From assembly GCA_031289055.1 (NCBI GenBank), contig JAITQE010000022.1:1-60667 (forward strand): a stretch of DNA of 60,667 nt, read 5' to 3'. The position numbers and the translations under genes were made by a program. The DNA is from Candidatus Endomicrobiellum porotermitis. Its GTDB lineage: Bacteria; Elusimicrobiota; Endomicrobiia; Endomicrobiales; Endomicrobiaceae. Below, in pieces: positions 1 through 60,667 of this stretch. Below the pieces are notes generated by a model. That model made no database searches and was not told where the DNA came from. It saw only the letters and a program-made list of their open reading frames with translations. Each line of letters begins with the position of its first letter. Positions within the stretch are counted from its first letter, which is position 1.

Positions 1-1
1 A

Positions 2-163
2 TCCAAAGGCGTAAAACAAGAAACTGAAAAATCAGCGGACGTTTTATTTAAAATTCCAACGCCCGGCAAAGCCGAATCTTTAAACGCCGCTATCGCAGCG
101 TCTATAATTATGTACGAAACTGTAAAAAGACAAGTAATACATACAAGAGGGGAAGCGTTATAG
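2..163 (+). CDS. TrmH/SpoU-family RNA 2'-O-methyltransferase, C-terminal end (partial)
   Basis: Only the last 53 residues lie in the window, so the 5' part is cut by the window edge. The visible part contains the C-terminal SPOUT motif 3 of the TrmH/SpoU family, seen here as IPTPGKAESLNAAIAAS followed by MYE. This motif forms part of the trefoil knot that binds S-adenosylmethionine, and family members methylate ribose 2'-OH groups of tRNA or rRNA (for example RlmB). The exact RNA target cannot be told from the tail. The stop TAG is at 161-163. Confidence 0.8.
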   Translation, partial: SKGVKQETEKSADVLFKIPTPGKAESLNAAIAASIIMYETVKRQVIHTRGEAL

Positions 164-278
164 ATAAGGATGCGGTCTCTACTTTTTTAGATAAGTAGCG
201 AAGCGGGCGCAAAATCCACGATAGAAGCAAGAACTTACCGTAGTGCCTGCCTGTTTTCATTATCGCTTTGCTCATCAC

Positions 279-528
279 TTAATTGCTCCTATCTTTAACA
301 GATTTTTTTAATTCTCTTGCAGTTTCCAGAGACCGGACAGTATTTTGTAAATCCCGAGTCAATGGCGTTTATAGCTGCGTTTTTTATGTTTTGCGGTGGG
401 TCAAAATCTGTCCATCCTATGTCAAAGTTGATAACGTCTACTCCTTGCCGCTTTAAGGCTTTCGCTTTTGCGTCAATGGCAAGCGGCCGCGACGGTTTAA
501 TGGATTGGGATCTTTTTGAAACGTTCAC
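279..528 (-). pseudogene. aspartate aminotransferase (AspC-like), N-terminal remnant
   Basis: On the minus strand a GTG start at 528 is preceded by a good AAAGGAG site. About 70 codons clearly match the N-terminus of class I aspartate aminotransferases: SKRSQSIKPSRPLAI, then INFDIGWTDFDPP, then GFTKYCPVSG. The expected text continues in the next frame (ELKKSVKDRSN) after a one-base shift near 330 and then stops at 279. Real AspC is about 390 residues, so more than 300 residues are missing. It points away from rplU and shares the upstream region with the rplU promoter. I infer a recent pseudogene, because the start signals are still intact. Confidence 0.7.
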
Positions 529-561
529 TAAGCGCTCCTTTGAAAAGATAAAGACGGGCGT

Positions 562-591
562 TTGACAAGTTTTTATAAATTGTTGTATATT
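562..591 (+). promoter_or_regulatory. sigma70-type promoter of rplU-rpmA-obgE
   Basis: TTGACA at 562-567 is a perfect -35 box, followed after 18 bases by TATATT at 586-591. The transcript would start about 20 bases before the rplU start codon. It lies just upstream of the divergent aspC remnant. Confidence 0.65.
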
Positions 592-616
592 ATACGCTCT
601 GGAAAGGAGTAAGTCA

Positions 617-931
617 ATGTATGCAATAATTAAAACGGGCGGAAAGCAGTACAAAGTAGAAGAAGGTTTAAATTTAGTAGTAGAGAAGCTTAACGAAGCC
701 GAAGTAGGTCGGGAAGTAATTCTTGATGAGGTTCTTTTGCTTGCCAACGGCGATAAGGCAACGGTTGGCAAACCTGTCGTTGAAGGCGCTAAGGTTTTAG
801 CTACGGTAGTAGCGCAGAAGAGAGCGCCTAAAGTGTTGGTATTCAAAAGAAAGCCGAAAAAGGGTTATAAAAAGCTTCAGGGGCATCGTCAGTACGTAAC
901 TGAAATAAAAGTTACAAAAATTGATGCTTAA
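617..931 (+). CDS. rplU: 50S ribosomal protein L21
   Basis: The 104-residue product is the usual length for bL21. It begins [17 protein letters not shown], the classic N-terminus, and ends with the family pattern [15 protein letters not shown]21 binds 23S rRNA in the large subunit. A GGAAAGGAG ribosome binding site sits before the ATG. It is the first gene of the conserved rplU-rpmA-obgE operon, with a strong promoter directly upstream. Confidence 0.97.
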
Positions 932-954
932 GTAAATTTTTAGGAGACAGTAAA

Positions 955-1206
955 ATGGCGCATGTAAAAGCTCAAGGCTCGTCTACCAATGGTCGCGATT
1001 CGCATGGTCAAAGGTTAGGCGTAAAGATATACGGAGATCAAAAAGCTCAAGCGGGAGCAATAATAGTCCGTCAGAGAGGGACCAAGTATCACCCCGGAGT
1101 AAACGTAGGCATGGGTAAAGATAACACTATTTTTGCTAAAGTCGCGGGAACTGTTAAGTTCATCAGAAAATCAGGCGACAGATGCTACGTAAACGTAGAA
1201 CGGTAA
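955..1206 (+). CDS. rpmA: 50S ribosomal protein L27
   Basis: This 83-residue protein matches bL27: [13 protein letters not shown] near the N-terminus and [13 protein letters not shown] in the middle. The flexible N-terminus of L27 reaches the peptidyl transferase centre. The start is ATG with TAGGAG upstream. It follows rplU by 23 bases and precedes obgE by 20 bases, the standard order. The N-terminal residues [10 protein letters not shown] differ a little from the common AHKKGGGSTRN, with lysine and glycine positions replaced, but the fold-defining parts are intact. Confidence 0.96.
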
Positions 1207-1226
1207 ATTTAGGGGTTATTTCCTAA

Positions 1227-2489
1227 ATGTTTATAGATAAAGTTAATGTTTTTCTTACATCCGGGCGCGGTGGCGACGGCTGTAGTTCTTTTAGAAGGGA
1301 AAAGTATGCGCCTTACGGCGGTCCCAACGGCGGGAACGGCGGCAAGGGCGGCGATATCTATTTTGAAGGCGACCCTCATAAAACTACTCTTTTAGACTTA
1401 TCTTACAGACTTAAATTTAAAGCGGAAGATGGACATAAAGGTTTGCCAAGCGATAAATTCGGCAAATATGGCGACGATTTGATAATTAAAATTCCTTTAG
1501 GGACTTTAATTATTAAAAACGGCGAACTTTTTGCCGATATAAAGACTGCCGGCGAAAAAGTTTTAGTTGTAAAAGGCGGTAGGGGCGGTAGAGGGAACGC
1601 CTCTTTTAAGACAGGAAAACATACCGCTCCAAGAATTTCAGAGAAAGGCGAATATGGAGAATCTGCCGAAATAAATCTTGAGCTTCGCTTGATAGCTGAC
1701 GTTGGCTTTGTAGGGCTTCCAAACGCTGGAAAGTCTACGTTATTGTCGCAGATTTCTGCAGCTAGACCAAAAATAGCCGACTATCCTTTTACTACGTTAG
1801 CTCCAAATCTTGGGGTTGTAGATTATAATGGCAAAACTTTTGTAGCCGCTGATATTCCGGGTCTTATTGAAGGCGCTCATGAAGGCAAAGGTCTTGGTTT
1901 TGAGTTTTTGAGGCATGTAAGACGTACGAAAGTTTTGGCGCATATAATAGACGTAAGCGGTTTTGACGGCAAAGATCCGTACGAAAACTATAAAATAATC
2001 AATAGCGAGTTAAAAAAATATTCCAAATATCTTGTTAGAAAGCATGTTATAGCGGTTTTAAATAAAATTGATTTGCCGGAAGCGGCGGACAATATTAAAA
2101 AGTTTAAGAAACGCCTAAAGGCCAAAAAATTGTTTGAGATTTCTGCAGCAACAGGCGAAGGCGTACAGTTTTTAGTTAAAGAGATGGTGAAAATGATTGA
2201 AAGGCCGACTGTTTTCAATCCTGAAGAAGAAATAGAAACAGTGCCTGTTAAGAAATATATTTATGCGCCTGAATTTAAGGTTCATGTTGACGAGGACGGC
2301 GTATTTGTAGTTACGGGAGCAAAAGTTGAAACCCTTACTGAAATGACAAAATTTAATGAGGACGAAGCGTTAAGACGCTATCAAAATATCCTCAAAAAAA
2401 TGGGATTGGAGATTGAGCTTGAAAAGATTGGCGCAAAGCAAGGCGATATCGTCCGAATCGGCAATTTTGAATTTACTTTCGGAAAATAA
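1227..2489 (+). CDS. obgE: Obg GTPase (ribosome assembly / stringent response GTPase)
   Basis: The 420-residue protein has the three-domain Obg layout. The glycine-rich OBG fold is at about residues 1-157 (GGRGGDG and GGPNGGNGGKGGD are visible). The G domain follows with the P-loop GLPNAGKST, switch DIPGLIEGA and NKIDL. A C-terminal OCT domain of about 70 residues completes it. Obg binds the large subunit and couples ribosome assembly to GTP or ppGpp levels. It is the last gene of the rplU operon and is followed by a hairpin terminator. Confidence 0.96.
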   Translation: MFIDKVNVFLTSGRGGDGCSSFRREKYAPYGGPNGGNGGKGGDIYFEGDPHKTTLLDLSYRLKFKAEDGHKGLPSDKFGKYGDDLIIKIPLGTLIIKNGELFADIKTAGEKVLVVKGGRGGRGNASFKTGKHTAPRISEKGEYGESAEINLELRLIADVGFVGLPNAGKSTLLSQISAARPKIADYPFTTLAPNLGVVDYNGKTFVAADIPGLIEGAHEGKGLGFEFLRHVRRTKVLAHIIDVSGFDGKDPYENYKIINSELKKYSKYLVRKHVIAVLNKIDLPEAADNIKKFKKRLKAKKLFEISAATGEGVQFLVKEMVKMIERPTVFNPEEEIETVPVKKYIYAPEFKVHVDEDGVFVVTGAKVETLTEMTKFNEDEALRRYQNILKKMGLEIELEKIGAKQGDIVRIGNFEFTFGK

Positions 2490-2517
2490 CCACAATCCAG
2501 AAACATTTTAATTTATA

Positions 2518-2556
2518 AACCCGAACCGCCCTGAAGTTAAAGGCGGAGCGGGTTTT
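2518..2556 (+). terminator. intrinsic terminator after obgE
   Basis: AACCCG pairs with CGGGTT and an inner CCGCC pairs with GGCGG, followed by TTTTG. It lies 29 bases after the obgE stop. Confidence 0.7.
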
Positions 2557-2661
2557 GTCATACGTTTATTCGCGTTTGTCAAAAGTTTAAGTTGTTTCAT
2601 CTTTGACTTTCCAGCCAAACGTAAGACAAATATAAGTTGGCGAAATCGGTTTGTAAAGACG

Positions 2662-2790
2662 TCAAAAAGACCGTTGCCTTAAAAACTCATTAGGCGTAAA
2701 CCGTTTAAAGAACTATGCGGTCTTGTTTCGTTGTAATCAATCCGCCGCGCTTCTATAATTTCTCTCGCTTTCCGCTTTATTTTTTTTATA
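2662..2790 (-). pseudogene. IS3-family transposase (OrfB) C-terminal remnant
   Basis: Read on the minus strand, this stretch gives REIIEARRIDYNETRPHSSL, which matches the end of IS3-family OrfB integrases (usual form: WRxDYNxxRPHSSLGxxTP). One frameshift later the reading continues as TPNEFLRQRSF and stops at 2662. The rest of the transposase, including most of the DDE core, is missing. No flanking inverted repeats were recognised. It marks an old insertion in the decay zone between obgE and htpX. Confidence 0.65.
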
Positions 2791-2800
2791 CGCCAATAAT

Positions 2801-3052
2801 CTGTTCCTAGCTAAGCTTGCTTCTTTTCAGAAGTCTGAGCCGACGACTTGGAATACGGTTAAAGGAAAAGCGGTTGCGGCGGGACGGTGTATAGCAAAAC
2901 ACAAATGGAAGCGCGTTATTACGTTTGCGCGCGCGGTTTGCGCCTGCGGCGGCGTGTGTAAGAGGATAGTATTAAAGGATTTTTGGAGCGTTTTTAAGCG
3001 GTGGCGGATGATGCAAGATGCCCCCCCCCAAAAAAAAGATAATCAACAATAA
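2801..3052 (+). pseudogene. orphan 'GLAC' family small membrane protein, copy 1 (fragment)
   Basis: This open stretch has no start codon or signal peptide. It encodes NTVKGKAVAAG, then KHKWKRVITFARAVCACGGV, then a basic tail. The KGKA-AAG part matches copy 2 (44584-44872), and the W-K-core-C-GG-C part matches copies 2 and 3. At the DNA level the core also resembles copy 2 (GCGCGCGGTTTGCGCC against GCGTGCGCGGTTGGCG). The C-terminus runs through a C9-A8 tract. No known family was recognised. I infer a 5'-truncated paralogue. Confidence 0.5.
3021..3037 (+). repeat. C9-A8 homopolymer pair
   Basis: Nine C directly followed by eight A at the 3' end of orphan-family copy 1. The same arrangement occurs at 44501-44518 (C7-A11) and, on the minus strand, at 60582-60608 (C19-A8). 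Confidence 0.85.
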
Positions 3053-3114
3053 TCATTACGTCAAAAGAGTAAATGAGCAATCAGGTTCTGAGCTTCAGAA
3101 CCTGATTGTTTCTA
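3053..3114 (+). repeat. repeated intergenic module with 14-bp hairpin, copy A
   Basis: This module is nearly identical to 44998-45060. Its core is a perfect 14-bp stem with a 3-base loop at 3078-3108 (CAATCAGGTTCTGA and its complement), followed by TTTCTAG. A short leader (TCATTACG, then CAAAAGAGTAAATGA) is shared too. Both copies lie downstream of an orphan-family member. It could act as a terminator. Confidence 0.75.
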
Positions 3115-3346
3115 GTTGAAATGAAAGATTTCATAAAAGTCTTGGATATTATGACGCGTAAATTTATTACAAAGCGTTTTGGCAAAGTCGTAAATTGTTG
3201 GACTTTCCCGCAAGAGATGCGGCAATCGCAAGTTAGAGAAAGATTGGAAGAATAAAGAAAAAGGGCGTAGGTATGAGGAAAGGACGTTTCAGCGAAGAAT
3301 TTTAAGGCGACCCTGTTTGCTTTAGACTTGTAACAAAAGTATAACT
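3115..3346. other. non-coding stretch with possible gene debris
   Basis: No intact gene is seen. Weak hints are a 45-codon ORF at 3121-3258 without homology I recognise, and MRKGRFSEEF from an ATG at 3273. The latter resembles the start of IS3-type OrfA proteins but ends at once. Both hints are uncertain. Confidence 0.3.
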
Positions 3347-4360
3347 TTATAAATTTTCATATTTTGTTCCATCCATAGCTTGCAACGCTTTAATTCTGTT
3401 TTCAACGGGCGGGTGGGTTGCAAAGAGTCCTGAAACTTTTGCAAAGAATGAGTTTTGTTTGTTTTTAGCCAGAGGATTTGCAATACATATCGGCGATATT
3501 GTTTGTTTGTCGCTTAGGTTTTTAACTGTGGAATGCCCGGATATTTTTTGCAACGCGCTTATCAAGCTCTTAGGATTTCTGGTTATCAAAGCCGCTGTAG
3601 CGTCAGCATGGTATTCTCTTGTCCTTGATACGGCTAATTTTATCAGAGGCGCTACTAAATATCCGTACATATAAAGAGAGATAGCCAAAACAAACAAAAA
3701 CGCTTGTATTGCGTTATTGTTATTTTTAGAATTCCCTGACGTTCTTGTAATAAGAGCCATGCGAAGCAGAATTTCTGCAACGACAGTCGCAAAACTTATG
3801 CATACTATCATTATAAGCATTAGGCGAACGTCTCTGTTGCCGATATGCGCCATTTCGTGCGCAACGACTCCTTCAAGCTCTGGTTTTTCTAGATTGTTGA
3901 TAATGCCTTTGGTCAAAACCACGTAAGAGTGGTTAGGATCTCTCCCTGTGGCAAAAGCGTTAAGACCTTCGTCATTTATGGAATAAATTTTAGGCATGGG
4001 AAGCCCTGCCGCTATGGCAATATTTTCAACAATTCTTACCACTTCTGGAGCGTTTTGTATCGTAAGCTCAACAGCTCCAGCTGTTGATAAAATAAAAGAC
4101 TGACCCGCATAATAACTTATCAAAATCCACAAAATTGCAAGAATAGAAATTATTGGAATAATGTATATAGCCGTCTCGTTGGCGACTGCAAAGGCTGAAA
4201 GATTATATGCCGCCATGCTTTTGTCTGAAACTTTTATAAAACTTACAAACAGCAAGCATAAGTAAACCAACGCCGCAAGAGTTGACGGAAACAGAGTCAT
4301 AAGCAACATTGTCTTTCTTGTATTTGATTCTATAAAATCGTAAGCGGTTATTTTTGGCAT
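3347..4360 (-). CDS. htpX: HtpX-like M48 membrane zinc metalloprotease
   Basis: This 337-residue protein has the M48 zinc motif HEMAH at residues 168-172 (context EGVVAHEMAHIGNRDVRLM), two N-terminal hydrophobic segments (about 18-45 and 65-85) and two more after the catalytic motif. HtpX degrades misfolded membrane proteins at the inner membrane. At 337 residues it is longer than the E. coli protein (about 290), mostly by an extended N-terminus. It follows lemA by 5 bases. The lemA-htpX pair is a common operon. Confidence 0.9.
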   Translation of the reverse strand: MPKITAYDFIESNTRKTMLLMTLFPSTLAALVYLCLLFVSFIKVSDKSMAAYNLSAFAVANETAIYIIPIISILAILWILISYYAGQSFILSTAGAVELTIQNAPEVVRIVENIAIAAGLPMPKIYSINDEGLNAFATGRDPNHSYVVLTKGIINNLEKPELEGVVAHEMAHIGNRDVRLMLIMIVCISFATVVAEILLRMALITRTSGNSKNNNNAIQAFLFVLAISLYMYGYLVAPLIKLAVSRTREYHADATAALITRNPKSLISALQKISGHSTVKNLSDKQTISPICIANPLAKNKQNSFFAKVSGLFATHPPVENRIKALQAMDGTKYENL

Positions 4361-4365
4361 ATAAA

Positions 4366-4932
4366 TTAAAAAGAAACTTTAACGGGTTTTCTTGCTTCTT
4401 GTTCGCTTTCGTCAAGTTTAAAGAATTCTTTCTTTGTAAACCCAAAGGCTCTGCCTATTATATTGCTCGGAAACATTTCAAGTTTTGTGTTTATCGATAC
4501 AATATTTGAATTATAAAATCTGCGGCTTGCTTGTATTTTGTTTTCAGTATCCGCAAGCTCTCTTTGCAATTCTAAAAAGTTTTGGTTTGCTTTTAGATTT
4601 GGGTAATTTTCCGATAATGCAAAAAGAGATCTCAATGTTCCCGACAAAGAGTTTTCAGCTTGAGCTTTGCCTGATATGTCTCCAGTTATTTGCATGGCCG
4701 CGTTTCTGGCTTTTATCACGGCGTCAAAAGTGTTTCTTTCATGGGCGGCGTATCCTTTTACGGTTTCCACAAGATTGGGGACTAAGTCGTATCTACGTTT
4801 CATTTGTACTTCTATATCGCTCCAAGCTTCCTGCACTCTGTTTTTAAGCGCTACAAACTTGTTATAAGTTGCAAGAAGATAAGTTCCGGCAAGAACAATC
4901 AAGACGATAACGACTAAAAGTGCTGTCTGCAT
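4366..4932 (-). CDS. lemA: LemA family protein
   Basis: The 188-residue product has one N-terminal membrane helix (residues 2-22, LLVVIVLIVLAGTYLLATYN) followed by the LemA signature VQEAWSDIEVQMKRRYDLVP and a helical body ending with NIIGRAFGFTKKEFF. LemA proteins are membrane-anchored helical proteins of unclear biochemical role. A GGGAG site precedes the ATG. It is translated just ahead of htpX and lies directly behind a broken sulfatase gene on the same strand. Confidence 0.92.
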   Translation of the reverse strand: MQTALLVVIVLIVLAGTYLLATYNKFVALKNRVQEAWSDIEVQMKRRYDLVPNLVETVKGYAAHERNTFDAVIKARNAAMQITGDISGKAQAENSLSGTLRSLFALSENYPNLKANQNFLELQRELADTENKIQASRRFYNSNIVSINTKLEMFPSNIIGRAFGFTKKEFFKLDESEQEARKPVKVSF

Positions 4933-4945
4933 GTTTTTTCTCCCG

Positions 4946-6010
4946 TTATTTTTGATTTATATACATGTCTGAAGCGCATATAATTTTCTTGTAGTATTCT
5001 AGCATAAATTTGTGTTCGTCAGTTTGTTCCGTTATAGAAAGCATTTTAGATTTTGAGTCAAAATTAAAATATAAAATTTCTCCATTTTCTACGTTGAATA
5101 AGACGGCTTTATCGCCGGACAGTATAAAACCGTTGCTGTTAAACGCTATATGCTTTTTGTCTCGGTCCAACATGCTTATTCCTGCGGCTGTGTATTCTAC
5201 TTCCGAAAGCGACAAATCATAAAGAGTCGGCGCTATGTCCATGTGGCATGCTGCGATATTTGCGTTAAATTCTTTCTTTAATTTTTTTTGGGTATGTATA
5301 AATACATCGGAACTGCAGCTCTCCCAAACAATAAAGATAACGTTTGGCTTTATTTTTTCGGCTTCAGCATTCTTAGTTGATATTTTGCTAAATATTGATA
5401 AATCAATATCTTTTTCATCTAAGTCAATTTTCTTTGCGATGTTTATTTTATCGCCGCTTTGCTCAATTTTCGCTTGAATTGCATCGGAAAGCGAAGTGGG
5501 TAGCCGTTAACGCTACGTTGTTTATAAATGAGTTTGTTGATATTTGCGCATGAAATTTTCCTAAAGGAAACATTGAAACCGTGCCTCTTGCAACAAAAAA
5601 TGTTAACAGCGCAATAAAGAGAACTCCAAATATTTTTATAAAAATATTCCAATAAGTAAGAGTTTATAAGGCGACGCGTATTAATCAATTCTTTTGCGGT
5701 TATGGAAACGATTTTATAGATTGTAATCCATGCTAATTTTTTGAGTAATCTTAGATTTCTTAATAAACAAAAAAGCCGTAAAAATTAAAATCACGAAAGA
5801 GTTTATATACGCCAGAGTTGATAAATCAAAACGCAAGCCTAGAACAAATGCCTTAAATATTTCTGTAGAATGTCCAAACGTCGGAATATTTTTAAAATAA
5901 AAAAAGAAAAATATTCTGTAAAGACTCATCGCTGAAAGCGCGGCGACGTTTAATGGTATTATTTTAATAAGACAGTCAATATAATTTTCAAAATCAAACT
6001 TTTTGGACAT
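4946..6010 (-). pseudogene. LTA-synthase-like sulfatase / phosphoglycerol transferase, internally deleted
   Basis: Minus-strand reading starts at 6010 with an intact N-terminus and several membrane helices (residues 1-98), typical of LtaS/YejM-like enzymes. After frameshifts and a stop, the start of the sulfatase domain appears as KPNVIFIVWESCSSDVF (around 5300). It then jumps to the domain end (MDIAPTLYDLS, 5242 to 4946). Most of the catalytic domain, normally about 250 residues, is missing. Intact relatives transfer phosphoglycerol or phosphoethanolamine to envelope polymers. A second broken family member lies at 11137-11879. Confidence 0.75.
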
Positions 6011-6017
6011 ATATTCA

Positions 6018-6210
6018 GGAATAGATTCTTATCAGATATATGAATCTGAAATTATAACGGCGGACGCAATTTTTAATACGTTCTATTTTAGCCAGAGAAG
6101 TTTTAAAAGATTTTTTTGAAATAGCAAAGGGACTCGGAACGTCTTGTCTTGTTGAAGCTCATGATGAAAAAGAAATTGAAACGGCGTTAAGTATTGGGGC
6201 AAAAAATAAT
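6018..6210 (+). pseudogene. indole-3-glycerol-phosphate synthase (TrpC) internal remnant
   Basis: Two frames together give GIDSYQIYESEIITADAI, then ILAREVLKDFFEIAKGLG and LVEAHDEKEIETALSIGAK. This is the unmistakable middle of TrpC (usual forms: DPYQIYEAR-GADAILLI and ELGL-LVEVHDEEEL). Both ends are missing, and a frameshift lies near 6080. It sits directly before purC, and its frame even runs into the purC start. The tryptophan pathway therefore appears to be lost at this site. Confidence 0.75.
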
Positions 6211-6260
6211 CAAAAAAAGTATAATTTAATACAGAGCTTGAAAAGAAAAGGAATTTTAAA

Positions 6261-7145
6261 ATGAGCAATCAAGAAGAAAGCGTAACCCTTCCTTTGGCAC
6301 ATAAAGGCAAGGTTAGAAATGTTTATGACTTGGGTCAGAGCTATCTTATAGTGGCTTCTGACAGAATTTCGGCGTTTGACCATGTGCTTCCTACTCTTAT
6401 TCCAAATAAGGGCAAAGTTTTGCACAAACTTTCAATGTTTTGGTTTGATTTTGTTCAAGGGATAGTTCCAAACCACATTATCACCGGAGATTTTAACACA
6501 TTCCCTACAGGGCTTAAGAAATATGAATATTTTCGCGACAGGTCAATGATAGTGAAAAAAGCAAACAGAGTTGATATTGAATGTATTGTCAGAGGCTATT
6601 TGGCCGGCTCAGGTTGGAAAGAATATCAAAAATCCCAAACAGTTTGCGCAATAAACCTTCCCGAAGGACTAAAAGAATCTTCTAAACTTCCAGAACCTAT
6701 ATTTACTCCGTCAAGCAAGGAAGAAGGCGGTAAACGCGATGAGAATATTTCTTTTGAAGAGACTATAAAAAGAGTGGGTAAGGATACTGCGGAAAGCCTA
6801 AAGAGAATTTCGACAGAGTTGTATAAAAAAGTCGGCGATTATGCGTTGTCAAAAGGCATAATCCTTGCAGATACAAAATTGGAATTTGGTTTTTACGATG
6901 ATAATCTGATACTTATAGATGAAATTTTTACCCCTGATTCTTCAAGATTTTGGGAAATAAATAAGTATGAGGAAGGCAAACCTCAAGATAGTCTTGATAA
7001 GCAATACATAAGAGATTATCTTGAGAGCGTAAAGTGGGATAAGTCTACCCCCGCTCCGGATCTTCCAAAAGACGTCGTTGAAAAAACTATGAGAAAATAC
7101 GTCGGCGCTTATGAAAAATTGACTGGAGCAATTTTTAATGTTTGA
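6261..7145 (+). CDS. purC: SAICAR synthetase (phosphoribosylaminoimidazole-succinocarboxamide synthase)
   Basis: The 294-residue enzyme joins CAIR and aspartate in the purine pathway. The start HKGKVRNVYDLG and the motifs VASDRISAFDHVLPT, ECIVRGYLAGSGW and LADTKLEFG are typical of PurC. Its length fits the long (about 290-300 residue) PurC type rather than the 237-residue E. coli type. An AAGGA site precedes the ATG. It begins the purC-purS-purL-purQ group and overlaps purS by 8 bases, so the two are probably translationally coupled. Confidence 0.95.
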   Translation: MSNQEESVTLPLAHKGKVRNVYDLGQSYLIVASDRISAFDHVLPTLIPNKGKVLHKLSMFWFDFVQGIVPNHIITGDFNTFPTGLKKYEYFRDRSMIVKKANRVDIECIVRGYLAGSGWKEYQKSQTVCAINLPEGLKESSKLPEPIFTPSSKEEGGKRDENISFEETIKRVGKDTAESLKRISTELYKKVGDYALSKGIILADTKLEFGFYDDNLILIDEIFTPDSSRFWEINKYEEGKPQDSLDKQYIRDYLESVKWDKSTPAPDLPKDVVEKTMRKYVGAYEKLTGAIFNV

Positions 7146-7593
7146 GATAGAAATTTTTACAAAAAATGGTTTTAAAGATTCCCGCGGCGAGCATGTATTG
7201 TCAGCTATTGCCGGGCTTGGCGTTAAAGGCGCGACTAAAGTTGACTATGCGCCTTTGTATATCATAGACGGAGATATAAGCCAGACTGAAGCCATGACCA
7301 TAGCTTCAGAATTGTTGAGCGATAAAATAACAGAAAAATTTGAAATTAGTTCAAAGCCTCAGTCTGGAAAATCTAAAAATTCCGTTATAGAAGTTTTGTA
7401 TAAAAAAGGCGTTACCGACACAGTAGCCGAAAGTGTTGTAAAAGCCATAAAAGATTTGGGCGTTACTAAAGAAGTCAAAGTTAAAACAGGGCGTAAGTAT
7501 TACATATACGGCAATTGTTCGCGTGTTGTTTTGGATAAAATAGCTGGAAAATTATTAGCCAACGCATTAGTTCAAGAGTATAAAATAAAATGA
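7138..7593 (+). CDS. purS: tandem PurS protein (FGAM synthase PurS subunit, two fused domains)
   Basis: The 151-residue product lies between purC and purL, where a PurS of about 80 residues is expected. It reads as two PurS-like units. Residues 1-75 contain EIEIFTKNGFKDSRGEHVLSA, and residues 84-151 contain IEVLYKKGVTDTVAESVVKA. The second unit ends YKIK, much as the first ends FEIS. PurS bridges PurL and PurQ in the FGAM synthase complex and normally acts as a dimer, so this form could be a covalent dimer. It overlaps purC by 8 bases and purL by 4. Confidence 0.8.
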   Translation: MFEIEIFTKNGFKDSRGEHVLSAIAGLGVKGATKVDYAPLYIIDGDISQTEAMTIASELLSDKITEKFEISSKPQSGKSKNSVIEVLYKKGVTDTVAESVVKAIKDLGVTKEVKVKTGRKYYIYGNCSRVVLDKIAGKLLANALVQEYKIK

Positions 7594-10001
7594 AAAATAA
7601 AACTAATTGCAAAATCGTAGAAATATTAAATTTATCAGACAAAGAATTGATAGAGCTTAGCGCAAAGAACGTTTTTTCTTTATCGCTTGACGAGATGAAA
7701 GCGGCGCAATGTTATTTTAAAAAGCTGAAAAGAAATCCCACTGATGCGGAAATGGAGACCATTGCGCAGACATGGAGCGAGCATTGCAAACATAAAACTC
7801 TTACCGGGATAATAGAATATAGAGAAGAAAAATGCTCTAAAAAAATAAAAAGAACTTACAATAATCTCTTAAAAGAAACTGTTTTTAAAGCCGCTATGGA
7901 ATTAAATAAAAAATGGTGTTTGTCCGTATTTAAAGACAATGCCGGCGTGATAGAATTTGACTCCAAAAACGGCGTGGCTTTTAAAGTGGAAACGCATAAT
8001 CACCCGTCGGCTCTTGAACCGTACGGAGGTTCTGCTACAGGCGTAGGCGGCGTTATAAGAGATATTCTAGGAGTAGGACTTGGAGCAAAACCTTTGGCAA
8101 ATACAGCCGCGTTTTGTTTTGGCAATCCTGATACGAAACCTTCTCAAGTGCCTAAAGGCATGCATCACCCTAAGAGAATAGCCAAAGGCGTTGTCGCAGG
8201 CGTAAGAGATTACGGCAATAGAATGGGAATCCCGACCGTAAATGGAGCCGTTTATTTTGACGACGGATATATGGCAAATCCGCTTGTTTATTGCGGCGCC
8301 ATGGGAATAATTCCTAAAGATAAGATTGAGAAAAAAGTTAATTCGGGCGATTTGATTTTAATTGTCGGCGGAAGAACAGGCAGGGACGGAATTCACGGAG
8401 CCACGTTTTCTTCTATACAACTTAATCAAGAGTCTGACGTCGGCTCGGTTCAGATAGGCAACCCGATAGTTGAAAAGAAAGTTTTGGACGCAATGCTTAA
8501 AGCTAGAGATTTAAATCTTTATGGAGCCGTTACCGATTGCGGAGCCGGAGGACTTTCTAGCGCTATAGGAGAGCTTGGCGAAAAAACGGGCGTTATTGTT
8601 TATTTAGATAAGGTGCCGTTAAAATATGACGGACTTTGTCCGTGGGAGATATGGGTTTCTGAAGCTCAAGAGAGAATGGTGTTTGCCGTGCCTCCGAAAA
8701 ATAAGAAAAAAATAGTTGAACTATTTAAGAAAGAAAATGTTGAAGCGGTATTTGTTGGAAAATTTACAAAAGATAAAAAATTGACGCTAAAGTACGACGG
8801 CGGCGTTGCGGCAAGTATGGACATGTCTTTCTTGCATGACGGAATTCCAAAACCTACAAGACTCGCTGTTTGCAAAATAAAAGAAGAGAAGGTTCAGAAG
8901 CCTGTTAAGATGAATTCGGCAGACCTTTCAAAAGCTTTGAAAGCTGTTCTTTCAGACTTAAACGTATGTTCAAAAGAATGGATTGTAAGGCAGTACGACC
9001 ACGAAGTGCAAGGTCAAACTATTGTAAAACCGCTGCATGGCGCGAACATAGAAGTTTCAGGTCCTGGCGATGCGGCCGTTATATTTCCTTATACAGCGGC
9101 AAAGGGAACTAAAAAGGGAGTTGTTTTATCTAACGGATTAAATCCTCAATACGGAAAAATAAATACGTATAAAATGGCTGCTTCTGCCATAGAAGAATCT
9201 TTAAGAAATGCTGCGGCCGTTGGCGCAGATGTAGAAAAAATGTCGGTTCTTGACAATTTCTGTTGGGGAAATCCTAACAAATCTGAAATTTTAGGAAGTT
9301 TGGTAAGAGCGGCAAACGCTTGTTACGACATGTCAAAAGCTTTTGAAATTCCTTTTATATCAGGTAAAGACAGTTTGCATAACGAGTACTCCATAGGCGG
9401 CAAAAAATATTCTATTCCTCCGGCGCTTTTAATATCGGCTATGGGCATTATAGAAAATGCCGCAAATACAGTTACAATGCCTCTTAAAAATGAAGGAAAT
9501 AAAATATTTATTCTTGGCGTTACGAGAAACGAGCTGGGCGGGTCCGTTCTTGCAAAGATAAAAAATATTAAAAACGGCATTGTTCCCGACGTGTATCCAA
9601 AAGAATCAAAAAAAATAATGAAGATGATTTATAAGTCTATAAACAATGGCTTAATAGAGTCTTGCCACGATTGTTCAGAAGGCGGACTTGCCGTCGCCGT
9701 AAGCGAAATGGCTTTTGCGGGCGATAAAGGCGTGAAAGTTGATATTGACGCAATCAAGACTAAAGGCGAATTAACCGTTGCAGAAACGCTTTTTTCTGAG
9801 TCAAATGGCAGGTTTGCGGTTGAAGTAAGATCTGAAAACGAATCTAAGTTCAAAGAAATTTTTAAAAGTTGCGTTTTTGCAGCAGTTGGCTGCGTGACAG
9901 AAGATAAAAATGTAATTTTTGAAAGCGTAAAAAATAAAATAAAAGTAAAAGAAAAATCAAGAAATCTTTTGAATGCCTGGCGCGATACAATAAATTGGTA
10001 A
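7590..10001 (+). CDS. purL: FGAM synthase, large subunit PurL (small-type)
   Basis: At 803 residues this is the PurS/PurQ-dependent form of PurL, not the 1300-residue single-chain enzyme. Motifs are WSEHCKHKT near residue 65, VETHNHPSALEPYGGSATG, the ATP-binding GGRTGRDGIHGATFSS, DCGAGGLSSAIGELGE and, in the second half, SCHDCSEGGLAVAVSEMA. It turns FGAR plus ammonia (from PurQ) into FGAM. It overlaps purS by 4 bases and is followed by purQ after 31 bases. Confidence 0.96.
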   Translation: MKNKTNCKIVEILNLSDKELIELSAKNVFSLSLDEMKAAQCYFKKLKRNPTDAEMETIAQTWSEHCKHKTLTGIIEYREEKCSKKIKRTYNNLLKETVFKAAMELNKKWCLSVFKDNAGVIEFDSKNGVAFKVETHNHPSALEPYGGSATGVGGVIRDILGVGLGAKPLANTAAFCFGNPDTKPSQVPKGMHHPKRIAKGVVAGVRDYGNRMGIPTVNGAVYFDDGYMANPLVYCGAMGIIPKDKIEKKVNSGDLILIVGGRTGRDGIHGATFSSIQLNQESDVGSVQIGNPIVEKKVLDAMLKARDLNLYGAVTDCGAGGLSSAIGELGEKTGVIVYLDKVPLKYDGLCPWEIWVSEAQERMVFAVPPKNKKKIVELFKKENVEAVFVGKFTKDKKLTLKYDGGVAASMDMSFLHDGIPKPTRLAVCKIKEEKVQKPVKMNSADLSKALKAVLSDLNVCSKEWIVRQYDHEVQGQTIVKPLHGANIEVSGPGDAAVIFPYTAAKGTKKGVVLSNGLNPQYGKINTYKMAASAIEESLRNAAAVGADVEKMSVLDNFCWGNPNKSEILGSLVRAANACYDMSKAFEIPFISGKDSLHNEYSIGGKKYSIPPALLISAMGIIENAANTVTMPLKNEGNKIFILGVTRNELGGSVLAKIKNIKNGIVPDVYPKESKKIMKMIYKSINNGLIESCHDCSEGGLAVAVSEMAFAGDKGVKVDIDAIKTKGELTVAETLFSESNGRFAVEVRSENESKFKEIFKSCVFAAVGCVTEDKNVIFESVKNKIKVKEKSRNLLNAWRDTINW

Positions 10002-10032
10002 ATAAGAAGAATTTTTAACGTTAGGATAAAAT

Positions 10033-10818
10033 ATGAAAAAAGTAAAGACATTAATTTTGAGAACCGCTGGCACAAATTGCGACTATGAAACGCAAGCCGC
10101 CTTTGAGCTGTGCGGAGCAACGGCTGAACGAGCGCATATCAATTCTCTTATTGAAAACAAAAATAAAATTTTTGAATACGACATCTTAGCTTTCCCGGGA
10201 GGCTTTTCTTACGGCGACGATATAGCTTCAGGTAAAATATTGGCTAATGAGATCAAAAATAAACTAGGAGATAGAATAAAAAAATTTGCTTTAAGAGGCA
10301 AGCCTGTTATAGGCGTATGCAATGGGTTTCAAGTTTTGCTAAAAATGGGATTGCTTCCAGACCCTAAACTTTTTGAACAAATTTCAACGCTTTATTACAA
10401 CGATTCCGATAAGTTTGAATGTCGTTGGGCGTATTTGAAAACCGAAAAGAAAGTTAAGAATGAATCTAACTGTATTTGGACAAAAAATCTTCCTGACGTA
10501 ATAACATTGCCTGTAGCGCATGGAGAGGGGAAATTTATTCCCATAAATGCCAAGCTATTGGAAGAGCTAAATAGAAATAATCAGATTGTATTCAGATATT
10601 CAACCAAAGACGGCGGAACGCCAGAATATCCTTTGGCTCCAAACGGATCTGTTGAGCAGATAGCCGGTATTTGCAATGCGCAAGGAAATGTTTTTGGTCT
10701 TATGCCCCACCCTGAAAGATACGTATTCGCTCTTCAACATCCGGCAAGAGAAGGCTTTGACGGCGAATACGGTTGGGGGAAGATAGTATTTCAAAACGCT
10801 GTTGATTTCGTAAAGTAG
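10033..10818 (+). CDS. purQ: FGAM synthase, glutaminase subunit
   Basis: The 261-residue class I glutamine amidotransferase provides ammonia to PurL. The nucleophile cysteine lies in PVIGVCNGFQVL and the His-Glu pair in MPHPERYVF. FSYGDDIASGKILANEI is the PurQ signature after the oxyanion strand. It is longer than the 227-residue Bacillus PurQ, with an added stretch around residues 120-160. It ends the first pur block. A repeat-rich, gene-free region follows. Confidence 0.94.
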   Translation: MKKVKTLILRTAGTNCDYETQAAFELCGATAERAHINSLIENKNKIFEYDILAFPGGFSYGDDIASGKILANEIKNKLGDRIKKFALRGKPVIGVCNGFQVLLKMGLLPDPKLFEQISTLYYNDSDKFECRWAYLKTEKKVKNESNCIWTKNLPDVITLPVAHGEGKFIPINAKLLEELNRNNQIVFRYSTKDGGTPEYPLAPNGSVEQIAGICNAQGNVFGLMPHPERYVFALQHPAREGFDGEYGWGKIVFQNAVDFVK

Positions 10819-10894
10819 TAACGGTAGCGTATTATTGAGACGGATTTATTGTCGTTAAGCCGCGTCTTGCCGCAGTTATTATTTCAAAATTATT

Positions 10895-11105
10895 ATTAGG
10901 CATCAATTCCCGCGAGAGCGGGAATCTGATTTTATAAGAATGAACATCCGCGCGGTAAGACTTCGCGATATCAGTTCGGCTGATTTTTTCAAACATAGAT
11001 CCCGGCTTTCGCCACAATGACGCAACGTTGCGCTGTCGCTGCTGGCTTGACCCGCAGTCTGTCGTCCTGAGATGCCAAATCAAGTTTAGCATGGCAGCAA
11101 AGACA
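10895..11105. repeat. cluster of palindromic intergenic repeats
   Basis: No gene is seen here. The stretch contains a short perfect palindrome (ATTCCCGCGAGAGCGGGAAT, from about 10905) and GCTTGACCCGCAGTCT near 11045. It also has GATGCCAAATCAAGTTTAGC near 11080. Related pieces occur at 55851-55990, at 56350-56436 and around 39150. They look like members of a dispersed REP-like family. Confidence 0.6.
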
Positions 11106-11136
11106 AAGATATGACAACGGCTGTAAGCGGGTTGAC

Positions 11137-11879
11137 GGCAACGCTGGTTGGAGAAATATAGGAAATTTTATGCCAAATTTGGAATTTGACAACGTTCTTG
11201 GCGAGGCTAGCATGAGTAATTCTTATCCGCGCAATCACTGGGGAGTGTATGACGAGGATTTATTTGGGCACTTGTTTGAAGTTTTAAATAAAGATAATAA
11301 AAGAAAATTCGTTTACGTAATGACTACTACCAACCACCCGCCGTATTCTTTGCCTGACAATTACAAAGTTATGCCTATTAAAATTCCGAAAGAGTTGGAG
11401 CAGAATGTTGTAAACAAAAGTTTAGCTGAAAAAAGGCTTGCTGTTTATCAGTATTCAAATGAGATGCTTGAATGAAAGACTCTTAGACGCTTTAAGCGTT
11501 CCTTTCTACTTGTATATCCCTAAGGATATCAAGCCGTTAAATATAGACGTTTCCGTTTTTGGTTCGCATTTAGACATAATGGCCTACGCTTTATAATATT
11601 TCCCTTTCAAACAGAGAATATATGGCTATGGGGCAAAGTCTTATATCAGATAAAGCTAAAAATAATATTATCTCTATGGATAATGGAGTAATAATGAGCG
11701 ATAAAGGCGCTGTTGAATACAACTTTTTTAGTGAAGATTTTTTATATTGCGCTTGGAACAAAGATAAATACGGAGAGCTTATCCCTTCTTCCGATACGCT
11801 TTGGGCTAAGGATATGATTAAACATTACCTGTCTGGGATAGCAGTTTCAGAATACCTGATAAAAAATACGGAGAAATAG
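11137..11879 (+). pseudogene. second LTA-synthase-like sulfatase, C-terminal part, frameshifted
   Basis: The frame opens with GNAGWRNIGNFMPNLEFD and NHWGVYDEDLFGHLF, then FVYVMTTTNHPPYSLP. These are sulfatase-domain motifs of LtaS-like enzymes. A frameshift near 11470 is followed by VPFYLYIPKDIKP and GSHLDIM. Another near 11595 leads to the tail MAMGQSLISDKAK, which ends at 11879. The N-terminal membrane domain and the catalytic threonine region are absent. It splits the two purine blocks. Together with 4946-6010 it shows repeated loss of this envelope enzyme family. Confidence 0.75.
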
Positions 11880-11970
11880 ATTAATTTGTAATATTTTTTC
11901 TGTATTTTGTAAAATTTATTAGCTCATTAGATTCAAAAGATTTAAAATTTTGCAAAAAACAGGCGGCAAA

Positions 11971-12196
11971 ATGAGTTATTGCGTAAACTGTTTTTACCAA
12001 TGGGATACAAGGGGATAATAGTCTTGACGAACAAGGAAACGGCAGAATTTTCTATGAGGTGATAGAAAACTCATTATCTTCAAGCAAAGCAAGCAAGGTT
12101 GTTAAACAATATTGGAAGTTAATGCTAATTACATTTATTCTTGCGTTGGTTTCTTTCGCTTTAGTGGTTAAGTTTTTTGGAAAATATATTTTCTGA
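11971..12196 (+). pseudogene. small hypothetical membrane protein, frameshifted
   Basis: An ATG at 11971 gives MSYCVNCFYQWDT, with a CxxC pair that could bind zinc. After a one-base shift near 12010 the reading continues as SLDEQGNGRIFYEVIENS and a single membrane helix (LMLITFILALVSFALVVKFF), ending at 12196. The total is about 75 residues. The product is not recognised. The 3' half looks coding (helix, basic end), so I read it as one broken small gene. Confidence 0.4.
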
Positions 12197-12225
12197 ATTA
12201 AATTTTTATATAGGCGGGATACTGA

Positions 12226-13503
12226 ATGAAAGCGTTGGTTGTCGGTTCCGGCGGCAGGGAGCACGCTATATGTTGGAAGTTTGCCAAAAGTTCTAAGATT
12301 GAAAAAGTATATTGCGCTACTGGGAACGGAGGAATATCTCAAGTCGCCGAAAATGTAGACATTGCCGTAGATGATTTTAACAGACTTGCCGATTTTGTTA
12401 AGATGAACAATATAAATTTTACTTTTGTAGGTCCAGAAATTCCTTTGTCGTTGGGTATAGTAGATTATTTTAAAGAAAGGGGCTTAAGGATAGTAGGTCC
12501 TTCTAAAGGCGCCGCGAGATTGGAATCGAGTAAAATATACTCAAAAGAGTTTATGCGTAAATACGGAATTCCTACGGCAGAATATAACGGTTTTTCAAAT
12601 GTTAACGACGCGTTAAAATTTCTTGAAAGTTGGGAAGCCGATAAGAAAGTTGTGGTTAAAGCCGATGGTCTTGCGGCGGGCAAAGGCGTTTACATGTGTG
12701 GCGGTAGAGAAGATGCCGTAAATGCCGTTAAACAAATGATGGACGAAAAAATTTTGGGAGATGCGGGAACCAATGTAATTGTAGAAGAGCATATAGACGG
12801 ACCGGAACTTTCATATTTAGTATTTACTGACGGCGAAACTTATTGCGCGATGCCCCCTTCTCAAGACCACAAAAGAATAAGCGACAACGATAAAGGCCTA
12901 AACACTGGCGGCATGGGCGCTTATGCTCCGGCTCCTTTGGCTACGGAAGAATTAAATAAAGAAGTTGAAGATACTATAATCCGCAAAGTTATTGACGGTA
13001 TTAAAGCGGAGAAACTTGACTACAAGGGCGTTTTGTACATCGGCGTTATTATGAACGGCTCTACGCCTTATGTTTTAGAGTTTAACTGTCGCTTCGGGGA
13101 TCCGGAAACGCAAGCCGTACTTCCTTTGCTTGATATGGATTTTGTTGATATTTGCGCGGCAATTTTAGACCAAAATCTTGCAAACTTAAAAATAAATTGG
13201 AAAAAAGATTTTTCAGTTTGCGTAGTTTTAGCCTCTGGAGGTTATCCCGAAAGTTTCAAGAAAGGTTTTGAAATAAAAGGTCTTGAAAATATAAAAGACG
13301 CCATAGTGTTTCATGCGGGAACAAAGATAGAGAACGAAAAGTTTGTTACTTCGGGCGGAAGAGTGCTGGGCGTTGTTTCAACTGCTTCCGATATAAAAAC
13401 CGCCGTAGAGAAAGTTTATTCAAATGTTTCTATGATAAAATTTGAGGGAGTTCGCTATAGGAAAGATATTGCATGGAGGGCTTTAAATGGAAAACAGGAC
13501 TGA
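12226..13503 (+). CDS. purD: phosphoribosylamine-glycine ligase (GAR synthetase)
   Basis: The 425-residue ATP-grasp enzyme makes GAR from phosphoribosylamine and glycine. The N-terminus ALVVGSGGREHAICWKF is diagnostic. Others are VVKADGLAAGKGVYMC, the PurD signature CRFGDPETQAVLP, and QDHKRISDNDKGLNTGGMG. Its length is normal. It opens the second nucleotide block and overlaps purE by 17 bases. Confidence 0.96.
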   Translation: MKALVVGSGGREHAICWKFAKSSKIEKVYCATGNGGISQVAENVDIAVDDFNRLADFVKMNNINFTFVGPEIPLSLGIVDYFKERGLRIVGPSKGAARLESSKIYSKEFMRKYGIPTAEYNGFSNVNDALKFLESWEADKKVVVKADGLAAGKGVYMCGGREDAVNAVKQMMDEKILGDAGTNVIVEEHIDGPELSYLVFTDGETYCAMPPSQDHKRISDNDKGLNTGGMGAYAPAPLATEELNKEVEDTIIRKVIDGIKAEKLDYKGVLYIGVIMNGSTPYVLEFNCRFGDPETQAVLPLLDMDFVDICAAILDQNLANLKINWKKDFSVCVVLASGGYPESFKKGFEIKGLENIKDAIVFHAGTKIENEKFVTSGGRVLGVVSTASDIKTAVEKVYSNVSMIKFEGVRYRKDIAWRALNGKQD

Positions 13504-14020
13504 CGTTGCGGTTATCGCGGGTTCAGGTTCGGATTTAGCTTTAGTTGACGAAACAGTTAAAGTTTTAGATGAGTTTAAGCTCTCGTACAGTTTGAACATC
13601 GCTTCGGCGCACAGAACAGCCGAGCATTTAAAGCAGTGCGTAGAAGGAGCGGAAAGTTCCGGAGCGAAAGTTTTTATAGCAGTAGCGGGTATGTCCGCCG
13701 CTCTTCCGGGAGTTATCGCTTCGGAAACTATTCTTCCAGTAATAGGAGTTCCCGTAGAGCGCGAGCATTTGGCAGGTTTTGACGCTTTGTTATCCATAAT
13801 GCAAATGCCTAAAGGGGCGCCTGTGGCTGCTGTTGCCGTAGGCAAAGCCGGCGCAATAAACGCGGCGATTTTGGCTGTTCAAATCATTGCCATAAGTGAC
13901 GACATTTTGAAAGAAAAATTGAAATCTTACAAAGTTAAGCTTGCTGAACTTGTCGTAAAAGAAGACCTTAAACTTCAAAAAGACGGTTTAGAAAAATATA
14001 TAACAGGTCTAAAAAAATAA
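13487..14020 (+). CDS. purE: N5-carboxyaminoimidazole ribonucleotide mutase (class I PurE)
   Basis: This 177-residue protein shows the class I PurE pattern: AGSGSDLALVDETVKVLDEF, then the substrate-binding SAHRTAEHL and FIAVAGMSAALPGVIAS. It moves the carboxyl group of N5-CAIR to give CAIR. No purK is visible nearby. GGAGG precedes the ATG, which lies inside the end of purD. pyrR starts one base after the stop. Confidence 0.94.
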   Translation: MENRTDVAVIAGSGSDLALVDETVKVLDEFKLSYSLNIASAHRTAEHLKQCVEGAESSGAKVFIAVAGMSAALPGVIASETILPVIGVPVEREHLAGFDALLSIMQMPKGAPVAAVAVGKAGAINAAILAVQIIAISDDILKEKLKSYKVKLAELVVKEDLKLQKDGLEKYITGLKK

Positions 14021-14021
14021 A

Positions 14022-14552
14022 ATGGCGGAAATTATATTAGACGCTCGCGCCTTTCAAGACGCGATAAGAGCGATTTCTACAAAGATTTTTGGCGACAATC
14101 GCAATATAAGCGATTTTGCCGTTGTCGGGATACAAAGCAAAGGGGTGTTTCTTGCAAAGAGAATCATTTCTGAAATTGCTAAGCTTGCCAATGTAAAAGA
14201 ATCTGAAATTCTATTTGGAACTTTAGATATCACTCTTCACAGAGACGATCTTGACGATTTTGAATCTGATATGCCTATCATAAAAGACACGGTTATGCCG
14301 TTTGATTTAAACAGAAAAAGTATAATTTTGATTGACGACGTCCTTTATACAGGAAGAACGGTAAGAGCGGCGCTTGACGTTCTTACTGATTTTGGCAGGC
14401 CTAAATCCATTCAACTTGCGGTTTTAGTTGATAGGGGCTTTAGGGAGCTGCCTATAGAGGCTAAATACGTTGGAGTTAAATACGAAAGTAAAAAATTTAT
14501 AAAAGTTGATTGTAAAGAAGCGGACGGCGAAGATAAAGTTCTTGTAAGTTAG
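14022..14552 (+). CDS. pyrR: PyrR bifunctional pyrimidine regulator / uracil phosphoribosyltransferase
   Basis: The 176-residue protein has the PRPP-binding loop SIILIDDVLYTGRTVRAALD and the PyrR features TLDITLHRDDL and VDRGFRELPI. In Firmicutes PyrR binds pyr mRNA to cause attenuation and has some Uprt activity. It follows purE by one base with no clear binding site of its own. I see no PyrR-type anti-antiterminator hairpin in the 52 bases before pyrB, so its RNA target, if any, is not obvious. Confidence 0.93.
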   Translation: MAEIILDARAFQDAIRAISTKIFGDNRNISDFAVVGIQSKGVFLAKRIISEIAKLANVKESEILFGTLDITLHRDDLDDFESDMPIIKDTVMPFDLNRKSIILIDDVLYTGRTVRAALDVLTDFGRPKSIQLAVLVDRGFRELPIEAKYVGVKYESKKFIKVDCKEADGEDKVLVS

Positions 14553-14604
14553 CGGTTTTTAAACGCTGTTATAGAGAGAAACATATATAAACAGAGGAGC
14601 AAAG

Positions 14605-15540
14605 ATGTCCCTTAACTGCAAAGACTTGCTTGGTCTTGAGCATCTGGATAAAAAAGACTTACAGACGATTTTAGACGCGGTAAAGCCCTTTAAAAGCCTT
14701 TTCACGAGATCTGTTAAAAAAGCTCCGACCTTGATTGGAAAAACAGTAGTAACGCTTTTTTACGAGCCTTCGACTCGTACAAGGAATTCTTTTGAAATTG
14801 CCGCAAAAAGGCTTTCGGCAGACGTCGTAAATGTCGCGGTTAGTGCTTCAAGCGTAGTTAAGGGCGAAAGTTTAATAGATACGGGCAAAACGCTTGAAGC
14901 TATGAAAGCCGATTATATAATTATCAGGCATTCGCTGGCCGGAGCGCCGGATATTCTGGCGAGAAATCTTAACGCTTCAATAATAAATGCGGGCGACGGT
15001 TTTCACGAGCATCCGACGCAGGGGCTTCTTGATTTGTATACGATGTATGAGAAAAAGAAAAAAATTGAAGGTTTAAAAGTGCTTCTCGTTGGCGATATTG
15101 CTCATTCAAGAGTTGCAAAATCTAATATTTGGGCGCTGGCTAAAATGGGGGCTGAAGTTGCGGTGTCGGGACCGCCCACTTTAATCCCTGAAAATATAAA
15201 AGATTTGGGTGTCAAAATATATTATGATTTAGACGAAGCGGTAAAAAAGGCGGACGTAGTAAACATCTTAAGAATACAGCTTGAACGCCAGCAAGAAAAT
15301 TTGTTCCCGTCAGTTCGCGAGTATGTAGAATTGTACCAATTAACAAAAGAAAGACTTGGCAAAGCAAAGGCAGGAGTTTTAATTATGCATCCTGGACCCA
15401 TGAACAGGGGTATAGAGATTTCTTCCGAAGTCGCCGACAGCCCAAACGCGGTAATCAACGAGCAGGTAACAAATGGGATAGCTGTTAGAATGGCAGTTTT
15501 ATATCTTTTAAAAAAGAGGAAAAATGCGTCTTCAAATTAA
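14605..15540 (+). CDS. pyrB: aspartate carbamoyltransferase, catalytic subunit
   Basis: The 311-residue enzyme catalyses the committed step of UMP synthesis. The carbamoyl-phosphate loop [12 protein letters not shown] lies at residues 53-64, the HxxQ region appears as [13 protein letters not shown], and [12 protein letters not shown] is near the C-terminus. No regulatory pyrI is seen. AGAGGAG precedes the ATG. It overlaps pyrC by 17 bases. Confidence 0.96.
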
Positions 15541-16795
15541 AAATATAAGAATTGTTGATCCGTCTCAGAATAAAGATGCCGTCGGCGATATTTTTATTGA
15601 AGACGGCAAAATAGTTTCAAAGTTTTCTGGAGATGGCAAATTCAAAATTATTGACGGGAGCGGTAAAATTGCGGCGCCCGGTTTAATAGACGTCCATGCT
15701 CACTTGAGAGAGCCAGGTCAAGAGGGTAAAGAGACAATTTACACAGGCACGCGGTCAGCCGCAAAAGGCGGAATTACCACTGTTTTGTGCATGCCTAATA
15801 CTAAACCTCCAATAGACAACGCCCCGACCGTTGAATTTATTATCTTCAAGGCTCAAAAAGAAGGCGTTGTAAACGTTTTTCCAATAGGGTGCGCGACGAG
15901 AGGTTCTTTAGGAGTTGAACTTTCAGAAATTGGAGTTCTAAAGAAAGCCGGTATTGTCGCTGTAAGCGACGACGGTCTTCCTATAATGAGCTCTCAGATA
16001 ATGCGTAGAACTTTGGAGTATACCAAGATGTTTAAGATTCCTGTTATTTCCCATAGCGAAGATAAGGAGCTTAGCAAAAACGGATCAATGAACGAAGGCA
16101 AAAATTCAATGATATTGGGTATTAGAGGCATGCCAAAACAAGCGGAAGAAGTCGCGATAAGCCGCGACATAATGCTAGCCGAGCTTACTGGCGGTTATCT
16201 GCATCTAGCCCATCTTTCAACGGAAGGCTCTGTAGATTTGGTAAGGCAAGCTAAAAAAAAAGGCGTAAAAATTACTGCGGAAACTTGTCCTCATTATTTC
16301 ACGTTAACTGACGACATTGTTAAAGTCTATGACGCCAATACTAAAATGAATCCTCCTTTAAGAGAAGAAAGAGACGTAGAAGCTATAAAGAAAGGGCTGG
16401 CAGACGGTACGATAGACTGTATAGCTACCGACCATGCTCCGCATACGCAGGAAGAAAAGAATAGAGAATTTGATTTAGCGCCTTTTGGCATTATAGGGTT
16501 TGAAACTATGTTAAGTTTGGTTTTAAACGAGCTTGTAGACAAAAGAGTTTTAAGCCTTTCTGAAGCTGTCGCCAAGATGGCTTTAAATCCTGCAAAAATC
16601 TTTAATCTTGAAAGCAGGGGTTCTCTCAAAGAAGGCAGCGTTGCCGATATAACGATAATAGATGCTAAATATTCTTATGAGTTTACCAAAGAAAGCATAT
16701 TTTCAAAAAGCAAGAATTCGCCTTTTATAGGAAGAAAGTTTAAAGGCGGCGCCGTTATGACTATAGTAGGCGGCGACATAGTCTGGCAGAAATAA
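15524..16795 (+). CDS. pyrC: dihydroorotase (class I)
   Basis: The 423-residue amidohydrolase closes carbamoyl-aspartate to dihydroorotate. Metal ligands are visible: [10 protein letters not shown] (His58 and His60), [20 protein letters not shown] and [15 protein letters not shown]. The size and motifs fit the class I (Bacillus/Aquifex-like) type. The start lies within pyrB, and pyrK follows 15 bases later. Confidence 0.95.
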
Positions 16796-16810
16796 TAACG
16801 AGGATCAAGA

Positions 16811-17566
16811 GTGCGCGCATCTAAGAGATTTGATAAAAGTTATGAGATAATTTCAAATAAAGAGGTTTATGCGGTGTATTTTGAATTAAAAGTTAAAGCG
16901 GACGATGTTGTAAAACATTGTTATCCAGGTCAATTTTTTATGATAGAAGTTCCCGGAGTTTTTTTACGTAGACCAATAAGCGTCCATGATGTTAAAAAAG
17001 ATACGTTAAGTTTTTTATACAAAGTCGTTGGCAAAGGGACGACTATACTCTCAAAGATTTCTACTGGAGCGATACGGCTTTTGGGACCGTTAGGCAAAGG
17101 TTATGATTTAGAGACTTACAAAGATTTTAACCATGTTATTGTTGCTGGCGGTACGGGAATAGCGTCGGTTCATTTTCTCGCCGCGAAATTAAACAAGAAA
17201 GGAACATTGTACTACGGCGCTCGTTCCCAAAGGGATTTGTTGTGTCTTGATAAATTTGAGAATCTTGGTTGGAAAATAAAAGTCTCAACGGAAGACGGTT
17301 CAAAAGGATCTAAAGGTTATATAACGGACGTATTGCAAAAAAATTTGAAATCTGACGACGTAATATTTGTTTGCGGACCTACGCCAATGTTAAAAAAAGT
17401 TTTGGAGATTGCCATGCTTAAGAATGTAAAAGGTTTTGCGTCGTTGGAAGAAAAAATGGCATGCGGATTAGGCACTTGCCAGGGCTGCGCCGTAAAAGTT
17501 GACGGCAAAACAAAAATGACTTGCAAAGACGGACCTGTATTTAAAATAGAGCAAGTGGAATTATAA
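16811..17566 (+). CDS. pyrK: dihydroorotate dehydrogenase B, electron transfer subunit
   Basis: This 251-residue flavoprotein passes electrons from PyrD to NAD. The FAD-binding RRPISVHDV, the NAD-binding VAGGTGIASVHFLA and four C-terminal cysteines for a [2Fe-2S] cluster (MACGLGTCQGCAVKV plus MTCKDG) are visible. The start is GTG with GAGG upstream. In most genomes pyrD follows directly. Here two foreign-looking genes sit in between, the first starting on the very next base. Confidence 0.95.
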   Translation: MRASKRFDKSYEIISNKEVYAVYFELKVKADDVVKHCYPGQFFMIEVPGVFLRRPISVHDVKKDTLSFLYKVVGKGTTILSKISTGAIRLLGPLGKGYDLETYKDFNHVIVAGGTGIASVHFLAAKLNKKGTLYYGARSQRDLLCLDKFENLGWKIKVSTEDGSKGSKGYITDVLQKNLKSDDVIFVCGPTPMLKKVLEIAMLKNVKGFASLEEKMACGLGTCQGCAVKVDGKTKMTCKDGPVFKIEQVEL

Positions 17567-18454
17567 ATGGCGGAATATTTTCATAGCAATAGTTTTGTTT
17601 TGTACAACGGCGATTGTATAAAAGTATTGCAAGGGCTTTCCGAAAATTCCATAGATATGATATTTGCTGATCCTCCGTATTTTTTGTCAAATGGTTCTTT
17701 CACGTGTCGTTCAGGAAAACGCGCGAGCGTTAAAAAAGGCGATTGGGATATAGGACAAGGTTCTATTAAAAATTTAGAATTTCATGTAAAGTGGCTTAAA
17801 GAATGTAAAAGAGTTTTAAAAGATAATGGAACTATTTGGGTTAGTGGAACATATCATTCCATTTATCAGTGCGGCGTAGCTCTTGAGATGAACGGATACC
17901 ATTTTTTAAATGATATAACTTGGTTCAAGCCCAATGCTGCCCCAAATTTGAGTTGTCGTTTTTTTACGGCAAGCCATGAAACTTTGATATGGGCTCGTAA
18001 AGATAAAAAATGCAAACACGCTTTTAACTATGATTTAATGAAAAATGGAAAGTGGAAAGAAGATTCTTTAAAAAAAGATGGAACGCAAATGCGTAGTGTG
18101 TGGTCAATTGGGACGCCAAAACCTTCTGAGAAATTATTTGGAAAACACCCGACGCAAAAGCCGTTAGACTTATTGAGAAGAATTGTTTTGGCAAGCACAA
18201 ATAAAGGAGATACCGTACTAGATCCTTTTACTGGTAGTTCAACAACGGGGATCGCAGCTGTTGCAAATGGTAGAAATTTTGTTGGGATTGATACTGAAGA
18301 GAAATATTTGGACTTATCTATAAAGAGATATAAAGGTTTAGTTTCGGAATATGTTGAAGATAAGAAGGCGGACTGCTTACATAATAAAAGTTTTAGGCAA
18401 GAATGTTTCCTTGAAAAAAGTGGAAAATATAAAGCGAATAAAAGAACGAAATGA
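17567..18454 (+). CDS. DpnA-like adenine-N6 DNA methyltransferase (beta class, GATC predicted)
   Basis: The 295-residue enzyme has the catalytic motif IFADPPYFLSNGS (DPPY at residues 35-38) before the SAM-binding motif LDPFTGSSTTG. This order marks beta-class amino-methyltransferases. The body (GDWD, WISG-like WVSGTYHSIY, NAAPNLSCRFFTASHET, HPTQKPLDLLRRIVLAST) closely matches what I recall of DpnA/M2.DpnII, which methylates adenine in GATC. Motif I carries GSST rather than the more common GSGT. It starts one base after the pyrK stop and overlaps the next gene by 4 bases. The GATC specificity is inferred. Confidence 0.85.
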   Translation: MAEYFHSNSFVLYNGDCIKVLQGLSENSIDMIFADPPYFLSNGSFTCRSGKRASVKKGDWDIGQGSIKNLEFHVKWLKECKRVLKDNGTIWVSGTYHSIYQCGVALEMNGYHFLNDITWFKPNAAPNLSCRFFTASHETLIWARKDKKCKHAFNYDLMKNGKWKEDSLKKDGTQMRSVWSIGTPKPSEKLFGKHPTQKPLDLLRRIVLASTNKGDTVLDPFTGSSTTGIAAVANGRNFVGIDTEEKYLDLSIKRYKGLVSEYVEDKKADCLHNKSFRQECFLEKSGKYKANKRTK

Positions 18455-19071
18455 AGATAATCACAAGAGCTAATGCAATAATCAATCTGCGTAAATACGT
18501 CGGGCAGAATTTAAAAGATTTGGCTCTGAAACGCAAGGTTACGACTTTTGAAACAGGCAAACAAAATAAAGGCTGGAAAGGCTTAGTTCTTGAAAAATTG
18601 GCAGGATTGGATACTAATACCTCAAAGGCTCCAAACGGATTGAATTTTGAGTTGAAGTCGGTAAGTTTTTGCGAACGCAAAGGCGAATTTGTTCCAAAAG
18701 AGACAATGGCAATAACTATGATAAACCCTAAAGAGCTTTTAGAGATGGAGTTTTATGATAGCCATTGTTGGTCAAAATTAAAGTCAATAGTTTTGTGTGC
18801 AGTCAAGTGGAATGGCAAAAACGCTGAAGATGCGGAATTGTTGAAAGTAACAAGTTTTGACTTTACAAACGACGGTAATTTAATTGCCGAGATAAAAGAA
18901 GATTATGATTTTATAAGAAATAAGCTTAAAAATAGCGGATTTGTTTCTTTGACAGGCAAAGATGGGAAGTGGATACAAGCAAGGACAAAAGGCAGTGGAC
19001 ATGGCTCAATAACAAGAGCTTTTTATGCAAGAAAATCTTTAGTAAAGAGGATATTTGATAATTCAATATGA
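18451..19071 (+). CDS. MutH/Sau3AI-like endonuclease, likely restriction partner of the methylase
   Basis: The 206-residue protein aligns by eye along its length with MutH: GQNLKDLA, NKGWKGLVLEKLAGL (catalytic Glu48), FELKSVSF (Glu67, Lys69), then EDYDFIRNKL, GKWIQARTKG and RAFYARKSLVKRIF. MutH-type nucleases cut at GATC. The exact counterpart of MutH Asp70 is not clear in the short SKAPNGLNFELK segment. Paired with a DpnA-like methylase, it most likely forms a type II GATC restriction-modification system. A mismatch-repair role is less likely outside gammaproteobacteria. It overlaps both neighbours by 4 bases. Confidence 0.7.
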   Translation: MKIITRANAIINLRKYVGQNLKDLALKRKVTTFETGKQNKGWKGLVLEKLAGLDTNTSKAPNGLNFELKSVSFCERKGEFVPKETMAITMINPKELLEMEFYDSHCWSKLKSIVLCAVKWNGKNAEDAELLKVTSFDFTNDGNLIAEIKEDYDFIRNKLKNSGFVSLTGKDGKWIQARTKGSGHGSITRAFYARKSLVKRIFDNSI

Positions 19072-19991
19072 CCCCTGATTTGGGTATAGAATTTGCTGGA
19101 ATTAAGTTTAAGAATCCTGTGTTTACAGCGTCGGGGACTTTTGGTTATGGTTATGAGCTTGCCGATTTGATATCTTTGGAAAAACTTGGAGCGATTGTAA
19201 CAAAAACTATAACGTTGGAACCTCGTTTGGGCAATGTTCAACCGAGAATTGTCGAAGTCGCTTCAGGAATGCTAAATACAATAGGTTTGCAAAACATAGG
19301 CGTTAAAGCTTTTGTTGAAGAGCCTCTTGATAATTTGCGTAAAACGGGCGTCCCTGTTATAGTAAGCGTTGCAGGAGCCGCGGTAAACGAGTATGTTGAA
19401 ACTGTAAAGACGCTAAGCGCGCGTTCAGGCGCGTCCGCAATAGAGTTGAACTTGTCTTGCCCGAATTTAAAAAAGAAAATAGTATGTCACGATTTGCCTT
19501 TAATGCAGGATGTCGTTAAAAGCGTAAAGAAAGTTGCAAAAGTTCCCGTTATTGCAAAACTGTCTCCGCTTGTTGCTGATATTTCCGAGTTTGCGTTGGC
19601 GGCTCAAAACGCGGGGGCAGACGGCGTAACTTTGGCAAACACTTATCCTGCGGTGGCTATAGACGTAAAAACTTTTAAACCGAAACTTTCCACCGTTAAA
19701 GGCGGAATGTCTGGAACTTGCGTAAAACCTATGTCGGTACGGTGCGTGTACGACGCGTATCAAAATATAAAAATACCTATAATAGGTTGCGGCGGCATAA
19801 TGACCGGGGAAGACGCCGTTGAATTCATGCTTGCAGGCGCGTCCGTTGTAAGCGTCGGCAGCGCGAGTTTGCTTTCTCCGGAAAATCTGATAAAAATTAT
19901 TGATGGAATTGAAGAAATATTGAAAGAGAAAAACATAAAATCCGTAAGAGATATAATAGGCGTCGCCAATGCCGCGAGAAAAGCTTGTTAG
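19068..19991 (+). CDS. pyrD: dihydroorotate dehydrogenase, class 1B catalytic subunit
   Basis: This 307-residue FMN enzyme oxidises dihydroorotate together with PyrK. NPVFTASGTFGYGYE, TKTITLEPRLGN, AIELNLSCPNLK and IIGCGGIMTGEDAVEFMLAG are characteristic of class 1B. The reading frame begins inside the last codons of the MutH-like gene (4-base overlap), so translation probably depends on coupling to the nuclease gene. A pyrF start follows after 20 bases. Confidence 0.96.
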   Translation: MTPDLGIEFAGIKFKNPVFTASGTFGYGYELADLISLEKLGAIVTKTITLEPRLGNVQPRIVEVASGMLNTIGLQNIGVKAFVEEPLDNLRKTGVPVIVSVAGAAVNEYVETVKTLSARSGASAIELNLSCPNLKKKIVCHDLPLMQDVVKSVKKVAKVPVIAKLSPLVADISEFALAAQNAGADGVTLANTYPAVAIDVKTFKPKLSTVKGGMSGTCVKPMSVRCVYDAYQNIKIPIIGCGGIMTGEDAVEFMLAGASVVSVGSASLLSPENLIKIIDGIEEILKEKNIKSVRDIIGVANAARKAC

Positions 19992-20011
19992 TTTTAAGTT
20001 AAGGGGATATA

Positions 20012-20656
20012 ATGAAGAAGACAATACTGGCTTTAGACGTTTACGACTTTCAAAAAGCTGAGAAACTTGTAAAAGAAACAAGTCCGTACATAGACGTTTA
20101 CAAAGTTGGACCTATTTTATTTCTGCAGTCGGGAAAAGAAATAATAAAAATGATAAAAGACAACGGCAAAGAAGTTTTTTTGGATTTAAAATTCCACGAT
20201 ATTCCCGCCACGGTGAAGCGTTCCGTAGAGTCGGCGAAAGATTTGGGCGTTTTTAGTTTAACAGTCCACTCAATCGGCGGAGAAGAAATGCTCGAAGCCG
20301 CCTCTTCTGTTGAAAATAGGCCTAAAATATGGGCCGTAACTGTTTTAACGAGCCAGATTACAACGCCCGAAGAAGTTGTAAGAAGAGCGAAACTTACAAA
20401 GGCATGCGGTATAGACGGCGTAATATCGTCGCCGCTTGAAATATCTTTAATTAAAAACGAATGCGGTAAAAAATTTAACGTGGTGACTCCCGGCATCAGA
20501 CCAGCAAAAGCGAACGACGATCAAAAAAGAGTCGCTACGCCTGAAATGGCGATAAAAGAAGGCGCGGATTTTATAGTGGTTGGCAGACCTATATTAGAAG
20601 CTGAAAATCCCGCTGAAGCCGCTAAAAATATTTATGAGAGCGTGCTGATACAATGA
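20012..20656 (+). CDS. pyrF: orotidine-5'-phosphate decarboxylase
   Basis: The 214-residue TIM-barrel enzyme makes UMP. The N-terminal ALDVYDFQKAEKLV and the catalytic Asp-Lys-x-x-Asp stretch FLDLKFHDIPATVK are present, and the phosphate site VTPGIRP and IVVGRPI close the barrel. AAGGGG precedes the ATG. The next gene overlaps by 4 bases. Confidence 0.95.
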   Translation: MKKTILALDVYDFQKAEKLVKETSPYIDVYKVGPILFLQSGKEIIKMIKDNGKEVFLDLKFHDIPATVKRSVESAKDLGVFSLTVHSIGGEEMLEAASSVENRPKIWAVTVLTSQITTPEEVVRRAKLTKACGIDGVISSPLEISLIKNECGKKFNVVTPGIRPAKANDDQKRVATPEMAIKEGADFIVVGRPILEAENPAEAAKNIYESVLIQ

Positions 20657-21291
20657 GGTTGACATCAAAAAAATCAGAAAAGCTGTTTGTTGATGGATTA
20701 AAAACAGGTCTTTTACTACAGATTGGCGGAATAGGACCTATTTGTCTGTTAGTTTTTCGTTTGTCTCTCTCTTTGCCTTTAAGCAAACTGATTATAGGCA
20801 TTATAGGAATAACTCTTGCCGATGTTGTTTATATAAGTCTGGCTGTTTTTTCAATTTCCAACATCATAAAGAAATTAAAGCCTTATCAGAGAATTTTTGA
20901 CGTTGTTGTCGGAACAGTTCTGATTATATTTGGGGTGTTGTTTATAGCTGCGGGGCGCACGGTAGATTATCCTTCATTTCGTCAAGGTCCTGATTTATTT
21001 TTGTGGCTGTTTGGGTTGACTATTGCAAATCCTATAACCATTTTGTTTATTACCGGGATTTTTTCTCTTGAAATAAGCAAGCGAGATATGGATTTAAAAG
21101 ACTCCGGTATTTTTGCTTTTGGATTTTTGCTTGGGACTCCGATATTTATGATTTTTATTTGTTTGGTCGGCAGTATTGCCGGAAGAGTTTTGCCTAACGT
21201 TTTTGTACAAATGATAAATGCGATTATGGGTTGCGTATTGATATTTTTGGGTATAAGAAGCGTAAGAAATAAAGAAACGAAGGATATATAA
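20653..21291 (+). CDS. LysE-family translocator
   Basis: This 212-residue membrane protein has six predicted hydrophobic segments and the LysE-type pattern: GLLLQIGGIGPICLLVF at the start, LADVVYISLAVFS, TIANPITILFITGIFSLE and a glycine-rich C-terminus. LysE/RhtB proteins export amino acids or related small molecules. It is inserted between pyrF and pyrE with a 4-base overlap and a 1-base gap, so it is clearly in the operon. Its substrate is unknown. Confidence 0.75.
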   Translation: MRLTSKKSEKLFVDGLKTGLLLQIGGIGPICLLVFRLSLSLPLSKLIIGIIGITLADVVYISLAVFSISNIIKKLKPYQRIFDVVVGTVLIIFGVLFIAAGRTVDYPSFRQGPDLFLWLFGLTIANPITILFITGIFSLEISKRDMDLKDSGIFAFGFLLGTPIFMIFICLVGSIAGRVLPNVFVQMINAIMGCVLIFLGIRSVRNKETKDI

Positions 21292-21292
21292 G

Positions 21293-21868
21293 ATGCTACG
21301 GGAAGATGTAAGAGAGCTATTCAAAAAAAATAATGCTCTTTTAAATGGACATTTTAAATTATCCAGCGGTTTACATTCGGATACGTATTTCCAGTCGGCT
21401 TTAATTTTGCAACACCCTAAAGAAGCGGAAAGACTTGGCGAAGAACTTGCAAAAAAAATAAGAGAAAACAACGTAAAAGTTGATATGGTTGTTTCTCCCG
21501 CAATGGGCGGCGTTGTTATAGGTCAGGAAATGGGCAGAGCTTTAGGCGTAAGAGCCGTATTTACCGAAAGAGTTGACGGTAAAGTTCTCTTGCGAAGAGG
21601 ATTTTCGGTAAATGAAAATGAAAAAGTTTTAGTGGCGGAAGACGTTATAACTACCGGTCTTTCAACCGGAGAGGTTATAGAAACGTTGAAAGCAAGCGGC
21701 GCGCGAGTCGTTGCGGTCGCGTCTCTTGTTGACAGAAGCGCCGGCAAGGTTGATTTTGGCGTTCCGAGATTTTCTCTCTTGACTTTGGAAGTAAAGAGTT
21801 ATAAAGAAGAAGACTGCCCTATGTGTAAAAAGGGTGGCGTTGCAGTTAAACCTGGAAGCCGTAAGTAA
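21293..21868 (+). CDS. pyrE: orotate phosphoribosyltransferase
   Basis: The 191-residue enzyme joins orotate and PRPP. LSSGLHSDTYFQSA, VVSPAMGGVVIGQEMG and the PRPP loop VLVAEDVITTGLSTGEVIE are typical of PyrE. The tail CPMCKKGG carries a CxxC pair, as in many thermophile and Elusimicrobia-like PyrE proteins. It follows the LysE-like gene by one base and is the last pyrimidine-specific gene in the block. Confidence 0.94.
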   Translation: MLREDVRELFKKNNALLNGHFKLSSGLHSDTYFQSALILQHPKEAERLGEELAKKIRENNVKVDMVVSPAMGGVVIGQEMGRALGVRAVFTERVDGKVLLRRGFSVNENEKVLVAEDVITTGLSTGEVIETLKASGARVVAVASLVDRSAGKVDFGVPRFSLLTLEVKSYKEEDCPMCKKGGVAVKPGSRK

Positions 21869-21932
21869 GCTCTTTAAGGTTCGTTAAAAAAGAATATTTT
21901 ATGCGTGCGATTAGATTATAAGGGAGCGGTTG

Positions 21933-23231
21933 ATGGAAACAGAAGTAATTAACGGTTTATTAACTTTAAAAATCAATATGGTACAAGCTGTCGCTTTGGG
22001 CGTCATAATGTATTATTTTGGAGCTTTTATAAGAAGTAAGATTAGATTTTTTGTAAAGCTTTCTATTCCCGCGTCGGCTATAGGCGGTTTAACTATCGCT
22101 ATAGTCGCGGCGGTTTTACAGTACAATCATATTCTTAGCGTTCAGTTTGATTCAACGTTGCAAAATCTGCTTATGATTATGTTTTTCTGCACTATAGGAA
22201 TGAACGCTAGCTATAAGTTGTTGATGAACGGCGGGTTGATGATAGTCGCATTTTTGTCAGTTTGTTCTTTTCTTGTCGTGTTGCAAAACACAGCCGGCGT
22301 TTGTATTGCAAAGATATTTAATCTAAATCCTCTTTTAGGGATAGTAGGCGGATCAATGTCTATGACTGGCGGTTTGGGAACGGCTGGAACATTTGGCAGT
22401 TTCTTTGAAAATACTTTAGGCGTTAATAGCGCTGCGACGGTAGGCGTTGCCTGCGCTACGTTTGGTATGGTCGCTGGCTCTGGAGTCGGCGGACCTTTAG
22501 CGGAGTGGATTATCAAGAGACATAAAGTTATTACGCCTCACGCCGAGCTTAATGATCAAGCTGAAATTGATACCGAAGCGCAATCTTCCGAATACGAAGA
22601 AGTCGGAGATTTTGCTCAAGAAGAAGGCGTTATACCAACGCCTTCCGACGAAGAGGAAGAAGACGTAGTAAGCGGTCCGCACTTGATGAGGAATCTTGCA
22701 TGGCTTTTGATCGCTATGGGCGCTGGTTCAGTTTTAAGTTTTTATTTTGGTAAAGCAGGCATAGTCTTACCTTCGTACTTAGTTACGATGATAGCGGCTG
22801 TCGTTATCCGCAACATAGGCGACGCGACAAAAATATTTGAATTAGATACTAAAACCGTCGGTATGATATCAGACGTCTCTCTCGCTATTTTTGTTACAAT
22901 GGCTATAAGTTCTTTAAAGTTGTGTCACTTGATGGATTTGGCTTTGCCAATAATCGTTATGCTTGTTATTCAGATAATTTTAGTGTTACTTGTAGCTTAT
23001 TTCTTCGTATATAAACTTCTTGGGAAAAATTACAATTCTACGGTTATGGCTGCCGGCTTTGCGGGTTTTGGTTTAGGCGCCATGCCTAACGCATTGTCAA
23101 ATATGCAGGCTGTTACTAAAGAACACGGCTACTCAATGAAAGCGTTTTTGGTTGTTCCAATAGTAGGTTGCTTTTTGGTAGATTTCACAAACGCAATACT
23201 TATAACTTTTTTCGCGAATATATTTAGATAG
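21933..23231 (+). CDS. gltS: sodium/glutamate symporter GltS
   Basis: This 432-residue transporter shows the GltS pattern: GGSMSMTGGLGTAGTFG and the second-half reentrant motif GFAGFGLGAMPNALSNM, with about ten membrane helices. It imports glutamate with sodium. Residues 200-247 form an unusually acidic loop with many Glu residues between the two halves. I take the ATG at 21933 after GGGAGC rather than the TTG three bases earlier. It sits between pyrE and purM. Glutamate is a precursor of the glutamine used in these pathways. Confidence 0.9.
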   Translation: METEVINGLLTLKINMVQAVALGVIMYYFGAFIRSKIRFFVKLSIPASAIGGLTIAIVAAVLQYNHILSVQFDSTLQNLLMIMFFCTIGMNASYKLLMNGGLMIVAFLSVCSFLVVLQNTAGVCIAKIFNLNPLLGIVGGSMSMTGGLGTAGTFGSFFENTLGVNSAATVGVACATFGMVAGSGVGGPLAEWIIKRHKVITPHAELNDQAEIDTEAQSSEYEEVGDFAQEEGVIPTPSDEEEEDVVSGPHLMRNLAWLLIAMGAGSVLSFYFGKAGIVLPSYLVTMIAAVVIRNIGDATKIFELDTKTVGMISDVSLAIFVTMAISSLKLCHLMDLALPIIVMLVIQIILVLLVAYFFVYKLLGKNYNSTVMAAGFAGFGLGAMPNALSNMQAVTKEHGYSMKAFLVVPIVGCFLVDFTNAILITFFANIFR

Positions 23232-23240
23232 AGGGAAAAA

Positions 23241-24203
23241 ATGTCTATTACGTATAGGTCCGCGGGGGTAAATATTGACGCCGGAAACGATTTAGTAAAA
23301 AAACTTAAGAAAAAATTCCCGCAAATCGGCGGTTTTGGCGGATTGTTTCCGATAAACGGAACAAAATATAATCTAGTTAGTTCAACAGACGGCGTCGGGA
23401 CAAAATTGAAGCTAGCTTTTTTGCTTAACAAACGCGATACGATCGGCGTAGATTTAGTCGCTATGAACGTGAACGATTTAATATGCGTCGGCGCAAAGCC
23501 TCTTTTCTTTTTAGACTACTTTGCTTGCGGAAAGCTAAACATAGGTCAAGCAGAGCAAGTTATAAAAGGCATAGCCAAAGGCTGTGAGTTGTCCGGATCT
23601 TCTCTTATAGGCGGAGAAACCGCTGAAATGCCGGGTTTTTATAAAGACGGCGAGTGCGACTTAGCTGGTTTTTCAATCGGAATAATTGAAAAAGGAAAAG
23701 AGATAAACGGAAAGAAGATAAAGCCTGGCGACGTTATAATAGGTCTTCCTTCAAGCGGTCCGCACTCAAACGGTTATTCTCTTATAAGAAAAGTTTTTTC
23801 CGACGACGAACTAAAAAAATATTCAAAACAATTGCTTGCTCCGACAAAAATTTACGTTAAAGAAGTTTTGGCGGCTTTAGCGAAGTTTAATTCAAAAAGT
23901 CAAAATATAGTCGGCATAGCCCACATTACCGGCGGAAGTTTTTACGATAAAATAGAAAGAATCCTTCCAGAAAATATAAGAGTTGTTATTGAAAAAAACT
24001 CTTGGAAAGTTCCTGAAATTTTTAAACTTGTTCAAGAAAAAGGAAATGTTGCGCAAGAGGATATTTATAGAACTCTTAACATGGGGATAGGAATGGTTTT
24101 GGTTGTTCGTCCCGACGTCGCTTCGCGAGTTAAAAAGTTTTTCAAAGGCGCTAAAGCCATAGGACGCGTTAAGAAAGGCGATAAAGGCGTTGAGATTATA
24201 TGA
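23241..24203 (+). CDS. purM: phosphoribosylformylglycinamidine cyclo-ligase (AIR synthetase)
   Basis: The 320-residue enzyme is slightly shorter than E. coli PurM (345). The N-terminal GVNIDAGNDLVKKLK, the STDGVGTKLKLAF loop, GVDLVAMNVNDLICVGAKPL and the ATP-related GGETAEMPGFY are all present. It closes the imidazole ring to give AIR. It overlaps purN by 4 bases. Confidence 0.95.
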   Translation: MSITYRSAGVNIDAGNDLVKKLKKKFPQIGGFGGLFPINGTKYNLVSSTDGVGTKLKLAFLLNKRDTIGVDLVAMNVNDLICVGAKPLFFLDYFACGKLNIGQAEQVIKGIAKGCELSGSSLIGGETAEMPGFYKDGECDLAGFSIGIIEKGKEINGKKIKPGDVIIGLPSSGPHSNGYSLIRKVFSDDELKKYSKQLLAPTKIYVKEVLAALAKFNSKSQNIVGIAHITGGSFYDKIERILPENIRVVIEKNSWKVPEIFKLVQEKGNVAQEDIYRTLNMGIGMVLVVRPDVASRVKKFFKGAKAIGRVKKGDKGVEII

Positions 24204-24799
24204 TAAGGCTTGCGGTTTTAGCTTCAGGCGGCGGCTCTAATATGCAGACTATAGTAGATGCGCATAAGTCTGGCGTATTAAAAGGTTTAGCTGAAGTTGT
24301 TTTGGTAATTTCAAATAATGCGAACGCGTTCGTTTTAGAAAGAGCAAAAAAAGAAAATATAAAATCCGTTTATATAGAGAGGAAAAATTTTAAAGACGAA
24401 GAATGTTTTAACAAGGATATTTTTTCCCGATTGCAAGGCGCAAAGACGGACATGGTCTGCCTCGCGGGTTACTTGAGAAGGATAGGTCGAGATATATTAA
24501 GGGAATATAAAGATAGAATATTAAACATTCACCCTGCTCTTCTTCCTAAATTTGGCGGCGAAGGTATGTACGGGCGATATGTCCACGAGGCTGTTGTAAA
24601 AGCGGGTGAAAAAAAGTCGGGAGCAACCGTGCATTTTGCAAATGAAGAATACGATTCCGGGGAAATTATTCTACAAAAAGAAGTGGCGATTTCTGAGAAA
24701 GATACGCCTGAAGACGTGGCGAGAAGAGTTTTAGAAATAGAGCGTCAAATATATCCGCAGGCAATTAAAAAAGTTATAGAAGAAAATTTAAGAGGCTAA
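24200..24799 (+). CDS. purN: phosphoribosylglycinamide formyltransferase
   Basis: The 199-residue folate-dependent GAR transformylase shows LASGGGSNMQTIVDA at the N-terminus, then LAGYLRRIG and the catalytic region ILNIHPALLPKFGG. The catalytic His lies in the NIHPALLP motif and the Asp in YDSGEI. It overlaps purM by 4 bases and is followed by purB after 2 bases. Confidence 0.95.
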   Translation: MIRLAVLASGGGSNMQTIVDAHKSGVLKGLAEVVLVISNNANAFVLERAKKENIKSVYIERKNFKDEECFNKDIFSRLQGAKTDMVCLAGYLRRIGRDILREYKDRILNIHPALLPKFGGEGMYGRYVHEAVVKAGEKKSGATVHFANEEYDSGEIILQKEVAISEKDTPEDVARRVLEIERQIYPQAIKKVIEENLRG

Positions 24800-24801
24800 A
24801 A

Positions 24802-26097
24802 ATGATTTCTCGTTATACTAAGCCGGAAATGGCTGCAGTTTGGTCGGATGAAAATAGATTTAAAAAAATGCTTGAAGTTGAAATTTTTGCGGCTGAAGCT
24901 ATGGCAAAGTTAGGCGCAGTTCCCAAAAAAGCCGTGGAGACTGTAAAGAAAAAAGCAAAAATAAACGTTGATAGAATAGCCGAGTTAGAGCTTATCGTTA
25001 AGCACGACGTTATAGCGTTTTTAACATCTGTTGCGGAAACTGTAGGTCATGAAGGGCGCTTTTTGCATTTAGGCATGACGTCTTCTGACGTATTGGACAC
25101 CGCTACGGGCGCTCAGCTTAGACAGTCAACAAAACTCATTATGGAAGAAACGAAAAAATTGTCTGTTATAACCTCCAAATTGGCGAAGAAATACAAAATG
25201 ACTCCTGTAATGGGCAGAACTCACGGCGTTCACGCTGAACCCATGACTTTTGGGTTAAAAGCGGCTTCGTGGTACAGTGAAATTATGAGGTCTTTGGACA
25301 GATTGAATTTTGCTCTTGAGACTGTAAGCTATGGTAAAATTTCCGGGGCCGTTGGCGCTATGGCCCATTTGGATCCTAGCGTTGAGAAGTACGTATGCCA
25401 AAAAATGGGATTAAAGCCCGAACCTGTTTCTACGCAAATTGTTCCTCGCGACAGGCATTCAATTTATTTTTCAACTTTAGCCCATGTCGGAGCGTGTCTT
25501 GAAAGAATTGCTGTTGAAATAAGACATTTACAAAGAACGGAAGTAGCGGAAGCGGAAGAGCCGTTTACAAAAGGACAAAAAGGTTCGTCCGCTATGCCGC
25601 ATAAAAGAAATCCTATAATTTCAGAAAACATCTGCGGACTTGCCCGCCTTTTAAGAGGTTACGCCGTTACCGCTATGGAAAATATCGCTTTGTGGCATGA
25701 GCGCGACATAAGCCATTCTTCCGCGGAAAGAATTATGTTTCCCGACGCTTCAATAGTTTTGCACTACATGCTTGTCAGAATGCAAGGTTTGTTGTCAGGT
25801 CTTAACGTTTATCCTAAAAACATGCAGATAAATATTGATAATACAAAAGATATTATATTTTCAGGGACCGCGCTTCTTTCGTTGGTAGACAAAGGCGTTT
25901 CCAGAGAAGACGCTTATGCGATGACGCAGGCCGCGGCGTTTGACGCGAGGGATAACAAAGTATCTTTTGAAGAAGCGTGCCTTAGGAGTCAAGAAATAAA
26001 GAAATATATGAAGCCGGAAGAAATAAAAAAGGATTGCGACGTAAAGTCTCAGTTTAAGAATATTAATTATATTTTCAAACGAGCGTTAAAAAAATAA
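24802..26097 (+). CDS. purB: adenylosuccinate lyase
   Basis: This 431-residue fumarase-superfamily enzyme acts twice in AMP synthesis. The superfamily signature is clear as GSSAMPHKRNP. The catalytic His-containing TSSDVLDTATG and GRTHGVHAEP regions are also present. It ends the long nucleotide block (12226-26097). A gene-free gap with a hairpin follows. Confidence 0.96.
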   Translation: MISRYTKPEMAAVWSDENRFKKMLEVEIFAAEAMAKLGAVPKKAVETVKKKAKINVDRIAELELIVKHDVIAFLTSVAETVGHEGRFLHLGMTSSDVLDTATGAQLRQSTKLIMEETKKLSVITSKLAKKYKMTPVMGRTHGVHAEPMTFGLKAASWYSEIMRSLDRLNFALETVSYGKISGAVGAMAHLDPSVEKYVCQKMGLKPEPVSTQIVPRDRHSIYFSTLAHVGACLERIAVEIRHLQRTEVAEAEEPFTKGQKGSSAMPHKRNPIISENICGLARLLRGYAVTAMENIALWHERDISHSSAERIMFPDASIVLHYMLVRMQGLLSGLNVYPKNMQINIDNTKDIIFSGTALLSLVDKGVSREDAYAMTQAAAFDARDNKVSFEEACLRSQEIKKYMKPEEIKKDCDVKSQFKNINYIFKRALKK

Positions 26098-26187
26098 GCC
26101 GACATAATAAGTAAGAAGATTTGTCGTTTGGTAGGAATTGGAAAAAGCTTTTCTATAAAATTAATCTATTGCCATACCGTTAACGCT

Positions 26188-26217
26188 CGCTCTCGCGTTA
26201 AAATTTACGCGAGAGCG
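26188..26217. repeat. perfect 10-bp inverted repeat between purB and aroC
   Basis: CGCTCTCGCG and its exact complement are separated by 10 AT-rich bases. No T-run follows on the plus strand. It may be a terminator-like hairpin or a member of the palindromic repeat family seen at 10905 (CCCGCGAGAGCGGG). Confidence 0.6.
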
Positions 26218-26285
26218 GACGTATTGAAAAATAGTTATGTTATAATAATTGACATATATAAAGTTGACTTGTTTAGGGGAAAATT

Positions 26286-27443
26286 ATGATTAGGTTTACT
26301 ACTGCGGGGGAATCGCATGGAGAAGCTTTGGTGGCAATTGTTGAGGGGATTCCCGCCGGACTTATTATAGACGTTGACAATATAAATTTAGATCTTGCCA
26401 GAAGACAGAAAGGTTACGGCAGGGGCAAAAGAATGAACATAGAAACTGATAAGGTAAAAATTTTATCAGGCGTTCGCCGCTACAGGGCTTTAGGTTCTCC
26501 AATAGCTATGCTTATTTTCAATAAAGATTTTGAAAATTGGATAGAAATAATGTCGCCTGTTTCAAACGAGTCTGACAATGAACCGCTTTTAAGACCGCGT
26601 CCCGGCCATGCAGACTTGCCGGGTCTTATGAAATATGGTTTAAAAGATTTTAGGGATATTCTTGAAAGAGCGTCCGCTAGAGAAACGGCGGCTAGAACGG
26701 CGGCCGGAGCCGTATGCAAAGCTTTTCTAAAGGAGTTTGGGATAAGCGTTATGTCTTATACTTCTCAAATCGGGAGCGTCGTTGTGGAAGACGGTTTGAT
26801 TGAAGATGAAAAGTTTTGGAGTAATGTTGAAAGCTCCGAAGTGAGATCTCCAGATATTGAAGCTGATAAGAAAATGAAAGAGTTGATAGATGAAGCTTCT
26901 TTAAAGGGCGATACGCTTGGCGGTAAGATTGTAGTTGTAGCTAAGAATGTTCCGGTTGGTCTTGGAAGCCACGTGCAGTATGATTTAAAACTTGACGGAC
27001 GTCTTGCCCAAGCCTTAATTTCTATTCAGGCTGTAAAGGTCGTTGAGTTTGGATATGGGGTCAAACTTGCGGAGCTTTTCGGTTCAAAAGCTCATGACGA
27101 GATTTTTTACGATAAAACGAAAGGTTTTTACAGAGAAACTAACAGAGCGGGCGGCGTAGAAGGAGGAATGAGCAACGGCGAGCCTATAGTTATAACTTGT
27201 ACAATGAAACCGATACCTTCGCTTGTAAATTCTCTTAATTCAGTAAATTTAAAAACAAAAGAATCGGCAAAAGCTGAAGCTGTTAGAAGCGACGTTTGCG
27301 CAGTTCCAGCTGCGGGCGGCGTTGCTGAAGCTGCGGTTGCCGTAGAGCTTGCTAATGCTTTAACAGAAAAATTTGGCGGTGATTCTATTGAAGATGTTAA
27401 GAAAAGAGTAAACGATTACAAAGAAAGGATAAAATTCATATAA
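26286..27443 (+). CDS. aroC: chorismate synthase
   Basis: The 385-residue FMN enzyme makes chorismate, the branch point to aromatic compounds. GESHGEALVAIVEGIPAG at the start, RRQKGYGRGKRMNIETDKV, RPRPGHADLPG and GGVEGGMSNGEPI are hallmark motifs. GGGG precedes the ATG. Its stop overlaps the aroK start by one base (TAATG). The broken trpC at 6018 suggests chorismate is not used for tryptophan by a complete local pathway. Confidence 0.96.
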   Translation: MIRFTTAGESHGEALVAIVEGIPAGLIIDVDNINLDLARRQKGYGRGKRMNIETDKVKILSGVRRYRALGSPIAMLIFNKDFENWIEIMSPVSNESDNEPLLRPRPGHADLPGLMKYGLKDFRDILERASARETAARTAAGAVCKAFLKEFGISVMSYTSQIGSVVVEDGLIEDEKFWSNVESSEVRSPDIEADKKMKELIDEASLKGDTLGGKIVVVAKNVPVGLGSHVQYDLKLDGRLAQALISIQAVKVVEFGYGVKLAELFGSKAHDEIFYDKTKGFYRETNRAGGVEGGMSNGEPIVITCTMKPIPSLVNSLNSVNLKTKESAKAEAVRSDVCAVPAAGGVAEAAVAVELANALTEKFGGDSIEDVKKRVNDYKERIKFI

Positions 27444-27973
27444 TGAATTTAGTTCTAACAGGTTTTATGGGCGTCGGGAAGTCTGTTACCGGAAAGATTC
27501 TTTCAAAAGAGCTTCGCAAGGATTTCTTTGATACTGACGCCTTGATAGAGAAAAAAATAGGGCTTTCAATAAATATGATTTTTGAGAAGTTCGGCGAGAA
27601 AGAGTTTAGACGGACGGAGTCGGAAGTTATAAGGGCTTTATCGCAAGAGGATTCCTCTGTAATATCTTGCGGCGGAGGGGCTGTTCTTAATCCGTCAAAC
27701 GTTAAGCTTTTAGGAAATAAGGGAATAATAATAAATCTTTATGCTTCGCCCGAAGCGATATACGACAGAATCAAATCCGGCTCTATAAGGCCCCTCTTAA
27801 AGCGCGAAAATCCTTTAGATGAAATAAAAAGACTTTTAGAATTGAGAAAAGAAGCGTATTCGGACTGCGATTACGCTTTTAACACTGACGGGTTAACGCC
27901 GCGGCAAGTTGTAAATAATATTTTAAGCGTTATAGACAAACTCCTAATCGGTTTTTCCAAAGCGAGAAATTGA
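27443..27973 (+). CDS. aroK: shikimate kinase
   Basis: This 176-residue P-loop kinase phosphorylates shikimate. The P-loop GFMGVGKSVTGK is at residues 7-18, followed by DTDALIEKK, FRRTESEVI and SCGGGAV for shikimate binding, and RPLL in the lid. It is coupled to aroC by a one-base overlap. Confidence 0.93.
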   Translation: MNLVLTGFMGVGKSVTGKILSKELRKDFFDTDALIEKKIGLSINMIFEKFGEKEFRRTESEVIRALSQEDSSVISCGGGAVLNPSNVKLLGNKGIIINLYASPEAIYDRIKSGSIRPLLKRENPLDEIKRLLELRKEAYSDCDYAFNTDGLTPRQVVNNILSVIDKLLIGFSKARN

Positions 27974-28025
27974 TTTTAGACGCTGTAAAGTTATATAATT
28001 CAGACAGACTTGACAGGAGATATGA

Positions 28026-28733
28026 ATGTTGAAGAAGATATGGGTCTCGTTTGTCGCAGTCTTATTTTGCGTTTCTTTTCTTTATGCCGGCAAAACGTAC
28101 GTAATTGATACGCCCGCTACGGGGATACTAAGTTACGGCTCGTACAGCGCAGACTTCAGGTGTTTCTCGCGCGGAAATGTGATTTCAGAAATTAATTTCG
28201 GCGTTTTCAAGCCATTGGATTTAGGGGTGTCTTGGGAATTAGATAGATTTATTGGCTACGAAAACATAAAAGCGGCGGTTCCCTCTCTCCATGTAAAACT
28301 TAGGCTTTACGGAGGAAGTATGACCTTGCCCGGATTTGCTTTAGGCTATGACGGACAGGGAACTTTTATAAATGGAGATTATGACGGCGGATATGCGCAA
28401 AGAGGCAAAGGAGCGTACTTTGTCGTCGGAAGAGAATTTTTCATTGAAGGTTTAATATTCAACTTAGGTATTAACGTGAACGATTTTTCTAGCCCAAAAG
28501 TTTATTGGTTTTCAAACGCAACGGCGCCTTTATATAAAGAGTTTGTATCTTTTATGCTTGAGTATGACAACGTTAACTATTTTCCTGAGGCAAGGCTTAA
28601 CTGCGGTTTAAGGTTTTCCGTGACGGAATATTTAGATATAGATTGTGTTGTAAGAGATTGTTGGGGTAAAAAAGACGCGGAAAGAATCCCAAATGAAAGA
28701 ATGTTAAAGATAAGTTATTTAGGTAAATTTTAG
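28026..28733 (+). CDS. secreted beta-barrel-like outer membrane protein
   Basis: The 235-residue product has a signal peptide (residues 1-21, ending FLYAGKT) and then alternating strand-like segments with many Gly, Tyr and Phe residues and a terminal aromatic residue (YLGKF). The pattern is that of a small outer-membrane barrel, and IDTPATGILSYGSYSADF recalls YjbH-like proteins. The exact family is not certain. It stands 52 bases after aroK and 29 before accA, so it may share their transcript. Confidence 0.6.
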   Translation: MLKKIWVSFVAVLFCVSFLYAGKTYVIDTPATGILSYGSYSADFRCFSRGNVISEINFGVFKPLDLGVSWELDRFIGYENIKAAVPSLHVKLRLYGGSMTLPGFALGYDGQGTFINGDYDGGYAQRGKGAYFVVGREFFIEGLIFNLGINVNDFSSPKVYWFSNATAPLYKEFVSFMLEYDNVNYFPEARLNCGLRFSVTEYLDIDCVVRDCWGKKDAERIPNERMLKISYLGKF

Positions 28734-28762
28734 CTTAGGCGGCTTATAAAGAATGAGGATAA

Positions 28763-29758
28763 ATGGACATAACTTTTGATTTTGAACATTCTATAGTGGA
28801 AATTGATAAAAGAATTAAAGAATTAAAAAAATCCGCTCAGGAACAGAACGTAGATTTGTCGGAACAGATTAGCGATCTTGAGAAAACAAGAGACGAGTTG
28901 AAACAAAAAATTTACGGATCGATATCTCCATGGCAGCGCATACAAATTGCCAGACATCCGCAAAGACCGTATTCGGAAGACTATATAAAACTTATTTTTG
29001 AAAATTTTATCGAACTTCATGGCGACAGATGTTTTGGCGACGATCCCGCCCTTTTATGCGGAATCGCCGAGTTTGATGAGAAACCGGTAGCTGTAATAGG
29101 GCATCAAAAAGGCAGAACTCTTGAAGAAAACATAGACAGAAATTTTGGCATGGCTCACCCTGAAGGTTATAGAAAGGCTATGAGAATAATGAAGCTTGCC
29201 GAAAAGTTTAATCGTCCTATAATAACGTTCATAGATACTCCCGGAGCTTATCCCGGCATTGCCGCTGAAGAAAGAGGACAGGCCGAAGCCATCGCAAGAA
29301 ATTTAAGAGAAATGTCTAGCCTAAAAGTTCCGATTATAACGATTGTTATCGGCGAAGGTGGTTCCGGCGGCGCTTTAGGGATAGGCGTTTCAAACAAGAT
29401 GTTGTGTTTGGAGAACTCTTATTATTCCGTTATATCTCCCGAAGGCTGCGCCTCTATACTTTTCAGAGACAGTTCAAAAGCTGCGGACGCGGCGGATTCT
29501 TTAAAACTTATTTCAAAAGATTTGCTTAAATTAAAAGTTATAGATGAAATAATAAAAGAACCTCTAGGCGGGGCGCATTATAATCATGCCAAGACTGCTG
29601 CAAATATAAAAACAGTTTTGAGCAAATATCTTAAATCTTATAATGGAATGAATAACAAAAAAATTGTTCAAGAAAGGTATTTGAGATTTAGAAATATGGG
29701 AATTTACAAGAGATCTTCATCTAAGAAAAACAGCAAGAAAAAGTTGAAAAAAGAATAG
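28763..29758 (+). CDS. accA: acetyl-CoA carboxylase carboxyltransferase, alpha subunit
   Basis: The 331-residue protein shows the AccA core: [51 protein letters not shown] and [19 protein letters not shown]. It transfers the carboxyl group from biotin to acetyl-CoA in fatty-acid synthesis. The N-terminus has a coiled-coil stretch (residues 10-50). The C-terminus carries a lysine/serine-rich tail of about 15 residues. accD is not in the window. Confidence 0.94.
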
Positions 29759-29767
29759 GAGGATTAT

Positions 29768-30763
29768 ATGGCATTGGCGGCGGCGAAGCAGATTTTAGAA
29801 GAAGCAAGAAAGAAAGAGTACGGAGTTGGAGCGTACAACGTCAATAACATGGAACAGATTCAGGCTATTATGGCCGCTGCAAAAGAGACGCGGTCTCCCG
29901 TAATTATTCAAGCCAGCAGAGGCGCTTTGAAATATTCCAACTTTACTTATTTAGGTTATTTAATGAAAGCTGCCGTTATTGAAAATCCTGATATTCCTGT
30001 CGCTATGCATTTAGACCACGGCAACTCTTTGGAATCTGCCGTAAAGGCGATAGGCTTAGGTTTTTCGTCCGTTATGATAGACGGATCTTTAATGGAAGAC
30101 GGAAAGACTGCTTCTACTTATGATTATAATATAAAAGTTACTCGTTCTGTTGTGGAGTACGCTCATGCCAGAGGAGTTTCCGTTGAAGCGGAAATAGGAA
30201 CTCTTGGCGGAATTGAAGACGGCGTTGGTTCAGGTAAAATTCATTTGACTGATCCCAACGAAGCAAAGAAATTTGTGGACGAAACAGGCGTTGATTCTTT
30301 GGCTATAGCTATAGGAACTTCGCACGGCGCTTATAAATTTAAAGGAGCGGCAAATCTTGCTTTTGATGTTTTGAAAGAGATAAGAGCTTTGATAGATATT
30401 CCTATTGTGTTGCACGGAGCTTCTTCAGTTCCTAAAGAATTGATTGACGAAGTAAACAAATACGGCGGAAAAATGCCGGGAGCGACCGGCGTGCCTATGA
30501 CTAGCCTTCAAGAAGCGATTAAACTTGGCGTGTCAAAAATTAACGTTGACACTGACGGAAGACTTGCTATTACGGCTGCAATAAGGAAAGTATTTGCGGA
30601 AACTCCTGAGAAGTTTGACCCTAGAGATTACTTGGGACCTGCAAGAACAGCTCTTACAAATCTTATAATTTCAAAAATGAAAGATTTCGGAACTGCCGGA
30701 CACGCGAAGGACTATGCTCCTAAGACTCTTGAAGACATGAAAGGAGAGTATGCTTCTAAATAA
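29768..30763 (+). CDS. fba: fructose-bisphosphate aldolase, class II
   Basis: The 331-residue zinc aldolase shows YGVGAYNVNNMEQIQAI, VAMHLDHGNSLESAVKA (zinc His), VEAEIGTLGGIEDGV and LHGASSVP, with the phosphate loop near INVDTDGRLA. It splits or forms fructose 1,6-bisphosphate in glycolysis and gluconeogenesis. AGGAGG precedes the ATG. It lies 9 bases after accA. Confidence 0.94.
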   Translation: MALAAAKQILEEARKKEYGVGAYNVNNMEQIQAIMAAAKETRSPVIIQASRGALKYSNFTYLGYLMKAAVIENPDIPVAMHLDHGNSLESAVKAIGLGFSSVMIDGSLMEDGKTASTYDYNIKVTRSVVEYAHARGVSVEAEIGTLGGIEDGVGSGKIHLTDPNEAKKFVDETGVDSLAIAIGTSHGAYKFKGAANLAFDVLKEIRALIDIPIVLHGASSVPKELIDEVNKYGGKMPGATGVPMTSLQEAIKLGVSKINVDTDGRLAITAAIRKVFAETPEKFDPRDYLGPARTALTNLIISKMKDFGTAGHAKDYAPKTLEDMKGEYASK

Positions 30764-30871
30764 GTTTTATTTTTTAGCTTTAAAATTTGACTTTGAAAAA
30801 ATATTCTGTTACGGTTTTGTTGCAAAGCGGTGTTTTGAGGGGAGGGGAAGGCAAAATAAAGGAGGTTGAAA

Positions 30872-31162
30872 ATGTCCCTTTACGATGTGAAAAAAGTCCA
30901 AGTAGCTTCAGTTCTTAGAGTATTGCCTGTCGTTTTTGCAATTTTAGGAGTTGTTATCGGGTTGGTTACATTTTTCTTTTTACCAACCGATTTAGCTGCA
31001 GGTCTTGGTTTTGGCGCGAAGTTGTTGTCTTGGGTTATATTTGTAGTGCTTTATACGGTGATAATGGCAATAGGATCGGTTGTTGTGGCGTGGCTGTATA
31101 ATTTTGTAGCTTCAAAATTGAATAGCAGCGTCGTAATATCTCTTGAGCCTAAAGAGAAATAA
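30872..31162 (+). CDS. small two-helix membrane protein, unknown
   Basis: From the ATG at 30872, behind a strong AAAGGAGG site, the product has 96 residues. It has two hydrophobic segments (about 18-38 and 50-75) joined by a short loop rich in Gly and Leu, then a short polar tail. The longer upstream TTG start is less likely because it lies within the binding-site spacer. I do not recognise the family. It stands alone between fba and a broken histidine kinase. Confidence 0.6.
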   Translation: MSLYDVKKVQVASVLRVLPVVFAILGVVIGLVTFFFLPTDLAAGLGFGAKLLSWVIFVVLYTVIMAIGSVVVAWLYNFVASKLNSSVVISLEPKEK

Positions 31163-31187
31163 TAGAGTTTTCAAGCTGCTTTAATGA

Positions 31188-31807
31188 TTGAAAAAGCTAA
31201 AGATAGCGGTTTTAATGATATTATCGGAGGGAGGATTGAAAATAATAAAAGATTCTGCAGGGAGACTTAAGTACTTTATAAACAACGTTTTGAGTTTATC
31301 GGAAATTAGAGCGGGAAAAGTTAAAGCGAAAGGAATTTTAGCCTATGCAGATGAAGTTGTTAAGAGATCCGCGATTTTGGATCTATTGCGGACATGGAAA
31401 AGAAGAAAATTGTAATTGACGTAGCTGATGGTCTTCCTCCGGTGTCGGCTGACGCTGATTCGCTTGGTCTTGCGGTGTCTGCTCTATTTTAAGCAATGCT
31501 TTTAAGTTTACCAAGGAAGGCTATACCGTTTCTATAAAAGCCACGTTATCTCAAGAGCGCGGCGATAAATTTGTTGAAGTTTGGATATCCGATACGGGAA
31601 CAGGCATGCCTAAAGAGTTATTAAAAAAGATTTTTGAGAAGTTTTATCAACTAAAAAGGAGTAAATTTGAAAAATTAAGAGGAAGCGGATTAGGACTTTT
31701 TCTAGCAAGCGAGATAGTGGCTTTGTATCGTGGAAATATTTGGGCAGAAAGTAAAGTCTGCGAAGCACACAGTTAAATTTATTTTGCCGGCTTTTAAAAA
31801 TCAATAA
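31188..31807 (+). pseudogene. sensor histidine kinase, broken
   Basis: Fragments in several frames make up the end of a histidine kinase. DSAGRLKYFINNVLSLSEIRAGK belongs to the dimerisation/H-box end. NNAFKFTKEGYTVSI is the N box. Then come VWISDTGTGMPKELLKKIFEKF (G1/F box) and RGSGLGLFLASEIV (G2 box). The tail TVKFILPAFKNQ ends at 31807. Stops and shifts lie near 31415, 31490 and 31770, and the sensor domain and phospho-histidine are missing. The intact response regulator 13 bases downstream was probably its partner. Confidence 0.75.
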
Positions 31808-31819
31808 AAGGATTTTTAT

Positions 31820-32512
31820 ATGAAGGAAATAAAAATCATTGTGATTGATGATGAAGAAAGTTTAAGAACTTTGGTAAAACAACTTCTTGAATATGAAGGT
31901 TTTATGGTTATCGCATGCAAAGATACCGATGAAGGGTATAGTAGAATGTTAATATCTAAACCAGATATTATAATTGTAGATATAAACATGCCCACAATAG
32001 GAGGAATGGAGTTTGTAAAAAAGGTAAGGCGAGATCCTATTTTAAGAAATACTCTTATAATAATGCTTACAGTAGAGTTCGCTGAAGCCAATAAAATTGG
32101 AAGTTTTGATTCCGGAGCTGACGATTATTTGACTAAACCTTTCAGCAATAGAGAGCTTATTGCTAGAGTTAAAGCTTTGCTAAGACGCGTCAGACGCAAA
32201 AATAGAGGCGATAAATTTGAAGTAGATGGTTTGGTATTATCTTTGAAATCAAAAACTGTTCTTTTAAAAGGAAAAACAGTTCATTTGAGACCAAAAGAAT
32301 TTGATTTGCTTTATTTGTTTTTACGAAACCCTGACATTGTTCTAGATAGAGAGCTCATTTTGGAAAACGTTTTTGAATATAACATTTCGGCTAGTACTAG
32401 AACTATTGACACGCACATAAAGAATTTAAGAAATACTTTAAAAACTTGGGGGGAGCGACATATTAAAACCGTTTTTGGAGTTGGTTTTAAATTTAATTCA
32501 AATAAGAAATAA
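31820..32512 (+). CDS. OmpR-family response regulator
   Basis: The 230-residue protein has a receiver domain (residues 1-120) with the acidic pocket VIDDEES, the phosphorylated Asp in IIIVDINMP and the switch Lys in YLTKPFSN. A winged-helix DNA-binding domain follows (HLRPKEFDLLYLF and TIDTHIKNLRNTL). It is complete, while the histidine kinase just upstream is broken, so it is either driven by another kinase, works without phosphorylation, or is itself on the way out. Its targets are unknown. Confidence 0.92.
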   Translation: MKEIKIIVIDDEESLRTLVKQLLEYEGFMVIACKDTDEGYSRMLISKPDIIIVDINMPTIGGMEFVKKVRRDPILRNTLIIMLTVEFAEANKIGSFDSGADDYLTKPFSNRELIARVKALLRRVRRKNRGDKFEVDGLVLSLKSKTVLLKGKTVHLRPKEFDLLYLFLRNPDIVLDRELILENVFEYNISASTRTIDTHIKNLRNTLKTWGERHIKTVFGVGFKFNSNKK

Positions 32513-32582
32513 ACGCGTACACAATACCCGGAAGCAGTTCTAACTTTACGGAAGTCTGTTGTTATTTTTAACAAGGGCGGAA

Positions 32583-32839
32583 ATGTTAGAAAAAAGATTA
32601 GTTTCTTTAGCTGCGGCTTTGATTGTATTGTTAGGATCCGATCCTTCCTCTTTCGCCGCTGCAGGCACAGATGTATTCGTATAATCCAAATCCTCTTCAG
32701 CTATGGGTATGGGCGTGCGGGCGTCGCGTTGATTTCAGGAAACGCGCCTTCGGCAGCCTTAAATCCAGCGTCAACAATAGGCGCATACAGAATAACAGGT
32801 TCAATAAACAACTCTTTAATATTTAGTGCAATTCAATAA
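32583..32839 (+). pseudogene. PorV/UPF0164-like outer membrane protein, N-terminal remnant
   Basis: An ATG at 32583 starts a clear signal peptide (LVSLAAALIVLLG, then SSFAAAGTD) that runs into a stop. In other frames the reading continues as SAMGMG and GVALISGNAPSAALNPAST, the pattern of PorV-like barrel proteins (usual form: AMGMGGAGVAL-DA-A-YWNPAG). It ends at 32839. At least two frameshifts are needed, and more than 200 residues are absent. Confidence 0.55.
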
Positions 32840-32842
32840 AAA

Positions 32843-33244
32843 GTAGATTTAGAAAAAAGAAATCCTGATTACACATTTGATGAAAAATGGGGAATTGATA
32901 AAGAAGATGGCTCTGATTTTAAGTCTGATTCAGTACTTGAGCGAGATGTAGATGTTTACGCTAAATGGCGGTATGTAGATTTAAAGGGAAATTAAGGAGA
33001 ATTTACTTTTGGATCTTTAGGAACAAAAATAGAGCGAAATATGACTATATTCCCGGAAACGGCAGGACCTTTTAATTTGAGCTTAGATTTAGGAGTAGAA
33101 GGTCCTAATGGTCCGAGTATAGTAGGATTATTAGGGAGAACAAAATTAGAAAAAGGAAGTTTCTTTAAAGATGTTCCAAGTTGGATAGTCCATGGAGAAT
33201 TTATCGGTATTGAGGCAAAAGAAAGCTTGATTAGAAGACCGTGA
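32843..33244 (+). pseudogene. surface protein remnant with an InlB B-repeat-like unit
   Basis: One frame reads DYTFDEKWGIDKEDGSDF followed by VLERDVDVYAKW. This matches the Listeria-Bacteroides (InlB B) repeat pattern GYTFDGWYTDKDGT, with LYAKW at its end. An in-frame TAA at 32993 interrupts it. The same frame then continues with GEFTFGSLGTKIERN and FNLSLDLGVEGPNGPS to a TGA at 33244, which I do not recognise. Such repeats occur in large secreted or surface proteins. I infer leftover pieces of one. Confidence 0.45.
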
Positions 33245-33387
33245 GCGCAAAGAACGGTGGCGGAGCAAAAGAAAGAAGCCGTAGAGTTTGTAAACGGTTT
33301 GATTGAGAAGTTTGACCAAGAAGGAATGGTTACAGATGAAAGCGATAGACTCCCTGCGTTGCAGATAGCAATAGCTGTAATAGACGA

Positions 33388-33552
33388 CTACGCTCTCGCC
33401 TTACCATCGGTTCTCGTCTTATATAATATTGCCGCCATAACGCAACCGCATACGCCAACCGCGCACGCTAATCCAAACCACCACCGCATACTCGCTATTT
33501 TCCTTAGCACCTCAATCTCCTTTACTTCTCTTCTATACGTCTCTTTCCAGTT
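33388..33552 (-). pseudogene. orphan 'GLAC' family small membrane protein, copy 4 (fragment)
   Basis: On the minus strand an open frame of 54 codons reads NWKETYRREVKEIEVLRKIA and then WWFGLACAVGVCGCVMAAIL. The core GLACAVGVC is identical to copy 2 and close to copy 3 (GIACVGGC). At the DNA level 21 bases around GCGTGCGCGGTTGGCGTATG are shared with copy 2. No start codon or signal peptide is attached. A stop lies just upstream at 33553-33555. Confidence 0.55.
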
Positions 33553-33738
33553 TTAGTATATTATGAGCGTACTTGTTAAATTTTCTTTTTTCTCATACAA
33601 ATGAAAACTTTTTGCAAAATATATTATCCCGACTTGACCGCTTTATCAGCGGAATCTTCCGGATAGTAGCTTAATAAATAGTACGAATAGGATTCGCATA
33701 GGTAGGTGAAGATACGAATTTTTGATAGAATATGCGCT

Positions 33739-34776
33739 ATGACAAGTGGTATTTATTCCATATTAGATAAAGTAATCAAACTTCATTCTTTAAATGAAGA
33801 CGACATATTGCGTCTTTTAAAAACAGAAGAAAATAACAATCTTTTTTCGGCCGCGGATAAAGTAAGGAAAGAACATGTCGGCGACGAAGTTCATTTACGG
33901 GCGTTGATTGAGTTTTCAAATTATTGTAAACAAAATTGCTTGTATTGCGGGCTTAGAAGAGATAACCCAAAAATAACGAGATACCGTTTAGAACCTCAAG
34001 AAATAATAAATTTGGCAAAAAAAGCGGCGGATTACGGATATAAAACCATCGTTTTGCAATCCGGCGAAGATCTGTATTATACCGTAGATAAAATATCAAA
34101 AATAATTTCTGAAATAAAGAATTTTGACGTTGCCGTTGCTTTAAGCATAGGCGAGAAAAGTTTTGAAGAGTACAAAGCGTATCGCCGAGCGGGAACGGAC
34201 AGATACTTGTTGCGTATAGAAACGACAGACGAAGCTCTTTATAACAAGCTTAATCCTAGCATGAGTTTGCAAAACAGAATGATATGTCTTGAGAATATAA
34301 AAAAACTTGGTTATGAAGTAGGCTCAGGAATAATGGTCGGGCTTCCTGGTCAAACGTTGGAAAGCATAGCCAAAGACATACTTTATTTCAAGTCTATACC
34401 TGTTGACATGGCTGGAATCGGGCCTTTTATTTATCACCCTGACACCCCTATTAAAAAAACAGAAGAAAACTTTTTTGAATTGGCGCTCAAAGTTATGGCG
34501 ATATTGCGCTTGCTTATGCCTGATATAAATATCCCGGCAACAACGGCAATGGAAACTTTAAATCTTAACGGACGGCTGATAGCGTTGCAATGCGGGGCAA
34601 ACGTAGTTATGCCAAATGCTACGGAAACAGCATACAGAAAGCATTATGAAATTTATCCCGGCAAAATTTGCATAGGCGACTCGCCGAAACATTGTAGGTT
34701 TTGTATAGAAAATAAAATTAAGTCAATAAATAGATGTGTGGGTGAAAATAGAGGTTATCATAGGTCAAACAGTTAA
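33739..34776 (+). CDS. hydE: [FeFe]-hydrogenase maturase HydE (radical SAM)
   Basis: The 345-residue protein closely follows HydE of Thermotoga. It has the radical SAM cluster motif CKQNCLYCGLRRDN, LQSGEDLYYTV, GSGIMVGLPGQTLESI and GIGPFIYHPDTP. Two late cysteines, CRFC, may hold a second cluster. HydE helps build the H-cluster of [FeFe]-hydrogenases, so a hydrogenase is expected elsewhere. I take the ATG at 33739 because HydE homology begins there; an in-frame GTG at 33706 would add 11 residues. hydF and hydG are not nearby. Confidence 0.9.
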   Translation: MTSGIYSILDKVIKLHSLNEDDILRLLKTEENNNLFSAADKVRKEHVGDEVHLRALIEFSNYCKQNCLYCGLRRDNPKITRYRLEPQEIINLAKKAADYGYKTIVLQSGEDLYYTVDKISKIISEIKNFDVAVALSIGEKSFEEYKAYRRAGTDRYLLRIETTDEALYNKLNPSMSLQNRMICLENIKKLGYEVGSGIMVGLPGQTLESIAKDILYFKSIPVDMAGIGPFIYHPDTPIKKTEENFFELALKVMAILRLLMPDINIPATTAMETLNLNGRLIALQCGANVVMPNATETAYRKHYEIYPGKICIGDSPKHCRFCIENKIKSINRCVGENRGYHRSNS

Positions 34777-34812
34777 TCTTTTATTAGAAAAAATACTAAA
34801 AGGAAACAAAGA

Positions 34813-35883
34813 ATGAAGATACTAGCGGGTTTAAGCGGCGGCGTTGACTCGGCGATAACCGCGTATTTATTAAAAGAACAAGGACATGAAGTAATAGGCG
34901 CGATGATGTCTGTTTGGGACGGCTCTATTCCTGCCGCGCAAAACAAAGGCGTTGACGCTTGCCTAGGACCAGAAGATGAAGACGTTGAGACTGTGCATAA
35001 AATAGCCGCTTTCCTTAAAATCCCCGTATATATTTTAGACTGCAGAGAAGAATACAAAAAAGTCGTTATTGAAAACTTTAGAAGCGAGTATAAAAAAGGA
35101 CGCACGCCAAATCCCTGCGTTTGGTGCAACGCTTATATTAAATTCGGCGTTCTTCCGTTAACGGCAAGAAAAAATAATATATCGTTTGATAAATTTGCCA
35201 CAGGTCATTATGCAAACATAATATTTAATGCTTCATTAAATATGTATCAATTATGTAAAGCAAAAGAAGCGGCCAAAGATCAAACTTACTTTCTATATAG
35301 ACTTACTCAAAAAATATTGTCGGAAACAATTTTTCCTATAGGGCAACTTACAAAAAAAGAAGTGCGGGACACTGCAAAAAAAATACGACTCCCCGTGGCA
35401 GAAAAACCTGATAGCCAAGACTTTTACTGCGGCGACTACAATGACATACTTCAATTCCCCAAAACTCTGGGAAATATTGTAGATAAAAACGGTAACGTCG
35501 TAGGCAAACACGCGGGCATATGGAATTATACCATAGGCAAACGCAAAGGTTTGGGGCTTTCGGGCGGAACGAAAGAGCCTTTATACGTTATAAACATTTT
35601 GGGTAAACAAAATGTTGTAGTCGTTGGAACTAAAAAAGATTTATATTCCGCTTCTCTTACGGCAAGAAAAGTAACATGGAGTTCAATTCCCATGCCAAAA
35701 GAGCCTATTGAAGCAAACGTAAAGATACGCCGACAGCATACGCCTGCGAAAGCGATTATCACTCCTCAAGGAATTGATGCGGCTAAGGTTGAATTTACTG
35801 AACCGCAGATGGCGGTTACTGCCGGACAAAGCGCCGTATTTTATAAAGACGACCTTGTTCTTGGCGGCGGAATTATTGCTTAG
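34813..35883 (+). CDS. mnmA: tRNA-specific 2-thiouridylase MnmA
   Basis: The 356-residue enzyme thiolates U34 of Lys, Glu and Gln tRNAs. The PP-loop GLSGGVDSAI lies at residues 6-15. The catalytic cysteine is in NPCVWCNAYIKF (Cys105) and the second in SQDFYCGDY (Cys206), where the common form is SQEICF. GHYAN and the C-terminal barrel are present. AAGGAAAC precedes the ATG. A hairpin terminator follows the stop. Confidence 0.93.
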   Translation: MKILAGLSGGVDSAITAYLLKEQGHEVIGAMMSVWDGSIPAAQNKGVDACLGPEDEDVETVHKIAAFLKIPVYILDCREEYKKVVIENFRSEYKKGRTPNPCVWCNAYIKFGVLPLTARKNNISFDKFATGHYANIIFNASLNMYQLCKAKEAAKDQTYFLYRLTQKILSETIFPIGQLTKKEVRDTAKKIRLPVAEKPDSQDFYCGDYNDILQFPKTLGNIVDKNGNVVGKHAGIWNYTIGKRKGLGLSGGTKEPLYVINILGKQNVVVVGTKKDLYSASLTARKVTWSSIPMPKEPIEANVKIRRQHTPAKAIITPQGIDAAKVEFTEPQMAVTAGQSAVFYKDDLVLGGGIIA

Positions 35884-35891
35884 CAGAAAAG

Positions 35892-35921
35892 AAGAGACAG
35901 ACTTCGCAAAGTCTGTCTCTT
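35892..35921. terminator. hairpin between convergent mnmA and the SNF transporter
   Basis: A perfect 13-bp stem (AAGAGACAGACTT and its complement) has a 4-base loop. It lies between two convergent genes and could stop transcription from both sides, although the T-runs are weak. Confidence 0.7.
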
Positions 35922-35983
35922 GGCAATATTTATTTATATTACATTACGTCAAACGTCTCTTTGCTGTTAAACTACAAAGATTT

Positions 35984-37294
35984 TTACCCCAAATGAAGAA
36001 GATTAAACGCGTAAATTAAAATTACCAGTCCGCAAAAAACATAGCGACCCGCGGGAATAAGCCACTTGCCGACCATTTTAGAGCGTCCGCTTTGCGCTTC
36101 TCGGACAACTCTTCTTGACGGCAATATCCAAAACACAAAAATACCGGTTATCAAAGCGCAAAACGGAACTAAATGAATTTGCAAAATGTCCATAAGTCCA
36201 TCTATATGTCCGTCCGCAAGCGTACTAAAAACAGCCGCTATCGTTGTTGAAATTAAAACTGCGGTTAAGCGGGACAGTTTAAATTTACTTTGTAAAGATT
36301 CAACTATAACTTCAATTATGCTGATAAGCGATGTTATAGCGGCAAAAAAAACAGCTACAAAAAAAACTACCATACATAATTGCCCCATCGGCATAGTCTT
36401 AAAAATATCCGGTATAGTGATAAACATTAAAGATGGTCCTGAGTTTAAATCTTTACCAAACGAGAATATTGCAGGAATAATTGCCAAAGAGGCGAAAATT
36501 GACGCAAAAGTACTCAATATAACAACGCTTTTTGCAGAATAGACTATGTCTTCGCTTTTTCTTGCGTAAGATCCGTACACTATCAAGATAGATCCCATTA
36601 TAGAAAGCGAATAAAAAGACTGACCTAACGCCAAAATCCAAATCCTTGAGTTAAGAAGCGTGTCAAATTTTGGTATAAGCATAAACTTGTAACCCTCTAT
36701 AGCTCCAGGGAGAAAAGCTACTCTTATAACCAAGAAAAGAAACAATACAAAAAAGGCTGGCATCATAAACTTATTCGCTTTTTCTATGCCTTTCTCTACT
36801 CCCCCCAACATAGTAAGACCTACTATAAAAAACGTCAAAACAATCCAAACGGCAATGCCATTGCCCGCGATTGATTCAAAATAGACAACGCTGTTAGGAG
36901 CAGAAAAAGCTACGCCAGTAAGCGAGCCTGCTAAAAAACGCAAAACCCAAGCAACTACAACCGTGTACCCAAGAGCAATAATGAATATTACTATTACAGG
37001 AACCCACCCGATCAGTTCGCCGACTTTGTTATGTCCGCCGCTAAGCCTAAGAGCTTTTTTAAAAGCTCCCACAGGACCTTTGACTGTAAGCCTGCCAAAC
37101 GTTATTTCTCCAATTACCGCTGCCAATCCTAAAACAAAAACGCATACTATGTACGCAATCAAAAATGCAGAGCCGCCAAGCTCGCCTGCTCTGTAAGGGA
37201 ACAACCAAATATTTCCCATACCTATTGCGGAACCCGCCGTCGCAAAAATAAAACCCCATCTTGATGAAAAAAGATCTTTTGAAGAATCAGCCAT
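35984..37294 (-). CDS. sodium-dependent SNF-family transporter
   Basis: The 436-residue membrane protein starts with the neurotransmitter:sodium symporter signature WGFIFATAGSAIGMGNIWLF and PYRAGELGG, which forms the sodium and substrate site of LeuT-like carriers. About 11-12 hydrophobic helices follow. Bacterial members import amino acids. It is a single minus-strand gene downstream of the amt-P-II pair, with a 114-base gap, so it may have its own promoter. The substrate is not predictable. Confidence 0.9.
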   Translation of the reverse strand: MADSSKDLFSSRWGFIFATAGSAIGMGNIWLFPYRAGELGGSAFLIAYIVCVFVLGLAAVIGEITFGRLTVKGPVGAFKKALRLSGGHNKVGELIGWVPVIVIFIIALGYTVVVAWVLRFLAGSLTGVAFSAPNSVVYFESIAGNGIAVWIVLTFFIVGLTMLGGVEKGIEKANKFMMPAFFVLFLFLVIRVAFLPGAIEGYKFMLIPKFDTLLNSRIWILALGQSFYSLSIMGSILIVYGSYARKSEDIVYSAKSVVILSTFASIFASLAIIPAIFSFGKDLNSGPSLMFITIPDIFKTMPMGQLCMVVFFVAVFFAAITSLISIIEVIVESLQSKFKLSRLTAVLISTTIAAVFSTLADGHIDGLMDILQIHLVPFCALITGIFVFWILPSRRVVREAQSGRSKMVGKWLIPAGRYVFCGLVILIYAFNLLHLG

Positions 37295-37408
37295 TATTCT
37301 TCCTTTTAGAAATAATTATCATTATACAAAAATAAGCGGCTTGTACCGTACAAATTTTGCATAGTATAAATTGACGTAAAAGCCTCAGAATGGATATTAT
37401 GCTCAACG

Positions 37409-37753
37409 CTAGTTTATAGCCGCGGCGCCCGTTTCTTTAGTGCGCGCTCTCATAACGCTGCGTAAATCATAACTAAATATTTTGCCGTCGCCAGGGTTGC
37501 CGGTAAAAGCAGCTTCTTGTATAGCTTTTATAGTCTTTTGCTCCCATTCTTCGGAGGACACTATAATTTCAAATTTAATTTTTGGAAGCATAGTAATGCT
37601 CACTTCCATACCTCTTACAAGCTCTTTATAACCTTTTTGCTTTCCGCAACCCATAACTTGCGAAACAGTTACTCCATTCACTTCTATTTTAGCAAGCGCT
37701 TCTTTTATATCTTCCAATTTTTCTTCTCTAACTATAGCTTCAATTTTTATCAT
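37409..37753 (-). CDS. nitrogen regulatory P-II protein lacking Tyr51
   Basis: This 114-residue P-II protein has the N-terminal strand MIKIEAIVREEKLEDI, the T-loop GKQKGYKELVRGMEVSI and the C-terminal signature FTGNPGDGKIFSYDL. In the T-loop the usual Tyr46 and Tyr51 are both Val. Tyr51 is the uridylylated residue in proteobacteria, so control by uridylylation is unlikely. It follows amt by 30 bases on the same strand, the classic GlnK-AmtB arrangement, and probably plugs Amt in response to nucleotides and 2-oxoglutarate. Confidence 0.92.
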   Translation of the reverse strand: MIKIEAIVREEKLEDIKEALAKIEVNGVTVSQVMGCGKQKGYKELVRGMEVSITMLPKIKFEIIVSSEEWEQKTIKAIQEAAFTGNPGDGKIFSYDLRSVMRARTKETGAAAIN

Positions 37754-37783
37754 ATATTTTCCTCCCGCACATTATAACATATG

Positions 37784-39013
37784 CTAATCCAATCCTGTAA
37801 ACGAAGGATACGCGCTTTCGCCATGTTCTGACATATCCAAACCTACAAGCTCTTCTTTCCTTTCAACTCTTAAAGGCATTAACATTTTGACGATACGTAC
37901 GCAAATTAAAGTCCCTAAAACAACAGCTGCAAAAGTTATAAGTATTCCTTCAATCTGAGCAAAAAACTGCGCGAATTCTCCGTAAATAAGTCCGGGCTTT
38001 CCTCCGTTTATTGAAGGATTTGCAAAAACGCCTGTAAGTATTCCGCCCCAAATACCGCCTATTCCGTGACAACCAAAAGCGTCTAAAGCATCGTCAATTT
38101 TAAATACCTTTTTAATAAGAGCTATGCCACAGTAACATACAGGGCTTACTGTCAACCCTATTATTAGAGCCGCCCACATATCGACAAATCCCGCGGCAGG
38201 CGTTATGCCGACTAATCCTGCTATAACGCCGGTGCATGCGCCTATAAGCGTTGATTTGCCTGTTTTAAATATATCTAACAAAATCCATACCAACATTCCT
38301 GCCGCTGCTGCTAGAGCTGTGGTCATAAACGCATGAGCGGCAAGACCGTTTGCGGCAAGAGCGCTCCCAGAATTAAAACCAAACCAGCCAAACAACAAAA
38401 GAGCCGTTCCCAAGAAAACAAATGGCATACTATGCGTTCTGTATGAAATTTGCATGTAATCCACTCTCTTGCCTATCAAAATAGCAAGCACAAGTCCCGT
38501 AGTTCCGGAACTTATATGAACAACATCGCCCCCGGCAAAATCCAAAGCGCCTAGGGTATTGCCGATTAGCCCTCCGCCCCAAACCATATGAGCTAGAGGA
38601 TAATATACAAGAACAGACCACAAAGCTATAAAAAGAAACAACGCCTTAAATCTCATTCTTCCTGCGACAGAACCTGTTATAATAGCTGGCGTTATAAGAG
38701 CAAAAGCCATTTGAAATGCAACAAAAGCAAAAGTAGGTATAGAACGTGTAAGAGAATCCGCATTTATTCCAAAAAGACAGAAATTTTTGAGAGAGCCTAT
38801 AAAAGGATTGCCGCTCTCGCCAAAAGACAAAGAATAGCCAACTAACATGTACAGAACTATCCCTAACCCCATTATAGACGCCGAATTCATCAAATTATTA
38901 ACCATATTTTTCCTACGCCCCATACCGCCGTAAAAAAACGCCAAACCGGGCGTCATAAGCACAACCAACGTCGTACAAAGAATGATAAACGACGTGTCTC
39001 CTGAACTAAACAT
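37784..39013 (-). CDS. amt: ammonium transporter Amt
   Basis: The 409-residue protein has 11 predicted helices and Amt motifs: the periplasmic Phe/Trp region, MVWGGGLIGNTLGALDFAGG, DVVHISSGTTGLVLAILIG (twin-His first His) and DDALDAFGCHGIGGIWG (second His). No cleaved signal peptide is obvious. It is the first gene of amt-P-II. Upstream are a good promoter (39166-39194) and a leader hairpin (39105-39141). Confidence 0.95.
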   Translation of the reverse strand: MFSSGDTSFIILCTTLVVLMTPGLAFFYGGMGRRKNMVNNLMNSASIMGLGIVLYMLVGYSLSFGESGNPFIGSLKNFCLFGINADSLTRSIPTFAFVAFQMAFALITPAIITGSVAGRMRFKALFLFIALWSVLVYYPLAHMVWGGGLIGNTLGALDFAGGDVVHISSGTTGLVLAILIGKRVDYMQISYRTHSMPFVFLGTALLLFGWFGFNSGSALAANGLAAHAFMTTALAAAAGMLVWILLDIFKTGKSTLIGACTGVIAGLVGITPAAGFVDMWAALIIGLTVSPVCYCGIALIKKVFKIDDALDAFGCHGIGGIWGGILTGVFANPSINGGKPGLIYGEFAQFFAQIEGILITFAAVVLGTLICVRIVKMLMPLRVERKEELVGLDMSEHGESAYPSFTGLD

Positions 39014-39104
39014 CTTCCATCTCCTTTAATGTAAAATACTGAAATAATCTATTTTTAATGTTTTACATCTACAATTTTAATTTTATTTATTTTTATCAAA
39101 CAAA

Positions 39105-39141
39105 AGGCGCCCAAATACATATTTTTTGTACTTGAACGCCT
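39105..39141 (-). promoter_or_regulatory. hairpin with T-run in the amt leader (possible attenuator)
   Basis: On the minus strand AGGCG pairs with CGCCT and an inner CAAGTACA pairs largely with TGTATTTG, followed by TTTTG. It lies between the amt promoter and the amt start. It looks like an intrinsic terminator inside the leader. Confidence 0.5.
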
Positions 39142-39165
39142 TAGAATGCCAAATCAAGTATAACA

Positions 39166-39194
39166 AGTATATTAACTTTAAGATATCTTGTCAA
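39166..39194 (-). promoter_or_regulatory. sigma70-type promoter of amt-P-II
   Basis: On the minus strand TTGACA (39194-39189) is followed after exactly 17 bases by TATACT (39171-39166). The transcript would carry a leader of about 145 bases before amt. Confidence 0.7.
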
Positions 39195-39555
39195 TAAATC
39201 TCCGCGCAACAAGCGAGGGTTTTTTTATTCATTTAAAATTACTTTCCCTTTATGTGAAACTGCTTCTCCAACATTCTTTACTAGTTTATTACCTAACTGG
39301 CTGGCATACTATCGGATATATTCCTCGCCATAAAGCCCGATTATTTTGTCTTATATCCCAAATATGTCACTCTGTCCTTTTGCCGCTATTTATTTATAAG
39401 GATGGTTATACTATAATTTTGAAGCGCCGGGATTGATGTTTCATGATTGATATTTAAAATTTTGCGGCGACAACGCGATTTGACTATTAGGTAAAAGTTT
39501 TGCATAATAAGCTTGGATTATGATAATCTGTAACAAATAAAAGGAGACGTTAAAA
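39195..39555. other. gene-free stretch before rpmE
   Basis: No gene was recognised on either strand. A short 82-codon plus-strand ORF is AT-driven and shows no family pattern. CGCAACAAGCGAGGGTTTTTTT near 39200-39221 resembles a weak plus-strand terminator. A possible rpmE promoter (TTGCAT near 39502, TAATCT 18 bases on) is weak. The region may hold gene debris too decayed to name. Confidence 0.4.
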
Positions 39556-39891
39556 ATGAAAGAAGGAATCCACCCAAAATACGAAGAAAGCGTAGTTTCT
39601 TGCGCTTGCGGTTATACTTTTAAGACTCGTTCAACCAAGCCTTCCATTAAATTGGAAATATGCTCAAACTGCCATCCTTTCTTTACTGGTAAGCAGAAGC
39701 TTATAGACACCGCCGGAAGAGTTGAAAGGTTCCAGAAACGTTTTGCCAAAACTGAGGGAAAGACGGTATTAAGAAAAAAGGCAGAAAAAAAGGTTGCAAA
39801 GCCTAGAAAAGCTACGGGAAAGATACTTACCACGTCTCCTAAAAAGGCAAAGACGGCTCCAAAGAAAAATAAAGAAGCTAAGGGCAAATAG
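39556..39891 (+). CDS. rpmE: 50S ribosomal protein L31 with lysine-rich tail
   Basis: The first 70 residues are a zinc-type bL31: [11 protein letters not shown], Cys16 and Cys18, Cys36 and Cys39, then [20 protein letters not shown]. The remaining 40 residues form a lysine/alanine/threonine-rich tail absent from typical 66-75 residue L31. The tail is basic and low complexity and probably contacts rRNA or DNA. AAGGAG precedes the ATG. prfA follows 73 bases later. Confidence 0.93.
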
Positions 39892-39964
39892 TTTAAAATA
39901 TTGTTATGGCAGAATCTTGTTTTGAAAGAATGGGGTTCTGCTGTATTTTTGCGGACAATAATTT

Positions 39965-41035
39965 ATGTTTTTAGAAAAATTAAAATCGTTAAACAACCAA
40001 TTTGAAGAAGCTGAAAAACAACTTGGAGATTCTTCTGTTGTAGCTAATCAAGAGAAATACAGAGATCTTACAAAACAGCGTTCTTATTTGCGCCCTATAG
40101 CTGAAAAATGCGCTCAATATTCCAAACTTTTAAGCGACATAAAAGGCGCTGAAGAACTAAAGAAGTCCGACGATGCAGGAATAAGAGAAATGGCGTTTGC
40201 AGAATATAACGATTTGGCTGCCAAAAAGGACAAACTTGAATCCGAAATAAAAGTTTCGCTTATACCGCCAGATCCTAATGAAAATAAAAATATTATTGTT
40301 GAAATCCGCGCGGGAACTGGCGGCGACGAAGCCGCTTTATTTGTAGGCGAGTTGCATAGAATGTACGCAAGATTTGCCGATAGAAACGGTTGGAGGCACG
40401 AAGTTATAGATTCAAATCCTACGGGTCTTGGCGGGTATAAAGAAATTGTGTTTGAAATAAACGGCGATAAAGTATGGCGTTATTTCAAACTTGAAAGAGG
40501 GGCGCACAGAGTTCAAAGAGTTCCGGCTACGGAAGCGTCTGGAAGAGTTCATACTTCGGCTGTTACTGTGGCTGTTCTTCCTGAAGCTGAAGAAGTGGAC
40601 TGCGAAATAAAGATGGGAGATTTGAGAATAGATACGTACAGAGCTTCAGGCGCGGGCGGTCAGCACGTAAATAAAACGGATTCGGCTATAAGAATCACGC
40701 ATTTGCCTACGGGGCTTGTAGTTGCGTGTCAAGACGAAAGAAGCCAAATAAAAAATAGAGCCAAAGCTTTTAAAGTTTTAAGAGCAAAGCTCTACGAACA
40801 AAAAGTTTGGGAGCATGAAAAACAGCTTTCAAACGAGCGCAAACAGCAGGTAGGCTCGGGCGACAGATCTGAGAAAATCAGAACGTATAATTTCCCTCAG
40901 AATAGAATAACGGATCATAGAATTGGCTACAGCGTTTATAACATTACAGAGGTTATGGACGGAGATTTGTCGGAACTTGTAAACAAATTGATAGAAGCTG
41001 ATGCGGAAGCTAAACTTAAGGAAAACAATATCTAA
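39965..41035 (+). CDS. prfA: peptide chain release factor 1
   Basis: This 356-residue factor reads UAG and UAA. The stop-codon PxT-type motif is PAT in QRVPATEASGRVHTSA, and the catalytic GGQ is in ASGAGGQHVNKTDSAI. The N-terminal helical domain and the end motif ITDHRIGYSVYNI are present. The start ATG has no strong binding site. prmC, which methylates its GGQ glutamine, starts directly after the stop. Confidence 0.96.
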   Translation: MFLEKLKSLNNQFEEAEKQLGDSSVVANQEKYRDLTKQRSYLRPIAEKCAQYSKLLSDIKGAEELKKSDDAGIREMAFAEYNDLAAKKDKLESEIKVSLIPPDPNENKNIIVEIRAGTGGDEAALFVGELHRMYARFADRNGWRHEVIDSNPTGLGGYKEIVFEINGDKVWRYFKLERGAHRVQRVPATEASGRVHTSAVTVAVLPEAEEVDCEIKMGDLRIDTYRASGAGGQHVNKTDSAIRITHLPTGLVVACQDERSQIKNRAKAFKVLRAKLYEQKVWEHEKQLSNERKQQVGSGDRSEKIRTYNFPQNRITDHRIGYSVYNITEVMDGDLSELVNKLIEADAEAKLKENNI

Positions 41036-41887
41036 ATGTTGGACGGCGAAAACGTTTATACATTATTAAAAACAGCCGAAGAGCTTTTAAAATCCAAAGG
41101 ATTATTCAACCCAAAATCTGACGCTGAAGTCTTATTGAGTTTTGTATTGCAGACAAAGCGTTCCAAACTGCCTTTGTTAAGAAATCAAAAACCAAGCAAT
41201 AAACAAATATTACAATACGAAGATTATATTCTAAAACGTTCAAATCGCGAACCTGCGGCATATATAACAGGCTTTGCCGGTTTTATGGGTTTTGAATTTA
41301 AAGTAGATAAAAACGTCCTTATACCAAGACCAGAAACTGAGCTTTTAGTTGAAGTTGCGTTAAAGATGGCCAAAGAAGAGAATAAAAAATCTGTATTGGA
41401 TTTATGTACAGGTTCAGGTTGTATAGCTGTAAGTTTGGCTAAACTTGGAGTTTTTGAAGATATTGTGGCTTCAGACATAAGCGTTAATGCTTTGGCGATT
41501 GCAAAAGAGAATGCGCAAATTAACAACGCTTCCAATATCAAATTTATTGAAAGCGATGTTTTTGGAAAAATATCGGACCGCAAAATTGATATGATAGTTT
41601 CCAATCCTCCCTATGTTGCAGAACCGGAATATGCTGATTTGGAGATTGAGCTTAAGTTTGAGCCGAAAAACGCTCTTACAGCGCAAGACGACGGTTTGTT
41701 TTTTTATAAAGAGATAGCGGCAAATGCATCCAAATATTTAAATAGCGGCGGGTATATTTTTCTTGAATTAAATTCAAATAAAGCGGAAGATATACGGCAA
41801 ATATTTTTGGATAACAAATACGCGGATATTGAAGTAATAAATGATTACTCTGGGCTTCCTAGAATATTAAAAGCTATAAAATCTTGA
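41036..41887 (+). CDS. prmC: release-factor glutamine methyltransferase PrmC
   Basis: The 283-residue SAM enzyme methylates the GGQ glutamine of release factors. The catalytic NPPY is in DMIVSNPPYVAEPE, the SAM loop is LDLCTGSGCIAVSLA, and LIPRPETELLVEVAL is the family signature. It starts one base after the prfA stop, the usual pairing. Confidence 0.95.
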   Translation: MLDGENVYTLLKTAEELLKSKGLFNPKSDAEVLLSFVLQTKRSKLPLLRNQKPSNKQILQYEDYILKRSNREPAAYITGFAGFMGFEFKVDKNVLIPRPETELLVEVALKMAKEENKKSVLDLCTGSGCIAVSLAKLGVFEDIVASDISVNALAIAKENAQINNASNIKFIESDVFGKISDRKIDMIVSNPPYVAEPEYADLEIELKFEPKNALTAQDDGLFFYKEIAANASKYLNSGGYIFLELNSNKAEDIRQIFLDNKYADIEVINDYSGLPRILKAIKS

Positions 41888-42021
41888 TATTTATAATTTA
41901 TCTTAACCTTTCTTCTGCGCGAAGTCGCGGAAAATGCGCTTTCTTTAGGATTGCTGATTTAAGCTTTATTTTGTTTTGTATAGATGTTTTTATAAATATA
42001 AATAAAATCATTGGGATTAAA

Positions 42022-43281
42022 ATGGATAAAATAATAATACGCGGCGGAAAAAAATTGAAAGGCGAAGTTATTATTTCGGGATCAAAGAATTCTGCCTTGC
42101 CTATTTTGTTTGCGACTTTGCTTACTGATGAGCCTTCTGTAATAAAAAATGTTCCTTCTCTTGCGGATATAAACACAACCGTTGAGTTTTTGAATTTCAT
42201 AGGTAAAAAAACCGTTAAAAAAGGAAATACCGTAAGAACTTATCCTTCAGAAAAATATAGGCATATAGCTCCTTACGATTTGGTCAGAAAAATGCGCGCC
42301 AGCATTTTAATAATGGGTCCGTTGCTTGCAAGGCTTAACCGTGTTGACGTTTCTTTGCCCGGAGGCTGCACTATAGGGGCAAGACCTATAGACATACACT
42401 TGGACGCGTTTAAGAAGCTCGGAGCTGGTATTTTCGTTGAAGGCGGGTATGTTAAAACTTTAGCTGAAAACGGGCTTAAAGGCGCTGTTATAGATTTAAA
42501 ATTTCCTAGCGTCGGAGCAACAGAAAATATTTTGCTTAGCGCGGTTTTAGCCAAAGGCAAGACTACCATAATTAATGCGGCTAAAGAGCCTGAAATAGAA
42601 GATTTGGCTAATGTTTTGAATAAGATGGGGGCTAAAATAAACGGCGCGAGTACTGGAAAAATAGTCATTGACGGGGTTGACGGCTTACGCGGATTTACGC
42701 ACGAAGTAATTCCCGATAGGATAGAAGCTGCGACATATATGATAGCTGCGGCTATTACAAAAGGAGATATTGTTCTTAAAAGTGTTATTCCAAAACATAT
42801 TGAAGCGGTAAGTAATAAATTGAAAAAAAGCGGATTCTTTGTTAAGGAAAATAAAACAAGCATTAGGGTTAAATGGGTTAAAAGTTTAAAGCCTCATAAT
42901 ATAAAAACGGAAGTCTATCCAGGGTTTCCTACCGATGTTCAAGCGCAGTGGATGGCGCTGATGTGTCTTTTAAAAGGACATTCAAAAATAGAAGAAACCA
43001 TATTTGAAAACAGGTTTATGCATGTTGCGGAATTGCAAAGGTTTGGAGCGAATATAACGGTAGACTGTAAGGTCGCCAATATAACCGGAGTTGAGAAATT
43101 CTCGGGAGCGCCTGTGATGGTTTCAGATTTAAGAGCGGGCGCAGCTCTTGTATTGGCTGGACTTGCGGCGGAAGTCAAGACAATAGTCTCAAGAATTTAT
43201 CATCTTGACAGAGGCTATGAAATGCTTGAAAAGAAACTTAAAAAACTTGGCGCGGATATAAAAAGAGTTCATAGTTCGTGA
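42022..43281 (+). CDS. murA: UDP-N-acetylglucosamine 1-carboxyvinyltransferase
   Basis: The 419-residue enzyme starts peptidoglycan synthesis. The N-terminal MDKIIIRGGKKLKGEV and SGSKNSALPILFA are typical, and the catalytic cysteine lies in LPGGCTIGARPID (Cys116), the residue attacked by fosfomycin. The frame is open upstream to 41884, but homology begins at 42022, so I use that ATG. The intact gene implies that a cell wall is made. Confidence 0.95.
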   Translation: MDKIIIRGGKKLKGEVIISGSKNSALPILFATLLTDEPSVIKNVPSLADINTTVEFLNFIGKKTVKKGNTVRTYPSEKYRHIAPYDLVRKMRASILIMGPLLARLNRVDVSLPGGCTIGARPIDIHLDAFKKLGAGIFVEGGYVKTLAENGLKGAVIDLKFPSVGATENILLSAVLAKGKTTIINAAKEPEIEDLANVLNKMGAKINGASTGKIVIDGVDGLRGFTHEVIPDRIEAATYMIAAAITKGDIVLKSVIPKHIEAVSNKLKKSGFFVKENKTSIRVKWVKSLKPHNIKTEVYPGFPTDVQAQWMALMCLLKGHSKIEETIFENRFMHVAELQRFGANITVDCKVANITGVEKFSGAPVMVSDLRAGAALVLAGLAAEVKTIVSRIYHLDRGYEMLEKKLKKLGADIKRVHSS

Positions 43282-43296
43282 TTGGAGGTAATTGGC

Positions 43297-44457
43297 ATAG
43301 TTAAAAAATTTTTTTTAACAGTATTTTTGATAGTAATCAAATTGAATTGTTATGGGAATAACTTGCAAATTGATAACAAAATAAAATTTTGGGAAACTCG
43401 TAGAAAAGGCGCAAACGTTTTTAATGTTCACGTGTTAAAAAATGATATTTTAGACGCAAAAAAATATAATATACAATTTGTCAGATTAGCTGTGGATAAG
43501 TTTCCAACGAAAGAAAGAGATTTTCTTATTGGCAATGCGGACAACTATTCTGAATTAGTGAAAGATGATCTTGAGTTATTAAAGAATATTTTAAATTTTT
43601 GCGATAAAGCGGGCGCGCACGTTGTTATAACGATGCTTAGTCTTCCGGGTCATCGTTGGTCGCAAAATAATGGAAATAAAGATGACTTAAGACTTTACAA
43701 AGATGCAAAGTTTCAAAAGCAATCAGCAATGTTTTGGAAAGACTTGGCGAGAGAACTTCGGATTTATAAAAATGTAGTAGGGTATAATATTTTAAATGAG
43801 CCTCATCCTGAAAGAATTTTTAATAAGCAAGATATCCATATAGAGAAAATTAATCAGGATCAAGTCCAAAATATGTTGTTTGAATTCTATAATTTAATAG
43901 TTAAGTCTATAAGAGATGTTGATCAAAATACTCCAATTATTCTAGATAGTTCAGCCTATGCTGATCCTAATACTTTTAAATATCTAAAACCTGTAAATGA
44001 TAGCAATGTGATTTATTCATTCCATATGTATGAACCTTATGAATATACAAATCGTGAGCGTAATAAAAATAAATATTCTTATCCTAATTGCATAATAGAA
44101 GATATTTGTTGGAATAAGCGATCTTTGGAAAAATATATGATAGAAGTATATAAGTTTCAAACAAAGTACAAAATTGCGCATGGTAAAATTTTAGTAGGAG
44201 AGTTTGGTTGTTTTAGAAAACAAAAAGGCATAGAAAAATATTTTGAAGATTTAATTTCAATTTTTGATAAGTATGAATGGCATTTTGCATTTTATGCATT
44301 TAGGGAAGATTGTTGGGATGGTATGGATTACGAACTTGGCGATAAAGATTTGCCATGGAGTTATTGGCAATCTTTAGAAAAAGGAAAATCATATAATCTA
44401 GAGAGAAAATCTACATATCTTCAGTTTAAGGTATTAGAAAAAGCCTTAACTTCATAA
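43297..44457 (+). CDS. secreted GH5 family endoglucanase
   Basis: The product (386 residues from 43297) has a signal peptide (KKFFLTVFLIVIKLNCYG) and a GH5 (beta/alpha)8 domain. The acid/base Glu is in YNILNEPHPE (about residue 168), the nucleophile Glu in ILVGEFGC (about residue 302) and the His in SFHMYEPYEY. Such enzymes cut beta-1,4-glucans. The GGAGG site 15 bases after murA points to ATA at 43297 as the start (VKKFF follows). A TTG at 43282 is the only conventional start. The gene looks more AT-rich than its neighbours, so transfer is possible. Confidence 0.8.
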   Translation: MVKKFFLTVFLIVIKLNCYGNNLQIDNKIKFWETRRKGANVFNVHVLKNDILDAKKYNIQFVRLAVDKFPTKERDFLIGNADNYSELVKDDLELLKNILNFCDKAGAHVVITMLSLPGHRWSQNNGNKDDLRLYKDAKFQKQSAMFWKDLARELRIYKNVVGYNILNEPHPERIFNKQDIHIEKINQDQVQNMLFEFYNLIVKSIRDVDQNTPIILDSSAYADPNTFKYLKPVNDSNVIYSFHMYEPYEYTNRERNKNKYSYPNCIIEDICWNKRSLEKYMIEVYKFQTKYKIAHGKILVGEFGCFRKQKGIEKYFEDLISIFDKYEWHFAFYAFREDCWDGMDYELGDKDLPWSYWQSLEKGKSYNLERKSTYLQFKVLEKALTS

Positions 44458-44500
44458 ACCAAGCGAATGGAAGATTTACAATTATTTTGCGTTTTGCATA

Positions 44501-44518
44501 CCCCCCCAAAAAAAAAAA
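44501..44518 (+). repeat. C7-A11 homopolymer pair
   Basis: Seven C followed by eleven A lie about 65 bases upstream of orphan-family copy 2. TATTAT follows shortly after. It mirrors the tracts at 3021-3037 and 60582-60608. Confidence 0.85.
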
Positions 44519-44583
44519 GAAAAAAAGACTATTATATGCTCATGGGAGATATTTTCTTACAAAATTTAACTAAGGAGCGTATT

Positions 44584-44872
44584 ATGAAGAAAGTAACGAG
44601 CGTGTTGTTAGCGTTGTTGGTTTCGCCCATGAAAACAGCTTTTGCCGAGGGATGGGATACTTATTTGGGAAGATTTAAAGGAAAAGCGTTTGCGGCTGGA
44701 CAGAGAGCGGGTATCAGAAAACAAAGCGAAGTGCATTGTTGGATTAGCGTGCGCGGTTGGCGTATGCATCGGCGTGTATAAGATGGATACTATTAAAGAA
44801 ATTTTCTTTCAGAAAAAACCTCTTCTTGTGGAACAAGAACAAAATGAATCCTCCAACGTCGTCTGGTTTTGA
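44584..44872 (+). pseudogene. orphan 'GLAC' family small membrane protein, copy 2 (frameshifted)
   Basis: An ATG with TAAGGAG upstream starts a signal peptide (MKKVTSVLLALLVSP, then AFAEG) and WDTYLGRFKGKAFAAGQRAG. A frameshift near 44715 separates it from the second half in another frame: SENKAKCIVGLACAVGVC, IGVYKMDTIKE and an acidic tail EQEQNESSNVVWF ending at 44872. The signal peptide DNA is about 85% like copy 3 (60374). No known family was recognised. It could be a pseudogene or need frameshifting. The tail segment (ACAAGAACAAAATGA) is repeated again about 70 bases downstream. Confidence 0.6.
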
Positions 44873-44997
44873 AATAACTTATATTTCCGTTGACTTATGA
44901 AACAAGAACAAAATGAGGTTGACGTCTACCAGATCAAGGCGCTAGTCCTAAGGATGAGTAAATAAGCCGACTAAGATAATTAATGATTGATCTATAA

Positions 44998-45060
44998 TCA
45001 TTACGGCAAAAGAGTAAATGAACAATCAGGTTCTGAACCTCAGAACCTGATTGTTTCTAG
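44998..45060 (+). repeat. repeated intergenic module with 14-bp hairpin, copy B
   Basis: It nearly matches 3053-3114. The core hairpin at 45023-45053 has the same 14-bp stem with loop ACC, followed by TTTCTAG. It sits downstream of orphan-family copy 2, as copy A sits downstream of copy 1. Confidence 0.75.
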
Positions 45061-45111
45061 TATTTCGTCAGAATCTTGGATATTAAGGTAGCGCTTGACT
45101 ATGCGTGAACG

Positions 45112-45143
45112 CTCAAGTCTTTTCATTTTTGAAAAGACTTGAG
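45112..45143 (+). terminator. intrinsic terminator
   Basis: A perfect 13-bp stem (CTCAAGTCTTTTC and its complement), a 6-base loop and then TATTATTTT. It insulates the ATPase gene from upstream transcription. Confidence 0.7.
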
Positions 45144-45238
45144 TATTATTTTGACGTTATAAAAGGAAAATAGAGAATAAATACTTAGGCTTTATGTTTT
45201 TTTAGTTTCCTCCCCAAATATGCAATTATGCAGTAGTA

Positions 45239-45267
45239 TTGCATATTTGCATATTTAGTGTTATACT
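45239..45267 (+). promoter_or_regulatory. promoter of the DUF4143 ATPase gene
   Basis: TTGCAT at 45239-45244 and TATACT at 45262-45267 are separated by 17 bases. The expected transcript start near 45274 lies after the ATG at 45271, so the ATG at 45292 must be the start. TGCAT/ATGCA units recur around it. Confidence 0.6.
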
Positions 45268-45291
45268 TAAATGCTTAAAGAGGTATGCTAT

Positions 45292-46503
45292 ATGCACAAA
45301 AAGAGAACTCTAAAAAATACTCTATTAGAGTATTCCAATTCATTTAAAGTTATTCTAATAACAGGCGCTAGGCAAGTAGGAAAAACTACTTTTTTAAAAA
45401 ATTCTGCTCAATCAAACAGAAAATATGTTAGTTTAGACGATCCTTCAGAATTGCTAAAGGCAAAGACAGATCCAAAAGGTTTTCTTATAACTTACGAACC
45501 CCCGGTTTTTATAGATGAAGTTCAGTATGCGCCAGAAATCTTTAAATATATAAAAATGCTAGTAGATGATTCTGATAATCGCGGACAGATATGGCTTACA
45601 GGTTCTCAAGTATTCAATATGATGCAGGGGATTACTGAAAGTCTTGCCGGTAGAGTAGCTATTGTCAATATGTTTGGTTTTTCAATATATGAAAGATTTG
45701 GTAAAGGAGATTTACAAAAACCGTTTTTACCTGCTAAAAAAAATATAACTTCTGTGCTTAAATATAAATCTCCTAGCGAAACTTTCCGCATAATTTGCCA
45801 AGGGTCGTTTCCTGATGTAATAGAAAAGAATCCAAAAGAAAGAACCGCTTTTTATGATTCTTATGTGAAGACGTATCTTGAACGAGACGTTAGGCAAATA
45901 ATAAATATTAGCGACGAAATTTCGTTTATTAAGTTTTTAAAGGCAATTGCTGCAAGAACAGGACAAGAGCTTAACTTAACAGATATTGCAAAAGATGTTG
46001 ATATTTCTACTAATACAGCAAAAAGTTGGATTTCAGTTTTACAAATTTCAGGATTGATTTTCCTATTACAACCTTATTTTAGGAATGTTGTAAAGAGACT
46101 TATAAAAACTCCAAAATTATACTTTATGGATACGGGGCTTGCGGCATATCTTGCAGGGTGGACAACGCCAGAATCTTTAGAAGCTGGAATTTCTTCCGGG
46201 GCTTTTTTTGAAACGTTCGCGATAAGCGAAATTATTAAATCTTATAATCACAATGGGCTTACTCCAAACTTATATTATTATAGAGATAATAATAAAAATG
46301 AAATAGATTTACTTATAAATCAAGACGGACAGTTTTATCCTATAGAGATAAAAAAGACCGCCACGCCTAAAGAAGATGATATAAAAGCTTTCAAAGCTTT
46401 CTCAAAGATGGAAAAAGTTGCGTTTGGGAACCTAATTTGTTTGGCTGACAAGAGCAAACCTTTAAATGAAAATGCGACTGCAATTTCTATTTGGGATATA
46501 TAA
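45292..46503 (+). CDS. AAA-type ATPase with DUF4143 domain
   Basis: The 403-residue protein has the P-loop ITGARQVGKTTFLKNSA near the N-terminus and the Walker B-like PPVFIDEVQYAPE. Then follow LTGSQVFNMMQGITESLAGR and a C-terminal half with YFMDTGLAAYLAGW and EIDLLINQDGQFYPIEIKKT. That half is DUF4143, which has a nuclease-like PD-(D/E)xK core. The cellular role of these proteins is unknown; they often behave as mobile accessory genes. I choose the ATG at 45292 after AAAGAGG because the promoter would exclude the one at 45271. Confidence 0.85.
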   Translation: MHKKRTLKNTLLEYSNSFKVILITGARQVGKTTFLKNSAQSNRKYVSLDDPSELLKAKTDPKGFLITYEPPVFIDEVQYAPEIFKYIKMLVDDSDNRGQIWLTGSQVFNMMQGITESLAGRVAIVNMFGFSIYERFGKGDLQKPFLPAKKNITSVLKYKSPSETFRIICQGSFPDVIEKNPKERTAFYDSYVKTYLERDVRQIINISDEISFIKFLKAIAARTGQELNLTDIAKDVDISTNTAKSWISVLQISGLIFLLQPYFRNVVKRLIKTPKLYFMDTGLAAYLAGWTTPESLEAGISSGAFFETFAISEIIKSYNHNGLTPNLYYYRDNNKNEIDLLINQDGQFYPIEIKKTATPKEDDIKAFKAFSKMEKVAFGNLICLADKSKPLNENATAISIWDI

Positions 46504-46519
46504 TAAAAACTGTCAGTTC

Positions 46520-46549
46520 TTGAAAATAATTATGGGTTTTTGATAAAAT
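46520..46549 (+). promoter_or_regulatory. promoter of the rpsB operon
   Basis: TTGAAA at 46520-46525 is followed after 18 bases by TAAAAT at 46544-46549. The transcript would start near 46556 and carry a leader of about 160 bases. Confidence 0.6.
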
Positions 46550-46582
46550 AATACGAATTTTAAGGTAATTCCTAAATAAGCA

Positions 46583-46696
46583 CACAATCGGATTTGCCAA
46601 ACGGTCTCAAAGGGAAACTTTGAGGTTTTGGATGTTGAAGATTGTGGAAGCCGTGAGACGGAAAATCCGTCTTGAAACGGAAACCGCGACTGCGGT
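46583..46696 (+). promoter_or_regulatory. structured rpsB leader RNA (candidate ribosomal-protein leader)
   Basis: Nested complementary pieces predict a long stem: CACAATC with GATTGTG (46583/46640), CCAAA with TTTGG (46597/46627) and CTCAAAG with CTTTGAG around a GGAAA loop (46606-46624). Two further hairpins follow: GACGGA/TCCGTC (46657-46671) and ACCGC/GCGGT (46683-46696), just before the ribosome binding site. S2 often represses its own operon through a leader of this kind. The specific fold was not matched to a known leader family. Confidence 0.55.
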
Positions 46697-46716
46697 AAAA
46701 ACCAAAGGAGACAATT

Positions 46717-47502
46717 ATGGCAAACATCACAATGAAGGCTTTGCTGGAAGCCGGCGTTCATTTCGGACACCAAACCAGAAGATGGAATCCAAAAATGGGA
46801 AAGTTTATTTTTGGAACTAGGAACAAAATTCACATCATAGATCTTCAGAAAACCCTTAAAGAACTGAAGAAAATCTACAAAGTCGTAAGAGATCTTGTCG
46901 CTGAAGGCAAAGAAATCGTTTTTGTAGGAACAAAGAAGCAAGCTCAGGCTCCAGTAAAAGAGGAAGCCAAGCGTTGCGGCGCTTTTTTTGTAGCTGAAAG
47001 ATGGCTCGGCGGAACTCTTACAAATTTTGAAACTTTGAAGAAGTCTATAGCTAGATACAGAGAAATAGAAAAAATGAAAGAAGACGGCGTTTTCCAGATT
47101 CTTTCAAAAAAAGAACAGTCTCAGATTGAAAGAGAGAGAATTAAACTTGAGAAATCTCTGGAAGGTTTGAAGAATATGACAAAACTTCCCGGACTTATAT
47201 TTGTAGTTGATTCTCACGAAGAGTCTACGGCTGTTTCAGAAGCAAGAAAACTTAATATTCCTATCGTCGCTATTTGCGACACTAACTGCGATCCCGATTT
47301 GGTCCACTACCCTATACCTGGCAACGACGATGCCATAAGAGCGGTAACCCTTTTCTGCTCAATCATAGCCGACGCTGTTTTAGAAGGCAAATGCATAACT
47401 GAAAAGAAAGAAGGCGAAGGCGAGGGCGCGGAAGTCGCTGCGGTTGAGCCTGCAAAAGGGAAAGTAGAGGAAAATAAGGAAGAAACCTCTCGGGAAGGAT
47501 AG
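46717..47502 (+). CDS. rpsB: 30S ribosomal protein S2
   Basis: The 261-residue protein shows [39 protein letters not shown] and [20 protein letters not shown]. These are typical uS2 motifs. The last 35 residues form a charged, Glu/Lys-rich tail. AAAGGAG precedes the ATG. It leads the operon rpsB-tsf-pyrH-frr-fdx-uppS-cdsA-dxr-rseP and has a structured leader. Confidence 0.97.
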
Positions 47503-47509
47503 GTAAATA

Positions 47510-48103
47510 ATGTCAACTGAACTTATAACAAAACTCAGAGAAAGGACGGGCGCAGGCATAATGGACTGCCGCAACGCTCTCAAAGAGTCGGATAACGACG
47601 TAGAAAAGGCTTGTCAGTGGCTTAGAGAAAAAGGAATAGCTTCTGCTGTTAAAAAAGCGGGAAGAGCTGCAAAGCAAGGCTTAGTACATTCTTACATACA
47701 TGGCAACGGAACTCTTGGCGTTTTGGTTGAAGTAAACTGCGAAACGGACTTCGTGGCAAAAACTGAAGATTTTCAGGCTTTAGTTAAAGAAATAGCTATG
47801 CAGATTGCCGCTGTTTCCCCAACGTATGTTTCTCGCGAGCAAGTGCCTGAAAGTATTTTGAACGCTGAAAAAGAAATTTATAAAGCTCAGCTCAAGGAAG
47901 AAGGAAAGTCGGAAAAAGTTTGGGATAAAATCATTGAAGGTAAAATTGAAAAATTCTATAGTCAGATATGCTTGTGCGACCAGGTTTATATGAGAGATGC
48001 AAGCGGTAAAGAAACCATAAAAGATTTAGTGGCTAACTCCATAGCTAAAATAGGCGAGAATATAGTAATAAAGAAATTTGCAAGATTTAAACTCGGAGAA
48101 TAA
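47510..48103 (+). CDS. tsf: elongation factor Ts
   Basis: The 197-residue protein is the short form of EF-Ts, as in Thermus, rather than the 283-residue E. coli form. The N-terminal UBA-like part KLRERTGAGIMDCRNALKES and the motif EVNCETDFVAKTEDF are present. It recycles EF-Tu by nucleotide exchange. It lies 7 bases after rpsB. Confidence 0.96.
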   Translation: MSTELITKLRERTGAGIMDCRNALKESDNDVEKACQWLREKGIASAVKKAGRAAKQGLVHSYIHGNGTLGVLVEVNCETDFVAKTEDFQALVKEIAMQIAAVSPTYVSREQVPESILNAEKEIYKAQLKEEGKSEKVWDKIIEGKIEKFYSQICLCDQVYMRDASGKETIKDLVANSIAKIGENIVIKKFARFKLGE

Positions 48104-48105
48104 TA

Positions 48106-48804
48106 ATGAACTCAAAGAGGGTTCTGTTGAAACTTTCAGGAGAATCTCTTTCGGATAATTCTTCGTCAATAAGCGAGAAAAGTCTCTTAAAGATTGCAAG
48201 AGAAGTTAAATCTGTTGTTGACAACGGAAATGTTCGGCTGGCGGTTGTTGTCGGAGCGGGCAATATCTGGAGGGGTGACGGAAAGTTTATAGAAAGAGTG
48301 ACGGCTGATAAGATGGGAATGCTTGCTACTGTAATGAACTCTCTTGCTTTAAACGATTCGTTGACAAAAGCCGGCGTGAAATCAACTGTTTTTTCAGCGA
48401 GCGGCGTGAGCGGTTTTGTTGAAAAATTTAACAGGGAAAAAGCTGTAAGGAGTCTTGAAAAAGGATATGTTGTTATTTTTGCCGGCGGCACAGGAAATCC
48501 TTTCTTTACCACTGACACTGCGTCTGCGTTAAGAGCCGCTGAAATAAAGGCTGATATTTTGTTGAAAGCTACGCAGGTAGACGGCGTTTACAGCGCCGAT
48601 CCTAAAAAAGATAAGAATGCTGTTAAATACGGCGCTCTAACTTTCCAAGAAGCTTTAGATAAACGTTTGGCGGTTATGGACGCTGAAGCCTTTTCTTTGT
48701 GTATGCAGGCCGGCATATCAATTACAGTATTTGACTTTTATAAAGACGGCAATTTGCAAAAGGTTATAAACGGCGAAAAAATAGGCACGAGAGTGGAGGG
48801 ATAA
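48106..48804 (+). CDS. pyrH: UMP kinase
   Basis: The 232-residue hexameric amino-acid-kinase-fold enzyme makes UDP. LLKLSGESL, VVGAGNIWRG, GTGNPFFTTDTASALRA and KATQVDGVYSADPKKD are characteristic. It follows tsf by two bases and adjoins frr. It completes the UMP pathway encoded at 12-22 kb. Confidence 0.96.
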   Translation: MNSKRVLLKLSGESLSDNSSSISEKSLLKIAREVKSVVDNGNVRLAVVVGAGNIWRGDGKFIERVTADKMGMLATVMNSLALNDSLTKAGVKSTVFSASGVSGFVEKFNREKAVRSLEKGYVVIFAGGTGNPFFTTDTASALRAAEIKADILLKATQVDGVYSADPKKDKNAVKYGALTFQEALDKRLAVMDAEAFSLCMQAGISITVFDFYKDGNLQKVINGEKIGTRVEG

Positions 48805-49365
48805 ATGCAAATTCAAAGTTTTTTTTCTAAGTCGGAAGAGGCTATGAAAAAAACTATAGATAGATTGAAAAGCGAATTGGCTTCTATCAGAACCGGTAGA
48901 GCTTCAAGCGCAGTGATAGAAGGGATAAAAGTTGAGAGTTATGGTTCTTTGATGCCGATAAATCAGCTCGCAGGCGTCAGTATTCCTGACGCCAAAACAA
49001 TAGAAATAAGGCCTTGGGACGTTTCTCAGCTTGTCGCTATAGAGAAAGCTATATTTAAAGCGGATATAGGGATGACGCCTGTAAATGATGGCAAGATTAT
49101 ACGCATACCAATTCCTCCTCTTACGGAAGAAAGAAGAAAAGAGATAGCAAAATCCATAAGCAGAATGGCTGAAGACTTTAGAGTAGCGGTAAGAAATGAA
49201 AGAAGAGTATTGGTCGAGAGCATAAAGAAGCTTGAGAAAGATAAAGTTATAACCGAAGACGACAGAAAAAAGTTTGAGACTGATGCTCAAAAAGCGACTG
49301 ACGGCTATATTAAGAAAATTGACGAAAGCGTTGCTTTGAAAGAAAAAGAAGTGATGCAAATATAA
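48805..49365 (+). CDS. frr: ribosome recycling factor
   Basis: The 186-residue factor frees ribosomes after termination together with EF-G. ELASIRTGRASSAVIEGIKV, IPIPPLTEERRKEIAKSIS and VAVRNERR are family hallmarks. It starts on the base after the pyrH stop and is followed by a ferredoxin gene after 27 bases. Confidence 0.96.
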   Translation: MQIQSFFSKSEEAMKKTIDRLKSELASIRTGRASSAVIEGIKVESYGSLMPINQLAGVSIPDAKTIEIRPWDVSQLVAIEKAIFKADIGMTPVNDGKIIRIPIPPLTEERRKEIAKSISRMAEDFRVAVRNERRVLVESIKKLEKDKVITEDDRKKFETDAQKATDGYIKKIDESVALKEKEVMQI

Positions 49366-49392
49366 CTCAAAAAAAGAAAAAACGGAGGATAA

Positions 49393-49566
49393 ATGGCTTA
49401 TCAAATTGATAAAAATATATGTGTAGGTTGCGGAGCGTGCGAAGGCGATTGTCCCGTTTTAGCTATTGAGCGGAAGGACGACAAGTATGAAATAAATGCC
49501 GACGTATGCGTAAGCTGCGGAGCATGCGAGTCTACCTGTCCTGTAAGTGCAATTTCTCAAAAGTAA
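49393..49566 (+). CDS. 2[4Fe-4S] ferredoxin
   Basis: This 57-residue protein carries two complete CxxCxxCxxxCP motifs (CVGCGACEGDCP and CVSCGACESTCP), each binding a [4Fe-4S] cluster. GGAGG precedes the ATG at 49393. It is a low-potential electron carrier of the clostridial type, fit to serve hydrogenases, pyruvate:ferredoxin oxidoreductase or IspG. Its place between frr and uppS is unusual. IspG (54259), which needs reduced ferredoxin or flavodoxin, is in the same cluster. The uppS start lies 11 bases after its stop. Confidence 0.93.
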   Translation: MAYQIDKNICVGCGACEGDCPVLAIERKDDKYEINADVCVSCGACESTCPVSAISQK

Positions 49567-49576
49567 GGAAAGCTTT

Positions 49577-50254
49577 TTGATACCCGAACATATAGCGATT
49601 ATAATGGATGGGAATGGCAGATGGGCTAAGAAAAGGTCGTTACCCAGGGTTTTTGGTCACAAGCAAGGGGTCAAAACCGTAAAAAAGATTGTTAAGTTTG
49701 CCAGTAGGCTTGGAGTCAAGGTTTTGACTCTTTATGCTTTTTCCGCTGAAAATTGGAAAAGACCTAAAACCGAAGTTGAAGCGCTGTTTTCTTTGCTTTC
49801 GCAATTTATGAAGAAAGACTTGAAAGAGTTAATCCATGTTGGCGTCAGACTTAGAATACTCGGCGATTTGTCAAAATTCCCGCAAGACTTGAAATCCGAG
49901 ATTGTTTCTGCTTGCCAAGCCACGGAAAAGAATGCGAATTTAGAGTTGAACATAGCTTTAAATTACGGAGCAAGACAAGAAATCGTCAAAGCCTTTGAAG
50001 AGATGTTGGCGCAAGGCGTAAAAAAGCCGACAGAAGAAATTTTGTCGTCTTTTTTGTATACGGCGGGGCAACCGGATCCGGATTTGCTTATTCGCACATC
50101 TGGAGAGTTTAGAATATCAAACTTTCTTTTGTGGCAGATAGCGTACTCCGAGATTTACATAACTGATAAGCTTTGGCCTGATTTTACTCCTCAAGATTTG
50201 GAAGGTGCGATTTCTGAATTTCAAAAGAGGGAAAGACGTTTTGGAGGGATTTAA
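49577..50254 (+). CDS. uppS: undecaprenyl diphosphate synthase
   Basis: The 225-residue cis-prenyltransferase makes the lipid carrier for peptidoglycan. HIAIIMDGNGRWAKKR lies at the very start, and TLYAFSAENWKRP, LIRTSGEFRISNFLLWQ and ELYITD-like SEIYITDKLWPDF follow. I use the TTG start at 49577 after AAGGAAAG. An upstream in-frame GTG at 49547 would overlap the ferredoxin by 20 bases and adds nothing conserved. Confidence 0.92.
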   Translation: MIPEHIAIIMDGNGRWAKKRSLPRVFGHKQGVKTVKKIVKFASRLGVKVLTLYAFSAENWKRPKTEVEALFSLLSQFMKKDLKELIHVGVRLRILGDLSKFPQDLKSEIVSACQATEKNANLELNIALNYGARQEIVKAFEEMLAQGVKKPTEEILSSFLYTAGQPDPDLLIRTSGEFRISNFLLWQIAYSEIYITDKLWPDFTPQDLEGAISEFQKRERRFGGI

Positions 50255-51064
50255 GTGCTTCTTACCAGAATACTTGCCGCTGTTGTTGGCATACCTTTAG
50301 TTTTTTTATGCGTATACTTTGGCGGAAAATTGTTCTACGCAATGATGTTTGTTGTTTCCGTGCTTTCAGTGTATGAATATCTTCTTATAATAAAAAAATA
50401 TAACCCCGGCGCGGTTGTGTCTTTAATTATGGCTGCGATATTTTTTCTTTTCCTGTGTTTTTGCAAAATATGTTGTGGCTGCGGCTGCATGGATAAAGCT
50501 TCAATCGCGGCCGTTTTAATGCTTCTTATTTTATTTGCGACTGAAGTTTTTAAGGGGAACGCGGAACTTAGCGTTGAGAGAATCGCAACGTCGTTTCTTG
50601 GGGCTTTTTTCATTCCGTTGGCTTTCGCTCATATGGTCTATATACGCGATTTAAACGGCGGAATGCAGCTGATATTTTTTATTTTTATTGAAGTTTGGGT
50701 TTTGGATACTGCGGCTTATTCTTTTGGATATATGTTTGGCAAATATAGACTTGCCAAAGGAGTCAGTCCTAAAAAGACTGTTGAAGGTGCTGTGGCTGGG
50801 ATTGTTTTTGGCGTTCTTACAGCCGTTGTTTGTAGATATTTGTTTATGAGCGCTATTTTAACTGTATGCGAAGCTTTGGTGTTAGGTTTTGGCGTATCTG
50901 TCGTCGGACAGTTTTCAGACCTTGCGGAATCTCTTATTAAGAGAGACGGCAAGGTTAAAGATTCCGGCAAACTTATTCCCGGACACGGCGGCGTTTTTGA
51001 CAGATTTGATTCTTATCTTTTTGCGGCTCCCGCCGTATACTACGTTTTAATTTTTATAAAATGA
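50255..51064 (+). CDS. cdsA: phosphatidate cytidylyltransferase
   Basis: The 269-residue membrane enzyme makes CDP-diacylglycerol for phospholipids. About eight hydrophobic helices are seen, and the C-terminal signature is KRDGKVKDSGKLIPGHGG then FDRFDS. The start is GTG directly after the uppS stop, after GGAGGG. It overlaps dxr by 4 bases. Confidence 0.93.
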   Translation: MLLTRILAAVVGIPLVFLCVYFGGKLFYAMMFVVSVLSVYEYLLIIKKYNPGAVVSLIMAAIFFLFLCFCKICCGCGCMDKASIAAVLMLLILFATEVFKGNAELSVERIATSFLGAFFIPLAFAHMVYIRDLNGGMQLIFFIFIEVWVLDTAAYSFGYMFGKYRLAKGVSPKKTVEGAVAGIVFGVLTAVVCRYLFMSAILTVCEALVLGFGVSVVGQFSDLAESLIKRDGKVKDSGKLIPGHGGVFDRFDSYLFAAPAVYYVLIFIK

Positions 51065-52227
51065 AAAAAATAGCGATTTTAGGCTCGTCGGGATCTATAG
51101 GCAAGCAGGCGATTGACGTAGCGTCAAAAATGAAAGAAGATATTTGTGTTGAGGCGCTTGCCGCAGGCTCTAATGTAAAAGTTTTAAAAGCCCAGATTAA
51201 AAAGTTTAAGCCTTCCGCAGCGTCTGTGGCAAATGATTCGGACGCCAAAGAGCTGAAAAAATGGTGCGTTTCAAACAAAATAAAAACTAATGTTTACAGC
51301 GGGCAGAGCGGTCTTGAAAAACTTGCGACTATGCCTAAAGTGGACATGGTTTTAGCGACTCTTGTCGGTTCCGTTGGTTTGAAATCAATAATAGCGGCGA
51401 TAAAAGCAAAAAAAGACGTTGCTCTTGCCAATAAAGAGTCTCTTGTTATGGCGGGAGATTATATAATGAAACTTGCCGAGGAAAATGGCGTTTCTGTGCT
51501 TCCTGTAGATAGCGAACATTCGGCGATTTTTCAATGCTGCGTTGGGGAGAGGAAAGACCGAATAAGAAAAATAATACTTACGGCTTCCGGCGGTCCTTTT
51601 TATAAATACGACGGCGATTTTTCTAAGATAACAGTAGAGCGGGCTTTAGCTCACCCAAGTTGGAAAATGGGCAAGAAGATAACGATAGACAGCGCTACGC
51701 TTATGAATAAAGGGCTTGAAGCAATAGAGGCTTCCGTACTTTTTGGCGTTCCAATAGACAAAGTTGAGATACTTATACACCCGCAGTCTATAGCGCATTC
51801 TATGGTAGAATACGTTGACGGATCCGTTATAGCGCAGCTCTCAAAACCTGATATGAGACTGCCAATACAATATGCGTTGACGCGCCCCGAGAGATTGAAA
51901 TCTAATATAAAGTTTTTAAATCTTGCGGAAATAGGCAAACTTGAGTTTTACAAGCCGGATTTTAACAAATTCCCGTGTTTAAAGTTGGCATATTGGGCGG
52001 CTAAAAAAGGGCGTGCGTTTCCTGCCGTTATGAATGCGTCTAACGAGATTGCGGTAAAGAGTTTTTTGGACAAAAAAATAAATTTTACAGATATTGCAAA
52101 AATAGTTGAGAAAACAATGAAAGCTCGTAAAATCTCAAAAAATACGTTATCGGAAGATTTTTTTGAATCGGACTCTTGGGCAAGAACTTATGCCCGCAAT
52201 TTAATAGAAAAGGAATTTAAATTATGA
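51061..52227 (+). CDS. dxr: 1-deoxy-D-xylulose-5-phosphate reductoisomerase
   Basis: The 388-residue NADPH enzyme performs the second step of the MEP isoprenoid route. The N-terminal ILGSSGSIGKQAIDV, the active-site LPVDSEHSAIFQ, IILTASGGPF and ATLMNKGLEAIEAS are typical. It is part of the uppS-cdsA-dxr-rseP cluster. ispG, a later step, lies at 54259. Confidence 0.96.
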   Translation: MKKIAILGSSGSIGKQAIDVASKMKEDICVEALAAGSNVKVLKAQIKKFKPSAASVANDSDAKELKKWCVSNKIKTNVYSGQSGLEKLATMPKVDMVLATLVGSVGLKSIIAAIKAKKDVALANKESLVMAGDYIMKLAEENGVSVLPVDSEHSAIFQCCVGERKDRIRKIILTASGGPFYKYDGDFSKITVERALAHPSWKMGKKITIDSATLMNKGLEAIEASVLFGVPIDKVEILIHPQSIAHSMVEYVDGSVIAQLSKPDMRLPIQYALTRPERLKSNIKFLNLAEIGKLEFYKPDFNKFPCLKLAYWAAKKGRAFPAVMNASNEIAVKSFLDKKINFTDIAKIVEKTMKARKISKNTLSEDFFESDSWARTYARNLIEKEFKL

Positions 52228-53279
52228 CGATAATTATTCAAATACTCGGTATTGCTATAGGTTTTGGTTTTTTAGTTTTTATACACGAACTCGGGCATTT
52301 TCTTGCGGCAAGAGCATGTAAGGTCAGAGTATTAACTTTTGCTTTTGGTTTTGGTCCGGACTTAATTAAACGCGCTTACAAAGATACCAAGTACTCTATA
52401 AAAGCCGTTCCTTTCGGCGGTTTTGTTTCTATGGCGGGAGATAATCCTGAAGAAGCTACTGGCGCTGACGGCGAATATTTGTCGCTTCCATGGTATAAAA
52501 AAATCTTAATATCTTTTATGGGACCATTTTCAAATTATCTTTTAGCTGTTTTCTTATTTGCTTTTGTCTTTAGCGTCTGGGGAGTTAATACCGTTTCAAA
52601 AACTTCTTCGGTAGGCGGCGTTATAGAAAATACGCCTGCGGCTCAAGCCGGACTTCTAAGCGGAGACAGAATAAAATCCATAGATGGAGTAGAAGTAAAC
52701 ACATGGAACGAAATGTCTGCAAGCTTAAAAGAAAAAGCCGACAAACAAGCTGTTTTTGTAGTCGAGAGAGGAACGTACGCTTTTGATGTGACTATGACTG
52801 TGGCAAAAAATCCCGCAACTGGAACGGGCGTTATTGGCGTAGCGCCTTTGATAGAAAAATCGGAGACAGGTTTTTTAAAGTCTGTTTATTTGGGCGCGGA
52901 GGCGCCTATAGTTCAAACTTTTATAACAGTTTCATATCTTATTGACAAGCTGCTTTCGTTTGAAAAACCTGACATTTCAGGACCTATAGGCATAATGCGG
53001 TCAATGGGCGACGCTACTAAATATGGAATGGCTGGTTATTTGAAATTTCTTGCCGTCATATCGGTGGCTTTAGGCATGTTTAATTTATTTCCTATCCCGA
53101 TGGTTGACGGCGGCATGATAGTTTTGTTTGTTATAGAAGGCGTAATCAGAAAGCGGATAAGTACGAAAGTTGTGCAAGTTTATAACGCCATTGGTTTGAT
53201 TTTTATTCTTGGAATTTTTATATTTGCGACATATAGCGATTTATTAAGATTGGGCATAGGCAAACTGTTTGGCAAGTAG
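52224..53279 (+). CDS. rseP: RseP-like site-2 protease (RIP metalloprotease)
   Basis: The 351-residue membrane protease has HELGH in FIHELGHFLAARACKV near the N-terminus. One PDZ domain lies at about residues 125-195 (IENTPAAQAGLLSGDRIKSI). The second metal motif is FNLFPIPMVDGG near the C-terminus, where Asp is a zinc ligand. Site-2 proteases cut anti-sigma factors in the membrane. It overlaps dxr by 4 bases and ends the main operon. Confidence 0.94.
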   Translation: MTIIIQILGIAIGFGFLVFIHELGHFLAARACKVRVLTFAFGFGPDLIKRAYKDTKYSIKAVPFGGFVSMAGDNPEEATGADGEYLSLPWYKKILISFMGPFSNYLLAVFLFAFVFSVWGVNTVSKTSSVGGVIENTPAAQAGLLSGDRIKSIDGVEVNTWNEMSASLKEKADKQAVFVVERGTYAFDVTMTVAKNPATGTGVIGVAPLIEKSETGFLKSVYLGAEAPIVQTFITVSYLIDKLLSFEKPDISGPIGIMRSMGDATKYGMAGYLKFLAVISVALGMFNLFPIPMVDGGMIVLFVIEGVIRKRISTKVVQVYNAIGLIFILGIFIFATYSDLLRLGIGKLFGK

Positions 53280-53450
53280 TAGAGCTTGACTTTTGAGCTT
53301 ACGCTTCCTTACGCTACAACTCGCGTACCCAGCAAAGCGCGTTTCGTTACTATGGTAGTCGGTCGTCTAAACTCAAAATTCTACGCTTTTGTCGGTTTCC
53401 GTTCTTAAAGCCGGTTTTCTTGCGGCGCGCGAACTGTTTTCGTTGTCAAT

Positions 53451-54257
53451 ATGCGCGAATTAGCGGGATACAAAGTGAATTTTCAAAAGGACAAGGTGTC
53501 TAATATTTATAAAGACAGAAATCAAGAAGTTGACGAGCTAAAAGCGGAGATAGACAAATATCGCCCTTTTAGCAAAGAGTTGATAAAAGAATTGCAGAAG
53601 TATTACCGCATAGGTTTTGCCTATACGAGCAATGCTCTTGAAGGAAATTCTTTAACCGAGTCTGAGACAAAAATTATCATAGAAGACGGTTTGACTATCG
53701 GCGGGAAATCCATAAGGGAGCATAACGAAGCTTTAGGACATAGCGACGCTTATACTTTGCTTGAGAAACTTGCGGGAAACGATACGATTACCGAATCTGA
53801 CATTCTTGAATTGCACAGATTATTTTATTTTAGAATAGATGAAAGCAAGGCTGGCAAATATAGAACTGAACAAGTTTTTATTTCAGGGACGGATTATTTG
53901 CCTCCCAAATTTAGCGATGTCCCAAAGTTTATGGAAGAATTTGTAAGTTCAACGCAAGGTTTAAAAAAATCATTGCGCCCTATACATTACGCTGCAAAGC
54001 TGCATGAAAGAATTGCTACAATCCACCCATTTAGCGACGGTAACGGCAGAACCGCAAGATTGGTTATGAATCTTGCTTTACTCCAAGCGGGTTATCCTAT
54101 AGCCATTGTTCCGCCGATATTAAGGAGCGATTATATATCGTCCATAAGATTGGCTAATAAAGGCACAATTGAACCTTTTTATAACTTTATATCCAATGTA
54201 GAATACGAAAGCGCAAGAGGTTACGTCAGACTATTGAAGCATTATAATGGTAAGTAA
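53451..54257 (+). CDS. Fic-domain adenylyltransferase (class II, self-inhibited)
   Basis: The 268-residue protein carries the full catalytic motif HPFSDGNGRTAR at residues 192-203, expected to attach AMP to target hydroxyls. An N-terminal inhibitory helix motif SNALEGN (residues 60-66, Glu64) fits the S/TxxxE(G/N) pattern of class II Fic proteins, where the Glu blocks ATP binding. No binding site is obvious before the ATG, and the 171 bases upstream hold no gene that I recognise. It lies between rseP and ispG, with its end overlapping an alternative ispG start. Its targets are unknown. Confidence 0.88.
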   Translation: MRELAGYKVNFQKDKVSNIYKDRNQEVDELKAEIDKYRPFSKELIKELQKYYRIGFAYTSNALEGNSLTESETKIIIEDGLTIGGKSIREHNEALGHSDAYTLLEKLAGNDTITESDILELHRLFYFRIDESKAGKYRTEQVFISGTDYLPPKFSDVPKFMEEFVSSTQGLKKSLRPIHYAAKLHERIATIHPFSDGNGRTARLVMNLALLQAGYPIAIVPPILRSDYISSIRLANKGTIEPFYNFISNVEYESARGYVRLLKHYNGK

Positions 54258-54258
54258 A

Positions 54259-55356
54259 ATGGAATTTTATAAAAGAAATCAAACAAGAAAAATTAGTGTA
54301 GGCGGCGTTGTGATAGGCGGCGGTACTCCTATTGTTGTACAGTCTATGACTAACACAAATACAAAAGATTGGAAAACGACTGTAAAACAAATAAAGCGGC
54401 TTGAAGAAGTCGGTTGCGAGATTGTAAGAGTTTCTCTGCCGGACATGGAGTCTGCTTATAACGTAAGCAAAATAAAAAAGAATATAAAAATTCCGTTAGC
54501 GGCAGACGTTCATTTTGATTACACAATAGCTTTAGAAGCAATAAAGCAAGGCGTAGATAAATTAAGAATCAACCCTGGAAATATCGGCTCAAAAGATAAA
54601 ATTGAAATTTTAGTAAAAGAAGCTAAAAAAGCTCATATTCCGATAAGAATTGGAGTCAACGCAGGGTCGCTAAAAGAAGTTCGTAAATTCCCTGACAACG
54701 CTTCGCGCGCTAAAGTCCTTGTCAACGCGGCGATGGATCGCGTGAAGATTTTAGAAAAGCATGATTTTTTTGATATAGTTGTTTCGCTAAAAGCTTCAAA
54801 TATTGATACGACGGTTCAAGCGTATAAAATTTTTGCTTCAAAGAGAAATTATCCGTTGCATTTAGGTATAACGGAATCTGGCTCAATTTTTAACGGCGCT
54901 ATAAAGTCTTCGGCAGGTCTTGGTATTATGCTTTACGATAGGATAGGCGACACGGTGAGAGTATCTTTAACCGCCGATCCTGTTGAAGAGGTAAAAGTTG
55001 CGTATTCGCTTCTGCAATCTTTAGAACTTAGGAGTTCTGGAATAGAAATAATTTCGTGTCCCACTTGTTCAAGGACTCAAGTTGATTTGATAAAAATAGT
55101 TTCAGATATGGAAAAGAGAGCGGCAACAATAAAAGATTTAAGAAAACTTTCTAAACCTATAAAGATCGCGATGATGGGTTGCGTCGTCAATGGCCCCGGA
55201 GAGGCAAAAGACGCGGATTTTGGAATAGCTGGCGGCAAAGACGCCGGAATATTGTTCAAAAATGGCGAGATTATCGGAAAAGTAAAACCGGGTAACTGGG
55301 TTCCAAAGCTTGTTTCAATGATAAAAGATCGCCTGAGCAACAATTCGGAGGACTAA
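54259..55356 (+). CDS. ispG: 4-hydroxy-3-methylbut-2-enyl diphosphate synthase (IspG)
   Basis: The 365-residue iron-sulfur enzyme catalyses a late step of the MEP pathway. VQSMTNTNTKD, ADVHFDYTIALEA and LRINPGNIG belong to the TIM barrel. The cluster ligands are in SCPTCSRTQVD, GCVVNGPGE. I choose the ATG at 54259 (MEFYKRNQTRK). An ATG at 54247 overlaps the fic gene and would add 4 residues. It uses reduced ferredoxin, possibly that of 49393. Confidence 0.94.
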   Translation: MEFYKRNQTRKISVGGVVIGGGTPIVVQSMTNTNTKDWKTTVKQIKRLEEVGCEIVRVSLPDMESAYNVSKIKKNIKIPLAADVHFDYTIALEAIKQGVDKLRINPGNIGSKDKIEILVKEAKKAHIPIRIGVNAGSLKEVRKFPDNASRAKVLVNAAMDRVKILEKHDFFDIVVSLKASNIDTTVQAYKIFASKRNYPLHLGITESGSIFNGAIKSSAGLGIMLYDRIGDTVRVSLTADPVEEVKVAYSLLQSLELRSSGIEIISCPTCSRTQVDLIKIVSDMEKRAATIKDLRKLSKPIKIAMMGCVVNGPGEAKDADFGIAGGKDAGILFKNGEIIGKVKPGNWVPKLVSMIKDRLSNNSED

Positions 55357-55359
55357 AAA

Positions 55360-55824
55360 ATGGCAGAGATTTATTTGACGAGATACGGCAGAGAAAAACT
55401 TATTAAAGAATTGGAAGAGTTGCAAAAAAGAAAACCTTTAATTCAAGACGAAATAGCGAGAGCTAGAGAACACGGCGATTTAAGGGAAAACGCGGAGTAT
55501 CATGCCGCTAAAGAAACGCTTACAAATCTCATGCGCAGAATGATGGAATTGGATTCAAAAATAGCGAGAGCAAAAATTATTGAAGATCAGCATATAGAAG
55601 CCGATAAAGTGTTTATAGGCGTTAATCTTACAATTCAAGACGAAAACGGCGATGATTATGAATACGCCGTTGTAGATTTGGAAGAAGCGGATCCTGGGGC
55701 GAGTAAAATATCGGTGCAGTCTCCTCTTGTGCAGGGGCTTCTTGGACATAAGTCGGGAGAAACTGTAGAAGTGGACTTGCCGGCAGGCAAGACGAAATTT
55801 AAAATATTGAAGATTTCAAGATAG
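55360..55824 (+). CDS. greA: transcription elongation factor GreA
   Basis: The 154-residue factor has the GreA coiled-coil with the acidic tip (ARAREHGDLRENAEYHAAKE) and the FKBP-like C-terminal domain (SVQSPLVQGLLGHKSGETVEV). It rescues backtracked RNA polymerase. GGAGG precedes the ATG. It starts 3 bases after ispG. A tandem repeat follows. Confidence 0.95.
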   Translation: MAEIYLTRYGREKLIKELEELQKRKPLIQDEIARAREHGDLRENAEYHAAKETLTNLMRRMMELDSKIARAKIIEDQHIEADKVFIGVNLTIQDENGDDYEYAVVDLEEADPGASKISVQSPLVQGLLGHKSGETVEVDLPAGKTKFKILKISR

Positions 55825-55850
55825 TTTAACGTGGCAATATTGAGAGTATC

Positions 55851-55990
55851 CGTCATTGCGGGTTTGGCCCGCAATCTTAAATATCTAGCATTAGGATAAA
55901 CAGCGAACAAAGAAGAGTGTTCGTCATTGCGGGCTTGACCCGCAATCTTAAATATCTAGCATTAGGATAAACAGTGAACAAAGAAGCGTA
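55851..55990 (+). repeat. 71-bp tandem duplication carrying REP-like palindromes and a gene start
   Basis: Two near-identical units start at 55851 and 55922. Each contains ATTGCGGG and CCCGCAAT as an inverted repeat, then AAATATCTAGCATTAGGATA and AACAGYGAACAAAGAAG. In unit 2 the Y is T and makes the GTG start of the GIY-YIG gene. In unit 1 it is C (GCG). Confidence 0.85.
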
Positions 55991-56315
55991 TGTTTATTTT
56001 ATGACAAACAAAAACAATAAAGTATTGTATATTGGCATAACGAGCAACCTTATGCGGCGAGTAGCTGAACATAAAGCAAAAACCAATATTGGTTTTACGG
56101 AAAAATATAACTGTAACAAGTTAGTTTACTACGAGATTAGCAATAGTATAGTTGTTGCAATTGAGCGTGAGAAGCGGTTAAAGAATTGGAAACGATGTTG
56201 GAAGAATGAACTTGTAAATAGTTTTAATCCAAAATGGCTAGATTTAGGCGGAAGTATCGGCGTTACAGATAAAGTTGTAAAAGGTATCGTTGAACAAAGC
56301 TACAAGAAAGATTAA
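55974..56315 (+). CDS. GIY-YIG domain protein (UPF0213-like)
   Basis: The 113-residue protein begins KEAYVYFMTNKNNKVLYIGI, the GIY-YIG motif in the form VYF...YIGI, followed by RRVAEHKAK and the late Glu in AIEREKRLKNWKR. Small stand-alone members like YhbQ are putative nucleases of unknown role. The start is GTG at 55974 inside the second copy of a 71-bp tandem repeat, so the duplication created or carries the gene's 5' end. No good binding site is seen. Confidence 0.8.
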   Translation: MNKEAYVYFMTNKNNKVLYIGITSNLMRRVAEHKAKTNIGFTEKYNCNKLVYYEISNSIVVAIEREKRLKNWKRCWKNELVNSFNPKWLDLGGSIGVTDKVVKGIVEQSYKKD

Positions 56316-56349
56316 AGTATAAGCGTAGAGCAGAGCATCTGCGCCTCAG

Positions 56350-56436
56350 TATTCGTCATTGCGGGCTTGACCCGCAATCTCAGAGGGTATAGAGATTCCG
56401 TCTTTCGCCGGAAAGACGATGACAAGTTTAGCATAA
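56350..56436 (+). repeat. REP-like palindromic repeat before proS
   Basis: ATTGCGGG/CCCGCAAT at 56358-56378 matches the units at 55851 and 55922. It is followed by GATTCCGTCTTTCGCC and GGAAAGACGATGACAAG, itself a small hairpin, and GTTTAGCATAAC. Degenerate relatives lie at 10895-11105. Confidence 0.75.
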
Positions 56437-56477
56437 CTATTTTATAGGTGTAACGAGAATAATAGGCAGAGGTATTT

Positions 56478-58184
56478 ATGTTTTTTACAAAGATGTTAAT
56501 CCCGACTTTAAGAGAAGCTCCTTCGTGCGCGGATATAATATCGGCAAAACTGATGATGAGAGCGGGAATGACGCGCAAACTTGCTTCAGGTCTTTACGAA
56601 TTTTTGCCTTTAGGTTTAAAAGTTTTAAGAAAGGTTGAAAATATAATAAGGGAAGAAATGAACGCGGCAGGCGGACAGGAAATAACTCTTCCTTTGATTT
56701 TCCCAAAAGACTTATGGGTTGAAACAGACAGGTGGAATGTTTACGGTAAAGAACTCTTTAGACTTAAAGATAGGAAAGACGCTGAATTTTGTTTGGCCCC
56801 TACGGCGGAAGAAGCTGCAACGGATTTAGTAAGAAAAGAAATCGGGTCTTACAAGCAGCTTCCTTTGATGTTGTATCAGTTTGGCGCAAAGTTTAGAGAT
56901 GAAATACGTCCTCGTTTTGGCGTTATGCGTTCAAGAGAATTTTTGATGAAAGACGCGTATTCTTTTCATACGGATGAAGCTGATTTGGAAAAATATTACA
57001 AGGTTATGTTTGACGCGTATACAAACGTCTGCAAAAGATGCGGTTTTAAGTTCCGCGCTGTAGAGGCTGCTTCCGGCGCTATAGGCGGTTCTTTTTCCCA
57101 TGAATTTATGATTTTGGCCGATAATGGCGAAGAAGAGATCGCTTGGTGCGATTGCGGGTACGGCGCAAACAGCGAGAAAGCGGAATGCTTGCCTATAGCT
57201 CGGACCAAAGAAGAACGTTTGGCTTTGGAAGAAGTCTTAACTCCTAACGTCGGAGCCGTTGAAGACGTTGCAAAATTTTTAAATGCGGCGCCTGAAAAAT
57301 TTATAAAGACAATGATATACAAAGCCGATGACAACCCTGTAGTCGTTTTAGTAAGAGGCGACCATGAAATAAATGAGACAAAACTTCAGTCATTGCTTGG
57401 CGCAAATGAGGTTGTTCTCGCAGATGAGCAGGCTGTCGCTTCCGTAAGCAATGCTCCTTTGGGCTTTGCTGGTCCTGCAGGACTTAAAGGTGTCAAAATT
57501 ATTGCAGATTTATCTGCAGTTGAGATTTCAAACGCAGTTACCGGAGCAAATAAAAAAGACTATCATTTAAAAAATGTAAATTATAATAGAGATTACAATG
57601 CGGATATTGTCGCCGATATAAGAAAAGTTGCGTATGGCGATATCTGTCCGAGATGCAAAAAAGAAAGTTTGAAATTTTCAAGAGGCATTGAAGTCGGGCA
57701 TGTTTTTAAATTAGGGGATAAATATTCAAAATTGATGAACGCTACGTATCTTGATAAAAACGGTAAAGAAAGTCTTATAGTAATGGGTTGTTACGGCATA
57801 GGCGTTACAAGAATTCTTGCCGCTACTATAGAACAATCTCACGACGACAATGGCATAATATGGCCTGACAATATAGCTCCTTTCAACGTCGTGGTAATAC
57901 CTGTAAATTACGCCGATGCGAAAATTAAAGAGACAACCGATAATATGTATAAAGAGTTAACGTCAAAAGGCGTGGATGTTTTGATTGATGACAGAGATGA
58001 AAGAGCCGGTATCAAATTTAAAGATGCCGACTTGATAGGTATTCCTTACAGAATAACCATAGGCGAAAAAAATCTTGAAAAAGGCTTTGTTGAACTGAAA
58101 GCAAGAAGAGATGGTAAAGACGCCGCAAAATTTTTAAGTCCAGAAGAAGCTTTGTCTGAAATAATAAAAATATTTAATAAATAA
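56478..58184 (+). CDS. proS: prolyl-tRNA synthetase
   Basis: The 568-residue class II synthetase is of the bacterial type, with the editing INS domain at about residues 225-380. The N-terminal region LMMRAGMTRKLASGLYEFLP, motif 2 KFRDEIRPRFGVMRSREF and motif 3 MGCYGIGVTRILAATIE are clear, with a C-terminal anticodon domain. AGAGG lies before the ATG. It follows the GIY-YIG gene and a repeat, and a terminator follows. Confidence 0.96.
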   Translation: MFFTKMLIPTLREAPSCADIISAKLMMRAGMTRKLASGLYEFLPLGLKVLRKVENIIREEMNAAGGQEITLPLIFPKDLWVETDRWNVYGKELFRLKDRKDAEFCLAPTAEEAATDLVRKEIGSYKQLPLMLYQFGAKFRDEIRPRFGVMRSREFLMKDAYSFHTDEADLEKYYKVMFDAYTNVCKRCGFKFRAVEAASGAIGGSFSHEFMILADNGEEEIAWCDCGYGANSEKAECLPIARTKEERLALEEVLTPNVGAVEDVAKFLNAAPEKFIKTMIYKADDNPVVVLVRGDHEINETKLQSLLGANEVVLADEQAVASVSNAPLGFAGPAGLKGVKIIADLSAVEISNAVTGANKKDYHLKNVNYNRDYNADIVADIRKVAYGDICPRCKKESLKFSRGIEVGHVFKLGDKYSKLMNATYLDKNGKESLIVMGCYGIGVTRILAATIEQSHDDNGIIWPDNIAPFNVVVIPVNYADAKIKETTDNMYKELTSKGVDVLIDDRDERAGIKFKDADLIGIPYRITIGEKNLEKGFVELKARRDGKDAAKFLSPEEALSEIIKIFNK

Positions 58185-58186
58185 TT

Positions 58187-58233
58187 AACTATATCGCCTC
58201 TGCGTAAAAAGCGCTTTGGCTATATAGTTTTTT
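58187..58233 (+). terminator. intrinsic terminator after proS
   Basis: AACTATAT pairs with ATATAGTT, with an inner GCC/GGC pair, followed by a T-run. It lies just after the proS stop. Confidence 0.7.
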
Positions 58234-58298
58234 AACGCTTTACAATTGTTTTTGTAGTAAATTCTGTTTTTTAATAAAATAGCTCGGAGCGAAATTAA

Positions 58299-59717
58299 AT
58301 GAATGATTTTTTTAAACTCAAAGAAAACAAGACTACGCTCTATACTGAAATAATAGCCGGTATAACGACATTTTTTACAATGGCGTACATAATATTTGTA
58401 AATCCTGCTATTTTGTCGCTTAACCCGGGAATGCCGTGGTTTGGTATTTTCGCCGCCACAATCTTAGCTTCGGCTTTTGGAACAATATTTATGGCTTTGT
58501 TTGCAAATGCCCCTTTTGCTCTTGCTCCGGGAATGGGCGCAAACGCTTTTTTTACGTTCGTTATATGTAAACAAATGGGATTTTCATGGCAGGAAGCTCT
58601 TTTTATTGTAACTATTTGCGGTTTATTTATAATATTGATTACCGTAACAGAGCTTAGAAAAATGATAGTTAAGGCAATCCCCGGTTTCCTTAAGGATTCT
58701 ATTAGCGGCGGTATAGGTTTGTTTATAGCGTATATAGGTTTTAAAAACGCTTCTTTCTTTAAATTTTTGTCTGAGTCGGGCAATTACTGTTTGTTGGACA
58801 ACGGCGGTATTATTGCAAATAGCGCTATCGTTCCTTCCTTAGCGTCTTTCAACAATCCTCATGCTCTCTTAGGTCTTGCGGGTCTTATAATAATGTCTTT
58901 GCTTGTTATAAAAAAAGTAAAAGGTTCAATTTTTATAGGAATAGTTGCGACTATTTTAATAGGCGTTCCTATGGGAATAGTCGACCTCTCAAACGTTAAA
59001 CTTTTTGATTTTCATTCTTTGAGATCGTTAAAAGACGTTGCTTTTGCCGCTTTTAGCGCAGAAGGCGTAGGTTCTTTGTTTTCCGACTGGAACAAGATAA
59101 TTCTTACAGTTGTCGCGACGCTTGCTTTGCTGTTATCTGTAACTTTTGACGCCATAGGAACATTCATCGGAACAGGCAGAGTAAGCGGAATTTTTGACAC
59201 CGAAGAAGAAAAAAGTCTTGCAAATAAAAAAGGCATAAGTTCAAAATTTGAAAAAGCTTTATTTTCAGACGGTATTGCGGCAGCGGTTAGCGGTCTTTTT
59301 GGCACTAGCAGCGTTACAACCTATGTTGAGAGCGCCGCAGGCATATCGGCTGGAGGCAGAACTGGTTTAACGTCGCTTGTAGTCGCTATATTGTTTTTGC
59401 TTTGTCTTCCGTTTGCTTCGCTTTTTAGCGTTGTTCCTCCTGAAGCTACGGCTCCCGCTTTGATTATAGTAGGCGTTCTAATGATGTCTTCGGTTATGAA
59501 GATTAATTGGAGCAATCTTGAAGAATCTATCCCGGCGTTTTTAACAATAAGCATTATGGCTTTTGCGTTTAATATAAGCTACGGCATTGCCGCGGGATTT
59601 ATATTTCACTGCATTATAAAGCTTGCTCAGGGTAAAATAAAAGAAGTTCGCCCAATATTGTCAGGCGCGGCTCTTTTGTTTTTAATAAATTTCATTATAA
59701 TTGCAATTAGAGGCTAA
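58299..59717 (+). CDS. AzgA/NCS2-like purine (hypoxanthine/guanine/adenine) permease
   Basis: The 472-residue membrane protein has about 12-14 hydrophobic segments and AzgA-type motifs: GITTFFTMAYIIFVNPAIL, ALAPGMGANAFFTFVI, SISGGIGLFIAYIGFKNA and SVTFDAIGTFIGTGRVSG. AGTSSVTTYVES-like GTSSVTTYVESAAGISAGGR is also present. Such carriers import purine bases. A GGAGCG site precedes the ATG. It allows purine salvage alongside the de novo genes. The exact substrate is inferred from the family. Confidence 0.88.
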   Translation: MNDFFKLKENKTTLYTEIIAGITTFFTMAYIIFVNPAILSLNPGMPWFGIFAATILASAFGTIFMALFANAPFALAPGMGANAFFTFVICKQMGFSWQEALFIVTICGLFIILITVTELRKMIVKAIPGFLKDSISGGIGLFIAYIGFKNASFFKFLSESGNYCLLDNGGIIANSAIVPSLASFNNPHALLGLAGLIIMSLLVIKKVKGSIFIGIVATILIGVPMGIVDLSNVKLFDFHSLRSLKDVAFAAFSAEGVGSLFSDWNKIILTVVATLALLLSVTFDAIGTFIGTGRVSGIFDTEEEKSLANKKGISSKFEKALFSDGIAAAVSGLFGTSSVTTYVESAAGISAGGRTGLTSLVVAILFLLCLPFASLFSVVPPEATAPALIIVGVLMMSSVMKINWSNLEESIPAFLTISIMAFAFNISYGIAAGFIFHCIIKLAQGKIKEVRPILSGAALLFLINFIIIAIRG

Positions 59718-59974
59718 AACGAAATTTAAAATCTGCCTTTTTTGCTCGCAGCGCGGCCTTTCAAACAATTTATAAGCCTCTTTTGCTAATTTAAACACAG
59801 TGGCAAGCAAAAATTAATCTTATTGTTTTCTTCACTCCTCCGCTTAAGGTCTAACTCTGCTTTTTTCCAGCGGTAACCTTCGCAATATTCCCACAGCTTT
59901 CTGTTGCCGTCAATGCCCTGCGTACAAGCTCAAACTTTCATTGACTGGGTTTATCCTCTGGCGTATCCCTGTCC
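59718..59974. other. tail region of orphan-family copy 3
   Basis: No independent gene is seen. The minus strand carries short coding-like pieces in shifted frames (to about 59820) that may be the original C-terminus of copy 3. Confidence 0.4.
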
Positions 59975-60374
59975 TCAACCTCTGCCATACCCCTCAGCTA
60001 GTGCTAGTTGATTATTGGCTAGCCGCCACTGAGCTAAAGTCTCTATCCAAACAGGCTCATTAACTTGGGCATCTCCTGGCTTTTTGAGATCTCTCAATAT
60101 GTTCTCCAGATTATCAACCTCCGCGCGAGCATTCCTCACAGCGAGATTCCAAGGATAAACAGCCTCTTCATGTCTATCTGCATGCTTCATGCCGGCGTAT
60201 ATGCAGCCGCCAACGCATGCAATTCCAAGAATGCACTTCCATTTGTTTTCTAATATCCATTGTTTTGTCTCAGACGTTTTTCTTTTAACTCTATCCCAAG
60301 CCCCCCTCGGCAAAAGCCGATTCCATGGGCGAAACCAGCAACGCTAACAACACGCTCGTTAATTTCTTCAACAT
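59975..60374 (-). pseudogene. orphan 'GLAC' family small membrane protein, copy 3 (frameshifted)
   Basis: On the minus strand an ATG at 60374 after GGGGGA starts a signal peptide (KKLTSVLLALLVSP, then SAFAEG). A six-G run at 60301-60306 then puts it out of frame. Losing one G would join it to the main frame: AWDRVKRKTSETKQWILENK, WKCILGIACVGGCIYAGMK, and an alpha-helical tail with RNARAEVDNLENILRDLKK ending at 59975. Further minus-strand pieces in other frames (AEVEDRDTPEDKPSQ, then LWEYCEGYRWKKAELDLKRR) reach to about 59820. No known family was recognised. Confidence 0.6.
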
Positions 60375-60581
60375 TTTAACGTCCCCCATTTCTTTGCTAA
60401 ACTTCGCATATAGTAGAAAGCGCGGTTGCTAAATTGCGACGCCGCTCCCCAGAATATAAACTTTTTGAGAAAAGTTTCCCGAATTTGTCGGTTCTAGCAA
60501 CGCGGCTTTGGAAGCAAAAGAAGGAAACCCGCAAAACAAGAAATATGCGAAATCTTCGCGCGTCTTTTTATATTATAGTTA
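60375..60581. other. gene-free upstream region of orphan-family copy 3
   Basis: No gene is seen. GCGGTTGCTA near 60422 and TAGCAACGCG near 60498 are partly complementary. A minus-strand TATAAT lies near 60571. Confidence 0.4.
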
Positions 60582-60608
60582 TTTTTTTTGGGGGGGGGGG
60601 GGGGGGGG
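60582..60608 (-). repeat. T8-G19 homopolymer pair (C19-A8 on the minus strand)
   Basis: Eight T are followed by nineteen G on the plus strand. On the minus strand this is C19-A8 upstream of orphan-family copy 3, followed by CTATAATAT. It is the third C-run/A-run pair in the window. The flank to the window end is low-complexity AT. Confidence 0.8.
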
Positions 60609-60667
60609 TGTGTTTTAATTTTAAAATTTTTTTAAATTTAAAATTTTTTTTGATTAAAATTTACCCC

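Follow-up and report, generated by a model that had tools for sequence, protein, structure and literature searches.

A putatively exported GH5-type enzyme gene with ATA in start position in a termite flagellate symbiont falls in a group of mostly host-restricted bacteria

Introduction

Does an intracellular symbiont of termite gut flagellates make a secreted cellulase, and could it do so from a gene whose only well-placed start is ATA? Both questions are raised by a reading frame on contig JAITQE010000022.1 of Candidatus Endomicrobiellum porotermitis, which we analysed over its full length of 60,667 nucleotides (the window). The genome to which it belongs comprises 1.04 Mb in 26 contigs and is 91.8% complete. 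A first-pass annotation had read the frame as a secreted GH5 endoglucanase that would bear directly on lignocellulose digestion. The setting that it presumed, a symbiont of gut flagellates, is that of the genus: in the passages of PMC11257099, those members of the family that are established as endosymbionts of termite gut flagellates are placed in Endomicrobiellum. We therefore address here what the protein is, where its gene came from, whether the frame is still maintained, and which role would fit.

Results

Sequence context of the frame and its start

The GH5-type frame (43297..44457, + strand) runs for 386 codons from ATA to a TAA stop, and its translation into 386 residues contains no internal stop. 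Since an open ortholog with 78% identity exists, a frame of this kind is far beyond chance. Its upstream neighbour is murA (42022..43281, +; PF00275, 363.5 bits). As first described, 15 bases (43282-43296) separate the murA stop from the ATA (43297..43299, +), and a Shine-Dalgarno-like GGAGG (43284..43288, +) precedes the latter at 8-base spacing. Within this spacer, a TTG (43282..43284, +) is the sole in-frame ATG, GTG or TTG; it abuts the murA stop and would yield a protein of 391 aa. The closest AGAG is located about 14 bases upstream of this TTG, which is far, and its ribosome-binding site is thus badly placed. No standard start codon with a well-placed ribosome-binding site was found in this spacer; the well-placed site fronts the ATA.

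Residues 1-20 (43297..43356, +) resemble a signal peptide, with two Lys residues followed by a hydrophobic stretch (maximal 12-residue mean hydropathy of 2.72). A hydrophobic N-terminal stretch is shared by all 13 rows of alignment A2, the weakest being those of L062 (1.12) and L060 (1.57), so that the signal peptide proposed earlier is supported as a prediction. The GC content in 500-base windows is 0.26-0.32 in the GH5 gene vs 0.38-0.43 in murA.

Downstream of the frame, positions 44458-45270 contain a homopolymer tract near 44500 and a signal-like ORF of 64 codons (44587-44781) without a Pfam match; this stretch looks like debris. It is followed by an intact AAA_14/DUF4143 ATPase gene (45271-46503), with the GH5 gene on one side and rpsB on the other. 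In the sister species (genome G005, see below) this ATPase is matched only over about the last 52 codons, and the interval is therefore eroding there.

The protein has a GH5 fold and a partly altered active site

Membership in GH5 is well supported. The protein matched the Pfam Cellulase profile PF00150 with 85 bits (cut-off, 23.5), and the whole-genome scan, in which it was the sole GH5, gave 85.4 bits. PDB endoglucanases were matched with E values of about 1e-26; a search against NCBIfam gave no match. An AlphaFold2 model (mean pLDDT 94, pTM 0.91) resembled solved GH5 structures with Z scores of about 30-34 for the first 17 listed, TtEnd5A being the top match.

Both catalytic glutamates, already recognized in the first reading, are present on strands 4 and 7: E168 of the NEP motif (43798..43800, +) and E302 of GEFG (44200..44202, +) are invariant in all 40 rows of alignment A3. 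We take E168 to be the general acid/base and E302 the nucleophile, as in GH5 enzymes generally. R63, N167, H243 and Y245 are likewise invariant (each 40/40). The canonical GH5 active site presumably comprises this Arg and Asn, the strand-6 His and Tyr, and in addition a His after strand 3 and a Trp on strand 8. In all 40 rows, the position of the CelC His is occupied by Leu or Ile, and that of the CelC Trp by Tyr. Because these two canonical residues are replaced, cellulase activity is not to be assumed, while the protein remains a GH5-fold relative. Both replacements are found throughout this GH5 subgroup, including the free-living rows of A3. Judging from the conserved residues, the sampled family probably still cleaves a β-glycoside by retention. 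Endoglucanases account for the majority of the top fold matches, but the list also includes a GH5_22 xylosidase and an endoglycoceramidase, and the fold therefore does not settle the substrate.

The gene groups with homologs from mostly host-restricted bacteria

We scanned the genome_contigs collection (84,980 species) with two peptide patterns, a search that reaches only sequences holding one of the two, and obtained 353 stretches, 330 of them relatives; the best 80 of these relatives were used. After the copy of a congener, the best 14 of these showed 48-61% identity. They originate from an unplaced Proteobacteria MAG, four Holosporales including Holospora curviuscula, a Rickettsiaceae, a Rickettsiales and a Puniceicoccales genome, a Chlamydiae bin, two Amoebophilaceae, a Coxiellaceae, a spirochete symbiont of Olavius and a Parachlamydiaceae member. 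Twelve of these 14 best named matches belong to groups that we take to be host-restricted. The two exceptions, for which this lifestyle is doubtful, are the unplaced Proteobacteria MAG (L054) and the 0.9 Mb Puniceicoccales MAG (L057); the order Puniceicoccales is not host-restricted as a whole. The next 65 rows of the best 80 are at most 45% identical, and free-living genomes are among them.

In our careful tree (66 rows), the window GH5 falls in a group of 19 rows (ultrafast bootstrap 100, SH-aLRT 100), and the same 19 rows form a clade in a quick tree of 98 rows rooted with a far outgroup (SH-aLRT 95). The 32 rows dropped for the careful tree were six of the far outgroup, duplicates, near-copies and the long branches L051 and L090; L092 was left out as it has no long frame, L063 and L142 were represented by their longest open part, and L064 carries an X at a stop. 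The group consists of the window copy, 14 records (L053-L066) and four genomes from a sample of the Rickettsiales order. Free-living homologs fall outside it. By record name, its members represent Elusimicrobiota, Pseudomonadota, Verrucomicrobiota, Bacteroidota, Chlamydiota and, by the word spirochete, Spirochaetota. A subgroup of eight rows (95/90) unites two Endomicrobiellum copies with those of three Holosporales MAGs, the Puniceicoccales, the Coxiellaceae and the unplaced Proteobacteria MAG. A single clade for the ten alphaproteobacterial members was rejected (p-AU 1e-9). The 13 genomes that hold L054-L066 (G065-G077) are 0.7-2.1 Mb in size. Five rows from Chlamydiota and Dependentiae form a second group (100/100) separate from the first.

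Most of the 19 members are MAGs, and such bins may hold foreign contigs; the Chlamydiae bin L060, for example, groups with Rickettsiaceae L056. The name of the Olavius symbiont points to a worm as its host instead of a protist. The isolate codes Pcl387, Nc350, Gsp477, Gx481 and Gx485 look like one termite-metagenome series, judging from the naming; the main text of PMC11257099 does not contain 'Pcl387'.

Taken together, the trees show, at the level of sequence comparison, that the window GH5 was acquired horizontally, and that the members of its group in the scanned genomes are mostly host-restricted and spread over several phyla, as judged by record name or order. The hint of transfer that had first been drawn from AT-rich codon use is thereby placed on firmer ground. 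Vertical descent within Elusimicrobiota was rejected because the GH5s at the order and class level (L006-L011) sit on a very long branch.

We also considered plasmids and phages as carriers of the 19-row group and rejected them on the basis of the plasmid records and viral_contigs searched. A tblastn search matched 51 of 72,556 plasmid records, all at less than 60% identity. Of 20 listed among these 51, five records were examined, and four were placed in the first tree (L048 as L102, L049 as two rows, L050 and L051), all outside the group; L052 was unplaced. In a scan of viral_contigs, 36 stretches matched, none of them coding for a relative. Upstream of two sister copies of the gene we observed genes sharing an HATPase_c_4 domain (L054:179-1534 and L063:3166-3663); the L054 gene also has an AlbA_2 domain, and its L063 counterpart is much shorter.

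Four copies within Endomicrobiellum are in different states

With a profile of the group we detected a GH5 trace in 4 of 41 genus genomes (completeness 34-99%); among the 14 with a completeness of 90% or more, 2 have one. Two copies are open, in the window genome and in G009, and two are broken, in G005 and G034. The murA gene, found in 37 of the 41 genomes, is native to the genus.

G005 is the nearest relative of the window genome (MurA, 97%) and has its GH5 copy at the same position behind murA, with an ATG aligned with the window ATA and GAAGG in place of GGAGG. Its frame is disrupted by a frameshift in a shortened A/T run, and the middle, about codons 81 to 356, is missing. In G034, a piece comprising about codons 130-367 and riddled with stops and frameshifts adjoins murA. 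G009 (L053; Candidatus Endomicrobiellum guadaloupense Pcl387_bin170, JAITJN010000010.1) carries its open copy, 78% identical to that of the window, at 13774-14922 of a contig of 15,541 bases, and only a short GH5 remnant with the same left junction as in G034 is left behind its murA. The open copy has moved behind comEC (region L053:4329-7152) and is preceded by an approximately 54-base match to the murA 3' end. As a vehicle of transfer, comEC was rejected: it is present in 23 of the 41 genus genomes, and its identity to the comEC located near the Holosporales copy amounts to just 25%. In G011, G022 and G025, rpsB follows murA within about 350 bases, and the profile search revealed no GH5 trace in between. 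Most simply, the gene would have been gained once at murA in this subclade, relocated once and lost several times. Open with ATA in the window genome, relocated but open in G009, truncated in G005 and stop-riddled in G034, the four copies record different stages and lend themselves to dating the death of a gene.

The window frame carries marks of constraint

The GH5 genes of the window and of G009 differ with a dN/dS of 0.20 (dS 0.61), compared to 0.18 for prmC and 0.085 for murA of the same genome pair. With G009 used to polarise the differences between the window and G005, the window branch received five synonymous and three replacement changes, and the G005 branch two and eight. This count covers the codons shared with G005 (8-80 plus the tail) and 18 of 32 differences; we dropped 12 differences past the deletion junction (codons 81-86) and two unpolarisable ones in the tail. 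Keeping the codons past the junction gives, for synonymous and replacement changes respectively, 7 and 3 in the window, 2 and 14 in G005, and 1 and 5 without polarity. Three or fewer replacements out of eight have a probability of 0.013-0.049 under neutrality, varying with the transition bias and based on small counts; the difference between the two branches gave a Fisher p of 0.14. A neutral branch with a length of half the murA dS of 0.108 would remain free of stops with P 0.04-0.08. Finally, the window protein deviates from otherwise invariant columns only twice, within a range of 0-11 among 13 rows. Based on the dN/dS value, the polarised changes, the missing stops and the two column deviations, the frame was probably under purifying selection until recently.

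Because G005 reads ATG at the aligned position, the window ATA is most likely derived from an ancestral ATG. With the frame constrained, three readings fit the ATA: the start was lost very recently, the codon acts as a weak start, or the consensus is in error. The proposal that ATA serves as the start is therefore half upheld: the codon is well placed behind GGAGG, but the closest relative has ATG, and the frame is not visibly decaying. Strain data indicating a loss-of-start mutation had been named as evidence against the gene; the ATG of G005 supplies this in part, yet the frame is constrained. The full GGAGG in the window, as opposed to GAAGG in G005, fits continued use, as a single observation.

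Repeated proximity to murA

Proximity to murA recurs outside the genus. In the Holosporales genome of L058, the GH5 frame begins 35 bases after the end of murA; in the Rickettsiales genome of L059, murA is also upstream and in the same orientation, at a distance of 1.3 kb that includes one small frame. Both MurA proteins are about 47-48% identical to that of the window and 47% to each other, and the L058 protein is 46-51% identical to those of other Endomicrobiellum genomes. From these identities, both murA genes look native. When L048-L172, many of them including 6 kb of flanking sequence, were searched with MurA by tblastn, no further linkage emerged; L138 and L172, which also matched, belong to the same genome as L059. 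Our estimate for a linkage by chance is P 1e-4 to 7e-3, calculated after the fact and assuming random insertion.

At the L058 locus, a direct repeat of 97 bases (86.6% identical) flanks the GH5 gene, with one copy at 5542-5638 covering the murA 3' end and the other at 6968-7064, beginning 75 bases past the GH5 stop. It looks like an insertion boundary; no recombinase was found among the genes examined at this locus. Flanking repeats as a general rule were rejected, since a strong one was present at only one of 25 loci (L058). Of the remaining 24, 23 had no repeat, and a weak inverted match of 23 bases at L161 was set aside. Direct homologous recombination at murA across phyla was rejected as well: the longest identical run of native murA 3' ends between phyla is only 9 bases (10 if the duplicated L058 copy is counted), and plain homology therefore fails to explain the linkage.

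Gain and loss in other orders

We examined the orders of three members for further traces. Traces were present in 4 of 49 genomes from the order of a Holosporales member, two with an open frame, and in 10 of 216 from that of a Rickettsiales member, four of them open. The other copies in the Rickettsiales order show stops, truncation, frameshifts or an interruption of roughly 1 kb; the interrupted gene (L164:7550-8505) is split around model position 318. In the order of a Chlamydiota member, a trace was found in 8 of 190 genomes, and the four open ones are members of the second group. Across the samples of the genus and the two alphaproteobacterial orders, the frame is open in 8 of the 18 genomes with a trace, which is not an unbiased rate because the centre genomes G066 and G070 were picked as known positives. 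Together with the tree, this pattern suggests that the gene was passed around and lost again among bacteria living within hosts, many of them unicellular hosts.

Discussion

Our results show, as far as sequences can, an intact window frame with marks of purifying selection next to a dead copy in the sister species. We consider it reasonably probable that the locus holds a transferred, signal-bearing GH5 gene of a symbiont-rich group, that its ATG has changed to ATA, and that it encodes an exported enzyme for host glycans that was transiently useful. The ancestral gene would have begun at ATG, and the change to ATA would have occurred in the window lineage. The protein would now be made weakly, from the ATA with its full GGAGG or from the upstream TTG, or the gene would be newly lost. 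Once exported, the enzyme may cleave a β-linked glycan of the protist host or of the vacuole contents. It would thus represent a host-interaction trait, useful for a time and then lost, and not part of the symbiont's own sugar catabolism. More tentatively, and with less confidence than we would need to adopt it, the whole group may be viewed as a transferable trait of life inside protist cells: an exported GH5-fold enzyme that endosymbionts of about six phyla exchange, that lands sometimes at the murA 3' end (in one case duplicating it), acts on a host glycan and not on wood, and is lost again, leaving a revolving door of intact and broken copies.

The window copy may be a newly dead pseudogene, in which the change from ATG removed the start and decay has not yet begun; we regard this as a genuine possibility, short of a favoured one. 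The ATG of G005 and the frequency of broken copies, two of four in the genus and 8 of 14 in the two alphaproteobacterial order samples, agree with it. Against it stand a frame without stop or frameshift, which drift would rarely leave stop-free, a Shine-Dalgarno-like site that is full here and weaker in G005, and the TTG start that is still present. Expression from a non-standard start, either the ATA behind GGAGG or the TTG coupled to the murA stop, would account for the constrained frame and for the full GGAGG at 8-base spacing. But ATA is a poor start codon in tested bacteria, and the TTG has no well-placed ribosome-binding site. We consider this explanation just as conceivable as the loss of the gene. 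It is rather improbable that faulty consensus calling or assembly of the draft genome produced the ATA and that the gene in fact has an ATG: an assembly of 26 contigs and the ATG of the relative would be compatible with an error, but the frame shows no other lesion.

An ordinary digestive cellulase, which would feed the symbiont or pay the flagellate host through wood breakdown, is suggested by the GH5 fold, the predicted export signal, the wood-feeding setting and the endoglucanases that make up most of the best fold matches. Still, we find it unlikely. No GH1, GH3 or GH94 match was found in the window genome (at its completeness, a missed gene is possible), the GH5 gene is single, and two canonical active-site residues are replaced. 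In addition, 37 of the 41 genus genomes are without a trace, half of the four copies are broken, and the same group occurs in Rickettsiales, Holospora and Amoebophilus, none of which is known to have a cellulose diet. The direct bearing on lignocellulose digestion that had been claimed for the gene thus found no support. We infer that wood digestion explains the gene less well than the export of an enzyme directed at a host or vacuolar glycan, given the missing partner enzymes, the rarity in the genus and the group members without a known cellulose diet.

In our searches of the open-licence literature we found nothing on a cellulase in connection with Holospora, Amoebophilus, Holosporales or Rickettsia. 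The passages of PMC11481507, PMC12483993 and PMC8809381 attribute no enzyme of this kind to Endomicrobiellum, and the terms 'glycoside hydrolase' and 'glycosyl hydrolase' are absent from the main text of PMC11257099. In the ciliate Euplotes, glycoside hydrolase genes are nearest to those of a Midichloriaceae symbiont, according to passages of PMC13071891, whose main text contains neither 'GH5' nor 'family 5'. Gains of nucleotide and sugar-phosphate transporters from other bacteria are already reported for flagellate endosymbionts (see below). If a secreted enzyme that cuts glycans follows a comparable pattern, this would hint at a structure common to the hosts that the symbionts attack or remodel, and it would make the requirements of intracellular bacteria towards their protist hosts accessible to testing.

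The best solved match of the window protein, by both sequence and fold, is TtEnd5A, a GH5 endoglucanase of Thermogutta terrifontis (PDB 8ag9, 8anx). Profile searches gave E values of 5e-41 (8b3y) and 3e-40 (8ag9), and the fold comparison with 8anx a Z score of 34.0 (3.1 Å over 313 residues, 26% identity). Both proteins share the NEP motif, the HMY region and the AFRE motif. In contrast to the window GH5 family, with Leu or Ile at this position, TtEnd5A has kept the His of the strand-3 motif (DLHTPPG), and it comes from another taxon with another lifestyle. The invariant A3 columns are also shared by proteins annotated as 'Cellulase family glycosylhydrolase' in Pantoea, Ensifer, Pseudomonas, Paenibacillus and other free-living bacteria; these long relatives, at about 37-45% identity, lie outside the 19-row group. 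Closest in pattern are the horizontal acquisitions of ATP/ADP antiporters and sugar-phosphate transporters by Endomicrobiellum, with alphaproteobacterial symbionts among the donors named in the passages of PMC11257099. Like the window GH5, these are gains of Endomicrobiellum from other bacteria, but they concern transporters.
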